Shown here: positions 1-64,000 of the stretch, piece after piece
Position numbering within the stretch: the stretch's first letter is position 1
Layout of the letters: each line of letters starts with the position of its first letter
Source of the DNA: Dioszegia crocea
Taxonomy: Eukaryota > Basidiomycota > Tremellomycetes > Tremellales > Bulleribasidiaceae
Reading direction: 5' to 3'
Length of the DNA stretch: 64,000 nt
Assembly: GCA_001600615.1 (NCBI GenBank)
Contig: BCKK01000007.1
Span: forward strand, 960,431 to 1,024,430
Position numbers and translations under genes: made by a program
The notes under the pieces: model-generated
The model's database searches: none
The model's input: the letters and a program-made list of their open reading frames with translations, nothing else
What the model was told of the DNA's origin: nothing

Positions 1-137
1 CGACTCGAGTCTCGGCAGGATACCGCGAGCCCGTTCCCACGGTCGGGACACACCGCACTCTACACTGAGGATTGTTCAAGATCTATCTGTAAAGCCCTAA
101 ACCTCACAGACACTTTCGGCTGCCCCAACAGGCAATC
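1..137. other. 5' edge, upstream of the first array gene
   Basis: Short leader before the first ATG of the tandem family. No coding continuation from outside the window is visible. Confidence 0.4.
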
Positions 138-1215
138 ATGAGCCACACTCCGGCCTCAAAGTCAGATTCGCCACTGAGCGGTATATTGGGCAATCGACCC
201 TACTCGAATGCCGAGATGGACATCGACCCGTACAGATATCTTATCAACCTAGATAGTAGCCCGGAAGATGGGAGAAGAAGACTTCATCAGTGAGTCGAGT
301 CAGTAGTGAAGTGAGCCCAGCTGAGAGTGGCAGGCATGGCGTTTCTATCCAAACTTACCTTCGGCTGATAGGCCGAAATCCTCGGATCGAGGAGATACGA
401 GCAAGGTACTTGGAGATACATGAACAGGGAGAGAGAAACAGAGGATTAAGGAGGATCGCGGAAGCTGAGTTGGCGGGCGGCTGGTTCGCGCTCAGACAAG
501 CAAAGCTTTCCCAAAATACTGAGTCTGCCCGAGGGTAAGTTCCGACTGATCGTCCACATTTGGCAGCGATATGACTTAATCGTACTGTATCGGCTGAGCT
601 ATCTTAGAGTCTTCTTTGACCCGGCTAAGATCACTGCTGAGGCTGTGCGAGCGTTTCCACTCATGCCATGGCTCAACAACGTCCGGTTGGACGAGATCGA
701 GACGATTTGCGGGGGTGCTTCTTTTTACGCTCCGGACCCCGTCGACAAGGACGGGATAGACATTCCGGAACATCTGTGGAGTAGTTATATCAAACGATCG
801 GTCCCCCTCGTTCTTGTGAGTACATCCAATCCCTCCAGATCTTTTGCCAGTAAACCCGCAGCGCAGAGCTGACATGGCTTAGTCTAACGCGATCGTCCCC
901 ATTCCGGAACGCACCCTCGGACCTTCGCACCCAAGATGGGAGTGGCTCATTGCCGCTTGCCACTCTTCCTCTCACCCTATCTGTATCGTGACTGATCACT
1001 ACGAAATCAATCATGGTAACAACGAGACGTTGATATTGGCTGCGATGGAACAGCACATGCCAAATCATCTGTTCCTCAATAGGGATAATAACTTCGTAAG
1101 CTTTCAATTGTGGTAGGGGTTGGGAATATGGCTGATTCTGTAGGGACTGCACCCAGATAGAGACTCAGCATTTGACAAGTACATGGAGGAGGTTTGGGGG
1201 TGTGATCCGGATTAG
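138..1215 (+). CDS. Tandem orphan family, copy 1 (281 aa)
   Basis: Five exons: 138-289, 334-534, 608-815, 883-1095 and 1144-1215. The sum is 846 nt, which closes exactly on TAG. I do not recognise the family. Motifs shared with the next three genes are DPYRYLI near residue 35, SIQTYLRLIGRN, AELAGGW, FFDPAKIT, MPWLN, then SNAIVP after intron 3 and a short last exon with PDRDSAFDKY. There is no signal peptide or membrane segment, so it is probably a soluble intracellular protein. Intron phases are 2, 2, 0, 0, as in the other copies, which shows descent by gene duplication. The start is the first ATG in frame with the DPYRYL motif. The function is unknown. The existence of the gene is well supported by conserved splicing and frame. 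Confidence 0.85.
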
Positions 1216-1565
1216 TTAACGTTGTATCATAATTCAATGCGAACTCTGACCTTGCCTCTGTTTGCCACTTTGGATCATCTCTCTCCGCGCCTCAATACTG
1301 TTACTCGATACCAGCGCAGTTAGGTATCAGACTTTACGGGCAGTGCCGCACTTAGGAGAAGCTTGCTCTGCAGAAGGTATACCACTGTATGATAGAATTC
1401 GACTCGATCGAAGCTGAAATTTGAAACCTTAAATGCCGCTCTGACCAAGATCCGGTTTCGGTTTGTTGTCGTCTTTGCCACTTGTTCAAGTCTTCACTTT
1501 CCATCATCTACACCTGTACATCTATTTCAGGTATTCTTGCATAAGCGACACAGCACACAGGCAAC
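1216..1565. promoter_or_regulatory. Spacer between array copies 1 and 2
   Basis: 350 nt with no supported coding sequence. It must hold the 3' end of copy 1 and the promoter of copy 2. The last part is rich in CTT/TTC, as is common upstream of starts here. Confidence 0.35.
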
Positions 1566-2589
1566 ATGCCAGCGGCCCCACCCATAGACAACCCACGATT
1601 TGAGGCACCTATCGGGAAAGCGTATCAGACCGGCGAGAAGATAGATCCCGGGCGATATCTGATCAACCTGGAGTTCAGCCTAGCTTCGAGGAGAGATGAC
1701 GCAAAGCCGAGAGAGTCAGTGTAGACCCTATAGTTGATGAAGAGCTCCTATGCTGACGCCTCAGGTTTTCACCCTCGGTCCAGACCTATCTCCGGATCCT
1801 CGGACGGAACGCCGCCATGGAGGCTCTTCAACCCTCTGTCGATCCCTTGAAGTATGCAGAGGCGCAATTGGCGGGTGGGTGGTGTATCCTCAAACGCGCA
1901 AAGGCGTCTCATGATGGAGAGTTTCCTGTAGGGTAAGTCCTATGCTGCAATGCTGCATCATGCCTTCGTCAAAGCTGACTTCTGATAGCATCTTCTTTGA
2001 TCCGACAAAGATCACAGCAGAGGCAGTGGAGAAGTACCCCAACATGCCATGGCTATACAATCTTAGCTGGGAGGATCTGGAGAATGCTCAACCTCACAGT
2101 ATCACCTTGGAGGGGGTGGATCAAGCGTCGACATGGCCGATATATACCCCATCCTATCTTTTCAGCCCCTACGTTCAGCTTTCCCGCGATTTGGTCATCG
2201 TGAGGGTATACCATCCCTTGACATTTCAAGCTGATGCCTAGTCCAACGTCATTGTTCCCTTACCCGAGCGAGGAATGAGTCCTGACGACCCACGATGGGA
2301 GGCTCTAATCACTAGCTGCTATTCTTACCAACATCCGGTATGGGTGCTTGATCGTCATCGCTACTGTGACCTGAACAACGAGGGATTGATTCTGGCTATC
2401 AGGGATTATGACCTTCCCCCAAATCTCCTCGAGTTTGGGCAACGCAATATTGTGAGCTGGCTTTCTCTTTGCAAATTTGCACCAGGGTACAGGCTGACTT
2501 TTTAGGGCCTGTTCCCAGATCGAGATGCCGCTCTTGACGCTTACTTGTGGGATGTTATGGATGGGGACCTTGACTATGGATCTCCATAA
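1566..2589 (+). CDS. Tandem orphan family, copy 2 (273 aa)
   Basis: Exons 1566-1714, 1765-1932, 1989-2199, 2242-2451 and 2506-2589. Family motifs are DPGRYLINLE, SVQTYLRILGRN, AQLAGGW, FFDPTKIT, MPWLY, SNVIVPLPERG, DPRWEALI and PDRDAALDAY. The first donor is the least certain: GTCAGT at 1715 keeps the frame, whereas the neighbouring GTGTAG at 1719 does not. GTCAGT is used elsewhere in this window (for example in ARP10). It is closest to copy 3, sharing an Ala-Met-Glu-Ala stretch after GRN and similar 3' flanking DNA. No known function. Confidence 0.83.
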
Positions 2590-3267
2590 GATAGAGTGTA
2601 GATATGCTGCAGATGATTCTACATCTAGCTCTGTTTAGCTACGTGTAGACTTCCATATCTTTTGATTTTGATAGGTTTCGATGGGCACCAGGCCGACCGA
2701 CCTGTGGAGAGGTTGTTCGGAGTTTCAGGCTCGACTGCATCCGGAAACGAGCCCTTGTCCATCCCTGCTACTGAGGCGAAAGACTGGGAAGAGAGCGTAT
2801 GTACATACGGGCGCAGAAGGGGATGCCGTCACCGTCACTCATACCGAAACGTGCCTGAGGCCGAAGCCTGTTTACCCTCGGTCAGCTCTATATATATTCC
2901 CACTCTACTCACTCTATACATATCTACCCTACACACTCGTCGTAGACTGCCGTAGGACTCAGACCACCAGCTCTCCTACCAACATCGTCAATGCGCAATA
3001 GGCTCAATCGGCATATGTACCTCTCGTCAAGACCAAATCTATCCGGCCCTCGGTCGACACCGGTGTCGCCACAAAGCCCACAGCGCCGATAACTTTCACT
3101 ACAGCCGCAGCTTCTCGAACGAGAGGTTGCAAGGCTGACAGGGAGTGAGTTCAATTTCATCACTTGCTCAGCTCGCTTAATACATCCGGGATTTCTGGGA
3201 AGAATGCTGATTGCTTCGCAGAATCATCGAGTCGCCTTCGGAGGTTAATATCGACAGCTCCTTCGCA
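2590..3267. other. Spacer before copy 3 with a possible upstream exon
   Basis: 678 nt. Most shows no supported gene. The stretch 3002-3144 is open in the frame that would splice (donor GTGAGT at 3145, acceptor CGCAG ending at 3221) into the exon containing the copy 3 start. Copy 3 may therefore have a longer N-terminus. No ATG in that frame was found between the TAG at 2999-3001 and the donor, so I left it out of the model. Confidence 0.35.
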
Positions 3268-4307
3268 ATGCCCTCAGTCACGGCGGAGAAGGCGAAGCAA
3301 TCTGGTCAGGATGATGCGGAGATTGATGTCAAGCACATCGAGGGTCTCATGGAGTCGGAGTCTTTTGTCGACCCGTACAGATATCTTATCAGACTGGATC
3401 GTGACCCGGTCTTGCAGAGAATCGACCTCACGCAGTGAGTCTGAGTCTCATATCTATGGCTTCGATGGCTCCGGCTGAGACTACAGATATCCGGCTTCCG
3501 TGCAGACCTACCTGCGCATATTGGGACGCAATCCCGCCATGGAGGCTATTCAGTCCACAGTGGAGCCATCGAAATATGCAGACGCCCTATTAGCGGGCGG
3601 GTTGTCGGTCCTGAAACGAGCAAAAGCTTCTCAGGATGGAGAGTTTCCGCTGGGGTAAGTCTTAAGCAGAGGTATGCTGTTCAGGTTGCTGATATACTGC
3701 AGTATGTTCTTCGATCCAGCCAAGATCACAACGGACGCCGTGCGGAAATATCCAAGCATGCCTTGGCTATACGACATCGGGTGGGACGATATCGAGAGAT
3801 CGATAGTCGCTGGAGTGTCAATGGAGGGGGTGAAGGATGAGGCGCCATGGCCACAGTATGTGGAGTCGTATCTCTTCAGCCCCTACGTCCGCCCATCCCG
3901 TGGACTAGTCATAGTGAGTGTTAGATCTTGATCTCTTTCAAAGGACAGAGCTGACAGATAGTCCAACGCCATCGTTCCCTTGCCCGAGCGGGGAATGGAT
4001 CCCACTGATCCACGATGGGAGGCACTCATCACGCGCTGTTACTCCGAGACACATCCGATCTGTGTGTTGGGCAATCATCCCTACTGTGATATCGACAATG
4101 AAACGTTAATCATAGCTATCCGGGACTACGAGACTCCCCCATACCTGCTGGATTTTGGGGTAGAACGCAACACAGTGAGCTGACTTTCTCTTTGCTGCTT
4201 TCAACTATTGGCTGATGTCCTAGGGCCTGTTTCCAGATCGAGATGCTGCTCTTGACGTGTACTTGAGGGATGTCATGGATGTCGACCTTGTTGATGTATA
4301 TTCATAA
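3268..4307 (+). CDS. Tandem orphan family, copy 3 (280 aa)
   Basis: Exons 3268-3434, 3487-3654, 3703-3913, 3962-4174 and 4224-4307. The sum is 843 nt, in frame to TAA. It carries the canonical versions of the family motifs: DPYRYLIRLD, SVQTYLRILGRN, FFDPAKITTDAVRKYP, MPWLY, SNAIVPLPERG, DPRWEALITRCY and PDRDAALDVY. The N-terminus may be longer, because a spliced upstream open stretch exists at 3002-3144. I chose the first ATG inside the continuous exon. Intron phases are identical to the other copies. Function unknown. Confidence 0.82.
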
Positions 4308-4671
4308 GAAAGAGTGTATGCTGCAATGGGTTCTGATCCTAGCTCTGGCTAGACATAGGCTTCAAGTTTCTTCGATTTTGATCGCATTCGATGAGCATCT
4401 CCAAGCGCGCTTATGTTTCAGATCATTTTGAGTCGTTCACACCTGTTCGCCAATCCCACAGTCGAGTCGATTGATTTCCACAAATTGAACCTTGCCTAAG
4501 CGCAGCACACGCCCTCACCCGGATGAGGATGATACCTTGCCCTGCCTTTGCCACCCAACTCGAGTCGAAATCTGGCGCTACTTGCTCCAATCCCACGTTC
4601 ACTTCTCTTTCAATACTATACTTTGTATCTGCAAGTGGCAACTCTATCACTCTGCCTTCCAATGCTCCGCA
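4308..4671. promoter_or_regulatory. Spacer between array copies 3 and 4
   Basis: 364 nt, no gene seen. The first 100 nt resembles the DNA just after copy 2 (AGAGTGTA, CTAGCTCTG, CGATTTTGAT blocks in the same order), which marks a duplicated 3' flank. Confidence 0.4.
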
Positions 4672-5677
4672 ATGGCAAAGGTGGAGTACGAGCGCCATGA
4701 GACGCTGTCCGACCCCGGAAACTCCCTCATCGATCTCGAGACGAACCCAAGCTTAGGTCGGTCGTATCTTCATCAGTAAGTGAACATTTGGAATTTGCCA
4801 CCCGAAGCTCGGTCCAAACTTGACCTTCACAGGCTACATCCTTCGGTTCAAACGTACCTCCGACTTCTTGGCCGCAACACCAGGATTGAGAAGATTCGAG
4901 CCAGGTTCCTGGACCTTACCGACCCAATGGAGCAACACCGGGCGATGCAGAGAATCTCAGATGCTGAGTTGGCAGGCGGGTGGTATTTGCTCAGGCTGGC
5001 CAGTCATCCCAGAGACGGGCATCGCCCTCGAGGGTGAGTGTATTCCGCTCTACTACTGATATCATCTGATTCGTAACAGTATCTACTTCGACCCAAAGGC
5101 AATCACTCCCAGCGCTATACGGAAGTGTCCACAGATGCCTTGGATCTACGGAGTCAGGGCAGAGACTATCTATGGCGAGCAGGAACGTGGTGTGTCAGTG
5201 GAGAGTGCGGTCGATCGGCACAATTACATCTGGCCGCAGGATGTGAGCCCATACACCAGAATCACTCGAAATCTCACCCTCGTGCGTTATAATATCCTGC
5301 ATCGCCTTCATGACGGGGAAGCTATTAGGCTAACTGACCGTAGAGCAATGCCATCGTCCCTCTACCTCAGCCAGAAATGGACGACACCCACCGGAGTTGG
5401 ATCACCCTCATCTGCATGTGCTACGGCAGGCAGCATCCCTTGAATATCATTACCAACTATCGCCTTGTCAACGAGGACGATAATGAGGATTTGATATTGG
5501 CGGTCAGAGATGAGGAGCTTCCACTCTCTCTATTTGTAGGCCCAATGCGTAGCCTGGTACGTTGCTTGCCGATCAATTGAGAACCGAAAGCTGAAACTAC
5601 AGGGCATCAATCCGGCCAGGGACCAGGCGTATGAGGTCTACGTTAAGGATGTTATGGGTTACGACTCCGATACCTGA
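4672..5677 (+). CDS. Tandem orphan family, copy 4, divergent (264 aa)
   Basis: Exons 4672-4775, 4833-5033, 5080-5281, 5344-5556 and 5603-5677, closing on TGA. This is the most diverged copy. Its first exon is shorter, and the DPYRYLINLD block reads DPGNSLIDLE, although the exon still ends LHQ as in copy 1. SVQTYLRLLGRN, AELAGGW, FDPKAITPSAI, MPWIYG and SNAIVPLPQP remain. Intron positions and phases (2, 2, 0, 0) are unchanged. No frameshift or stop was found, so it looks like a functional but fast-evolving paralogue. Function unknown. Confidence 0.82.
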
Positions 5678-6045
5678 CGCCCTTTCGTACAGTCGCAGTG
5701 ATCAATGAGCTTCGCAAACTTCAGTCAGTTATGTAGTTGTAAATCAGCTTTGACTTGTTGTCAGCGTATGGCAGGCAAAATCAGGATACATGTACATGAA
5801 GGCTGAATGAGAGTGTTGTAAATGAATGTGTATTAGTTTGATTTGTTCAAGCAGCGGGCCTCCTCATCTCAATCTACTCCCTTCTCCGCACCATTTCTCT
5901 GCTTTCCGGATCTCTCGTCGCCATCCACTATGACTCCACCTCGACGCCGTCTTAATCATAGACCATCCCTCCCCTCGCAATCCCCCTCACCGCTTTGTCT
6001 CATCAGAGACACAACGCGCCTTTCCGGCCCTGACTCGATCCTGCA
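5678..6045. other. Convergent intergenic region
   Basis: 368 nt between the 3' ends of array copy 4 and the minus-strand membrane protein. No supported gene. It probably holds both 3' UTRs. Confidence 0.35.
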
Positions 6046-6717
6046 CTACGACATCAACCAGGACTTCTTGATGCCCATGGCGTCCACCACATCCCTACTG
6101 CAGATCTTGGGACTAAGCAGCGGCGTCTCCTCCCCTTCCTCTTCTCCAAACAGGGCAGGCTCCCGGACCATCACACCCAGACTGCCCTGTCCAGCAAAAT
6201 TGACCGTCCTTCCATTCATCCCCTGTCCCTTGGTGGGTGAAGGACTAGGCATAGGACTGAACTCAGCCGCCAAGAGACCTACGATCTCGGACGGACTAGC
6301 CGGACCCTTCATCCACGGCGTAGCGGGACGATGAAGTTTTCTTTCGCCCTTGGGAGGAGAGCCGGATCGGAGGAGGTCATTCATTGACGAAATGGAGAAT
6401 GAGACGGATTTCCGCTTGTGGTTGGGACGGGGAGTGAGGGTGACGGGCGTGGCGATCGCTGTGGAGGATGCGTGGAAGGGATGGAGGACGATTCGGGGAG
6501 TGAGATTGGTGGCTGTGGTAGGGTGGAGGAGATCGAGGTTGGGGATGGGGGAGGGGAGGGGAGTATCGAAGCGCTGGGCTTGAGGGAGAGGGGAGTTTGG
6601 GGCCGAGGTGGGGATGTGTGCCGGTTGGGTCTGAGGGGGAACACCGGGGAAGAGGTAGATTGCGACGAGGAGGAAGAGGATGTCGAGCAATAGGGCGAAG
6701 TCGAACATCATGATCAC
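6046..6717 (-). CDS. Small single-pass membrane protein, Pro/Ser-rich (223 aa)
   Basis: A single open exon from ATG at 6717 to the stop at 6046. Residues 5-26 are strongly hydrophobic (FALLLDILFLLVAIYLF) and look like an uncleaved N-terminal signal anchor. The rest is low-complexity Pro/Ser/Thr with a basic KRKSVSFSISSMNDLLRSG patch near residue 105, followed by HRPATPWMKGP. These look like phosphorylation or short docking motifs on a disordered cytosolic tail. I do not recognise the family. It lacks introns, unlike nearly all its neighbours. The ORF also survives as open frames on other strands because the region is low in stops, so the call rests mainly on the start-proximal membrane segment. 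Confidence 0.6.
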   Translation of the reverse strand: MIMMFDFALLLDILFLLVAIYLFPGVPPQTQPAHIPTSAPNSPLPQAQRFDTPLPSPIPNLDLLHPTTATNLTPRIVLHPFHASSTAIATPVTLTPRPNHKRKSVSFSISSMNDLLRSGSPPKGERKLHRPATPWMKGPASPSEIVGLLAAEFSPMPSPSPTKGQGMNGRTVNFAGQGSLGVMVREPALFGEEEGEETPLLSPKICSRDVVDAMGIKKSWLMS

Positions 6718-7433
6718 GAGCGTATGAGTGATCTGAGCAAGGTTTGGGGGCAGTGGAGGTGCGAGTGAGGGATACGGGACTGGTGTGCGTGACGGTGATC
6801 GCAGATCGATGTCGACTTTCGGCTAGCTCTGGGCTTTGCTACGATTTGACCTATTGATAGTAAGCTTGACGTACTTATGATTCAGGTGCCTGTTAAATTC
6901 AGCAGGTGGGCGATCAACATAAATATCTGAGGGTACTCGCCTGGACTACCCCTGAAAACTAGCCGTCGTCCGGAAAGAGAACGGATAGCTGCCTCCGTGG
7001 TCGTTCACGTACGCGTCATGCCCAGGACCTCGGAGAGGAGCTTTAGAATGGATCAGTAGGGGTTAGGCTCTGTCTTGGCCTTGAAACGGGTCAAAGGAAC
7101 GAAGGGAGGCGCGAGGGGGAGGGATCGGCCGGTCTCGGGATTTGCTGATTTGCGGAGGTGTCTGAAGCTGGCCGGCCAATTTTTCTCGCTAGTATCCAGA
7201 TAGAGCCTCTGACATCGCCAGATCTTGCGCATCGCACATGCTTGCCATAGATATCTGGTTGACTATGGAAGGAGGTAAAGCATAGCGATGAGGAGAAATT
7301 GGACTCACAGCCAAGAGCAGCAGAGGCTGTTTACGTTATGGCTCCAAAACGGCGATCGCCGCCACCCTCTCAGTGCATCCACAAGCTGAGCCATATTGAT
7401 ACATGCCTACCATCACTCCATATACAACTCAAG
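6718..7433. promoter_or_regulatory. Divergent promoter region, membrane protein / CDC73
   Basis: 716 nt between two divergent starts. A CCAAT pentamer is present at 7176-7180 after GGCCGG. No other element could be named with confidence. Confidence 0.4.
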
Positions 7434-9170
7434 ATGACTGATATAGACCCCTTAGAGCTGCTCGTACGGTCGATATCATCATCAGCTGCTATATCTCTCT
7501 TGACCGCTGCATCCGAGCCCGCCTCCACACTCCCCTCGGCAACCTACATCTCTTTCTCCGACCCCTCTTCCCCCTCCGACCCGCCTATCACCCTCTCCAA
7601 AGACATAGCCACACGCTATACCGCTCGACCAGATACACGGACGGAGTTCTATACTCTTGGACAATTATGGCTGGCCTGGAGGGAGCGGGAAACGGGAGTG
7701 AGAGAGTATTTGACAAAAGGGCAAGAAGAGGGTGGAGGGCAGTATGTCGGTATCGCGGATAGGCGTGGGGTTGTGGACTACCTTGAAGGGAGAGGGGATG
7801 GAGCAGGAAGAGTAGTCAGTGGGAGAGAAGCAGATAGTGAGTCTTCAATCGGAATCGTGAGAGGGTGGGATGAAGAAGCTGATTCTTAGATGCTGCCAAT
7901 GCTGCTGCGTCAGATGGCCTAACGGGCGCTGCTGCGAGTGTGGCCGACTCGGCCGAGGCTGGTCCATCGAAAGTGCAGCCTGCGAAGAGGAAGTATGAAG
8001 TAGACTTCGCAGACAGGGAGTTCTGCAAGAAGGTACGTCATCTGTGACACGGGATTCAATGGAAGCTGATACGATAGCTTCGTGCGCAGGAGGTCGAGCT
8101 ACGGGATAGAAATAGCGTCTTGAGGAGTAGCAACGGTGGGAAGATCAATGTGAGCCATTGTCATTTGGTTGATATGACTCCCTCTGATCAGACCAGAACT
8201 TTACGCCGTTCCTGCAGACTGTAATGTCGGAGAAGATACGAGCGTTACGCCAAAGTCTTAATGCTGGTGGGCATGAGAAGGCCCCGCAGCAGCCGGCGCA
8301 AGCAGCATATGGTGAGTCTTCCTCGTATATTGGACAGCGCATCCACCGTACTCGCATACTGACATAGCAGACCCAAGTCGAGGCGCCAAGAAGGCCAAGT
8401 CATCCACTCCCATTATCGTCATCTCGTCCGCTCCAACCGCCCTAATCACCATGTGGAACGTCAAGAAGTTCCTCGAACAGGGAGTGTGAGTGAGACAGAT
8501 GTCCGCTAGAAGCGTAAGCTGACTTTCCAACAGATTCGAGCCATCCGAAGTTTCTAGGCAAAATGAAGCGGCTCAAAATAACTTCAAAGCGGAGGATGTG
8601 ATACCTATCATGCGGAAACGTACTGGACCTTCTGGTAAGTTGGCTGGTTCACGCCTTTCACAATGAACACTCAGCTGATATGCAACAGGCGACATCATGC
8701 AGAAATACTACGTTGTTGATGGTGTGGAGGCGCTGCAAAAGTTCGGACAGGATGCCTGGTAAGTCCAGATGCCTCATGCGAACCATCGACGGGACATCTG
8801 CTAATCGATCAGGGATCGAGTGATCTGCGTGCTTACTACTGGACAAGCGTGGCAATTTAAGTCATATAAATGGCACGAACCAAAAACCCTTTTCCGGCAC
8901 GGTAAGCTAGCTTTCTGTCTCTTCTCGGAGGAAACCTTAGCTGATCTTCTCCAGTGAAAGGCATCTACTTCCAGTGGAATAACGAGCAGTCAAATCCTGT
9001 CGTCAAGGACTGGAACGTAACGGAAATGAGGGTATGTCCATAGGTGTCCATTGCAATCACTGGTAAATCCCCGCTGACAGCCTTTCCAGATCGACCGTAC
9101 GAAGAGACATACAGATCGACAAGTAGTAGCGGATTTCTGGCGGAATCTGGACGGCGCAAAGAGGCGATAA
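7434..9170 (+). CDS. CDC73: Cdc73, Paf1 complex subunit (421 aa)
   Basis: Ten exons: 7434-7836, 7890-8032, 8078-8149, 8197-8311, 8371-8485, 8534-8634, 8689-8758, 8813-8901, 8955-9031 and 9090-9170. The N-terminus DPLELLVRSI followed by EFYTLGQLWLAWRERETG is the conserved Cdc73/parafibromin start. A middle segment has FTPFLQTVMSEKIRALRQSL. The last ~170 residues are the Ras-like C-terminal domain, beginning TPIIVISSAPTALITMWNVK and running through VDGVEALQKFG, WDRVICVLTTGQAWQFKSYKW and FWRNLD. Cdc73 acts in the nucleus in the Paf1 complex, coupling RNA polymerase II elongation to histone modification. Its length fits fungal homologues. The 3' end lies only 60 nt from the convergent DAM1 stop. 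Confidence 0.95.
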
Positions 9171-9230
9171 GGCCCGTCATAGATAGCGCACCATGGCATC
9201 TACTTCATTATAGCAATGTCCTCTACGAAG

Positions 9231-10390
9231 TCAGGCGCCTACCCATCTATATACTGTATGGCCCTAATGTGTCAGTCTCATCTTGGTCATCCCTCCGCGA
9301 TATGAATTCCGACTCACATCTGCTACCGCCTTGGTTACGAGCTTCTTAGCTACCAGAGCTATTAGGTGCTTGTTTGCTTTGGTCTGCGGAAGTTCTGGCG
9401 GGCTGACAATGTCCTTGACTAATCACAGTCAACAAAGTTCACAAAAACCAGGAAAGCAGGTTGACCACGTACTAGGTAGACCACTCGGGTTAGCCATCAG
9501 CAGACCTATTACTTTCTCCATGCCCATACGCATCGCCTGTACATATCAGCTAGATCCCAGTATGCAGACAAGATCGCCAAAGGGCTGAGAGATGGCCGTC
9601 AAGACTCCCATTCTTGAAGAAATCGAGGCTTACTGGTTCTCTACCCCTATATTCCAACGGCAACGTATCGATATACCCCGCAATCTCCAATTCTCTCTTC
9701 TTACGCATAGCCGCCGTTCCCGCACCGACCTTCTTCACTCCACCCGCAGATCCCGTGGAAGGCTTCTTCATTGCTGATTTAGCTGGACCCTTCGAGGGGG
9801 GTGGCTCATCGAATGAAGACGCTGTGGCATACGTCATATCTGCTTCTGCTTGCTGTTGTTGCGCATGTAGGTCGGAGTGGGTATGTGAAGATGAATGGGG
9901 ATCGGTAGATGTGTTGGGATGTGATTGGGACAGGGCAGATGTCTGTTGTTGCCGTTGTTGTTGTTGCTGCAGAAGGGTATCGAGGTTTTGCATCCTTCCG
10001 AAGGAATTTGCATCGGGCGCCTGAATATCAGCGAAATTCCACCAACCCCCCATATCGTTCTCCACGCCCATGCTTTACATCATGGACATCTCGTATCTAC
10101 TCGCCACTCGCACGCAAACTCACCTCTGGCCACTCGACACAAAACGCATTCATCTTGAGCGCATATAACCAACCCGCAAACGCCTCATTAAATGTCCCAA
10201 GCGCATCATGTAGCTCATTCAGCTTTTGAGTGTTCGCAGCGAGCGTGGCGGCCTCGTCTGCCAGCTCAGTCAGGGCCGGAGCGAGGAAGTCGAGTCCTGA
10301 TGGAGAGGTATGTGGGGCGCGATCTTGTGAGCGGGCGAGAGCGGAGAGGGATCCTGTAGATACTCGACGAAGAGGGTGGGGAGGGGGCAT
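9231..10390 (-). CDS. DAM1: Dam1, DASH complex subunit, extended C-terminus (283 aa)
   Basis: Exons on the minus strand: 10390-10124, 10020-9634, 9536-9473, 9418-9318 and 9263-9231 (852 nt). The first exon is diagnostic: PLRRVSTGSLSAL, then LADEAATLAANTQKLNELHDAL, FNEAFAGWLYALKMNAFCVEWPE, the Dam1 core helix. Exon 2 is Gln-rich (residues ~105-125), then basic, and ends in IDTLPLEYRGREP. Three short 3' exons, found by splice sites and phase, add MEKVIGLLMANPSGLP, IKDIVSPPELPQTKANKHL and LIALVAKKLV, a compact helical segment. Dam1 links kinetochores to spindle microtubules. If the last three exons were missed, the protein would end wrongly at 9550. Core identity is certain. The 3' exons are inferred but close perfectly in frame. 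Confidence 0.88.
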
Positions 10391-10775
10391 GGTGGTGATT
10401 GCCCTGAAGGTGGTCTTGTGCGGTATAAGCGTCTGAGTAGGGCTCGATTGCTCAGTGAACTAAAGGGTGGAGGCAGATGAGCGGATTGAAGGACGCGCCG
10501 ACGCGACTGGAAACAAGAGGGGATTGAGGGATTTGCCGCTTCCGGTAATTCGAGGGTGTTTCATGGCGGAAGGGTGGACCGTGGGGTGTGCGTGGCAGAC
10601 AGGATCACCAGTACAGACCGCATTGATAGCTGGACCTCAGGATGTGGCATATGCTCCTGAGGTCTATAGCCGGATATGTAGGTCAGATATCAAAAGTGCG
10701 ACAATCACATATCGCGAAGTCCGGTCCTACAAAGATACAAAGATACATATCATCCTATCTCACTCCAGTCTACCA
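10391..10775. promoter_or_regulatory. DAM1 upstream region
   Basis: 385 nt between the DAM1 start and the stop of the next minus-strand gene. No gene supported. It should hold the DAM1 promoter. Confidence 0.35.
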
Positions 10776-11113
10776 CTAGCCAGGCTTGACATCCGACGAG
10801 CCACAACAACAGCCTGACCACCACTGACTCCAGCTCTCTCCCAGCCAAGGCAGACAGTATGCAAACACTGGGAGACAGCAGCAGAAGCACAAAATGCCAG
10901 GCTTGCTAGTGCACGGCACGGCCTCTTCCTCCGCATTGGGCTTTGCCTTGGGACGCCCTGAGTTTTTGATCTTGGGGGGTGCCTCGTCTGCCGTTACGTA
11001 TTCGTCGCCCGAAGAGTCTTGCGTCTTCTTGCGAGGTGCGCGCTTGGATCTGCAGTGATATCAGCGTGTGTGATGCGTTTCCATGGGTGAAGATTCCGGA
11101 CTCACTTTGCCAT
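10776..11113 (-). CDS. Small basic, Cys-rich protein with an 8-nt first coding exon (93 aa)
   Basis: Exon 1 is 11113-11106 (ATG GCA AA) and exon 2 is 11049-10776. The 56-nt intron has a GTGAGT donor, a GCTGAT branch site and a CTGCAG acceptor, and the sum (282 nt) closes on TAG. The N-terminus is Lys/Arg-rich and hydrophilic (SKRAPRKKTQDSSGDEYV). The C-terminal third is unusual: a Cys cluster CFCCCLPVFAYCLPWLG followed by WSQWWSGCCC, with nine or so cysteines among aromatic and hydrophobic residues. That pattern suggests a palmitoylated membrane-binding tail or a metal site. I do not recognise it. It was not visible as a single ORF because of the tiny first exon. The gene is supported only by splice signals and frame. 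Confidence 0.55.
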
Positions 11114-11484
11114 TTGATCTTTCACTTCTAAGTCTTCTTGATAAGTTGAGACCGCAACTGGACTCCTCAATCTGATATGGCTGATCCTTCGCTGCAAGAC
11201 TGACTAGAGAGGATGAAACCGTCAAAGGATAGGTTCCACGTGGTCATGAAACAGCTCTTTTCTTTACGTAAATCCTCCCCTGGCCTCCTGCAGCTGATTT
11301 CTCTTGCAAGCGCGCGCGCCAGTCAAAGCGCTACACAGGTCCTTGACTCGCACTCACCATACTCTTCTGTACATACCCTCATCTATGTTACTGTGTATAT
11401 CTCCACGATCCAACATGACTTGCACTTCGTGATACGCGAACAACCCTGCGGAAAGGCGCGTCGCCGGATACTCGTCGGCCCAAA
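11114..11484. promoter_or_regulatory. Divergent region, Cys-rich gene / DNA ligase
   Basis: 371 nt between divergent starts. Contains CGCGCGCG-like sequence near 11311. Nothing nameable. Confidence 0.3.
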
Positions 11485-14400
11485 ATGGCGGACATACAAT
11501 TCGAGACGTATGTATTTCGCCTGCACCTTGCCGCCTTGGTGGATCTCCGACTGACCTCCTCAGGCTCTGCTCTTTGGTCCATCGACTATCTGATCCCAGG
11601 CCTTGGCCCAAATCATCGAATCCGCCCAAATACCGTGACGCGGATGTAGTGTTCGCATCTTGGTTAGAATCTCGACCAGGCGCGCCATTCGTCCGCGGTA
11701 CCGGTAAACACATCTTTAGACTCTTATTCCCTCATGAGGGATCACGAAGGCGGTATAAGTTGAAAGAGGCGACATTTGCGCGTGATTTGGGGAAGATACT
11801 CTGCGTACAAGGACTTGAGAAATGGGACAGCGTGACGCAGGATGGAAGGGCGGAAGGAGGGACTGGATGTCTAGGCAAAGAGGTGGAATTGCTCATGAAA
11901 CGAAGAGTAGGGTTTTGAGTCGTATAGCTCCGAGCTGACTTGGTAGATCGCAACCGGGACTCGGTCGACTTTGACAATTCGCGAAGTTGACGCGCTACTA
12001 GATGATCTCGCGTCCTCTAGCGCTTTCTCCCAGCTGTCCCAACCCCCCATATCAGCTCAGACACCCAAGTCGATCCTAAACAAGATCTACCGCGAATCAT
12101 CGCTCTCCCCACACGCACTATCAGTAATTACACAAATCATCCTTCAAGATCTCCGACCCTTACTCAATCCCATCCCTCAATTACCTATCCGGAACCCTTC
12201 AGCCATGCTCAATGTTAAGTCAAATACGGGACCGCCGCAGCTTGATCTCATCAAGGCTATGAGGGTATGGGATGTGAAGATGGTGAAGATGTATAGAGGT
12301 GGGAAGGGGAGTATAGATCGGTGTGCGGATAAAGTGGAAGAATTGGGTGGAGGGCCAGGAGGACAATGTCGAAATGAGAGTGTACCGGCTGGACCGGTTG
12401 TTGGGGTGAATGTGCAAGTGAGCTATGTCGATGAATCAAGGGTGATGCGTTGCTGATTTTTTAGATACCCAAATGTGAAAAGGGCCGATCTGTCGAGAAG
12501 GCTCTTGATGAGTTTTGTGGGAATCGTTATACGCCTGCGGCGTCTGTTGTCTGGGCCGAAACGAAATATGACGGCTATCGGTGAGCTAAATGACCCCAAC
12601 GGAGAAACGATGGACGAAGAGCTGATATGGCAGAATGCAAATACATGTCGAAGTACAGGACGGACAATCTAAAATCACAATCTATAGCAAATCTAAACGG
12701 AATAGCACAATTGACCGCGGGAATACACACTCGTAAGTTATGTGTAAAATCGCAGTTTGAACATGAGCTGACAACTTAGTATAATACTAGCATCTCTCGG
12801 CCTTCCCGTTCCACCCAATACAACGACTCATCCCAATCTCGCGTCCCGTCTACCTGCGCCTGCTACCTCCCTTTCCCACAATGTCATCCTCGAAGCCGAA
12901 GTTGTGCCCTATAACGAAGGTCAGAGAGAAGGTCAGCGAGGACCTGGGATAGAAGAGTTCTGGTGGCTTGACAAAGCTGGTGTAGTCGCTAGCGATGCCC
13001 CAGGTTACAAGTAAGCAATATTAATCTCCTGCTAAGGGATTTTTACACTAATGGCGATAGGCTTAGCTCAAATCGGGAAGAAGACCCTATGCGACATCTC
13101 TGCGTGGTCTTTTTCGACATCTTACATCTTAACGGTACCAATCTCTTACCCGTTCCTTACTCCGAGCGACGACGACTTCTGGAATCCACCATCAATCCCA
13201 TTGATGGCTTCTCTCTCCTCTGCGAACGAACCCCCATCCCCCTGAACCTGGGCCGCACACATGCCCTCGCCCTCCTCCGCGCTGCCTTCGCCGACTCCTG
13301 CGAAAAGAGAGAAGAAGGACTAGTCCTCAAATCGGCCGAATCGACATACAACCAACCCTTCACCCACCGCTGGGTCAAGTTGAAGAAAGACCATATACCG
13401 AATTTGGGCGATTGTGTCGATCTTGTCATTCTCGGTGCAGGGTGGGATATTGACCGTGCGAGAGAACTCCGGGTTGACACTTCGGTATATACGACGTGGT
13501 ACCTTGGTGTTCTTGTAAATGGGGAAAAGGTCCGGAAAAGGCAAGAAGGGCCACATTTCGAAATGATAAGTCGGGTTTCGTATGGGAGTTCTAGGATGGA
13601 ACTTGAGAGTTGGAATGCCAATATCAGGGGTGGAAAATGGAAGAGTAAGCCTTTTGATAAGGATGATCAGTATAAGAAGGTGAGTTGCATCGATCGTTGA
13701 GTCGTCAGGTAGAGATGGAGCTGATACCGTCAGCGTCTGCTCGGGCTTAGTTGGACATACTTTATGCCAAAGGGTATGCCGCCTCCTTCTGTGCTCTTTG
13801 AACAGCCACTCTGTGCCGAAGTGATGGGTGCTGGATTTCAGAAACTCCCAGCATCTGAAGTAAGTAGAGAGATCTCTTTGATCTAGGTCCAATTTGCTGA
13901 TGTTGGCAGCTATATGAAGTCAGGTGGCCGCGCCTGCAGAAGATATACGAAACAAGAGAAAGACCATGGTCTGACGGTAAGCCCACACAATCAAGCTATA
14001 ACTCATACCTCAGCTCTCAACGCATCTGCCCTTATTCAAACCGCCCATATCTCACTCGGCTACCTCCCCGCCGACCCTCAGTCTAACCAACAGCCACACA
14101 TGCCCTCATCCCCATTCGAAGACTCCATCAGTGCAATGTGGGACACTGCACCCATATCCGCGCTTGATATCCTGCCCGATACCCCTTCACCTGTATATCC
14201 CAATTCCAGACCAGCCATGGCAAAGCGAGTCAAATCAGCGCCAGATCTTACTGAAATCCTTAAACTGTCCCCTCCGACCCCACGCAATGCTCGTGCGTCC
14301 CCGGGCCGACTAGGATTGAGGTCCTCTCCTCTTCGGATAGGAGCGTCACCTGCGGCTGGGGCGGGACAGCGGATGATAGACGCTATCCGGGGCAATGGGG

Positions 14401-14915
14401 ATGATAGGCGATTGAGCAGGAAAGATGGAGGCGTCCAGCAAACGACGGTGGGCAGAGTGCGCCTAGAAGATCATCTGGGACCCGCTACGCTCGTGGCTAG
14501 TCCAGCCAAACGACTCGGAAGTCCACTCATCACCTCTTCCCCTATCAAACGCCCCAATCGTGCCAAAGCCGCACCGAACCACGGAAACCTCATCGAGATG
14601 GCGCAGTATCTCCGAACTCCACCACCTACTTCACCCGTCTTGTCGAGTCTAGATATCAATGCCGAGGTCGAAGATCGCCAACTGGATGACAAGGAAGATC
14701 CTGCGGGTGAAGGCAGATTGGCGGGCGAGAAGGGGGACCAGCGTGATATCGGAAAGAAGGCGGAGGCGGTGGATGATGAGATGGCGCAATTGCCTGTGCT
14801 GGCTTCTGCGACTAGTCCGAAGAAGAAGAAGAGAATACCTTGGACGAAGGGTAAAGCGATGAGTCTGCGGTCGAGGATTAAGTTGGCGATGCGGGGTGTG
14901 GTGCGGGAGATCTAG
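11485..14915 (+). CDS. ATP-dependent DNA ligase, ligase IV-like without BRCT (719 aa)
   Basis: Ten exons: 11485-11507, 11564-11906, 11947-12417, 12465-12580, 12634-12732, 12780-13010, 13061-13679, 13734-13859, 13910-13976 and 14014-14915. The N-terminal DNA-binding region starts FETLCSLVHRL with LFPHEGSRRRY. Motif I is KYDGYR with the nucleotidyl Lys at about residue 313, followed by MQIHVE. Motif III is VVFFDIL, motif IV EEGLVLKS and motif V WVKLKKDH. An OB-fold region continues to about residue 440, with PLCAEVMGAGF and VRWPRLQKIYETR before residue 500. The last ~200 residues are disordered, Ser/Pro-rich with a basic end, and no BRCT repeat is seen. This matches the second fungal ligase IV-like family (S. 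pombe adl1 type) rather than Lig4 itself. It probably acts in nuclear DNA repair; its exact pathway is unknown. The KYDGYR motif replaces the commoner KYDGER. Confidence 0.88.
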
Positions 14916-15179
14916 GTCTGAAAATGGACATTGTCGCGTAGTTTGTTGTATCACTCTATCTTGTAGCTAAACTTATTGTCGGATATATAGACGCTGCCAT
15001 ATCTGTCGTAACGCTCTAGTAACGGGGGACAACCGCTGAGACCAGAGAATATCCCAATACAGACATCAAGCTGTTACATATATCCCTTATATCCCAATAC
15101 ATACCCCTATAGCAAAAAGTAACCAGTACCCGCTATCAACTTCCGCATTCCCCACATCCTCTGTACATTGCCACAAGGT
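14916..15179. other. Convergent intergenic region
   Basis: 264 nt between convergent stops of the ligase and the CAP gene. Probable 3' UTRs. Contains repeated ATATCCC/CCCAATACA words. Confidence 0.3.
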
Positions 15180-16150
15180 CTAGCCTTGGAGAGTTCCAAC
15201 GTTGTCACGGAAGTATTGACCGTTATTTCCAACAACGTTTCCTGGTTTCTTGTACTCGCCTAACGAACCATCAGCAATGCCTTTTGCGAATTGACAAGAG
15301 ACAACTCAAAAGACTTACAAATGAGGTAAGATGATTTGACACCTTTATAACCGCTGAAGATGGTCCCGTCCGCACATTGAACGACGGCGCAGCCGACCTC
15401 AGTCGTAGCCTTCCAGACCAGCTGGGTGAAGTGACCTGTGCCCGACGAGAAACCGGGAGCGTTCCAATTGTACTGGGCTTAAGGGTCAGCTAGAGCTAGG
15501 TAAAAGGGGAAGTTGCACACTTACATGCTTCATTGGCCCATCCGTTGAAGCCTGAAGTCACGGTGTAGCCGCCTCCGACACCTGCAGCCCTATCTAGTCA
15601 GCTTCATTCTTCGGAGACCAGCAATGTGGATCTTGTACAACTTACAAATTCTCTCCATAGGGTCCTTTGGAATGCTGGAACACACATTTACTAGCATAAT
15701 TGGCGGCGTAGGTGGCGAGTTCCGCATTCCAGGTCAGCGCGTTGGCGCCTGAAGATGTCAGCTATAGCATTAAGCAGGTAAAGCGATAGACATACCATAC
15801 TTGGCTCTGAAGTTGTTGTGAAGGCTGAGCAGAGTTGCCGAGTCACCAGTGAGTCCACTCCCGGTGGCGATCAACTGGTTACCAACGACCGCTGTTGGGC
15901 TTGGCGTCGCGGCAGTGGTAGTTTGGACAGCACTGGTGGTAGTCACTGGGGACGGAACGACTTGCATCGCGTTCGCAGCGGTCGTTGTAGCTGCTGAGGC
16001 GGCAGGGCGCTTGACGTAGCGGATGTTACCGCCACGGACACATCGCTTGGCAATGGGCTCCTGGGAGACGTCTCTATCCTCAACGACAGGCGCGCCCAAG
16101 ATTGGGAAGGCAAGAAGAGCCAAGAATGGGAGGAGGGTGTGTGCGAGCAT
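15180..16150 (-). CDS. Secreted CAP (SCP/PR-1-like) protein (253 aa)
   Basis: Exons 16150-15796, 15748-15646, 15589-15525, 15477-15319 and 15259-15180 (762 nt). A signal peptide is clear (LLPFLALLAFPILG, cleavage near residue 20), followed by a KR site and a Ser/Thr/Ala-rich linker to about residue 100. The CAP domain follows: LLSLHNNFRAKYG, LTWNAELATYAANYASKCVFQHS, GYTVTSGFNGWANEA, then GTGHFTQLVWKATTEVGCAVVQC and YLICEYKKPGNVVGNNGQYF. The His-Glu-His-type groove residues and the paired cysteines are present. Such proteins are exported and bind sterols or lipids. Divergent from the EED-like gene. Ordinary for fungi. Confidence 0.93.
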
Positions 16151-16801
16151 TGTATGGATAATGAACAGGTGGGTAGATGATCAAGATCGGGATGTAGAGT
16201 GAGGTTGGAGTAGGAAGCCGCGTCGAGCGATGAGGATGGTCAAAAGAGTGTGCGATCCGAAGACTAGCGCCGGGCTTTGAGATCGGGTTGGATGTCGAGT
16301 AGTGCTAAGCGAACCAAAGTGTCCAGACGAGGGTGCGAGGAAGGTGATAAGAGGTGACCTATATACTCGAAGGGATGGCTATAAACAAGAGGATCGGATC
16401 GTCAAGGAGGCGGTTGTCCCGTTGACAAGAAGGGGAAGAGATGTGAAAACTTGAAACGAGGTGTTGGCCGGGGGCAAAAGGGACCCTCGAGCCAAACAAT
16501 CCGTGCCTGAGTGAGGATCGGGGGTTGTCGCCTCGATACCTTCTTTCAAGGACCCCTTGGACCTTACAGTCATTCGTCAAGGGTGCAAGATACCTCCATG
16601 GCCGACTTCACCTGCATCTATTGGCGTATCTATGAGACATCGGCACCATCCTCTATAGACGCATCGCAACATTCAGGGCTAATAGCCGTAAGAGGCTATT
16701 TTGTAAGGGCGTTTCAGGCCGTTTCAGAATGACGCGTCGGCAATCGCCGCCATAGGTCCAGTTGACGCGACGAACCAATTCTCTACGCTGTATCGCATGA
16801 T
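16151..16801. promoter_or_regulatory. Divergent promoter region, CAP gene / EED gene
   Basis: 651 nt. No gene supported; open frames here lack splice or family support. Confidence 0.35.
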
Positions 16802-19186
16802 ATGTCTGACCCAGGTCCATCTAGACTGCCAGCCTCCTCGAGATTACCACACTACCAAGATCCCCTGGAAAGAAATCAGGCTCTGCCCTTAAAGATAACT
16901 GACGCTTCCCGACCTTGGTGGACAGGCCAAAGGCAGCCAGCTCCTCCAAATGGAAAGACTGCAGATCCCCTGCTCCCATACGAGCTGAAGACCGTAGTCA
17001 AGGTAAGATTTTGATTTCGCTAGCACCCGAGTGTATACTGACAACATCTACAGGCCAACAATAAAGGCAAATACTACCCCTCTCCAAGTCAATGTATCGA
17101 ATTTTTTCCATTCGTCGGTCCAAAGCGGCCCAAAGCCACCAGAGGCAATAGGAATTGGGACAAGTGGGAAGATGCTGCTGTGATTTGTTCTGGACCCAAG
17201 GTATGTCACATCTCCCAAGTCTGCTTGGGGTGGTATGATAGCAAGGTCCACCTTCAGCTAAACAATGTCAGGTGTTCGTTGGCCGATGCGCAGATGATGC
17301 CGCGGGTGCTTGTTGGGTGCCTATCTGGCAGTTCACCATAGAGAGGGTACGTGCGTTGAATACTGCTATGGCTGACGTCCAAGGAGTCAAAGCAAAAGGC
17401 TGAGGACCTCTACCATGCCACCTGGACCATCAACCCGTTCACCCTCCAACCCGTTGTCATCGCAGGAGGAGAGCTCGGCCTGATCTACGTCTTGGACCCA
17501 GTGGGCAAGAAGTTGGTCAGGATTTTGAAGGGCCATGGCGACGTGAGTAATTATCTTGCTAGTCATAGGGACTATCTGACAGTGTAGCACGTACAAGCAC
17601 TTGCTATCTGTCCCACGATGCCTCACATTCTTGCCTCAGGTTCCAGAGACCATACAACGCGTATCTGGAATCTGTACGGTCACGAGGTGGAGCTACTTCC
17701 CGGGCATCTCCCGCATCAGAACTACCCGATGGGCGACGCGGATGAAGGGAATCACATCGTGGCGATCTTGTGCGGGAATTGGCCGGGCGGACATCGGGAC
17801 GCCGTCTGCGCTGTGGTGCGTGGCTTTCCATACCATGTGATCATTTGCTGATGATGATAGTCTTGGCTACCCACTCACCGAGCTATATCAACGGCAAGCC
17901 GCGATAATGCCTTCAAGATCTGGGCTCTGCCTGTCCTCCCACCTCCAAATGTTCCTAAGCCGGACCGAGACTATCGACCCGTCCTGGTCCATCTACCTCT
18001 CTTCTCGACTAATCGTATATCAAAAGGACCAATCGATTCCTTCATGTGGTAAGTCCTCCATGTGTTTCATCCGAAATTAGACACTGACGAGTATATCAGG
18101 TTGAATGAAGACATCGTCGTAGCTCGGTGTGTCGGAGCCGTCGTCACTTTTCAATGGCTGAGCTATCGGCGATACTTTGAACGCGGAACTTGGGCTCCCT
18201 TAGGAGATTCAGTGACAGCTGTACCTGACTCTGTCCAGTGGCATGATATCAATGATTCTCGTGAGTCCTTGTGCCGGACCGTCATTTAGCGTCAAAGCAA
18301 CCAAAAGCTGATATCCCTTACAGGCTCAATTATGATATTCAGTACCTATAAAGTGAAAGGAAAACACACATATCAGCGAGCTGGGTTTCACTCCGCGTTC
18401 ACACCCACTCCGAATGAGCGTGAATCATTCGTCGCCAATCCCAGCCTCGTCCAAGGCTTTCTGGTTGCCATACCCCGACCCGGCATAATCCCCGAGATTA
18501 TCCTCTACGCTCCAACTCTAGCACCACCAGATCCTACTCCTAGGCTTCGGCGAAAACTCCGTGTGGATAACGAAGATCTAAGCGATGATGAGGAGATTAA
18601 GAAAGAGCGCGAGAGCGTTTCTGCGTCTTTGTCAAAAAGTGCGGACACGCGAGTGCTCGGCCCGGCACACAGCAGTCGTCCTCCATCCACCCCACCCAAA
18701 CATTCCGCCATCCCTACCCGCCGGTCTTTCCCGCCTGATGTGTCGGACGGAAAGGAATCATACGACGTATCAAGCGATAGCGGGACGAATACCGATTCCG
18801 AACTATCCAGCGGTAGTGTGGTCGATTCAGACCCGGAGGACGATGACGAACGGGGACTTGGTCCCTTTGATTCAGATGGCGAATCACGGGATGTCGGGTC
18901 GTCGGATCGATCCAGCCCCGTTGCCTCGCCCAATAGTCAGGATGAACGCCATCCCAACAATAGACATACTGCCCATCCTAAAATTCAACAACATCAATGG
19001 CGGCTGAAGGCGGACATATGGGCGGATATTGTGGAGAAGCATGCTAATAAGGGCTATCCGCTTGCTTTGGGTACGAAGCACGAGTCGGTGGTTAGCTGTT
19101 GTGCAATATCGCCAAGGGGTGCAAAGTGGATCTTGGGCGTTGGAGATGCAGAGTCCATCTTCGTTTGGAGAGTGAAGGATGCGTGA
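16802..19186 (+). CDS. EED1: EED-like WD40 protein, Polycomb PRC2 subunit (673 aa)
   Basis: Eight exons: 16802-17002, 17054-17200, 17272-17346, 17384-17542, 17588-17815, 17861-18048, 18100-18260 and 18324-19186. WD blades are visible: VIAGGELGLIYVLDP, GHGDHVQALAICPTMPHIL, SGSRDHTTRIWNL, GGHRDAVCAVSWLP, TASRDNAFKIWALP. The stretch RPVLVHLPLFSTNRI, PIDSFMWLNEDIVVARCV lines up with the part of EED after its fifth blade, which is why I prefer EED over a generic WD40 protein. EED reads H3K27me3 and scaffolds the Ezh2 methyltransferase in the nucleus. A ~160-residue acidic, Ser-rich disordered insertion (about residues 470-620) precedes the last blade. That makes it much longer than animal EED (~440 aa). 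The PRC2 role is inferred. Confidence 0.78.
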
Positions 19187-19329
19187 GGCGGGAATGTAGG
19201 CGATATCTTGGGGCTTGATCTAGAGATTGAAGGGAATATAAAGGACATTCAGTACGCCTATGCTCAATTGTAATTATATGGCTACTGTTATCTAGATGTC
19301 AATCTAAAAGGAGGTATATCCCTCACTTA

Positions 19330-19538
19330 ATGTCCCACTTTCATCTATATGTTGTCTTTACTAGTTACCTACTCCCTCTGAAATCCTCTGAAATCCTCTC
19401 CTCTCCTCTCCTCATCAAAAGCTACACAGAGATATACTGGAGATGTATATCCATTCAGTGTCCATCTTTCATCCAAATGTTGTCGTCGACTCGTTACTAC
19501 CTACGTCTACTCATCAAAACCTACATACAGATATACTA
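19330..19538. repeat. Diverged direct duplication in a 3' intergenic spacer
   Basis: Two copies (about 19330-19437 and 19458-19538) share TGTCC, CTTTCATC, ATGTTGTC, TTAC, CTCATCAAAA, CTACA and AGATATACT in order. Copy one also contains a CTCTGAAATC doublet and a (TCCTC)n run at 19374-19413. It lies between the EED stop and the convergent SH3 gene stop. Confidence 0.6.
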
Positions 19539-19549
19539 CACAGATCCCT

Positions 19550-22500
19550 CTACCTACTCATCCCCTCTCCAAGCCTAGCCAAAATCTCATCAACCTCCGC
19601 ATCCCAAGCATCTAGCCGACTCTGCACTCTGCCCAAACAAGCTTTAATATCAGGGTTCATACCCTCCATTTCGTACCTCCCCATCTTTTCGCCCCAGAGC
19701 ATCTTCATCGCCTCGTCCGACTCTCCCTCGTTCCCTTGCCCACTATATCCACTACCATCACTCCACGCCCGCTTCGTCTCCCCCTGCCGACCCTTCACAC
19801 CACCGCCCTTGACCTTGGGCTTCATCTCCCTCGCCCGAGCCTCCACTAGACCCATCAACGTCTTCATCCCGAAATCGTCCGTATATCGCACCGGCGTCCT
19901 CGGTGTGGGACTAGTAGAGTTGACGGCGCGCATAAAGATGGATGTCCCCAGTGGGGGTGTAGGATGAGAAGAAGATGTAGCTGTCGCAGGTGTTGTATTC
20001 CCATCTCGATCATGCTCGTACCCATCATGATCGTCATTCTGATCATGCGCCGCAGGACCCGAGATGTCCGACATGATACTAGCGATAGAGGGTTGTTGAC
20101 GATGTTTCGAAATGATGCGATTGACGGTCGCGGCGGTGTTTTGGTATGTGGGTTGAGATTGAGGAGGGAATGGCCCGCCTTGCCGCGAGTTACTGCGCGA
20201 AGCGGTACTGGCCGGACTGGCATTTTGCTGGTTGTGGAGTAAAGGGGATATGGCTCGGGAAGAGGGACGCGCAGAGGTCGGCGCAGATCCAGAGGGAGTA
20301 GTTCGACCGCTGGACGATTGGACAGGGGCGACGATAGGAGGAGTTGGGGAAACACCACGCATAGAAGGTGCTTTCCCACTTTTCGCCTTCTCAATCACCC
20401 TCGCGATCTTCTCTTCTAATTTCCCCTCTGGTTTACCCGCCGATCGCTCAAAGACACCTCGAAGAATATCCATACTCCCACTTCCCTGCCTCTCATGCCT
20501 TGGTAGAGCCTCCGAGATCTCTCTCGACACCCCCGGTTCGGGTGTACTAGGCGCAGTGACATAAACGCTCTGATCCGTCTCGCGGCGATAAGGCGCAGGA
20601 GGGCGGAGAGAATTCGCACTGAGTCCCCCTTGACCCTGTGCGACATGTGGAGAACTCGAAGTCCCATCATTCCCCCATTCTTCCTCTAGCAACTCTGAGA
20701 TATCGTACGTCTCACCATCATGATCGATGAAGCTGTATCGTACAACTTCATCGCCTGTAGGTTCGAGTAGCCGACTAGAACGTAGTGTACCTCTGTCTTG
20801 GAGGACGACGTCGATACCTTCTGATTTATTCGTATGTGCCGAAATGAGAGCTTTTTGTGTGGCCCGTGATGCAGCGCGCTGAGCAGCGATGATCTCTTGT
20901 GGTGATTTCGCTCCGTTCCGAGGATCAGCGCGGGTGATGGGGGTAGGGGACGATTGGAATGGGGGAGCTTCGATACCGAGAGATTGCTGCTGTTGTTGTT
21001 GCAGGATGGCACGGGAAGACTCGGGGACTGAGCTGGATCGGGAGGGTAGCTTATTGCCAGATCGCCGAAGAATGAAGATGGGGTCCGAAGGGAGGATATC
21101 GGTGGGTGTACCGACGTTATAGCTCCATTCGCGAGATCGACGTCTTTGTTCTGGCGTTGTACGTTCGACAGGCTTGAGCGTCGGGGGAGTAGAGTAAGAC
21201 TCGAGTAATTTGCTCGAGGGATGTAATTCTCGTTCTGGCAATATCAGCATTTGACCTTCACACCCGACATGTCTACTCACCTTTCCCCTTGGAAATCGCG
21301 ATTAGGCTATACCTAAACTTTGTTCCCGACCTCTTTCCTCCCCTACCCTCTACATCATCTCCGCCATCAACCACTCCGCCTTGTATCCCGAACCTCTCCA
21401 ATCCCTGCTCGATAGCCTCCACAACCGTCGCGTTCCTCGGCAGCATGAACAGCCTCTTCCTCTTATCCTGGGGCAGATCACGCGACCCCTGACTCGGATG
21501 ACCAGCCACAAGTCGATCTCGCAAGACCTGACGAGTGATAATGGCATCATTGACTGGATCAAAGACGGAGCCGTCAGGCAGATCCGAAGGATGGAGGATG
21601 AGTTGGACAGTGAAGCGTGCGGAAGGGGATGAGAATCGCTCGGGTGATGATTCGCCTTTGGTGTTGATTGTGAGGGAAGGATTGTATCGCATAGAATGGG
21701 GAGTATCGTGCGTGTCATCATTTGACCATACGCCTGATCGACGATTTGGTTCAGGGGAGGATTCGAGAACGGTAGAAAGTTGGCTAGAGTAACTTCCGAG
21801 TTCGCTCGACGTCTCGTGTAGCCCCTTCCCGCCAAGCTGCATGCTTCCGGGCCGACGACGATTGAGGTAGAGTTTAACAATCGAATCGTCCGAGAAGTCG
21901 TTCATCCCAAGTTTGGCAATAGCGGGATGAGATGACAAGCTCATGATGCTCGAGATACTCGATACGCTCGACCGCTTCACCGTGGGGGTTATTGCCCTCG
22001 CCTGAAATGACCCATCTTCCTCGGTGCACCGCTGTACAGCATCGAGGAAGATTGAGAGGGGTCTCTCGTCCGCCTCCAACTCCATCTCCTCCCCATTGAC
22101 ATCTTTGACAGTGAGGAAGAAACCGTTGTCCGTGCTAGACTGGGCAGAGTGATTCATTCGGAATCGCTGCATCGCCTGTCGGATAAGGTCCGAGGAAGTA
22201 GTCGTATCGTTCAGCAAGACAGTTTTGAAACTGGCGTCGGATTTGACATGATCGCCAGCGAAGATCCGCATGACATTTAACAGTGGCGCGGCAGGATTGG
22301 GGGAGACGATGATACTACTAGGCCGTTTCGTAGCGCCGTTCATCGTGGCGGATAGACGCATGGCTGCAGCACTTTGAGCAACAGCAGCAGCAGCTTCAGA
22401 TGCAGTGGGCGTTCGGACGTCGGCGACGGGGGAAAGTTTAAGATATTTACTGGAGTACGCCTGCATTGTCGCTTGATCCTGCTGCTGTAGCCGGAGACTA

Positions 22501-24264
22501 TGCGGACCGCCTTGCGGACTATCGCCAGGTCGAGATTGTTGTTGTTGGAATGGTCGATCGGCAGGTGTGGGCGCTCGAACCGTAATGACTGTTTCCTCCG
22601 ATTTCCGCCCGAGCGAACTTGGCGAGCCGTCCACTGCGCCAGAGACGATACTGTCCTCTGAAGCCCTTGGATCGGAGGATGAGATCCCCTTCTTATCTTT
22701 GCCCTTCCTCGAGAATAGCCCGCCAAGCATACTCCGCTTTTTCTCCTTCTTATCGCCCTTCTCGCTCCCGCTAAGCGAGTCTTGACTCGTGCTCTTACGC
22801 ATCTTGCGCAACTTCTTGTCCTCCGTTGGACTCCCAGGATCGCTGATGCCTGATCCCGCTGTGGAAATGGTTGATATGGCAGAATTTGTGGATTGGCCCG
22901 AGACATTGCGCTGACCATTGGCCATGACGGCGGAAGGGAGGAGGACGTTGTTGGATGGGCTGCCCTGGGCAACGGCGGGTGTAACGGTGATTCGTCTGGT
23001 CTCGCCAGTGGCTTGGGCAGGATCGAGGCCGGTTCGCGCTTCCGGCCGGACGACGGGCTCGAGACGGGGAGCGAAAGGGTTGTTGCTTTTGGGCTGGACG
23101 GGGGAAGAGGTCGCTGTGGGTTGGAGAGTTGCCGGAGTCTGCACAAGCACTTGTTGCGTCTGTTTCTTCTCCATTGTCCGTCGTTGATCCTCCTGGCCAG
23201 CACCATCCGCCCACTCCATCCCATCATCCGGCTCCATATCCGCGATCTGTGCCTGTTGCTGCTGCTGCGGCCGCACATCCACCACAGTCCCCTTCTCCCC
23301 ATCTCCACCTTCACCGACCTCCATATCGTCATCATCTTCGTCCTCCTCTTCCTCATCATCATCCCCACTTTCCCCTTCCTCGTCCGAGCTCCAAGTCCGG
23401 ATAGACGGCTCGACATACGTCGGCGGCGCAAAGATTACCCTTCGAGGCTCATCACTTCCCCCTGAGTCTGACCGATCCGCCTTCGCTGACTTCTTCTTCA
23501 TCAAACCCGCCTTCATCTTTTCTCGGCCCTGCGCCTCGCCCTCCACCTTCTCCAGTGACGTAGGATGCGCCAAGTCAACATTCCGATGTTTGTTAAGTCT
23601 CGCAAGGCGTTCGTAGGGAGTTTCGATGTTTTCAGCGGGGATATAGCCGACATCTTCCGTTTTTAAAACGCGGACTAGCCACCAGTAGGCATTGGTGTCG
23701 TCCAGGAGGAGTAGTGAATCGCCTTTAACGACAGAGGCTTGTCCTTCGACAGTCGCAAGGAATGTATGTCTATCCCATCAGCGTCAAAATTACTAAGGCA
23801 TCTGATAACACTCACAAGGCATAAGTCAACCCAGGATCAATATTATCATCCGGTATACTCGCCGTGGAACTCTCATCGTCCGAGTACATGTCCTCATCAT
23901 CCATATCATCACCTCTCCCACCGGGTAGACCCGCCCGTCCTTTGCTGCCCGTACCTCCCGTCCCCGCCTGGCCCAGCTGACCCAATATAGGCCCTCCGCC
24001 ATTCTGCTGCTGATGCTGTTGGTAGTACATCGACTGCCTTTGCTGCTGCTCGTAGAACTTCTGTTGTTCTGGATCGATCTCGCCTTCAAACTCTTCATCA
24101 TCTTCCGACTCTTCATCCGACATGTCCTCCATCACCGAATGGTTTTGGTACATGTAAGATTGTTGTTGTTGGCCGTAGTTGGCTGACGAGCGTCCGGGAC
24201 CGGATGCTGGCTCGTGGGGATAGGACTGCTGATGCTGAGGAGGGGGGTGTGAAATGGCCGACAT
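19550..24264 (-). CDS. Large SH3 and Ras-association-like adaptor, Bud14/Tea4-type SH3 (1540 aa)
   Basis: Three exons: 24264-23816, 23769-21281 and 21234-19550 (4623 nt, in frame). The SH3 domain is at about residues 148-205: HTFLATVEGQASVVKGD, LLLLDDTNAYWWLVRVLK, VGYIPAENIETPYERLARLN. This kind of SH3, with the trailing ERLARLNKHRN, is seen in fungal polarity adaptors (Bud14/Tea4 group). An acidic run (poly-D/E) and a basic KKEKKRSMLGGLFSRKGKDK follow. Near residues 640-740 is a ubiquitin-like Ras-association segment (VMRIFAGDHVKSDASFK, VLLNDTTTSSDLIRQAMQRF), and a second similar fold may lie before exon 3 (FTVQLILHPSD). The C-terminus has conserved VVRYSFIDHDGETYDISELL. It is probably a cortical polarity or phosphatase adaptor. 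The SH3 is secure; the precise orthology is not. Confidence 0.82.
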
Positions 24265-25668
24265 CTTTTAGCATGGATGTTTGGGCTGTAGATGGAAAGG
24301 TGGAGTTTTTAGCGGGCAAGGGATGCCTTTGGGAGGTTGGCGTGGATTGTTGTTGATGAGAGGATGGGGCTCTCCTCGTGGCTAATCCGCCTTTGAATGG
24401 TAATTCGATAGGCCCTTTATCTGGTCGTGAAGCTCATCTGCGTCGATCGTGAAGGTCTGCCAGATAGTCTATAAGATATTGTAGTGAAAACGCGTGCGAA
24501 GTGGAGTCTATCATAGCGGAGACGCGCTCGAGCCTGTTAGCTTCGTTGTCAACCTCAAACACATTTACGTAACACGTTTCAGTCGTCCCATGGGCGATGT
24601 TGTGCTGTGAATTGTTGCTGGAAGTTGCTGACTTGCACAGTCACACTGGTGCTTCTGATCAAGAGCGGAGAGCTATCCAATCGACTGAAGGAAAGTGCGG
24701 GAAAAAATGGAGCGAAAAGTATCAAAAGTGAGGACAATCCGGCTCTGTGGAGTGTGTGGACGAGTCTCGGAGTGCGTCAACAAGGCTGTCAGCTGATCCT
24801 TTGTCAGACCTGTCATGTCCGAAGTACACACCCTATCATGCAATCCACTGTACATCTACTGCCTCGCGATGGCGCTGGTGAGAGACTGCTTATAAGGACC
24901 ACAGCTCCTCAGCTCTCACCACTCCCTTCCATCACGCGCAGAGCGATTGTGACTTATCTATCGCGTGCTTATCTGATCGATACACTCGCAGTGTCCGGTA
25001 TCATCGGACCCGGAGTGCTTCTCATCGGAGAACACGGAGTGCTTGATCCGAGAGGCTTGTGCGCATGTGTATTACAGGCCCGCCATCACACGCCCGTGCC
25101 TTTAGAGGCGTCTCGGAAGGAAGCGGATCAACACCTGTCCCCCTCTTTACCCCGGAACGGACGCCTCCCCGCCCAACCAAACACACATCCTTTGGACCCG
25201 CTATTGTAAGTTTCTGGATTGTTTGATCGCGTCTGATCCATCAGACAATACTCTTACTTCACCCCAGAACTCACGCACACGCCCTCCGAATCGACTCCGG
25301 CGTGTGATCCGAGGGTCCCTGCCCCGCGCTCAGTCGCACTAGCGGCTCGCCTTGGCCTGCCTTTGGCCCTTAATCGACTGAGATCTGTGTGTGGAGGGCC
25401 GTGTGTCAGCGTACTTGTTTGATCCGTCATCACGCGGTACCTGATGGCGACTCGGTTCAACAGGTGGGGGAACGGGCCAAACAGGTAATTGGCGGGCGCC
25501 GTGGGGATATGGTGACACCCCCAAAAGCTTTTCCGACGGAGTTGGAATTGACTTAGCTACCTCTTATCCACGCGCCATGATCCTATCCGGACCACTTCTT
25601 CATCCATACTAGCCTCTCGTCAGCCCAACACTCCCGATCGACAATCTCATCCTTTACCTCCCATAGAC
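24265..25668. promoter_or_regulatory. Long divergent intergenic region
   Basis: 1404 nt between the SH3 gene and the 145-aa orphan. A 200-codon open stretch exists (24607-25209) but starts without ATG and has no recognisable features. A short direct repeat lies at 25011-25050. No tRNA found. Confidence 0.35.
25011..25050. repeat. Short direct repeat CGGAGTGCTT
   Basis: The decamer CGGAGTGCTT occurs at about 25011 and 25035, each copy near a further CGGA. Meaning unknown; possibly a binding-site pair or chance. Confidence 0.4.
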
Positions 25669-26638
25669 ATGCCCCGCAGCACCCTCCAACCACCTTGGCT
25701 ACCCAATTGGTCTCAAATATCCTTCTCCACTGGAGGTATGTGGGTTATTAATAAGCGTACAGCCTGAGGGGTTTGAAGCTGACTCCCCATAGGTTATATC
25801 TGGCCTATCGAAGCTGCTGGTTCCCACTCGTACGTCGCGTCAATCACAGCCCCGAACTACGCCAGGGATCAAGGCTGACGTTGGCAGTATGGCAGCCAAG
25901 GACAGTATCGACGCGTTAGTAAGAGCGGTGAGTAAACCAGCGTCTCATTACCGGTCCAGTCTGGACAGATGACGGGAGCCGTCGCTGATTATACAGGACG
26001 TGGATGATCATTTGAAAGCGTATGTTTTGTTCCACTCCCTCTCAACCCTCATATCCGCTGCCATCCTTTCCTACCTTGATCCTCCTTGCACTCCTCCATC
26101 CACTATGTATGATACCTTTTGCGCGAATGCCGCTAACTTCACAGCATAACCGTCCACACTCTAAACGACGCGGAGAGGTATAAGTGGTATACCGAGCTAT
26201 TCTTGAGGACCACGTTTGTAAATTTTACTATTACCTCCATCCTACATCTTTGTGCTGATGTATCCAGGAGTTTTGCTTCTGGTATGATCGAGTGAGTTGG
26301 GCACATCATCTTCGAGAATCGCGCACGATGGGTTTCAGCTGACTCCTTCTAGGATTGCACCTCAAATAGCACCGACGACGCCATGCTGCATGTTGTGGGC
26401 CTTATCATCCATGCTTTCCATTACGATATCGTAAGTTCTTCATCTGTAATGAGTCGAAAAGGAACAAGACTGAATGTAAAGATAAGTCCAAGCGGGAGTT
26501 TATATACTATCGAGTGGCTGTTACCCTGCGCGCGTGCTATCCGGGAGGTAAGCTCATCATCTTCACCTATCCCACACACTTAGAATCAAAGCTGATACGA
26601 CAGCGAGTGTATGGCGAGCCAGGGAGGATATGGGATGA
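25669..26638 (+). CDS. Nine-exon orphan protein (145 aa)
   Basis: Exons 25669-25735, 25793-25829, 25888-25927, 25997-26019, 26145-26217, 26268-26291, 26353-26430, 26487-26547 and 26604-26638 (438 nt). Phase is kept across all eight introns, each with a GT donor and most with a CTGAC/CTGAT branch. The protein starts MPRSTLQPPWLPNWSQI. It contains ITVHTLNDAERYKWYTELFL, then FCFWYDRDC, a hydrophobic MLHVVGLIIHAFHYDI and REFIYYRVAVTLRACYPG. There is no signal peptide and no known domain. The donor of exon 5 (TTT|GTAAAT) and the last exon are the weakest parts; an alternative last frame would end a few residues later. Function unknown. Confidence 0.6.
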
Positions 26639-27086
26639 CGAGTATCCATAGCTAGCCCATCCCACCCTGTCCATAGAGTATCTAAAGATGAAACATATTG
26701 AATTGCTACAAGTGGTAATTCCGAAACGTTTTGTGGCACTTTCTCGCAACAGGCACCCGGTCTCAGATGAGTCAGAATCTGCAATGCCTCGTCATGGTGA
26801 GACCTTCCAGCCTCTCTGCATGCAGAGTGGGGCAAAAGCGGCCGGCTGTCAGAGTGGGGTTACGGCTATATAAGGAACTTTTGTGTCGACCCTCTATCTA
26901 TCAATCTTTATATCATACAATACACTCAGTCTACAAAAGACTCTCCCCACACCATCTTCTCATACCGTAAGGTCGCCTGATAACACTCAGACTACCTATA
27001 CACCCTTCAACCCCCCAACTCCACCTAAAACGTCCGGATCCAAAGACTTCCCCCATTCGTCACTGGAGTAAAATTGTTTGCTTTGC
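26639..27086. other. Convergent intergenic region
   Basis: 448 nt between the 145-aa orphan and the 59-aa minus-strand gene, which converge. No coding sequence supported. Confidence 0.35.
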
Positions 27087-27390
27087 TCAATTGGCTTCTT
27101 GGAGCTGAGCGTACTTGTCACAAACGTATGTACCCGCTTCATACTCTGTCCTCATTCACTGATACCACAGGTACTAGTTGGGTGCTATAGAGAGCCTTAC
27201 CTCGCCCTCCTCTCATATTCAACACGTCCGGATTGAACTTGAAGGCATTCTCCACCCCCTCAGTTTCTTGTCGGAACAGCCTATCCTGGACCTTGCAAGC
27301 AAGCATCTGGCCGAATCTCTGAGCTGAACGTAAGTACCCTATCTCTTAGGTTGATCAACCACTGATATCGCAGTGTACCTGTTTGATCAT
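27087..27390 (-). CDS. Micro-protein in three exons (59 aa)
   Basis: Exon 1 is 27390-27379 (only ATG plus three codons), exon 2 is 27318-27201 and exon 3 is 27136-27087. The sum is 180 nt, closing on TGA. An in-frame TGA lies just upstream of the ATG, which fixes the start. The protein reads MIKQ, RFGQMLACKVQDRLFRQE, TEGVENAFKFNPDVLNMRGG, RAGTYVCDKYAQLQEAN. It is dense, charged and non-repetitive, and looks like a conserved small soluble or mitochondrial protein with two cysteines. I do not recognise the family. Its start is 71 nt from the divergent start of the next gene, so the two share a very short promoter. Confidence 0.65.
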
Positions 27391-27461
27391 TTGCCACCCA
27401 CACAAAAATCACCTCCCCAATTTACCCTATCGCTCTCTCTTGTACAACTATCTCGGGCAAC

Positions 27462-28061
27462 ATGAGCATATACGCCTTCACTCCCGGCTCTTCAATTGCT
27501 CCACGACGACCTCGGAGGCGCTCGAGGCCTTCCGAATCATCTCTGCCCACTACGTCCACGGGAGTGTCATCTCGATCTTCCCTCGACATCTCAATCAGTA
27601 CTCCTCTCCCCTCGTCGTCAACCTCGCTCGACCTACTCGGATCGAACGGTATCTACATCGGTCACCCATCCGTACTTGAGCCTATCTCCACTAGCAGTCT
27701 TGCCATCTCCCTCCCTCCCACTTCTTTTGGCTATGTGGACAGGGACTCAACCTTTGTGTCGGAGACAGAAGTAGACTTCTTCCTCTTGATCAACGGGCGA
27801 TACTCTGAGCGCGCGCCTCATCAGTCTCCTCGTGACGAAGCCATCAGCAGTACCAAGACCTCCGAGAAAGCCTGCCCCAGCCCTTCGGATTGGCGGCCAC
27901 GCCCTAAACGGGCCTCATATCTGGAGCTCTTCTTTTCAAGTGAGCTCGATCGAGGGTACAGCTATCGTGAGGCCATTCGAGTTGGGACGATGAGAGGGTT
28001 GAAGGGTATGAAGAATGCGATGGCGAAAGTGCCCGGAGTGGGACGTAAGGGGCAAAGATGA
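27462..28061 (+). CDS. Orphan Ser/Thr-rich protein (199 aa)
   Basis: A single exon from ATG to TGA. The first 60 residues are basic then Ser/Thr/Pro-rich (PRRPRRRSRPSESS). The middle is a hydrophobic-polar stretch with YVDRDSTFVSETEVDFFLLI. The C-terminus is ordered-looking: YLELFFSSELDRGYSYREAI, RVGTMRGLKGMKNAMAK. No signal peptide and no known domain. The C-terminal helix-like region is the best sign that this is a real gene. Divergent from the 59-aa gene with almost no spacer. Confidence 0.6.
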   Translation: MSIYAFTPGSSIAPRRPRRRSRPSESSLPTTSTGVSSRSSLDISISTPLPSSSTSLDLLGSNGIYIGHPSVLEPISTSSLAISLPPTSFGYVDRDSTFVSETEVDFFLLINGRYSERAPHQSPRDEAISSTKTSEKACPSPSDWRPRPKRASYLELFFSSELDRGYSYREAIRVGTMRGLKGMKNAMAKVPGVGRKGQR

Positions 28062-28347
28062 AGAGGAAGTAGGGAGGGGGTCTGGTGGGGTTGGCAGGAG
28101 AGAGAAGGCCAAGGAGAATGGTTGGGGAGAAGAGTCAGAGTCGCATGTTGGCGTCATAAGAAGTAGATGTAGTGGCATTGGGATATGATTAGTGCATGCT
28201 TGTAGAACGAAGTGAGATTTGGTTGGATAGGGCGAGGTATTCTATATGAGTTGCTTGTGGTTGCTGTATCATGAACTGGTGATGCAGTCCTAACGTTGAT
28301 CCTGAATCTGACAAGAGTGGACATCCAATACAATCGATGATTCTACT

Positions 28348-29999
28348 TTACATCTTTGAAGGCTCCTTTTCAGCACCCAATTGACCCTCAGCAGCGACCT
28401 TTCCATCCAGCTCTTTCACGACCTGATTATCAGCATCTGATCCTCCGGTTGTCCGAACACTACTCACCTCTTGCCCCAATTCCCGTATACGCTCCACATC
28501 ATGCCCTATCAAACTGACATGAACACCCTTGAATAAGAATGGGTCTAATCATCAGCTTCGAGCTGACTTGCGGTTCCCGGGCGAACTTACAAGATCCGAC
28601 TCGAATACCCTCCTTCTTCACCCGCGCTTGGAGTTCCGTCAAATACGGGGCAATGGCTGATTCAGCTTTACTGAAAATCGTCAGCTTAAATTGCACTAAC
28701 ATCTTGGAGAACAAAATAGCTTACTCGGTGAAGATTAGATGACGGAAGGGTTTTGCAGAAGCGGGAGGGAGAGGTAGATAGGGTGTCAGGCCGTGTAGCA
28801 GTTGTTGGAAAAGCTTTGGAATTCCGGGGAAGATACAAAGCTGCTCTGTTAGCGCGGCACATCACATTGAGGCGAAGGAAGATTTTGGCAGGGTACGGCG
28901 GACGGCGGACGACATCACGAAGCGGGAGTAGAGGAAAAGAGGTATACCCATCAAGGGGCACAAGGCGTTGACCGGGGTGATGTAGTCTTCCAGAAAGAAT
29001 TGAGAGCAAACTCACTTTCCCACCCAATCTCACAACCGGAACCCACATTTCCTCCTTTACAAACAACACCTCACTCTTCTCCTGTTGCCCCTCTTTACCT
29101 TCTTCAGGCGTAGGGAAAAGTGCCATCCGATTCCTCGCCTCCTTCTCAGCGGGTGATGCCGCCGAAATGAGCTTTCGGCGCTCTTCGTTCGATAATGTCC
29201 ACATTCGCTGGAGAGTCTCTTGGTGGTGCTTCAATGGGAGATTGAAGGCTTTGCCAAGGGATGCGTAGGTGATGTCTGCATATGTGAGCTTCGGAATTCG
29301 CGGACGTCATAAGAGAGGACGAAGTGAGATGCAGGGTACTCACCGTCATGTGTCGGTCCGATCCCGCCTGAGGTGATTACGAAGTCGTATGTCTTGGTCA
29401 TACGTCGAGCTGCTTCAATGCTATACGGTCAGCTTTTACAGAAAGACAAGGTTCCCTTAGCTCACATTTCATCCTCGTCATCGGCAATTACTTCGATCCG
29501 CTTCCTAGAAGAATCAGCTGGAATCTCTTGAGAGCCGTGAAACCCACAATTCGATTCCAAGGTCGAAGCAGAATTGAGCAAAGAAGCTACACTTTCAGCT
29601 TTCGATACGCTTCGTCAGGACATCAGTGCTCACTTGCTGTTAGTATCCTTAGTCTTGCCGTTCAAGACTTCGTCCCTATACACCGTGAGCTCAAGCCATT
29701 GACCATGAGTGCAGCTCTTCATAGCTCACCCAATGATGAGGCATCCTGCCGTCCTGGTTTGTAAGCTTTCTGCTGTGACCACAAATCAATCTGTTCTCTC
29801 ACTTGATATAGTTCCCTTCTCCTAGAGGGTTGGGCACAGAAGCCGGATCGGTATTGACCAGCGCGGTAGTCGTTTGGACGGACATGGTTCGCAGAGCTCC
29901 AAATCGAGCTGTCGGTTTTAGAGTTTGACGAAGAGAGATTTGTCTGTATAGCTGGCGTGATGATAAGCTTCTGATGATAGATCTGGGGATAGCGCTCAT
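28348..29999 (-). CDS. Molybdopterin-binding (MoaB/Mog, CinA/FLAD1-like) domain protein (341 aa)
   Basis: Eleven exons: 29999-29803, 29753-29730, 29675-29634, 29586-29548, 29504-29466, 29420-29344, 29275-29016, 28840-28725, 28670-28591, 28544-28468 and 28422-28348. After an Arg/Ser-rich N-terminus that could be a mitochondrial presequence, the MPT-binding fold begins TAGCLIIGDEVLNGKTKDTN. It continues with LKRIEVIADDEDEI and FVITSGGIGPTHDDITY, then LCIFPGIPKLFQQLL and VGSYPFLFKGVHVSLIG. This is the arrangement of fungal homologues of the N-terminal half of FAD synthase and of CinA. There is no FAD-synthase PAPS-reductase half. It probably hydrolyses or senses a flavin or pyridine nucleotide; the exact substrate is unknown. 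Exons are as short as 24 nt. One intron is 175 nt. Confidence 0.88.
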
Positions 30000-30355
30000 T
30001 GCCTGTCGAACATAGATAAGATATGGTCGATCCTTACCGATTGAGCAAGCGCAGTGAGTGGGGCCTCTATGACGTTTCAGAGTCCAAGGTTCCGGGTCAC
30101 TTCCAGGCGCGTCCTACCGCCCGGAACCAAATTTTGGCCCGTGCCTGACTGTCGAACCAAACAGTATCTCCCAAAGAGGAAATAAAATCCTCCATTAGTC
30201 AATAGCCCATCTTTACCTATATTCTCTTATACTCCCCTTACACGCCCGGCGCAGATTGAACAGCGCGTCAAACAGCGGGAATTCGGCTCGGACACTCGAC
30301 GGGCTCATACCCATACTAAAATCAGCGCAAACACCCGGTTTTTCGGCGTTAAGTT
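30000..30355. promoter_or_regulatory. Divergent promoter region
   Basis: 356 nt between the MPT-binding gene and the Zn2Cys6 fusion gene. No specific element named. Confidence 0.35.
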
Positions 30356-33300
30356 ATGAGCGACAATCACGATTCTCAGTCTGGCGCGGTCCACCCTGGT
30401 CCCCCAGCGGCATCATCTACCGGTGGCTCGACTACAAACCCGCCAGTCACACAACGACCTATAGGCGTCGGTAGTATGCCTTCACACCCTAATATTGCAT
30501 TGGGGAATGTGTCTATACATGTCAATCATCCTCAGCCTCAATCCACCTCTGCGTCCAACAACCCACCAGCTGGCGAAGATGACGGATCCGTCATTGATCC
30601 AATACTCTTAGCGGCCGATCAAGCCGTAGCTGCTGCAGCCGCGGCGGCAGTGCAAGAAGCACAAGAGATGGGGTTGGATGACTTTGATGAAGAGGGATTC
30701 GACCCTGCAACACTGGCCAATCTCGCTGCGCTCTCACGAATCGCGCACGAGGAGGACGATGCGGGGTTTGGTAATGAAGAGGGGGAAGAGGAAGGGGACG
30801 AGGATCAGCTGAGACCGTCTGGATCTGGACAGCGGGATCAGGGCCAGGATACAAGTGCGACAGGGACAGGCGAAGGCGAAGATCCGGTCGAAATCTCGGG
30901 AGATCAGGTCAATGCGCTTGTTGAAGATTTGAATGAGGGCAAGGGTAAGGGGAAGCGGAAACGGCGCTCAAAAGCGAAAGGGGTATCAAGAAGTGGAAGT
31001 ATGGCGACGGATAGGGGAAGCGGGGCGGATCAAGATGAGCCGGATTCCGGAGAGGATGATGAAGAAGATGACGATTCGGATATGGAAGGGAAGGATGATA
31101 AGGATGGGAAGTACTATTATGATAGTAATGGGAAGTTGAAGAGGAAGCGGAATCGGACTGTTTTGTGAGTTTATCCTTCTACATTGTTCTGGAAATAGAG
31201 CTGACAAAGTATCAGGAGTTGTACTGGTGCGTCACTTACATTCTTGCGTTTCGTACCATATGCTGATGCGTGCCTCCAGAATGTCATCGTAGAGTGAGTC
31301 GTATTCCCGCTCATATGCAGTAGAAAGATAGCTGACGTGAGTAGAAACGTAAGTCTCGCAGAACCAGCCGTGCTCTATTCGTACTAATGTCCGATCACTG
31401 ATTGAGGTAGAACATGTGAGTCAGAATCATCCTCTACTATCTTTGGGGGGAGTAGGCTGACGCTGTATTAGTGTGACCGCAATATCCCATGTAAACGATG
31501 GTGAGTCTTACTTACGCCCCTATATTCCTGATCCTGACCCAGCAGTATCCGGCGCGGAGTAGCAAGCATGTGCAAGATGGAAGCGCCTATAATGCCCGAG
31601 CGCAAGAAGCGAAAGTAGGTACCTCTTTACGGAAGCCCATCTCATCTTGGCTTTGGTACTGTGGTCTCTCGCAGGTTCTTCGACTAATACACCAGACCTT
31701 TGGAAGAATCACCTATAAATTACGAACTCGGCATGCGAGTCTCAGCCCTCGAAACGCTCATAAGAGCCGGGACGAGTATGGACGCCGATTCGGCAAGTTC
31801 AGCAGCTATGGAGACTATCCTCCAAGCGACCCGAGCGGCCGGGAAGGGGAATGTAGAAGCGGGTAATGCGCTCGCTAGTCTATCGTCAGCTGCAGGGATG
31901 GATTTGAGCGAGTTGGAAAGTGGTGAAAGGGCCGGTTTGTTGATGGAGGTTTTACAGCAGGTGAGTGTTGGTCTGGCGGATGGCTCCTTGTGACAAAATA
32001 AAAGGGGAAGAATAGAGGCTGATGAAGAAGTTATCAGACGCTAGTATGCCCCCTCGGATCCAGGTTGACTCGGAGGCTCCAGTGGTTAATACGAATGACC
32101 CATGGGCTAACATACCCCGAGCACGAACGAATCTGTACGTCCGCTTGAAGTCCCTATTTGACTGTTGGACGCAAAGCTGACTATGATAGATTATCAAACC
32201 AACAGATCAACCCAGTATACCAATCCGACGCCGAGCACCCTCGCCTCGATTTAACACTACACGGTTTCCGAGAAGATAACGGGCGAATCTTTATTCCTCC
32301 GACTGTACGATATGTCGAAAAGATTATGCGGGCGGATAAAGAGAGTGTGCTCGCTCGGGATGCATTACCTATCCAGGGTGATGAGAAGTTTTTAAGGGAA
32401 GGGAGTAAGTTGGTTTATGGTGGTGAGAGCAATGTTTGGCGTAAGAGTTTGGTAAGTCTTGGGCTTCTTCATCAAGATAGTGGGGAACAGAGACTAATGC
32501 CAGTAGATCTCTGCCGTTCAGACACATACGATAACTGGAGCTCTCCGCGTGGCCGCTTCTTTCCTCTCTCGCTTTCTTACCAGTCCTCCTGGTCCTTCTC
32601 TGGGTTCACAGGCTGTTTATTGCCCTTCGCCAACGACTGTGGAGGATGAGACGGCGCTGCGGGAATCGGGACTTGAAGTGCACAGATTCAGGTTTTTGGA
32701 TCCGCAGACGGGTGTCGTGGATTGGGGAGGTGTCAGAGAAGATCTACAGGTGAGGCTTTGTGGTCCAAACCCAATAATCAGTAGCTGATGAAATAGGAAG
32801 CAAAGCCTAAATCGATCGTGTTGCTATATGTCAGTGGAACTCTACCGACAGGGATAGAACTTAATGCTTCTCAATGGAGAGTCATGACGACGTTATTATC
32901 GGTCAGTTTACTCCTTCGGGTTAAGGCAGGATATAATTGACAAGAGAAGGAACGACAACTATTACCAATCCTCGTTCTGCCCTCTCAGGGTCTTTCAACT
33001 GGGGATGTAGATCGAGATGCGAATCCTGTAAAGTTTATGGTTCATGAAGGATTACCAGTCGTGGTTGTTCAGTCTTTCGATGCGGTAAGTTCATGTCTCG
33101 CCAGAGCCGCCAGTGTGAGCTGAACCCACAGGCAATGGGGATATACGCAGATTCTCCTTCGATAGTATCTGTCGCTACCCAAAGTGTCGAAACCAAAGAC
33201 CGGGTAGATTCACAATTACGTTCAGTGGCCAGGATGTATCATTCACATCCTGCGCCATGGGGTGCTCAGATTGTTTATTCGATTCTGTCCGATGCGAAGT

Positions 33301-34017
33301 TGTATCCTGCTTGGTGAGTTGTTTGTCTCTTACGGTTCTCTACTAGCAAGGAAGCTCACGATACTCTAGGTTAAATGAGCTGAAGGCCATGTCGGGTCGA
33401 CTACGATCTGTGCGCGAAAAGCTATTCGATGTATTGACCAATAAACTCAAAACGCCGGGTACATGGACGCATATCAAGCGATCATCAGGAATGCAATGGT
33501 GAGTCTTGACAACTGAAGTATGGGCAACAGCTGATCAGGCAGTACATCCCTCTTACCTTCCAGCCAAGTAACCTCTCTAGCCCTCTCGCGCAATATCCAC
33601 ATCAACCCAGACGGTTCCTTCTCCCTCGGCGCGCTAAATGCGCCCAAAATCGAAATACTCGCTAGGGGTATCGATCAAGTAGTACGCGATTCGATCCGAG
33701 AGCAAGAAGAAGCGCAGGCACAGGCGATTGCGATGGAATTAGCACTGGTTGCGGCTAGAGAGGCAGCAGCGAAGGAAGAGGCTGAAGCTGCTGAGCGGGC
33801 TGCGAGGGATGCGGAAGAGAAGGCCAGAGAGGAAGATACGCTTTTGATGGAGGCGAGTATTGCGGATGCGATGGAACAGCAACGACGAGAAGAAGAGGAG
33901 GAGAAGAGAAGGGAAGAGGAAAGGGTTGAGATGGATGAGGCTATTAGGAAGGCGGCTGAACGGGCTGAGATGCAGAGGAAGGCAGAGGCGATTTTGGCTA
34001 GTATTGGCGCGTTGTAG
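30356..34017 (+). CDS. Zn2Cys6 DNA-binding domain fused to a degenerate aspartate aminotransferase domain (947 aa)
   Basis: Sixteen exons: 30356-31164, 31216-31226, 31280-31293, 31345-31348, 31411-31415, 31472-31500, 31546-31614, 31696-31960, 32031-32134, 32190-32451, 32507-32749, 32797-32901, 32947-33084, 33132-33313, 33370-33498 and 33543-34017. Residues 1-270 are acidic and disordered with a basic KGKRKRRSK patch. The zinc cluster has Cys at 272, 275, 282, 288, 291 and 300 (CX2CX6CX5CX2CX8C). Residues ~420-830 follow the AAT fold: DPWANIPRA, GFREDNGRIFIPPTVR, LPIQGDEKFL, THTITGALRVAASFL, YCPSPTTVEDE, LPTGIELNASQW, SQGLSTGDVDRDA, MYHSHPAPWGAQIV. The schiff-base Lys position reads SFDAAMG. 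Residues ~835-947 form a long Glu/Arg/Ala helix. Probably a nuclear regulator using a dead enzyme fold for ligand binding or dimerisation; this is inference. A split into two genes is unlikely, since only ~60 nt with clean splice signals separate the halves. Confidence 0.82.
31345..31415 (+). other. Two micro-exons (4 nt and 5 nt) inside the zinc cluster
   Basis: Exon 4 is 31345-31348 (AAAC) and exon 5 is 31411-31415 (AACAT). Joined after AGA they give Lys-Gln-His, which sets the CX6C spacing exactly. Alternative acceptors (for example joining GTAGAACAT) give seven residues between cysteines. Flanking introns are 51, 62 and 56 nt with GTGAGT or GTAAGT donors. Confidence 0.7.
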
Positions 34018-34157
34018 GCGGGGTAGAAGGAAACTTTTGCAGGGGACCGTAAGGCATAGAGATTACATCTTGTAGAGAGACTCCAAAATAGTTGTATTGT
34101 AAGCTTAGACTACTTGGCATGAGGTTTTGCTCATATCGGCATCAGGCTTTAAATCGC

Positions 34158-36029
34158 CTATAGCTCCATACGCATCATGACACCCTTAGTCCGAGTGACC
34201 TGGTCGTACCCAAGCGTACTCAGACTGATACCCCGGCCTGAATCCTTCCATCCGCTCCATGGCAAAGAAGGCTCCAAAGCGTCTGCACGGTTCAGATAGA
34301 CGGTGCCGCATTCGAGTTCTTCGGCGAAGTGGTTGAAGGCCGTGATGGAGTTTTGGGATTTGGGATCGGTCCATACTGAGGCGGTCTGAGAAGTTAGCTA
34401 TGAGGTCTGAGGCTACGCATGGGAAGAGTGGGGAGTATGGTGAGCCCGGAACGGAAGGTTGTGAAGAGGGTAAGGGATATCGAGAGATGAGATGGCGCGA
34501 GATTCGTTTGACGAGAGTACAAGTGGTGAAAAAATTGGGAATGGTCTTCGATGCTGGGATCTCAGAACTCACCAAACCGTACGGCGAGTCATTCATCAAA
34601 CTCAATGCCTCTTCGTCGCTCTCAACCTTCATAATACCGACCACTGGGCCGAAAGTCTCCTCCATCATCACTTCCATTTCTGTCGAATCAGTTTAGCCCA
34701 TATACATAAGATGAGAGCGTGGCAACTGACTGTGATCAACATTGACAAGGACGGTAGGCCCCAGAAGCGCCGTGCCCTCTTTCGCTTCAGGGAAGGAAGA
34801 TTCATCAAGTGCTGCTGTCGCACCAGCCGAGACTAGGAAAGGGATCAGCTGTATTTCCGAGACCAATTGCCGCGCGGAATGAAGCTCACCAGCATCCTTA
34901 ATCTGCTTCCTTATCCTTGCGGCACTGGCGACACTAACCACCGGTCCCAACGTAGTCTCCTTCTTACTTGGGTCACCCAATTTGTAGGCACTGGCAAGCT
35001 CCACAAACTTCTTGACAAACTCATCATATACCGCCGCATGGCAATATATCCTCTCGATGGAACAACAGCTCTGTCCTGAATTGAACATGGCCCCATCCAC
35101 CAGATTCTCCGCCGTATACCCAACATCGGCATCCTCACGGACGTACGCTGGGTCTTTCCCGCCCAATTCTAGCCCAACACCCTTGAAACCCTGTCCGCCC
35201 GATGCGGCCCGCGCGACGGCCCGTCCACCCGCTACTGATCCAGTGAATGAGATGAAGTCGATTCGGGTGTCGGTGGCGAGGTGTGATAGGGTCAGATCTT
35301 GGCTTAGGTGGATTGCCTGAAGAACTTTATCGGGCAGACCGGCAGAGGCGAAGGTTTCGAGGAACCGTTCGGCCGATGAAGGGGTTTGAGGCGCGGGTTT
35401 GAGGAGGACCGAATTGCCAGAGAGGATAGCGGGGAGGACAGAGTTGACTGTGCACATGTGAGGGAAGTTCCAGGGTGTCATTACGCTAGACGTATGAGCT
35501 TTGGGCCTGGCAGTACGTGGCAGCGGAATGAGCTTACGCAATGACTCCAACGGGCTGCTTGACGAGTGTCAACTTCATGGCGTCTGAGCTGGACTCGGTC
35601 TGGGGGATGGGTGCAAGACAATCCTTGGCAATCTTGATCAGGTGTCTTGCGCGGTAGAGAGTACCGTTGACCTCACCCTTGGAACTGCCGATAGGTCTGA
35701 GAGTCAGCTTAGTCAGATCCGACTATCGGCAACGACGAGCTCACCTGCCCATCTGGGTCGAGATGTCCTCCGCGATCAAATCGCCGATCTTTTCATACTC
35801 TATCTAGTCCATTAGCTATTTGAGATCTCTTACTCTTCAAGACTTAGCTCACCAGCCACTTCTCCGCAATCGCAATCCGATCCTCAAGCGGGACTTTCTT
35901 CCATGATTTCTGAGCCTTGACAGCTTCGGCAATGACGTTATCGAGCTGTTTTTCCGACAAAAGCGGGCGAGTACAGACAGGCTCTTGCGTGTATGGGGAG
36001 ATGGTAGTTTGGATGTTGACGTTGGACAT
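34158..36029 (-). CDS. NAD(P)-dependent aldehyde dehydrogenase (475 aa)
   Basis: Exons 36029-35853, 35803-35745, 35696-35538, 35485-34890, 34832-34731, 34679-34573 and 34385-34158 (1428 nt). Domain order is typical ALDH: MTPWNFPHMCTVNSVLPAIL, the nucleotide-site FTGSVAGGRAVA, the catalytic Glu in LELGGKDPAYV and the catalytic Cys in FNSGQSCCSIERIY. ETFGPVVGIMKV and LPWSGWKDSGRG follow. Normal length for a soluble ALDH. There is no N-terminal targeting signal, so it is probably cytosolic. It oxidises an aldehyde to the acid; the substrate cannot be told, though the SSADH/ALDH9-like class fits. One intron is 187 nt. Divergent from NHP2 with 228 nt between starts. Confidence 0.93.
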
Positions 36030-36257
36030 GTTGACTATGTGTATAGTGAGTGGAGTAGAATATGCCTTATCGTTCGTAGGGTGAAGGAGGAATGTGGGGT
36101 AGTGGCGGCAAGAGTGCGGGGTAGAAGGATTAGTTTTATCGTCTATTCTTTGTATTTTATCCCGGACATTTCTAATTTCCTAGACAATGAGACTGACACT
36201 GACGGCTATACATTACAACCCATACCCTAACCTACCTACCCACCCGCCAACGCCAAC

Positions 36258-37177
36258 ATGTCAGCAGCAGAAGTAGCACCCAAGAAGGAGAAGAAGGACA
36301 AGAAGAGAAAGTCCGAAGCTGCCGATGGAGCCGTAGCGCCCGTAGCTGTCGCCCCACCAGAGGGGTCAGCGAGCGCCGAGGCGGTAGCGATGGAAGTGGA
36401 TGGAGAGCAGGCCGCCAAGAAGGTCAAGAAGGAGAAGAAGGACAAGTCGAGGAAGAGTGTAGGTGGTGAGGCTGCCGAGGGGGATGAAAAGGTGGGTTTG
36501 CGGCTCTCCTGAAGGAAACATCACCCTATTAACGCTCTAATCGCGTCTATGGGGGCAATGAAATTGTGCTGATCATTGCAGCCCGAATTCTACGTCCCAA
36601 CCGACGCCATCTCCCCCATCGCTCACCCTCTCGCCCCCCGCAAACTCCAAAAGAAGCTCTTCCGGACTGTCAAGAAGGCCTCCAAGGCCCGTCAGCTCAA
36701 ACGAGGAGTGAAGGAAGTGGTCAAGGCACTACGGAAGGGAGAGAAGGGGCTGTTGTTGCTGGCGAGCAACATCACACCTGTGGATGTCATCAGCCACATG
36801 CCACTGATGGCGGAAGAGGCTTCAGGTGTTGAGTACTGCTGGGTGTTGAGCAAGTGAGTGTTGGTTCTGCAGCAAGACTATACGCTTGGTCTGGTTTGCC
36901 ATACCTGGATATATGCTGATTGTTCAGGGAGGAACTTGGAGCTGCTTCAGGGACAAAACGAGCGACATCTTGCGTTCTCATATCGTACGTCTCCCCTATC
37001 TTATCGGAGATCCTGCGCTGATAATCCAGACCCAACCCCGCCAAACGATCAGCACCGAAAGATGGTGCGGCACCAGCACGGGCTGCACCATCAGCAGAGG
37101 AGCTATCGGACTTGAAGGAAGCACTGGAAGAGTGTATGAAGGAGGTGTCGAAGTTGGACACGGAGGTGAAAATTTAG
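36258..37177 (+). CDS. NHP2: Nhp2, H/ACA snoRNP protein (236 aa)
   Basis: Exons 36258-36491, 36582-36853, 36928-36984 and 37030-37177 (711 nt). The L7Ae-type core spans about residues 80-200: FYVPTDAISPIAHPLAPRKL, QLKRGVKEVVKALRKGEKGL, LLLASNITPVDVISHMPLM, VEYCWVLSKEELGAASGTKR, ATSCVLIS. The QLKRG(V/A)NEV and LAANITP-like signatures identify Nhp2. It binds H/ACA guide RNAs in the nucleolus with Cbf5, Nop10 and Gar1 for pseudouridylation. It carries a Lys-rich N-terminal extension (KKEKKDKKRK repeated) and an Ala-rich tail ending in a short helix, making it longer than yeast Nhp2 (~156 aa). Confidence 0.93.
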
Positions 37178-37505
37178 AAATGTCCGATTTGGATGTGGGC
37201 GAAGATTTTGTTTTGGTGGGACCTCTTATTTTCTTCTGGCATGTATTGTATCTTTCCGTCTGAAGGCTACTCGAGCTACGAGCGACGAGTCTGAGTGACA
37301 TGCTCAGCAAGTCTGAGCAATATTTGTGAAGATGGAATTTGAGTCGCACGGATTACCTGAGACAGCCAGACTAAAGTCGCGAATTCGAATCAGCAGCTGA
37401 GCAGTCAACCTCACACATCAACCATACATACCTTGACTCTGTCTACCCTCTGCCTCATAAACACCACACTACATAGTCGCACCTCATCCAGTCCGGTTTG
37501 ACAGG
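37178..37505. promoter_or_regulatory. NUP82 upstream region
   Basis: 328 nt between NHP2 and NUP82, both on plus. No gene seen. Confidence 0.3.
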
Positions 37506-40500
37506 ATGACGGACACCATCCCCTGCTCATTCCATACACTACACCAACACTCTATATTCCAACCCGCGCCTCCTTCACCCGACGCCTCTGACCCTGCCCC
37601 TGACACCCAGGATGATCTTATCCCCTCACGCAAGCAGCGTCTGGTGATGCGGGACAAGGAGATCATAGTTGCCGTTGGAAAAGAAGTAAGGCTGGCAAAT
37701 CTATCAGGAGACGGGTTTGAAGTTCGGAATGGATCTATTGGCAAATACAGCGTAAGCCCCTTGGTCCCCACCTTGTCTTCAGGAGCTAATAACTCAGACC
37801 CTGATATCCCCGGCTCTGACATTTGATATCCAATCCCTTACCCTCAATCCCACCGGCCGCCTCTTGGCCATCATTGGCCGAACTCAACTTGTCATTCTTG
37901 CTCTCCCCCGTGCTGGCTCTGTCGGGCGCGGAGAGGTGCCTTGCAGATCCATCATAATCGACGCACCCCAATACTCCTCTGGAAGCCTCATAAATATCTC
38001 GAAGGTCCTCTGGCACCCTTTAGGCCAGAACGGAGAGAGTCTCTGGGTCCTCTCGTCCGACGGTCAACTGCGGTACGTTCTATCACTTTGTCTGCAGACC
38101 ATGGCTGACGGTACAGGGAATATGACATTCAATCGCCCCATGACCCCACTCAGACATTCGCATTCCTCCCTCCCTCCCCCTCGGCCGGATCGTACTTCTC
38201 AGCCGTCGATCCCCTCTCCCGAATGGCCTCATCATTCACTTTCGGCCCATCGTCCCGCGCGGGCTGGGGCGAATGTAGCATCTACGGTCTATTGGCAAAT
38301 GGGGATTTATACACCCTTTGTCCCGTCATTCCATTCCGGACTGAAGTGACAATTAAGTGGGTGCAGAGATTGAAGAGCTACGTCGGGCAGAAAGGGACGG
38401 AAGAGGAGGGTTATTGGTTAGAGGGGGTAATGAGGCAGATTCGATTGGAAGATAAGGTCGGGGTGGCGGGGGTGGGATCACCAGAGGGAAAGCCGACGCC
38501 GACGCCTAAATTGAGTGTATTGGGTCGGTCGACAATGCTTAGGCCCCAAGAGAAGAAAGAGGAGATTGATACGGATCAACTCGTCCGGCTTCACCCACCA
38601 CATATGACGCTATCGGGCGGTCCGGCGCCAGGCGCACATGCGGAGGTGGAGAGGCAAGGGCCGGTGGTGCTTGAGGGTGGAGAAGAAGGAGACGAGGAGG
38701 ATGTGGCGGGGGATTTGGTGCTGCTGAGTGTTAGCGGGGAGGCGAAGGGTGGGAAGGGGAAGGCAGAAGTTAGGGTGTTGGGCGTTTGTTGGGGCTCGGG
38801 TAGGGTGGATGTGGGTATTGAGGTTGAGCGGGTACAGGGGCGGTGGGCTACATTGCGGGGATCAAGAGTGAGTAATTTCTAGGTTGATGGTTTGACATCG
38901 TCTCGCTCTTGACTGGAGGCCAGTGATTCAATGGCGGGCATCGCATGTGTAGGAGCCAGGGAAGAGCATGATAGCTTGAACCAGGAATATCCAATTTGCT
39001 CCTTCTGGTCATTTGCTGGTCTCGAATGAATTACACAGAGCAGAGACTGACGTATCTAGTCGAAATCACCAACTGTGACGACTATACCCATCATTGAATC
39101 GATCCAGCTGGACGTTCCCGCAGATTACTCCTCCGGTTCTTCATCATTCACACCCGACCCTCTCCACCCTGACACATTCTACATCCAGCACAGCACGGGT
39201 GTCGATGCCATTTCCGTCCAGGGTATGGTTACGGCCTTGACGACCGGAGCTAGGGATATCCCAGCTTGTGATGTCGCCCAACTTGTCTCTACTGCCGGGT
39301 AAGCTGAGTACCCATTTGTACGTTCGGGCCGAGAGCTGATAATCTAGTGCTAAGTCTCAGTCCATTGAGGGTCTTACCACCTGCTACAACTTTAGCCTGG
39401 GCTACGGCGTACTTGCTCTTAGCTCTGGGAATCGTCTCGCGGCTGTCGAGTTAGATTACCGAAGTACCGACAAGACCGACACCCCTGTCCCTACTATACC
39501 TACCGCCGCTGCTTCCACGGAAAATTCGACCAGTCCAGATAACTCCCTCCTCACTTCCCAACCTCTCAATCTCGATCACATCCTCTCCACCCTCCGCCTA
39601 CCTCCAGCCCTGACCACCTCCCGCTCCGCCCTACAAAAACTATCCACAGCCAGAAAGCCCCTGGAGACCATCGGCGCTGAACACCTTCGTGCCATTGGCG
39701 ATCTCATCTCCAATCTCCAATCCCGCATTGAGGCTATTCGGACCGCATCACAGGCAGTCGAACGACACCTCGATCTTCAGACGAGGGAGTTCCAGCGTCA
39801 GATCCAACTCCTTCAGGCGTCGTCTGATGGATTGGAGCGGGTCAAGAAGCACGATGCGGTCAAGAGGGCCGAAGGGATGATGCTGGAGCAAGGAAGGTTG
39901 GCGGGCCGGATGGATAAGGTCCTTAGTGGGTTGACGGGCATGTATCGACCGCCCATTGGGGAGGTTGAGAAGGTGTGGTTTGGGCAGTTGGAGGGGTTGA
40001 GGAAGGCGGTCAGGGGTAGTGATGGGTTTGGAGTGCATAGTGGGGGAGGGTTGGCGGGCCAAGTGGAGGAGGTAAGTGCGACTCAATCTATTTATTCCTC
40101 CAGCCCCTTTACGCCGCCTCGTCTTCCCTTCTTGCTGCGTTCTTCTCATCTTCCTCCACTTTCCCAATCTTTCCATTTGTTCGTCAGTCTGAACTGCGGC
40201 ATAACCACCGCTTCATCCCATCAGTCTTCCTTCTACCTTCTTCCTCTCTTCCTTCTTCCTTCTTCTTCCTTTTTCTTCCTTCTTCTTCCTTCTTCCTCTG
40301 CTGTCTTCCTTCTTCCTCTGCTGTCTTCCTTCTTCTTCTTCTTCATTCTTCCTTCTGCTCCTCCCTTTTTTCCTTCTTCTTCTCTTCCTCCTGCTCACTT
40401 CTTACTTGGGCACTGCCCTTTTTGAACTGTATTTCTGCATAATTATGACTGCATTTAAATACGCCTCCTTACCCTTTTCCTACTTCGTCTTCTCTGTCTC

Positions 40501-40910
40501 CTCCCCCCTTCCTGTCTTCCGCTCCCCATATTTTCTATTCCTCACTTCCTTCTGCGCTGTCTCCCATCCACCTCTATGCTGTCCTTTGACTAGCTCGCAC
40601 TCCCCTGTACCCGCTTCCCATACACTCCCTGTAACTTTTCCACATATCTACCATTCCCGATCTGCGCATCTTTGGGATATAGGATCAATCGCTGACATGT
40701 AATCAGCTGGAGAACGAGTTGGACGAGCTGAAGCCAGCCGCCGAAGCGGCCATTCGTGACTTATCCACCGCACCTCCCCCAAAGAAGGCAGGCCCTAAAC
40801 AACTTCGCCCCCTGGAAAGCGCGCTATACCAAAAAATGGACGAAATCGGCCAACTCATGCGTAAAATGGACGGGCTGCGGATGGAGGTGGAGAACGCAGC
40901 TTCTGGCTAG
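37506..40910 (+). CDS. NUP82: Nucleoporin Nup82/Nup88 (812 aa)
   Basis: Exons 37506-37751, 37798-38072, 38117-38867, 39060-39298, 39348-40071 and 40707-40910 (2439 nt). The N-terminal half is a beta-propeller: LTLNPTGRLLAIIGRTQLVI, ISKVLWHPLGQNGESLWVL, EYDIQSPHDPTQTF. After it comes DTFYIQHSTGVDAISVQGM, a signature of Nup88. The C-terminal third is coiled coil (IGDLISNLQSRIEAIRTASQ, VERHLDLQTREFQRQIQLL, ALYQKMDEIGQLMRKMDGL). It sits on the cytoplasmic face of the pore with the Nup159/Nup62 partners and helps mRNA export. The intron at 38868-39059 (192 nt) might hide an extra exon. The last intron is 635 nt and repetitive. Confidence 0.87.
40072..40706 (+). repeat. 635-nt pyrimidine-repeat intron of NUP82
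   Basis: Donor GTAAGT at 40072, branch GCTGAC near 40691 and acceptor AATCAG at 40706. About 40215-40410 is nearly pure C/T with CTTCTT runs and a 20-nt unit (CTTCCTTCTTCCTCTGCTGT) repeated in tandem near 40300-40330. More than ten times the usual intron length here. Confidence 0.8.
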
Positions 40911-41095
40911 GCGTCCTTCTGTATCGCAGTCGACTAGCCTCTGTTCTATCAAATCAGATATATACTATGATTCTCCTTACGTTATTTGGCGTTTCATGTT
41001 GTGAGCCTAATAAAGATGGTCGACGGGTCAAGACGCGTCTATCAGCAGATCTGTCCATTAAGTACAGCTGCTACAGGTCTGACAAGACCAGCGTG

Positions 41096-43968
41096 ATGAT
41101 TGCCGAAGTTCTGCTCGCTCTGTCAGGCCATCAATCGGCCTTCTTCGCCCCGAATCCAGCCACCACATCATTTTCTGTTCCCCCATCACTCGCCGAGTAC
41201 CTTCATCCCGGCGAAGTGGCATCCCTAAACCACCTCGGAATACTGGCATACCGCTACAAGCATATCCGATCATGGGCACTTGACATACAGACCCGATCAC
41301 GGACAGCCGTCCTCCACGAAACCTCCTCTAAAAAGGGCAAAGAACGCGCCGAGCCCCTCGCGTCGAGCGACGCGCCGTCAAACTTCGATGGCGCGTATGC
41401 TTCTACTCTAGCTGCGGGTATCCTGGAGGTGTTGAAGGAGTATGAGCTACAGATAGTAGAGACGGAAGCGAAGATTTTGGCTATCGATCCGAGCTTGGTG
41501 CAGGATGGGAAGAATCAAGTCCCGCTCTCAAGCCTCGTTGCTTCTTTCGATGCCTGGCAGCCTGTCTTCGCTTCCCTCTCCCTGCTCGTCGACACACTCT
41601 CCCATCCTCTCGATGCTGCCGGAACCCCCTGGACTTCCGGACAACTCATACATCGCCTCACTACCCTCTGCGACACAGGCAACCCCCGCCTTCGATCTAT
41701 CTACCTCACCCTCCTACATGGCTTACGAGTACTTTTCCTTACCCATCTCGTCGCTTTCCTCCTCTTTGGCCTAGCCCCAGCCTCTTCCTCCTCCGCCTCC
41801 CCTTCTATCGGTATCGATGTCGGTCCCGATCCCCTTAGCCCACAACATCGTGTATATCGGCTCAACGCAGACCTCTTCCCACCGGCCATAGGCGGCCGGA
41901 CGAGGGAGAGTGTGCTCTACGTGGGAAGGGTCGCGGCGACGCTGAGGAGGGAGGGCCGGGGGCTGCCAGTCGGAGTCATAGCAAGATTGAGGGAGGAGCT
42001 TATGGCCGTGGAAGATCTGGATGATGGGGGAGGATTAGGCAACGCTGTATCGAGGGCCAGAGCGGAAGTAGGAGAGTGAGTTGGTTCCTCTGTTTGTGGG
42101 TACGTCTAACGAGTGAGCGAGAAACTGACCATACCAGGTGGCTATGGAAGAATGTCTTGACAGGTCAACAAGTATCGGAAGCTTTTGAGACGTTGTAAGC
42201 TGCCTCACCTCATCTGCGCTGTACAAGCTGACAGGTCCAGCGGCGACTACTTCCTCCTCCGCAAAGCCGACTTTGCTCTTTCCCTCATCCGCGAAGTCCA
42301 CCAGCTCTCACATACCAAACTCCTCACTGCCAACCCCCGCTCCTCTACATCCGTTATCCGCGATGCCGACCTCACCACGGCTCTCCTCCGTGCCAGCCCG
42401 GGCACTTCAGCCGAGACGGACGCGAATCTCGAGAAGCTCAGCTTTAAGCTAGAGCATGGACCGCTCAGGCCCATCATGCCTTCCGTCAGCACGCGAAAAA
42501 GACCTAAGCTCCTCCCCAGCGAGGCCGTAACGGCGAGCGCTACGAGGGATCTTTTCAGCTCTGCGATCCTTGGCGCGCCTGTCGAACTCCGATACAAGAT
42601 CGGATGGCCGCTTGACCTCTTCATGACCCCCTCTTCCATCTCCACCTACTCTGACATCCACGCCTACCTCTTTGCACTCAGAGATACGCACGTGCGTGTG
42701 ACCGATGCCTGGGCGAGGTTGTCCACGGCATATCGACTCCGGCAAAAACGAGGCGGAATCCGGACCGGAAACGACCTCGATGAACCCAGTCGGAAACTGA
42801 GCAAAATCACATGGAGTACAGCTCGCACCATGCTCTTCTTCCTCGATCAGCTTCTGGGACACTTCACGACTGATATCATCGACGTGCAGCACCGACGCCT
42901 CATTGATGATCTGGACATAGTAGGGTTAAATGAGGAGAGAAGGGCAGATGGAGATCTGGCGAGGTCGAGGTCGAACACTGGCTTTTCGCCCGCTGCTTCT
43001 ATCCGGGAAAGAAGGCAGAAATCCTCCATATCTCGATTCGACTCTCTTAAGTCGATGGGCGGATCGGTCAGGGGTGATGGGACGGTATCGCCCACGAGCG
43101 ATGTGGATGCTGGGTCTGTTCGCTCAAAGCTTGCACCTCCAATTCCCCGGCGTACCCAAGCTACTTTTCTAGATTTCCTGTCTCTAAGGTGAGCTAACAA
43201 CTTTCGCATTGTGTCGATTCACCAAAAGCTGACTCCCAGGCAAATGCATTCCCGTCACCTCTCCTTCCTGCGTGATGGCCTCCTTCTGTCAGATCCCAAC
43301 ATCGCGACCCTCATCCGAGACATTATGGACACGTGCAAGCGCTTCGCTGGACTTTTGGATAGATGGGGCGGCGATGGGGTTCCTGAAGCGCTATCAAGCG
43401 AGGCGGACGAGGTCACTCATCCGCGGCTTGTTCAGATGTCGGAAATCGCACGGGTTAGTTATGCAGATCACGCATACGTCGTAGTATTTGGTAAGTGGCA
43501 CAGCTGACCTTTTCTAGACTTTCAATGAACAGCTCTCAGACTTCTTCCGCGCCCTTCTCGACACCCAAAACCCCCAATTGGCGAAAGACGACGCCTCATC
43601 AAACGGTACATCCGGAACATCCTTCTCCAGGACCGCACGGACAGTTCAGATGTCTCGTCTGATGTCTAGGCAGCAGAGCGGGTTTTCGGTCGTTTCTGCC
43701 CGTCGGGCGAATAATGGGAGTGGGAAGGCCAGGTCAAAGGCGGATATTGAGAAGGAAGATAAGGGGATGGAGGCTGAGGCGGCGATGAGCCGGCATATCG
43801 AGCAGCGTAAGTTATGTGCCAAACGGATGAGTTTCTCCCAGCGAAGAATCTAACTGACATACAATAGTTCTACTGCGCCTTGATTTCAATGGGATTCTGA
43901 CTGGTTGGATGTCGGCTGAGGATGAGGGTACGAAGAGCAGGAATGTGTTGGGCGAGGGCGGATTGTGA
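41096..43968 (+). CDS. GCP4: Gamma-tubulin complex component 4 (864 aa)
   Basis: Exons 41096-42075, 42138-42194, 42235-43188, 43240-43453, 43518-43806 and 43868-43968 (2595 nt). The N-terminus MIAEVLLALSGHQSAFF is the hallmark start of GCP4. GRIP1 continues to about residue 330, and the GRIP2 half carries GDYFLLRKADFALSLIREV, YKIGWPLDLFMTPSSI, WSTARTMLFFLDQLLGHF and HSRHLSFLRDGLLL. It works at the spindle pole or centrosome in the gamma-tubulin ring complex. A Ser-rich disordered insertion (about residues 580-650) sits between the GRIP2 helices. The first ATG before the conserved motif is used; the upstream open frame is ignored. Confidence 0.92.
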
Positions 43969-44348
43969 GAGGCATGAGAGATTGAGATGGACATTCAGTG
44001 TCAACCTGTACTGGGGGAATTAGATTGGACGGTGAATGGGCTATAATGCAGAAAAAGACCGGGTAGTGTATTGCCGAATGCACCCAAGCGTCTGGAAGGA
44101 TATATACCGCAGATTCGCCGGACCCGCAGTCATGAGTGCCGCCAGATTTCCGCCTCTTTTCACAGGTGCGCATCTCTCAGGAGTGCCAGCATCAGCACTG
44201 CCGCCTGGACATTCAAGCGCGTAAAGGCGATTACATGTCGGCTCTTAACGAAGCTATATGACATTAGCTGGTCATCCTGCCTGCCTGTAAAGACATAGGG
44301 TGGGCGATGGGTAGCTCACTCAATCGGTAACGAGCGGTGGATGTACAC
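43969..44348. other. Convergent intergenic region
   Basis: 380 nt between the GCP4 and VPS33 stops. No tRNA fold or gene recognised. Confidence 0.35.
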
Positions 44349-46926
44349 TCATTGGGATAAAGGCACGGGCGGCTTGTCGCCCAAACTTTCCAACAGCTTT
44401 GTATAGGTCAGCTCACTGGTCCAATTGACGGGAACTATTGGTTGCAAGCTCACATTTGTCCCATTAATGATTCCCGTCGTGGCAATCAAGAACTTCCTCC
44501 CTTTGTTCTGCTTCGACATCCACCTCAACGCAGCAATCTCCGTAAACGTACAACCTCCAAGGAAGAACACAACCGTCGTCGTGCTTTTCTCCACTTGATC
44601 CTTGCTCTCCGCCATAGGCCCAGGTCCCGCCGTCACCCCGCCTTCTGCTCGTTGTCGAACATCAACCGTTGCGCCCGGTATACTCGCCAGTGCATCCTCA
44701 AACCCTCTCCATCCCGATATTGGGTGTGCTTGGGGTAATGATCCCCTCGCCCGTTTATCCGCTTCGTCCGCTGGAAGACCGGTAGATAAGATCGAATTCT
44801 TTTGCGTGATGCATTGTACGAGGCGGATGGAGAGGGGTGCGTATCCCGAGTAGACGTATGAAATGTCGTTGGGCGCTGCGTCGTTGATATCGTCCACTAC
44901 TAATCGGAGGGATTTGCGGAGTGAGGGGAAAGGGTGCGGGAGGGTCGATGGGGATTTAACGAGCAGACCTAGGGATTGAAGGGAGATAAGAAGGGCGAGG
45001 TGGTGGTACCCATATACCTGAGCAGTGTCAGCTTAGTCTCATCACGCTTACAGGTGTGCTTCAGCTGACGCACCTGAAGAAAATCTCGCTTGAAAGCTTC
45101 AAGATTCTTAGCCTTGATACCTCCGTTCGTAAGACTGGTCAACACCGCCCCACGCAATACCCCACTCCAGGGCGATTGCTGATACATCAAATCCTCGATA
45201 GTGGCAAGCTGCGCCATGGCGTCGTAACCCGCCACGAGGTTTTGTTGCGCCTCGAGCATCTTGTTGAATTCGTCGGTACGAGTGATGGGCATGAGCTGCT
45301 CCGTCAAGCCGGTGTCTGGTATTATCAGCTATCAGACATATATGCACATTATTACAACTAACGCAGTCGTAGATTTTGCTGTTCCCCTTGCAAGCCCCCA
45401 ATCTTGCCCACAAACTCCTTCATCTCCCTAACATTCTTCAAATTCTTCGCTCCCCCATAATCCCCTTCCAAGCGTCGAGCAACTTTACTCAATCTACCGC
45501 CCACAACCGCGAAGTTCAGATCCCGAATCTCGGCGTATAGCCGGTCTTTCCCGCCAGAGAGTTGGTGTTTCTTCTTCTTGATGACTGGAGTGGATGGGAG
45601 GGCTGAGGCAGATGTTGATTTTGGGGCTGGAGGGTCAATGAGTTCTGGATCTATCTCTATGAATCCTGTAAGGTTTAGCTGTGTTCCGCGGGCTGAGCTT
45701 TACAAGGATCCGTAAGCTAACCGTTCTTGATTCCGATATACTCGTCAAGCATCCCATCGTAAGTCAACTGGGTACACATGGGCGTCACCCAGTCAACTGA
45801 ACGATCGATTATGATGAGCCCATCCACCTGATCTGACATTTCGAAGTCGCTATACTCTGGTAGGCCTGAGGATTGATGTCGTTGTAGGAGATCAGATAGT
45901 CTCTGCGGGTGTGTGAGCTAGCGCAGACTCTTATTTTGACAGCTACCAACTCACCTTTGCTGCGTCCCCCTTGCCCAGTATCCGGGGGAAGAGACCATAA
46001 GCCCGTTGGAATGTCATGAGGGCGAGTGAGGAATAGTATATTGGCGTATCATCGCCGTTCTAGTCCTTCAGCTTGAGCACACATCGTCCATGCTGGTTCC
46101 CTAGCTCACTAAGTAGATGTCCCTAGCCACATCGTCCATCTCGAGCGACAATAAGTCGTCTTCAATTGGGATAAACTCAAGCTTGTACTTCACATTCAGT
46201 CAGCTGATACTCCAAGAATGAAAAATGGAGCAAATTCTAGCTCACCTCCTGAACATTGATATCTCCCGCAACGCCCTCATCCTCCAGTACCTTCCTACAT
46301 AGCTCCGTTGCCCGTGGGACGAGCAGCAGGGTAAATATTAGCGGTCCGCCAGAAGGAGGGTTCTTCTGTTGTTGGCGTATTTGCTCTATACAGTCAGCTA
46401 TCAGTACTGCTGAAGTGAATACGGTAGCTAAGATACCTGCTATGATGCGCATGAGGTGTAATCTGGGCCGACATAGCCAAACGACATTCCTCGTCCCGAC
46501 GTTCAACGGGCCGGATTCTAGCCAAAACATCTTATCTACCGCTTGGTTCTGGTAGTGTCAGCTTTAAGCGAGTAGGCAGCCACTCCCTACCAACTTAACA
46601 ACTCACCTTCAGCATAGCAAACTCGGTCACCAGGCCCAAAGGCCCCGCGAGCGCCGGATCTAGGACTAGCGTTTTCTGACCTTGGATCTAATAGTGTGAG
46701 CTGCAGACTCTGTTGCGCGTGCCGATTAACGCACATCATTGAGCTTCTCCACTAGAGCAGACCTAGCCAGCTCTTTCAGGACACTAGTGTCTAGTCCTCT
46801 GTCAGGAGGGGGGAGGGCAGTTGACTCGCTGTCACCCGAAGTAGAGGGTGCTGTCGGCGCTTGTTGTCCCGAGAGGTGAGGGAGCCGCGAAGGGCCTGCG
46901 GAACTTGGGGTGGCAGCAGAGGACAT
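44349..46926 (-). CDS. VPS33: Vps33, Sec1/Munc18 family vacuolar sorting protein (681 aa)
   Basis: Eleven exons: 46926-46735, 46687-46607, 46548-46437, 46385-46246, 46187-46110, 46059-45955, 45902-45722, 45665-45363, 45315-45074, 45017-44454 and 44396-44349 (2046 nt). SM-family motifs are QKTLVLDPALAGPLGLV, DGLIIIDRSVDWVTPMCTQL, TYDGMLDEYIGI, LHTGLTEQL and YGYHHLALLISLQSLGLL. The C-terminal FFLGGCTFTEIAALRW, KFLIATTGIINGT is typical of Vps33. It is part of the HOPS and CORVET tethers at endosome and vacuole membranes, where it templates SNARE assembly. Length matches the family. An N-terminal ~45-residue Ser/Pro extension is present. Confidence 0.94.
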
Positions 46927-47438
46927 CGTTCAGGAGCTCCGAACTGCGAGTGCGAAGGAGGAGGGATCAATCGATGATGAGAGAAGGATGGTGAGTTGTT
47001 ATAAGGCAGGCAGAGGGCCGCTGGCTCGCGGCCGCGGCCGGCCGGCGGTTCTTAGGCAGGTCCGTGCATCTAATCGAAGCATCTTCGCTTTGAGCGACTA
47101 GTCTGCCTCTCAATGGCCTACTAGGGTATATGTGGCGACGCAATACTGCTCTATGTATGAAGCCAAGACACGCTCCGTGAAATCTATACCCGACGTCTAA
47201 TCTTCTACCTGATGATCCCCTCAAAGTGCCTCATGGGGTCCCATATATCCTTCTCAGCACTCCCCTCCCCCTGCCCTCGCTGGCATAAGCGACCGATGTA
47301 GTCCGCTAGTAATCCCTGCTAGCCGAACACCGAGCCAGGTCCCGCTTTGACCTCTACGCTTTGACTCGTCGTCGAGAGCTCGGATGATAGAGGGCGGGGG
47401 ATGAGGGGGCGGACCTAGATGCGGTGTGGTTGGGACGT
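46927..47438. promoter_or_regulatory. VPS33 upstream region
   Basis: 512 nt between the VPS33 start and the stop of the DMT transporter, both on minus. Contains a NotI-like GCGGCCGC within GGCCGGCC-rich DNA near 47030. No gene supported. Confidence 0.35.
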
Positions 47439-49197
47439 CTATCCCTCGCCCTCCCATAGCAGTATCCCAAATCCTACACAGATCATCCCCACGCCGATAA
47501 GTGTCTGCAAGGACGGTAAAAGACCCATCAGGACTGCGTCAATGACCGCGACGAGGCCAATGGTGAGGAGATTGGCGACGGAGGATGTTGTAGGTCCCCA
47601 GATACCAATCAAGATCATAAGGCCCGCGTTCTATAGAGTCAGTCTTGGGCAAGGAGATAGAACCCGAAGAACCGAGTGAGTCAACGAGAGGAGGAGAGGA
47701 GAAGATTGTCCTCATCAGAAGACAGAGGGACACGACACGATTACAGATTCTCCTTCTTCCTTCACCACCATCCCTCTTCTCCCTGTTCTCCCTCTTCTCC
47801 CTCTTCTCGCTCCTCCTCCTTCTCACCAAGGGCTTCGCTCTACTCCGGAAAGCAAGCAGAGTATCGTCTGCCTCCTCCCTCACAAGGCCTAAACTGACTC
47901 CAAAGCCCAGAATGTCGCCCCCAGAAACTCACATAAAACGCTCCTGCCCAAGCAACCACACCCAACCCAGCCCACACAGTCGACCCCGCCACCCCTTCTC
48001 CCCCCGGCCAGCGAAACACCTCCCATCCTGTCCAATGAAGCAAAACGATCGGCGGCCAGAGCAACACAAAGGTCGCGAAGCCAATACAAGAAGTGAGGAA
48101 ATTGGCATGTAAGGCCGGAGGCAATTGAGGACCTGTCGCCGGTGTGTGGGCGAGTGATGGCGATGGAGGGCGGGAATGGAGGAGAGGTGAAGATGAGACG
48201 ATCCGGTCTAGCGGTAAGACTGTGCGAGTGTTGAGTTTGGGTGAGAGGGGGATGATGTTGTCCCGGCCGTGCGTTTGGGTTGAGTGATTTGTTGGAGATA
48301 TGGGGGAAGGGACGATGCTGGGTGTGGGGATAGGGGTAGATACTCCTGATATCGGTGGTGTGGGGTCGTATATCGCTTCTTCCTGATCTAAGGCGGCGTA
48401 GGTTGTCCGGTCTAGTGAAGAAGGGACGTCGACGCCGCCTTGACCTTCCGGTAGCACCATCTTATAGACGACTTCGTATAAGCCCAGAACGATGGCTCCT
48501 GGTTCATAAGCTTCCTAGGCGATGACGACCGAAATGCTGACGCCCAAACTAGCTTACCGAACATCATAATCATGTCCCCAAAAGCTCTCCCCTTGACCTT
48601 GACCCCATCATCCTCCACAGCCTCTCCTCCACCCTCACCCATCCCATCCATACTCAGCACCACCACTCCGGCAAACGCCAGTCCTATACTCCCCACAGTC
48701 ACTCTCGACAGTGGCTGGCGCAACAGCACCATGGAAAAGAAGTACGCCCAGAATGCCGACGTAGCGTAAATCGCCGTAATGTCAATCGCGGGCGAATACA
48801 GCATGGCGACAAACCAACATAAAGCCGGGATGGAAATGAGAAGGGTCAACCAGGATATCTTGGCACTCCATCCTGTTGATACCCGTCTCCAAGTTGCCGA
48901 GGGGTGATGGCCTAGTTGGACGGCTATGACACTGCGGACAGCATCGATATGCGCTTTGGTTGATGTGGATGATGTCAACCGAAGAAAGAGGAGGTGGAGC
49001 GGGAATATGAATGAGAATGTGATGTGTGTTAGGAAGAATGTAAAGTAGGGCTGGTTGTATCCTATTCTTGAAGTGAGGGTGTGGGCTACTTCGGTCTGGG
49101 CAGCTGAGGCGAGGACGATGAGGGCGAGAGTCAGGAAGGGGAATATAGGCGGGCGATGCGAGGGTAGGAAGGCCGAGAGGCCGCTCGAAACGGGCAT
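47439..49197 (-). CDS. DMT superfamily (EamA/SLC35F-like) membrane transporter (465 aa)
   Basis: Exons 49197-48558, 48498-47933 and 47630-47439 (1398 nt). Several hydrophobic segments of about 20 residues are visible: FPFLTLALIVLASAA, FTFFLTHITFSFIFPLHLL, WLTLLISIPALCWFVAML, ITAIYATSAFWAYFFSMVLL, VGSIGLAFAGVVVLSM, then SCIGFATFVLLWPPIVLL, WAGLGVVAWAGAFY, LMILIGIWGPTTSSVANLL and IDAVLMGLLPSLQTLIGVGM. This is the ten-helix drug/metabolite transporter pattern, with a ~110-residue Ser/Pro loop in the middle. Fungal relatives sit in the vacuole or plasma membrane; the substrate is unknown. The second intron is 302 nt and purine-rich on the coding strand. Confidence 0.87.
47631..47932 (-). repeat. 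302-nt purine-rich intron of the DMT gene
   Basis: On the coding strand the intron contains tandem GAGAAGAGG and GAGAACAGG units (plus-strand CCCTCTTCT, about 47777-47830). Donor GTGAGT, branch GACTGACT and acceptor TATAG are intact. Confidence 0.65.
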
Positions 49198-49631
49198 GTC
49201 GGGTCTGGGGTGGAGCGGCAGTGCTAGATGCTATCTATCGAGCATGCCGAGTGGGAATTGTTCGATCTTTGCGCAGGAGAGGGATATATAGATGAGGTCA
49301 AGTTCGATAGGTTCAAAGCTTTGCCGGCATCTACTGTGCGGATGTGCGGACTCTGAAACACGGGCTGTTTTCGATAGGTATGTGGCGGTTGGGAGCTGGG
49401 GAATGGACACAAGGATGCGAGCATCTGGGTGATTAGGAGAAGGAAGCCTAGCTACGCTGGATCAAGCAAGGTATGACTTGCTATCGTGTAGAGCTGATTC
49501 ACTGAGAAGCACACCAGCCTTCCTCGACGGGGACCGCACTACCAATTAGCCATTCTACATGTCCGCTACCGACAATACAAACAAGGCCGTCATGTACGCC
49601 TTGGAGGCCACGATTCGTCTTAGAGATCTGC
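49198..49631. promoter_or_regulatory. DMT gene upstream region
   Basis: 434 nt between the DMT start and the WW gene stop. No gene supported. Confidence 0.3.
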
Positions 49632-50647
49632 TCAGTCACCACCACCTCCATCATCACCTCCAAAGTCATCTCCACCTCCTCCATCCTCATACCCGTCTTC
49701 ATACCCATTTCCGTAGCCTCCGCCACCCATACCTCCGCCCTGTCTCGTCAGCATGCTCCGACATCTAAGTCGATGAACTTACCATCATGTTACCGATCAT
49801 CATACCACCAAGCAGACCTGTTCGTCAGCGAAGAACCCAAAAGAGGACACTGATGAACTCACCTCCACCGAGTCCGAGAGCGGCACCACCACCCGCGCCC
49901 ATCCCCTGTCGCCTTGGCGGTCTACCCATCATCCCGCCACCCATCATCCCTCCACCCATCATAGGCTGCTGGCCATACATCCCTTGCTGCTGAGGATATC
50001 CCCCATACTGCTGCTGCTGGGGATAACCACCATATTGCTGTTGCTGGGGATATCCTCCTTGCTGCCCATATCCTCCATATTGCTGATGCTGCTGCTGGCC
50101 CCCAGCCTTGTTTTTTAACTTATCGAGGAATCCGCCCAGCCCTTTCTTCTGCGGCTGCTGCTGCATTGGCGGCATTGGCGAGCTGGAGCCGTATTGGTTT
50201 TGGTTCTGGCTCTGATCGTAGGACGGCTGGAACGAATCTGCTCGCGCTTGCTCGTACTCCGACTGAACGGGCTGAGCGTTGTATGATGACTTCTCGCCCA
50301 TCCCTCCAGGTCTGGGAGGTGCACCTGCAGGAGCAGAGTAAGAATGCGAAGGCGGTGCGTCGTCGGCGGGACTATGCATCGTAAGTATTTGTCCTCGAGA
50401 GATGTTTGCCACCCGGCAGTGAGTACGACTCGGGTAATTCTGATCAAACTTACTGTGTCCACTGACTGACAGGGGCTCCAGGGGCTCTGGTGTTGATGTA
50501 GAACCACACTTTGTGCTCTTCATTGAATCTACCTTATCAGTGCCCAGCCTTCGGTACAGATAGCTCCACCTCCCGGCTTGCGGAGAGAGAAAGGACGCAC
50601 TGAGTGACCCAGCCGTCCGGCAGGGGTCTTGAGTCCGGATTTGACAT
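49632..50647 (-). CDS. WW-domain protein with Gln/Gly/Tyr-rich prion-like tail (257 aa)
   Basis: Exons 50647-50601, 50528-50454, 50371-49863, 49817-49783 and 49739-49632 (774 nt). A single WW domain covers residues 9-42: LPDGWVTQFNEEHKVWFYIN, then PVSQWTHP, with both Trp residues and the final Pro. After a Pro/Ser linker there is GLGGFLDKLKNKAG, then repeats of QQQYGGYP and a Met/Gly stretch (MMGGGMMGGGMMG), ending in an acidic Gly/Asp tail. WW domains bind Pro-rich ligands; the tail looks aggregation- or condensate-prone. Similar WW proteins of this layout are common in fungi without a settled function. Introns split the WW domain. Confidence 0.85.
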
Positions 50648-51169
50648 GATGAGGTTCTGTTCTGTGCCGATTCGTGGGGATTCACTGGGTAGTTTGCAGA
50701 TAGATGATGTACAGAGGTTCCAGAGTGGAGCAAGCTTGCCAAGTATACCATGCTCTGCCACCAAGCCCAGCCGACGATCGTCCTCCAGCTCCGGCCCGGC
50801 TAACTCCGACTAGATGACGTATAGGCGGCGATCCCCGCCCCCTGGCTTGCCATCGGTAGTCCGTGCGCTGAACTTTAATTTCCTCGAATCTATTGACGGT
50901 CTCACTCCACTATACAGTAGCTATATACACTGCATGATCATCGGTACCTACAGCCATCAACATAACCGAGAAAGCAGCAAGTCGCCGCCGCATTCAACGC
51001 TCGAAAAATTGGCTCGAAAGCCATAAAATTCGCCCCTACCCGGGTCGTCCAATAAGTCTCCACCCTTCGACGCTGAACTCGATTGTTTCTACAACCGCAT
51101 TGAGACATAGATCATTTCGTTCTCGGTACTCGCAACCAGCCGATCAATACCTATATCGGTATAGATACA
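50648..51169. promoter_or_regulatory. Divergent promoter region, WW gene / WC-2
   Basis: 522 nt between divergent starts. No element identified with confidence. Confidence 0.3.
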
Positions 51170-52678
51170 ATGGCCGGATATGCCACCAGCTCGATGGAGG
51201 AGAAGGAGTCGGGGCCGGGCTTTGAGGTGCGCGACCACTTCTCAGCTTCCTAGATGTGCAAGACTTAAGCTAACTTGCAAATAGTTCACCCGGCGGAAGA
51301 AGTGGCCCCAAATCTTACTTCAGGAGATGACTGGCGCTGCTCTCATCTGTTTGAAGCCATTTCAGCCTGGACAAAACAGCATGGACGCGGCCGGCCGGTC
51401 GAACAATAGTCTCGGATGGAGAGTGGGTCCTTTGATTCTTGCGTCCACTCTATCCTGATCGCCTGCGTGTTCCACGATTTGAGACTGGACTAACAGCGCA
51501 GATAGTATACATATCCCCAAGTGGAGGCGATATGATCGGCCAAAAACCCACCGATTTAGAAAACCGGGATTTCCTCAACCTAGTCTACCCAGCAGACCAA
51601 CCGCTTTTACAATCATTCTTCACATCCCTCCTTAGTCCTGCAAGCGGCGAAACATCCTCCGTATCAAGCTCTACATCATCTGCAGGACCGACCGGTACTG
51701 TCAGATCAGGCCGATCTCAAACCACCTACGCCAGGGTCCATTGTACAGATGGGAGTGGGGATATGAGTCGATCAGGACCGATAGGGTGGGAGTTCCGGGC
51801 GCATGCTTCGGGTCTAGATGGGCTGCCAAGTGGCTTTGCGGGAGCGGGAGGTTATAGGCTTGATGGGACTGTAATTCCTAGGAGCAGTACGGATGAGGGT
51901 GCGCTCAAGGGGAAAGCAGTGTGGGTCATGGGAAGGCGGATAGGTGCTGGGCCAATAGAAGAGACGTCTCAATCGTTCGTCTCTTGTCCTAGTCATTACC
52001 GCGTACTGATTTCAATTAGACTTGACGCGTTCTTGGAGCTGAAATTGGAGAATGAGAAATTACGAGAAGAGCTTCGTGAATTGCAGCATGAGATAGACGA
52101 CGAGGACTATCAAGCTAGTACGTCGTGTCTCTTATTACTCATTTGGGTTCGCGGTTGATCATTAGCTCGATCATACATGAACCCCATAACTCTCGACGCG
52201 CCCACACCATCATCCTCTTCCCCGACCCCTTCATCCCCTTCGGCATCTTCATCAGCCTCTGAGCCTCGACGCGAGAAACAAAAGAAGAAGCCACTGAAGG
52301 GTCCGAAAGATTTGAAAGATCCAAGGGACAAGAAACGGCCGAAGAAGGCTTCAGGGTCGAGTGGGGCCGCTGGGCCCGGTGGGGCGGGAGCTGGGCCGGG
52401 GACAGCGGGAGGAAGTGGGGCGGGCTTGAAGGAAGCTGGAGAGGGTTTGCATGTTTGCGTGACGTGTGGACGGACAGATAGTCCCGAGTGGAGAAAGGGA
52501 CCGTTGGGGCCTAAGACATTGTGTAATGTGAGCACTCAGGCACTGAGCTGGCTTGTTGCTGGACCTGAAGTTGGAGCTGATGAAACAGGCTTGTGGGTTA
52601 CGGTGGGCGAAGCGAAACTCGACACAGCCAAGTAGGAAGGAGAAGAAGGCGGCTGAGGCAGCGACTGCGAAGCGATGA
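51170..52678 (+). CDS. WC-2: White Collar 2-like photoreceptor partner, PAS + GATA zinc finger (405 aa)
   Basis: Exons 51170-51226, 51285-51422, 51502-51974, 52020-52117, 52166-52527 and 52589-52678 (1218 nt). The PAS region follows [20 protein letters not shown] and [20 protein letters not shown] coiled-coil segment is next ([20 protein letters not shown]). The single C-terminal finger is CX2CX18CX2C, beginning [18 protein letters not shown] and ending [10 protein letters not shown], as in WC-2. An intron falls inside the last CX2C. In basidiomycetes this protein (Bwc2) pairs with the flavin photoreceptor Bwc1 to control blue-light responses. There is no second zinc finger and no LOV signature, as expected. 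A Ser/Pro/Lys linker is disordered. Confidence 0.9.
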
Positions 52679-52915
52679 CAATGGCATCTCGCGCAACGGC
52701 ATGGTGAATCATCTGGTGTTCTTGTTGTATGAGTAAGTATGTACGGTCAGACCGAGGTTGTCAACTGCGTGACTTTCTGACAAGAGGTCTGACGTACACT
52801 CAATTGACGGAGTCTGGCTCTGATGTAAGAGTCGATCACACTGAACTGCATCTGCACTCGCCGCAGTACATGCTTTCCAAGCCCTCACACAGCCTAACAC
52901 GAAGCGACATACTTA

Positions 52916-53725
52916 TCAAGCAGGATACCTTTGAGCCTCCAACTCATCAGCGCACAGCTTTGTCAACGCGCTGAATGACTTCGCGAACTTCTGTTCGCCT
53001 TTCCTCACATCCCTCGGTTTCCTCAGCCAATTTCCATGCCAATCGATGGGAGCTTGATACTCCCCATCCTGTCCCGGCGGGATGGACATTTCTCGAACCG
53101 CCGCGTCCCAGACTGTCGACCAGGCAGAGTGGAGATCGTTCCAATGGTATTCAGCCTCCGTCTCTCGTGCCTTGTCCGCCCACTCCATGTTTCTGGCGAG
53201 GTCGAAAACATAGCTCACGCCCGAATTGGCCATTGATTCGAAGACGAGGTCGGTGGTAGATTCCGTGTGCGAGGCGAGTAATTCCAGAAGGGGCTGCCAG
53301 GTGAGAGGAGACCACGTCGACATGTCACTCGCAGACTGTGTCATGATTAGCCCATCTCATCAACCAAAGAGCACTGACAGGATGGGCACAGCAAGAGGTT
53401 TGATCTGAGAACTTACAACGCTCAACGCGCGGAGACTGTGGACCTGACTGCTGCCCCCTTCGCGTATCTTCCTGTCGTATTCATTTTTCAGCTCTCTGTT
53501 GAAGTACGTCTCGGCACTCTCGAGGTTGATCTGTCTCGCAGTTTCTTGCAGTAGCGTATCACTGGCACAATCTGCCCCTCCTGCCGCCATTGTGCGTTTA
53601 AGGTCGTGATCAATCCCCCCCTGGGTAGAAGATCGACCCTGCGAGGTCCTCGCAGCATTCAGAGCCTCCTCCAACCCCGCCTGGGCTTTGATCCTGAATG
53701 TCTTGTCGACTAGGCGAAATACCAT
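52916..53725 (-). CDS. Orphan protein (242 aa)
   Basis: Exons 53725-53417 and 53335-52916 (729 nt) with an 81-nt intron (GTAAGT donor, GACACAG acceptor; the earlier TGTCAG acceptor would hit a stop). The N-terminus MVFRLVDKTFRIKAQAGLEE is followed by AETYFNRELKNEYDRKIREG. The C-terminal half is Trp-rich and helical: STWSPLTWQPLLELLASHTE, VSYVFDLARNMEWADKARET, EYHWNDLHSAWSTVWDAAVR, IDWHGNWLRKPRD. No known domain, signal peptide or membrane segment recognised. Sits next to another orphan (54357-55265), from which it diverges. Function unknown. Confidence 0.68.
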
Positions 53726-54356
53726 GATGATCAGATGTATAGGTGAGCGTTTGTAAATACGGGAGAGAATATGGTGATTGTGATAGTTATGTGACGGAGG
53801 ATTCAGCCTATTTGATCAGTACTTGCAGACAGCTACTCAGCACAGCTTTTGACACTCCGCACGGATGATCCGTGAAACGTCCTGCCCTCGACGCGTAACA
53901 TTCAGCTAATCCTTCGATCCAGGTCAGCTCCCGTTGATCCACAGCCAGGAGAACGGTGCAACCGCTGCAACGACAAAACACCAAGCCATCGGTTTCACGG
54001 GCAGTCTGCTTGCACAAGCTCACACGCGTTTCAAAGTCGATTTCCTTCCATCCACACTCCCTTTGTGTTTGCCATCGTCGTCGCCAATGGCACATGGCCT
54101 CAGGGGCGGCCGTCGAATACCCCGGCGGTTTCAATTGATGGTCGAGGCCTGCTTGGGGCAGCAGGGCTATGCATCGCTCGGACCCTGAGTCTCTGACCAA
54201 AACCTCTCACAGGTCTGAAAGTCGTGTTCCTTTGATGTCGCCCCTGTTTATATATTGGGCATGGTCTTGCACTAGAGCCCATCCGCGGACTTTGAGGCGC
54301 CACCCACGCTCTATCCTCTCGAATCAAGATCCTGTGAGCTGTACCTCATTCCAAGT
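53726..54356. promoter_or_regulatory. Divergent promoter region between two orphan genes
   Basis: 631 nt. No gene supported. Confidence 0.35.
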
Positions 54357-55265
54357 ATGTCTTCTCCAGACTCAAGCTTCGACTGGTCCGATAACAACAC
54401 CATTACCCACGCCTCTGCACTCACCCCACGCGCAATCTCTCCCTTCGAGACTCACTCCGACCCGAATCCTACACACCTATCAGCTTCAGAGTCCCCGTAC
54501 GTTATTCATGCCGTCGACGATGACACCCGCTGCACGGTGCGCATCTTCCCTGCCAACCTCCCCACCAACGTCCACCCCTGCGGTGTCATCCAAGACTCGA
54601 TGACTCAAGTGGCGGACGCACTCCGCACACAATGGGACCACACCCATTATGGCGCGCGGGGCCAGGGTCCTCAGGGATTATTTGGGTTCCTCAATGGGAA
54701 GAAAAGCTTTTGTGAATACTCCACCAGACTGCCCGGCATCGAGTCAGCGCCAGTCAAGATCTTCCCGAGTGCAGACGCGGCCGGAGCACCTGAAGCCAAT
54801 CCTGACTGGTCAATTCAGGTCCCTGAGGCTCCCAGTCTGACCGCGTCCCCTTACACCATCCTCGCTATCGACTGCACTGACGATGGTACGAGCGCGGTAT
54901 GCATCCTCCCGCATGGCACGCCAGTCAACGGCGTACCACACGAGACCATCGTGGCGTACATGGGACAGGTGAGCAATGCACTCCAAACCGAGTGGCAGCA
55001 AAACAACGGCCGCCGGGATGGGACGCTGGATCTGTGGAACTTCCTGAATGGGAAGAAAAGTTTTTCGGAATACTCGATCCGATTACCAGGTATCGAGTGG
55101 GCGGAAGTCATCGTCTTCGATACGAGAGACTTGGAGGGTTTCGGACGCGAGGTGGACCGACTGCGGTCAGAATGGCAACACACGGCCGGATCGGGTACTG
55201 GGGTTGGTGAGAGTGGGGCGCAGGGGTTTGGAGATGAGATGTTAATTGATCCTGCATTGAGGTAG
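54357..55265 (+). CDS. Intronless orphan with a duplicated ~95-aa domain (302 aa)
   Basis: A single uninterrupted exon, unusual in this intron-rich window. After a ~40-residue Ser/Pro/Thr leader the protein holds two copies of one unit. Copy A (about residues 45-140) has SPYVIHAVDD, TVRIFPANLPT, MTQVADALRTQWD, FLNGKKSFCEYSTRLPGIES. Copy B (about 163-258) has SPYTILAIDCTDD, AVCILPHGTPV, MGQVSNALQTEWQ, FLNGKKSFSEYSIRLPGIEW. The two are alike in DNA as well (TTCCTCAATGGGAAGAAAAG against TTCCTGAATGGGAAGAAAAG). The predicted pattern is beta strands, a helix and a conserved turn. No known family recognised. A Gly/acidic tail ends the protein. Confidence 0.8.
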   Translation: MSSPDSSFDWSDNNTITHASALTPRAISPFETHSDPNPTHLSASESPYVIHAVDDDTRCTVRIFPANLPTNVHPCGVIQDSMTQVADALRTQWDHTHYGARGQGPQGLFGFLNGKKSFCEYSTRLPGIESAPVKIFPSADAAGAPEANPDWSIQVPEAPSLTASPYTILAIDCTDDGTSAVCILPHGTPVNGVPHETIVAYMGQVSNALQTEWQQNNGRRDGTLDLWNFLNGKKSFSEYSIRLPGIEWAEVIVFDTRDLEGFGREVDRLRSEWQHTAGSGTGVGESGAQGFGDEMLIDPALR

Positions 55266-55431
55266 CTTTGATCAGCAATGTGAATATGTATATCTCTGAG
55301 ACCTCGTATCGAAGGTCGAGATTTCTTAGGCTGTGAGGCCACAGCGTTAGCCAGTAAGCTCCCGTGCACAGAAAAACGCAGGATGTGAATCCCCACAACG
55401 GTTCCTCCCAGGATATGCGGATCCACACCTT

Positions 55432-57918
55432 TTAAGCCTTCACGACTCTTGACCAGTCCCCTACAGCCATATCGGTATTCCAGCCCCTCTTTCGCCGTAC
55501 CCCGCCCCCGATCGCCATACCGGGCAACAGATCCTCAATCTGGACCCCCAACTCCCCTTGCAACTCCTCCCGCCTGATCGCCGGCAGCGGCACTGAAGTA
55601 TTCTCAGGCTCCGAAACGACCGGCACATCCGGCGAAGAATCGGCTAGGACCTCAGATAGGAATGTGGATTCTTCAACAAGACGATGTTGGTATAGTTCGC
55701 CCTTGTCGATATGCGCTTGCGCCAGAGCGTCGTACTCTTCCCGAAGCATTTCCGGCGCTCCAGTTTTGAGTGCACTGAAAGAGTCAGCTGAATCATGTCA
55801 CAGGGACTCCGCGTGTATGTTACCTGGAAGGCCATGGAAGCTATGGAGAAACCGCAGTAGAATAAGTCTTCCATAGCTTCCATGGCCTTGCAGATAGCAA
55901 AGTCCTCCGATTCGATCGGTCCAACGTAACTCACCCTGCCAAACTTCCTCCTACCCAATTCATCAACCCGCATTTCCACCTCGGCGCTAAACCGCCACTT
56001 GAGCCCCCTTCGCTGCCGTCGAGTGGACACGGGTCATTCAGAATGGCCAATTTACCGCTGAGGGGGTAGAGCTCTTTGTACGGCTCTTGATGCCGCTTAC
56101 GCCAGGCTTTGGTTTCGGCCTGTCGATACTGGGGTGTATGGAGCGGCAAAGACGAGATGTCGTCAAATGGGAGTGTAAAACGGGGACGAAGGGAGTGGAG
56201 GAGTGAGGCTCGAAGACGAGGGATGAAGCCGGGTAGTGATGGTGTGCCGCCTACAACGAGTATTGAGGCGATCATAGTTGGCCGCAAGTCGATAGGGAGC
56301 TTCGTGAGTCAGCTTGAACCTCTGCAGCCTCTACTGCGAAGTGATTCTTTTGCTTTGACCCAACCCCATCCCTGTCTTGACCTCCTTCATCTGTTCATTC
56401 CCCTTTGGTCTCTCCTTCTTCCTCCGTGATGAGTCGGTGCGCTTACTACGGGTTCATCCCATCGCTCGTAGACTAGGTTTGGGCTCCCATGTTCCTCTCG
56501 TTTGGAACAGGATCCGAGTGAATGAGCTTACCTTTGAGATGCACTGAAGTACCAATTCAGGTATGCTTTCCGCTTCGCTATCCTCGTCCTCGAATAGCAC
56601 CTCTGCAGCCCTTTCCCTAACCCAGCCAGGAATGACCAATGTCGAGGGACCCATCCCTTGCGTCTCGCTTGGTAGCGCTGGCAGACTCAGTCGTAAATCC
56701 GTTGCGTCCGCTCCTGGACTATACCGCTCTCTCAGCCGGGCGATGAGGGCCGTATCATCCACTTCGTCCAGCTCAACACTGAGCGAGTCGCCTGGAATTC
56801 CGATATCCGGATACGGCTCGGATATAGGAACACTGACGAAACATCCTTGACGAATGATGCGTTGAACAAGCTCGTCGGTGATGATGTCTGGAGGCACAGG
56901 CGACACAGCTTGACGAGCGAGAGAGGAGAATGATAGTGGGGGAGGGTAGTATTTGGCATGATGGCGCAGTAGGGCTTTTAGGCGATGGTGTAGACGACGA
57001 CCGGCGACTGGTGTTGCTCGAGATAAGTGAAAGAGGGGACGGGAGTGAAATACCTAGCGAGGTCAGCTACGTGTCGGCATGAACGGTGTGAGGCCATCAA
57101 CGGACAGGTGTGATGGTGGTTTCTAGCCAACCGCAATCCACGATTAGACCGGTTATTCTGCCAGCGGCTGCTAAAGCGAGGACACTGGATGGTGTGAATG
57201 ATACAGACGGTACCTGTAGAAGTCAGTTAGAGACTTCGATGTAAAAGCGAGGGAGAAGCTCTGGAAAGCTGACCTTGAGATTCTCAAAGAGGGATTTGGC
57301 GATTTCATCCTTGACGTATGATGGCAGGTATGTATTCTCGACCACGATGACTTTCCGGGCTTTGGGGTCCGTCATCAAGTGTCTGAATATGAGCTTCATC
57401 AAGCGAGGGAATACGCGGCTTCCAGCTCACTGCGTATATGTCGCCCGTAGTTGCTTCAACACCCGGACTGCGATTAATCGCCTCGCTTCTGGCCTGCCCC
57501 CTCGCGCGGCCTCTATCCTATTAAGATCAAGGTCCCAAGCCTCGCAGCCTTCCGAGAGGGGGCAAGGGTCGAAAGTCGCCCTGGGATCGACTTCGCCCGA
57601 GAAGCCGACTTTCCAACACCGACTTCCTGGCCTATCCCTTCAGCTACGCCCATCACAATCATCGCGACGGTCAAGACAACTGACTCGATGATTATTCGAT
57701 CTTCAATGCCATACAGAGAGTGCCTTCTTGAGCTCTGATAGCGGTCAGCATATCAGTAAATCAAGTATCGCCATCAATGAGCTTGGACGCACGTAGGCAG
57801 GGGAACTGCCAGCGGGCCGAGCTCGACTGGGCCCGGCCTCTGCATTGGCGAAGGCAGCTCTTTTCGTGGGCGTCAAGTAAGACCCCGGGGCTCCTGTTGA
57901 GGCCGATGCGGTAGCCAT
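55432..57918 (-). CDS. ARP10: Actin-related protein Arp10 (dynactin), long form (607 aa)
   Basis: Eight exons: 57918-57793, 57734-57685, 57631-57431, 57382-57274, 57213-57106, 57053-56532, 56299-55935 and 55774-55432 (1824 nt). Actin-fold motifs in order are YGIEDRIIIEPGSRCWKVGF, SGE, KVIVVENTYLPSYVKDEIAK, LIVDCGWLETTITPVF, then SIPELVLQCISKLPIDLRP, TMIASILVVGGTPSLPGF and GGSLAGALKTGAPEMLREEY. Weak ATP-site motifs and the GCWLE-like segment fit Arp10/Arp11, which caps the pointed end of the dynactin filament and helps dynein motility. It is longer than animal Arp10 (~417 aa) because of insertions. Introns of 232 and 160 nt are large for this locus. Confidence 0.85.
55828..55889. repeat. Perfect 20-bp inverted repeat, 22-nt loop, inside an ARP10 intron
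   Basis: Left arm 55828-55847 (AAGGCCATGGAAGCTATGGA) and right arm 55870-55889 are exact reverse complements. The loop is 55848-55869. It lies wholly in the last ARP10 intron (55775-55934), so the pre-mRNA can form a strong hairpin. Confidence 0.85.
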
Positions 57919-58298
57919 GATCAATAGCAGGCAGTGTTGGGTATGAAAGTGTGGATATAGTGATGCTCAGGTGGACGACCGACGCGTCTTGGTGGTGATT
58001 CTGAAACATCAAATGCTCCCCTCACTTAAGGCACCTGTTTTGGCTCTGCCTCTTCTCACTCCGCTGCATAATTCATACATCAATCACACTAGAGCGACCA
58101 TCAACCATCTTCTCTTGCCAATCAAGAGGACACGAAAGACACACGAGAGATACATCAGCAGTCTCAATCTCAAAATCCAGCTCGACTTCTATCTTGAATT
58201 AACGACAAGAGTGGTTTATTCATCCCGCCCTCTCGTCCTCAGAAGCTCTCGCGCATCCCCCTCACCTGAGCCATAGGCAACCGTGATACTTGACCAGC
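57919..58298. promoter_or_regulatory. Divergent promoter region, ARP10 / CK2 beta
   Basis: 380 nt between divergent starts. No element identified with confidence. Confidence 0.3.
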
Positions 58299-59444
58299 AT
58301 GGAAGATTTATCATCAGGATCCGAGTCAGACTACGCTGCAACGTGAGTTCATGATGCTGTACCAGCCTGATAGGGGGAACATCAAAACTGACGATACCAG
58401 TTGGGTATCGTGGTTCCTGTCGACGAAAGGCAATGTAAGTCAGCTTTCTGTAACCGCATCCTTCTGAACTTCAGGTGCAAGAAAGCTGACATCTTGAAGG
58501 AGTACTTTGCCGAAGTCGATGAAGACTACATCCTCGACCGGTTCAACCTGACGGGATTGAATGGAGAGGTGGTTCAGGAGTACTCGCGTGCCTTGGACCT
58601 CATCACCGACTCGTTAGGTGAGCTACGTCCCGCCCTCCTTAGAGAACAAGCTGATACAAACAGACGATGACGGCCTTGATGATGATGTCCGGGAAGCAAT
58701 TGAGACTTCAGCGCGATTCCTGTATGGCCTAATACACGCTCGATACATTATCACCTCGCGCGGTTTGGCCAAGATGGTAGGTCTTCTCCTTTACTCAGGG
58801 CTCTCTCTAACTCTTCAGCTTGAGAAGTACCGCAAAGCAGACTTTGGCCGTTGTCCCCGCGTATACTGCTATTCCCAAGCGCTACTCCCCGTTGGGCTTT
58901 CAGACGTACCCTACCAAAAAGCCGTCAAGCTTTACTGTCCGCGGTGCGAAGACATCTACTCTCCCAAGTCAAACAGACACGGCTCTATCGACGGTGCATA
59001 CTTTGGCACGACATTCCCCCATATGCTATTCATGGTGTACCCGCAGATGATTCCGTCCAAGGGTCAGAATGCTGGTGAGGGCGGCGGAAGAATGGGAATG
59101 GGATCTATGCCGGGTAGTGGTGGTGCTTTGTCATTTGGCAGTAGTGCTGCGGGCGGGGGAAATGGGGGATCAGGCAGAGGGGTGGGTGCGCTAGGTGAAG
59201 GTGGCCCAGCAGCTGTGGGGAGTGTCAGTACGGCTGCGGCGGCGATGAAGGCGGAGAAGTATGAGCCGAGAATGTATGGGTTTAGGGTACATGAGGAGGC
59301 TAGGCTTAGTAGGTGGAGATTGGCAAATAGGGATGCGTGAGTTTTCGCCTTGTCTCATCAAGATTTCCTACAAGGGCTGACTTGTGTAGGCAAATAACAA
59401 GGCTCGAAGCGCTTGAGAGGGAAACAAACCCGCCAAACTTATAG
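58299..59444 (+). CDS. CKB1: Casein kinase II regulatory beta subunit (293 aa)
   Basis: Exons 58299-58342, 58401-58434, 58500-58617, 58664-58776, 58819-59336 and 59390-59444 (882 nt). The sequence follows CK2 beta closely: [31 protein letters not shown], then the zinc ribbon CPRVYC and [13 protein letters not shown], with [20 protein letters not shown] and the C-terminal [10 protein letters not shown]. The acidic N-terminal groove is [14 protein letters not shown]. It tunes substrate choice and assembly of the CK2 holoenzyme in nucleus and cytoplasm. A Gly/Ser/Ala-rich insertion of about 75 residues sits between the FPHMLF strand and the C-terminal YGF segment. Confidence 0.96.
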
Positions 59445-59616
59445 AATAGCCTTACATGTAACAACAGTATACCATTCCCATTTGCGACCATACGGTCCGA
59501 CGCTCTATTATGTAGGCCAATCTTACAAATACATGCATACAGCCCGGTGCACTCCTGTCTGACATACGCATCCGGCACAATTCCGTACCCTAAATTCAAC
59601 AAATCTCCCCTCTGAC

Positions 59617-62600
59617 CTACAGCGGATCTTGCTGAGGCGGACTATATCCCGTCCTCCCTCCCTCATCACCTTGTCCCACCAACCCAACTTCACCTCCTAG
59701 AATCTCGACGCCCTCCCCCCCGGCCCGTAGCGGTCCCACACCCTCCATCCCAATTGTCCCAGCTCCCTCTGCATCATCCTCATCACTACTCTCATCCTCT
59801 CCAGATCCACCACTCATCAGGACCCTGCCGGCGGCATACCCAAAGTCATCCGGACTCCGACTCCTTGCGCTTCCTTCACCCTCATCAGCTCCCATAACCC
59901 CCACACTACCCATCCCACCCTCATCTTCAGACCCAGACGACTCATCCCCGCCTCCGAACCATCTACTGATGCTCGACTGGCTGCGTCGAGTCTGGGCCGA
60001 TAATCCTGCGCCCAAGCTAATGCCCTGACTATCGGCCGAAGGTAGACCCTGGATATCCCGTTGGTCTCGTCCGTTTCCGCCGGGATTGCCTGACACACTA
60101 GGGCCGGACGAGCTGGATAGCCTAGATCGGAATGGGGAGAAGGCGGATAGAGAGGTCGCTCGGACGTTTCGGAATGTATCCCCAATAGCGGCAAAGTTGC
60201 CCTTGGCAGCAGGACTTGCCGTCGCGGATTGACCACGGACAGTCCGGGATTGATCATCCTCATCATCCTCTTCGCCCTCATTCTCATTCTCCTCTTCCCG
60301 GGGCGGAGGTGGATCAAACACGACCTCGCTAGGTCGCCTCCTATGGCTTGCGGCCCCACTCCCATTGCTATTCGTGGCGATCTTAGGGAATACCCTTCGA
60401 CGCCTAAGCGAAGCTGCATTACCTCCTGCAGAGGCTGACGCAGTGGACTGAGGAGGATTCCCAAATGCCTCAGCGGCAGCAGGGACAGAGCGATGTGATT
60501 TGATCCGCCTCGTTCGACTTGCGAAACCGGCGTCGGCATCGGACTCGATAGGAACTTGGTTCGTGAGGTTTTCGTGCTCCTTGTAAGCGGTAAGGGCGGC
60601 GTCGTTGGTGGTTCGCTCGCGATTTGTAGCCGCTCGGATCTCGGATCGGCCACGGAATACCGCACGCTATGCAATCAGCTACAGCTCTGTATCACTATAC
60701 AGAAGCGACTAGCTGTTCACGTACCTCAATCGCCATCCTATTTCTGACCATGTGTAAAGAAGGCCAAGAAACCTTCTCACCAACTTCGAGCATTCGCTGT
60801 AATTGCGTTCGATCAGGATCAGATAACAGCCTGAACCAATCCTAATACATCAGCTCTCTGTCTAGAAGTCTATGCGCAGAGCAAACGAGGACTTACCCCG
60901 GCTGTACTCCTCGGCGTCAGAGTCAAATCGCCCGAAAACCTCTGCAAAAACACCCCGCTCCAATCACTCTGCAATATCTGGGGCAACAAATCTAGGTCCC
61001 GGATGACCTTGAAATGCTTGTTTAGATCGAGCTTGATGTATGACTCGAGAGCGGAGAGGATGAAGCCGCCTCGCCAGCCTTTGCCTTTGCGGTGGGCGAC
61101 GGGACGGCCTAGTATTGTCAGCTCTCATTCAAGCTCATTTTGACACGAGGTGAAGTGTATAACGTACCGACCGAGCCTCTCGGGGCGAAAAAGAATAGGT
61201 GAATATGTGGATTGGTCTGCGATACGATAGAGAAGTTGCAATTGAACTGGGTATGTAGACTTCCAAGGGGTATATCTTCACTGATATGATCAGCTTAAGG
61301 GCCTTGGCAGCAAGAGTGGGAGACAGCTGAATTTACCGTAGACTGCCATCCTTAAATCGTGACCCTCCGAGGTTATGGGGCTTCACCTGCCCGTTTCTAT
61401 CTTTCGCCATGAGGACCACGGGGTTCAAGATCCCAGGTACAGCAGCTGACGCAATGATGGCTGACCAGATGATACAATTGGGAGCTGTGAGGTGATTGAG
61501 CAAGATAGTAGGGCTAGGATCTGTCAGCTGCACCTCTCGCATTGCGTCTCGGTCGATCAAAAGCTTACGAATGACGATCAGATGGAACGACAGTGACGTT
61601 CAAAGCTCGGCCAGTACGCTCGTAGGCCTCTTTGAATGTCAAAGAGCCCATAGTGAAGAACATTGCCTAAACCAATCAGCTCTAGTACTAATGTGTGATA
61701 CATATCCAAACTGACCTTGCTAACCCAGTCCACAGCCGAAAATCTCGCTCCGGTCTTCCACCACCTCCGTACCCAGACAGGCATAGAATCCTCACACGCC
61801 GTAATCTTATCGGCAAGCTCAGGAACCAGGAGGACCTTAAGCTCGTCATTCGTCCGTGTGCACAGTAAAGCTGCAACAAGTCCGCCAGCTGATGTACCGG
61901 TCACGACGCGGGGTAAGAGGTCTGCTTCGAGGAACGCCTTTATTACGCCAAAACTGAACGTTAGCGATGGCGCAGGAGAATGGCTGGGAAAGAACGTACT
62001 GGTAGTATCCAAAACTGGCTCCGCCCGATAGACAAAGTGCGGACGATCCGTAATTCTTGTTGATACCCCGGAAGAAGACCCGTTTCTCCTCGAGTGACAC
62101 ATTGGTGGCGCTTCGAACGTAGTCGATCGATGCGACAACTTCGTCAATGTGCGCTTCGACCAATTTCTTAGTCCCGAAGAAAGTCTGATGTATCAGCTTT
62201 TGCCCAGATTCAGTCGGACACGCTGGCAGAATGCTCACCTCGCTGTACATCTTGACACCCTCCGTACCCGCAAAATTTGGCCTGACGCAAACTGCCAAAG
62301 CATCCATAAGACCCCTCGTATCATTTGCCGCTCGTAATTTCGTCAAAGTCCTCCTGACCCTCTTGACCTATGACGATCAGCTCGCCCTACAAAGATGTAC
62401 CGTTCGGTGAAGCTTACCAGGAAATAGTCATAATACCCATCATCTTCCGTCTCTTTCCACTCGTCAAAGCCCAGCATCTTGTCCATCCGGCTAGCGGCAG
62501 CTTTCCACTCTTCATACGTCTTTGCCTGACGCAGATCTTGCCGCAGTTTCCCCTTCTTTCCTCGCCAGGCCACAACGTATTCGAACACATTGACGACTTG

Positions 62601-63218
62601 GCGAGTGATGACGTAGGCGTTGAATTCGAAGGAGATGATAGTGAAGAGGATAGCCTATTCGTCAGCTTCGGCGAGTAGAGAGTAAGGGGAGTAGTCATAC
62701 CAGTAATGGCCAGCGAATAAGGTGATATGTCCATCCTTGAGAAGTGACAGTCTTTCGCCGAGAGACGCGCTGATGTATAGGCTAGACAAGTCAGCTACAG
62801 CTTCACACAGTGTATAGACAAGACTATAAGGCAACTGACAGCAAAGTCACTCGTTGCAGTGAGCTTTTCGACCCGTTCGGTTCCCGCCTCGCGTTCCCTA
62901 TCTCTCGATGACGCCAACGCGCCATTATCCGGCCCGTACTTCCAGGTCTCGGGGACTTGAAGCCTGCTCCTATCTTTATCAGACCCGATGGCCGGACTCA
63001 GAGGCGCCGGAGGGGATCGTGGAGAGCTAGGCGAGACATCGCCGAGGTCGTGCGGGGATGAATCGTTGAAATCTAGCGCTCGGGTGAAGGCTTGAACGTG
63101 TCTATTATATTTAGCATAGATATGACGGTTTGACTAGGTGAACTCACTCGTCATTGACATAGTTGATGTTCCAGGGGTCTTTGGAACCGCTGGGACCTGT
63201 GGTAGCTGAGGAGGACAT
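59617..63218 (-). CDS. Patatin-like triacylglycerol lipase, Tgl4/Tgl5 type (989 aa)
   Basis: Thirteen exons: 63218-63148, 63101-62840, 62781-62701, 62654-62418, 62367-62239, 62184-62000, 61953-61716, 61666-61569, 61513-61337, 61280-61168, 61108-60897, 60841-60725 and 60666-59617 (2970 nt). After a disordered N-terminus comes a hydrophobic segment (AILFTIISFEFNAYVI), then EWKAAASRMDKMLGFDEWKE. The patatin core has the oxyanion loop LSGGASFGYYHFGV, the nucleophile GTSAGG and the catalytic Asp in RFKDGSL. These form the Ser-Asp dyad. Such enzymes hydrolyse stored triacylglycerol on lipid droplets and can have acyltransferase or steryl ester activity. The last ~300 residues are acidic and disordered. 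Several introns cut conserved motifs. CK2 beta ends 172 nt away, convergent. Confidence 0.9.
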
Positions 63219-63578
63219 GGCGAGCGACCACGTTGCCAATTCTGACGACTGTGGCTCGGGCCAGGTATCGATTTTTTCCCTTGCAAAGCGTTGATTGGCC
63301 TTGAGAAGGCTATCACTGGGCTGTGAGACCTACGTGTGAGGCCCACTGGGTTTGTTTGGTCGGTACACAAAGGATAGATGAAGATGTCAAACATCCCCCC
63401 TATTCCAGCAGTTGCCACCGGATATCGCCGACGTCATGTGCCAAGTGACCCCCACCAAGGGGTGTCCACTTCGACCATCAATCATTCATCTTAGGCATAT
63501 CTAGCTAGCTACTGGTACTCAACTGGCACTCATCCCGCGCAGGCATCTGACCGCACCGTTCCGCCCGACAAAAGCAAT
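63219..63578. promoter_or_regulatory. Divergent promoter region, lipase / VPS37
   Basis: 360 nt between divergent starts. No specific element named. Confidence 0.3.
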
Positions 63579-64000
63579 ATGGCCACACCACTTCTACAGC
63601 AATTCCCATCCTTAGCCGCGTACTCACCGGCATTCCTCAAAGATCTGCTCTCTTCGCCAGAGCTGACAGAGGCTTTCTTATTCTCTCTGCCTGAGGTTCA
63701 GCAACTAGCGGCAGAAGTAGAGCAGCTAGGAAAGGAGAACGAGAATATGGCTCGTGAGTCTCGCCTCAGGACCACATTCAATGGCCTTCGAAGCCATAGA
63801 GTTGTAGAGTCAGTCGCTGATTGTTTAGGTCGGAATATGGAGCTGCGCGATGAGCTGCTAGCTCTGAGAGAGAACACTGCAATGTCTTATGGCCATGCCG
63901 AGGCTTTGAAGGCTCAATGGCAGGAGATCGATAAGGCCCAGGCGCAGCTGTATCAAGTGAGTCATGGAACTGGTTCGTCGTCATTCTCATTAAGGTATCC
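63579..64000 (+). CDS. VPS37: Vps37-like ESCRT-I subunit, 5' part (partial)
   Basis: Exon 1 is 63579-63753, exon 2 is 63829-63956, and a GTGAGT donor at 63957 leads out of the window. The visible ~101 residues are MATPLLQQFPSLAAYSPAFL, then LLSSPELTEAFLFSLPEVQQ, helical LAAEVEQLGKENENMARRNM and ELRDELLALRENTAMSYGHA, EALKAQWQEIDKAQAQLYQ. The leading FP-L motif followed by a Mod(r)-type helical bundle is that of Vps37. It acts in endosomal sorting with Vps23 and Vps28. The 3' end is missing. Identity is likely but rests on the N-terminal half only. Confidence 0.72.
   Translation, partial: MATPLLQQFPSLAAYSPAFLKDLLSSPELTEAFLFSLPEVQQLAAEVEQLGKENENMARESRLRTTFNGLRSHRVVESVADCLGRNMELRDELLALRENTAMSYGHAEALKAQWQEIDKAQAQLYQVSHGTGSSSFSLRY

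What the first reader, a model, noticed from the sequence alone, without database searches (positions are those of the whole stretch)
30356..34017. A Zn2Cys6 DNA-binding domain fused to an aspartate-aminotransferase fold
One spliced gene encodes an acidic N-terminus, a textbook fungal Zn2Cys6 cluster (residues 272-300), a full-length AAT-like domain (~420-830) and a charged helix. Zn2Cys6 factors normally carry the 'fungal_trans' middle domain instead. The halves are joined by an intron (about 31961-32030) with GTGAGT and GCTGAT signals. There is no room for a promoter. The domains are seen in the sequence; a metabolite-sensing regulator is inference.
Basis: partly seen in the sequence, partly recalled or inferred. 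Interest (0 to 1): 0.9.

Follow-up and report, generated by a model that had tools for sequence, protein, structure and literature searches.

The report
Fungal regulator with dead aminotransferase domain
A yeast-like fungus and its relatives carry a probable gene-control protein in which a DNA-binding zinc cluster is joined to an amino-acid-metabolism enzyme fold that has lost its catalytic site, so a former enzyme seems to have become part of a gene switch.

Summary
Window 30356-34017 (+) encodes one 16-exon, 946-residue protein: acidic N-terminus, canonical Zn2Cys6 cluster (C272-C300), conserved linker, complete aspartate-aminotransferase (AAT) fold (about 426-840) and a long charged helix. 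The fusion is not a gene-model artefact: 33 relatives examined, from ten named genera (two orders of Tremellomycetes checked), share the AAT part, and 24 of the 33 models join it to all or the end of the same zinc cluster. The PLP lysine is A, T or S in 34 of 34 sequences, and the equivalents of Y70, G108, W140, H143, N194, D222, R266 and R386 are gone too, while true AATs of the same genome keep them. Four of six comparable introns sit at the same position and phase as in one of those AAT genes, so it came from an AAT gene with its introns. A PLP-sensing mechanism like bacterial MocR/GabR is therefore unlikely. I favour a dimeric transcription factor using the dead fold as a dimerisation and partner-binding body. 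The cluster is spelled partly by exons of 4 and 5 bases, which probably explains why many relatives' annotations break or mislabel the gene. Function is untested.

The parts
30356..34017 (+). whole coding region, 16 exons: 30356-31164, 31216-31226, 31280-31293, 31345-31348, 31411-31415, 31472-31500, 31546-31614, 31696-31960, 32031-32134, 32190-32451, 32507-32749, 32797-32901, 32950-33084, 33132-33313, 33370-33498, 33543-34017; 946 aa
   Evidence: splice choices checked against relatives
30686..30742 (+). conserved N-terminal motif DEEGFDPATLANLAALSRI (residues 111-129) inside the acidic region (net charge -29 over residues 75-190); candidate activation motif
   Evidence: position; core of the motif in 24 of 33 family proteins and in P0030 and P0034; alignment A1; helix in the model of P0025, pLDDT about 50-69; role inferred
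31220..31573 (+). Zn2Cys6 cluster C272-C300, interrupted by five introns (exons of 11, 14, 4, 5 and 29 bases plus the start of exon 7)
31345..31348 (+). 4-base exon coding for Lys279 and one base of the next codon
   Evidence: consistent with KQH in 5 named relatives
31411..31415 (+). 5-base exon; with the 4-base exon it spells KQH; skipping both removes 9 bases in frame
   Evidence: 7 relatives' models lack exactly KQH and an eighth (P0016) has the same shortened spacing with other residues
31696..32099 (+). conserved linker (residues about 315-425), short leucine-rich helix then small helical stretch
   Evidence: helices in the P0025 model at low confidence
32100..33696 (+). pseudo-aspartate-aminotransferase domain (residues 426-840); PLP lysine replaced by Ala685
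32452..32506 (+). intron 10, same alignment column and phase as introns in own-genome AATs C1a and C1b
32750..32796 (+). intron 11, same column and phase as in own-genome AAT C1a
33085..33131 (+). intron 13, directly after the former PLP-lysine codon, same column and phase as in AATs C1a and C1b
33314..33369 (+). intron 14, same column and phase as in AATs C1a and C1b
33697..34014 (+). charged C-terminal helix (residues 841-946) with conserved stretches around EDTLLME and QAEAILA
   Evidence: alignment A1; one long helix in both models of relatives, confidence falling to about 52-59 at the end

Best explanation
This is a Tremellomycete transcription factor built from a Zn2Cys6 DNA-binding domain and a duplicated mitochondrial-type aspartate aminotransferase that lost its cofactor site. 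Shown by sequence: the fusion, its conservation, the loss of the catalytic site, the shared introns and the retained fold. Inferred: the protein binds DNA as a dimer; the AAT fold, whose parent enzymes are homodimers and whose N-terminal arm is still recognisable, replaces the usual fungal middle domain as the dimerisation body; the acidic N-terminus with its conserved FDPATLANLAALSRI motif activates transcription; PLP is not used; and the signal comes in through a protein partner docked on the dead fold or on the long C-terminal helix.
For: Both domains above Pfam cut-offs in one frame. Fusion in relatives: 24 of 33 family proteins join all or the end of the cluster to the AAT part (Tremellales and Trichosporonales). 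Catalytic lysine absent in 34 of 34, with eight further sites lost in every readable row, while 5 of 5 true AATs keep these nine. Of 115 positions invariant in the true AATs that cover them, 29 are kept by at most one of 34 family rows, whereas the fold is kept: AAT core of the P0001 model mostly at pLDDT 80-95 with dips to about 61-74, target-normalised TM 0.85-0.90 to the 50 aminotransferase chains listed. The family is one clade (100/100) on a stem of 1.68, with mostly short branches inside, as expected for a change of function followed by renewed constraint. Intron sharing with AAT C1a, 4 of 6 compared, P about 1e-7 under random placement. N-terminal arm W-x-x-(V/I/L)P aligns with the start of Sugiyamaella AAT2, P0047.
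Against: No expression, DNA-binding or dimer data. Dimerisation was not modelled: only monomers can be predicted here. The zinc cluster (about 48-59) and linker (about 42-70) are modelled with low confidence. No targets or partners known. T109, R292 and P195 kept in every readable row and S107 as S or T could hint at a surviving ligand site. Eight of 33 family models have no cluster because they begin after it or with unrelated residues, and one more (P0012) skips it; I read these as annotation failures but could not see their DNA.
Confidence: 0.55

Rival explanations
1. Ligand-sensing variant: the rebuilt AAT pocket binds a metabolite other than PLP (for example a dicarboxylate or a hydrophobic molecule) and gates DNA binding or activation, as proposed for the AROM-derived repressors QutR and GaaX.
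For: R292 and T109 kept in 34 of 34; 12 columns fixed in true AATs have settled on another fixed residue in the family; precedent of enzyme-derived fungal regulators (passages of PMC10512348 and PMC6528562).
Against: Nine sites lost in every readable row, replaced mostly by small or hydrophobic residues (H143 by an acid), which also fits a filled-in structural pocket. No ligand known.
Confidence: 0.25
2. MocR/GabR-like regulator: PLP or a PLP-amino-acid adduct bound in the AAT domain is the signal.
For: Same overall plan, DNA-binding domain plus AAT fold, as bacterial MocR factors (PMC5320631, start of abstract and passages).
Against: Schiff-base lysine, D222, W140, N194 and R266 missing in every readable family row.
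Confidence: 0.03
3. The dead subunit forms mixed dimers with the catalytic AATs of the same cell and so couples amino-nitrogen flux to transcription.
For: Derived from a mitochondrial-type AAT by best structure hits and shared introns; AAT fold and N-terminal arm retained.
Against: About 23-32% identity to solved aminotransferases makes a compatible interface unlikely; the partners may be in another compartment.
Confidence: 0.08
4. Two adjacent genes or a gene-model artefact, not a fusion.
For: Some relatives are recorded as shorter AAT-like proteins (P0001, P0024, P0029, P0037 and others) or as N-terminal halves (P0030, P0034).
Against: 24 of 33 family models join the end of the cluster to the AAT part; the linker on both sides of intron 8 is conserved; the N-terminal halves P0030 and P0034 stop at the short exons, in or just before the cluster.
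Confidence: 0.03
5. Constitutive scaffold only: the AAT fold gives dimerisation and stability, with no signal input at all.
For: Pocket sites replaced mostly by small or hydrophobic residues; fold retained.
Against: Does not explain strong fixation of stretches such as DAQxLRFMVHEGLPVV and of parts of the C-terminal helix.
Confidence: 0.06

Closest known systems
Fungal Zn2Cys6 (Gal4-type) transcription factors
   Same: Canonical six-cysteine cluster with basic flanks and a following leucine-rich helix.
   Different: No fungal_trans or other middle-homology domain found; an AAT fold takes its place.
Class I (mitochondrial-type) aspartate aminotransferase, GOT2/AAT1
   Same: Whole fold, N-terminal arm, intron positions, and 46 of 382 compared columns fixed in the true AATs and at 90% or more in the family.
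   Different: Nine cofactor and substrate sites lost in every readable row of 34; fused to a DNA-binding domain; long extra C-terminal helix.
Bacterial MocR/GabR regulators (GntR DNA-binding domain plus aminotransferase-like sensory domain)
   Same: Plan: DNA-binding domain followed by an AAT-fold domain (PMC5320631, start of abstract and passages).
   Different: Different DNA-binding family, eukaryotic AAT origin, no PLP site: the fusion looks convergent.
QutR, GaaX and TanX: AROM-derived regulators in ascomycetes thought to be catalytically inactive
   Same: A metabolic enzyme turned into a probably inactive part of a Zn2Cys6 control system (passages of PMC10512348 and PMC6528562).
   Different: There the enzyme-derived part is a separate repressor made of shikimate-pathway domains; here it is an AAT inside the zinc-cluster protein itself.

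Membership tests
Zn2Cys6 transcription factors | CX2CX6CX5-12CX2CX6-9C cluster (pattern recalled) | tested here: met
   C272-C300, CX2CX6CX5CX2CX8C; Pfam Zn_clus 26.7 bits, cut-off 21
Zn2Cys6 transcription factors | fungal_trans / middle homology domain (common, not obligatory) | tested here: not met
   Only Zn_clus, Aminotran_1_2 and PV-1 (21.1 bits, below its cut-off of 30.1) at E up to 1
Zn2Cys6 transcription factors | sequence-specific DNA binding and effect on transcription | not testable with these tools
   no experiment available
Class I aspartate aminotransferases | AAT fold (fold type I) | tested here: met
   Model of relative P0001; the 50 Foldseek matches listed are aspartate, aromatic or broad-specificity aminotransferases, TM 0.85-0.90 by target. 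The window protein itself was not modelled
Class I aspartate aminotransferases | PLP Schiff-base lysine (K258) | tested here: not met
   A 28, T 4, S 2 of 34; K in 5 of 5 true AATs
Class I aspartate aminotransferases | D222, W140, N194, R266 for PLP; R386 for substrate (roles recalled) | tested here: not met
   absent in 34 of 34 (N194 readable in 33)
Class I aspartate aminotransferases | other site residues T109, R292, P195, S107 | tested here: met
   T109 and R292 in 34 of 34, P195 in 33 of 33, S107 S 31 and T 3
MocR/GabR regulators | GntR-type DNA-binding domain at the N-terminus | tested here: not met
   no GntR match; Zn_clus only
MocR/GabR regulators | PLP-binding aminotransferase-like domain | tested here: not met
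   by residues; PLP binding itself not assayed
AROM-derived repressors (QutR/GaaX type) | shikimate kinase, dehydroquinase and shikimate dehydrogenase domains | tested here: not met
   no such Pfam match at E up to 1

The most novel reading that the evidence does not exclude
A eukaryotic, independently evolved counterpart of MocR in which the aminotransferase was first stripped of PLP and then reused as a regulatory body, and whose DNA-binding activity is switched by splicing: exons of 4 and 5 bases spell the KQH of the zinc cluster, and skipping both is in frame but shortens CX6C to CX3C, giving a probably non-binding isoform. Seven relatives' gene models show exactly that skipped form and an eighth the same spacing, which may be annotation error or a real isoform.
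Probability: 0.12. Interest if true: 0.88.

Novelty: new variant of a known kind. Interest (0 to 1): 0.68.

Why it matters
It shows a metabolic enzyme turned pseudoenzyme and built into a probable fungal transcription factor in place of the usual middle domain, converging on the plan of bacterial MocR factors. It is shared by relatives from two orders of Tremellomycetes, the class that includes Cryptococcus neoformans. The C. neoformans record seen here (P0024) begins, by alignment, two residues after the last zinc-cluster cysteine, so it reads as an aminotransferase; domain-based transcription-factor lists could therefore have missed it (inferred, not checked). It also shows how tiny exons inside a DNA-binding domain can hide genes from annotation.

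Tried and rejected
Rejected: MocR-like PLP sensing; active moonlighting aminotransferase (same calls); two genes; retroposed AAT copy (introns shared). P0031 (unnamed source) shares cluster, basic tail and helix but shows no AAT domain; it may be a pre-fusion form or a truncated model, and I could not tell. The third homology search, with the AAT part (47 hits), showed no pseudo-AAT that clearly lies outside this family, but only 7996 candidates sharing exact words were scored, so absence elsewhere is not shown; the same kind of limit applies. The place of the family among eukaryotic AATs is not resolved by the tree, and four long end branches besides P0038 are flagged there.

Rows not used: of the 47 hits, the residue table holds P0047 and, together, 33 family members. 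P0039-P0046 (eight short proteins from unnamed sources) were left out of it; a later check showed the PLP-lysine stretch in four of the eight, without lysine, and did not find it in the other four. P0048-P0054 were left out of the table. P0028 was dropped from the tree for a missing stretch. The six rows labelled 'bact' are other aminotransferases, of which only P0053 has a named organism. Intron 9 (in the N-terminal arm) could not be compared because the own-genome AATs were spliced only from further in.

Literature: ten searches in open-licence PubMed Central; none of the listings showed a paper on a Zn2Cys6-aminotransferase fusion protein, but two listings were only the top 15 of 104,602 and of 548 papers and one the top 15 of 16, I saw only listings, starts of abstracts and found passages, and subscription papers are not held. 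Recalled, from no call: AAT residue numbering and roles, AAT homodimers and the role of the N-terminal arm, Gal4-type binding as dimers.
Full report
What is there. The window lies in a 20.6-Mb, 17-contig genome. The gene at 30356-34017 (+) was rebuilt exon by exon. All 15 introns are GT-AG and 44-81 bases long, and 13 of 15 have a branch-site-like motif near the acceptor.

Domains. Pfam reports Zn_clus (26.7 bits, cut-off 21), Aminotran_1_2 (57.3 bits, cut-off 19.7), a sub-threshold PV-1 match on the C-terminal helix, and no fungal_trans (first model). Against solved structures the C-terminal half matches mitochondrial AATs best (1ama, E 3.4e-50, residues 446-826; cytosolic ones follow from about 4e-43). 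An AlphaFold model of the closest relative P0001 (recorded as Dioszegia hungarica 'aspartate aminotransferase-P2'; 80% identity over 388 columns of the AAT part) has an AAT core mostly at pLDDT 80-95 with dips to about 61-74, and one helix of about 120 residues at the C-terminus. The 50 Foldseek matches listed are aspartate, aromatic or broad-specificity aminotransferases with target-normalised TM 0.85-0.90. In a model of the longer relative P0025 the core is again the confident part; the zinc cluster (about 48-59) and linker (about 42-70) are weak, and the N-terminus is low except for two helices, one at the conserved FDPATLANLAALSRI motif and one at residues 73-102. The window protein itself was not modelled.

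Conservation. Searches returned 29, 28 and 47 proteins. I examined 33 as family members; the named ones come from ten genera: Dioszegia, Kwoniella, Saitozyma, Vanrija, Naematelia, Cutaneotrichosporon, Cryptococcus, Kockovaella, Cryptotrichosporon and Papiliotrema. Two of these were looked up and lie in Tremellales and Trichosporonales, class Tremellomycetes. Of the 33, six have the full cluster (P0002, P0003, P0025, P0026, P0028 and the unnamed, long-branched P0038); eight have it nine bases' worth shorter (seven lack exactly KQH, P0016 has other residues there); ten have a garbled cluster but keep its end (KRG[VI]PxMC); P0012 skips it; and eight begin after it or with unrelated residues. Two further proteins, P0030 and P0034, end at the short exons. 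P0009 and P0011 read RRKRT, as expected if a relative's 4-base exon were read on into its intron (inferred from protein only).

A dead enzyme. Fifteen sites were compared in 34 rows, the window protein and 33 relatives. Nine are lost in every readable row: K258 (A 28, T 4, S 2), R266 (S 34), R386 (C 28, S 6), Y70, G108, W140, H143, D222, and N194 (33 readable). Three are kept in every readable row, T109, R292 and P195 (33 readable); S107 is S or T; Y225 is F 21, Y 11, S 2; S255 is S in 24. Five true AATs, three of them from this genome, keep all fifteen except one S107G. So most of the cofactor site, not just the lysine, was dismantled before the sampled family diversified. Of 115 positions invariant in the true AATs that cover them, 29 are kept by at most one family row, while 46 of 382 compared columns are fixed in the true AATs and at 90% or more in the family.

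Origin. This genome has two AAT genes on contig C1 whose best solved relatives are mitochondrial AATs and a more divergent one on C10. Of the six introns of the pseudo-AAT that can be compared (10-15), introns 10, 11, 13 and 14 fall at the same alignment column and phase as introns of AAT C1a, three of these also in C1b, and intron 15 matches one in C10; intron 12 matches none. Random placement gives four or more matches to C1a with P about 1.3e-7 (introns are not truly random, so this is a guide). The 33 family rows in the tree are one clade at 100/100 with a stem of 1.68 changes per column, against mostly 0.01-0.4 for branches inside and 0.99 for P0038. The family's place among eukaryotic AATs is not resolved. 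P0031 carries the same cluster, basic tail and helix (77 aligned columns, hhalign probability 99.3) without an AAT domain, which could be what the AAT was fused to.

How it probably works. The cluster with basic flanks should bind DNA. AATs are homodimers (recalled), the fold is kept, and the arm that in AATs embraces the partner subunit (recalled) is recognisable (W-x-x-(V/I/L)P), so the domain likely makes the factor dimeric in place of the fungal middle domain. The acidic N-terminus (net -29 over residues 75-190) with the motif DPATLANLAALS looks like an activation domain (role inferred). The lost sites now hold mostly small or hydrophobic residues, which points to structure or to a new ligand, not to PLP. 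That the signal comes through a protein partner is my choice, not shown.

Comparison with the literature. MocR factors join a GntR domain to an aminotransferase-like sensory domain that binds PLP, and GabR forms head-to-tail dimers (PMC5320631, start of abstract and passages). QutR, GaaX and TanX resemble parts of AROM and are thought to have lost catalysis yet to bind an inducer (PMC10512348 and PMC6528562, passages). The C. neoformans transcription-factor study chose genes by DNA-binding-domain prediction and reports 78 with a Zn2-Cys6 domain, 40 of them also with a fungal-specific domain (PMC4391232, passages); whether this gene is among them could not be checked. A survey of fungal factors lists zinc clusters combined with other DNA-binding domains, and the listing counts no occurrence of aminotransferase in it (PMC5415576, listing and passages). 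The ten literature searches listed no paper on this fusion; precomputed Pfam domains and UniRef names of several members show that the architecture is already visible in databases.

Neighbours. Downstream on the minus strand is an aldehyde dehydrogenase, upstream on the minus strand a fragment resembling MoCF_biosynth below the cut-off, further downstream a gamma-tubulin complex component; they give no functional hint.

Recounting changed these statements: the sites kept or variable are now all named, seven instead of eight relatives lack exactly KQH, TM and confidence ranges were widened, and the short proteins P0039-P0046 were looked at.

Noticed in passing
window 31216-31500: Exons of 11, 14, 4, 5 and 29 bases inside the zinc-cluster coding region; relatives' annotations often skip the 4- and 5-base ones (9 bases, in frame) or break there.
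   Followed up: partly
window 33697-34014: C-terminal long charged helix with strongly conserved stretches around EDTLLME and QAEAILA, possibly a partner-binding rod.
   Followed up: partly
G000:C1 1068908-1088551 (loci L004, L006): Two mitochondrial-type aspartate aminotransferase genes about 17-18 kb apart on one contig, both with all tested catalytic residues.
   Followed up: partly
L001 (G000:C10 826794-830639): A third, divergent aminotransferase with S107G but otherwise complete tested AAT residues and only three introns in the part spliced.
   Followed up: partly
window 34693-35568 (-): Aldehyde dehydrogenase gene facing the fusion gene tail to tail.
   Followed up: partly
window 40865-42079 (+): Gamma-tubulin complex component N-terminal domain.
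   Followed up: no
protein P0031 (unnamed source): A 1056-residue protein with the same zinc cluster, basic tail and helix but no aminotransferase domain, perhaps the pre-fusion type.
   Followed up: partly
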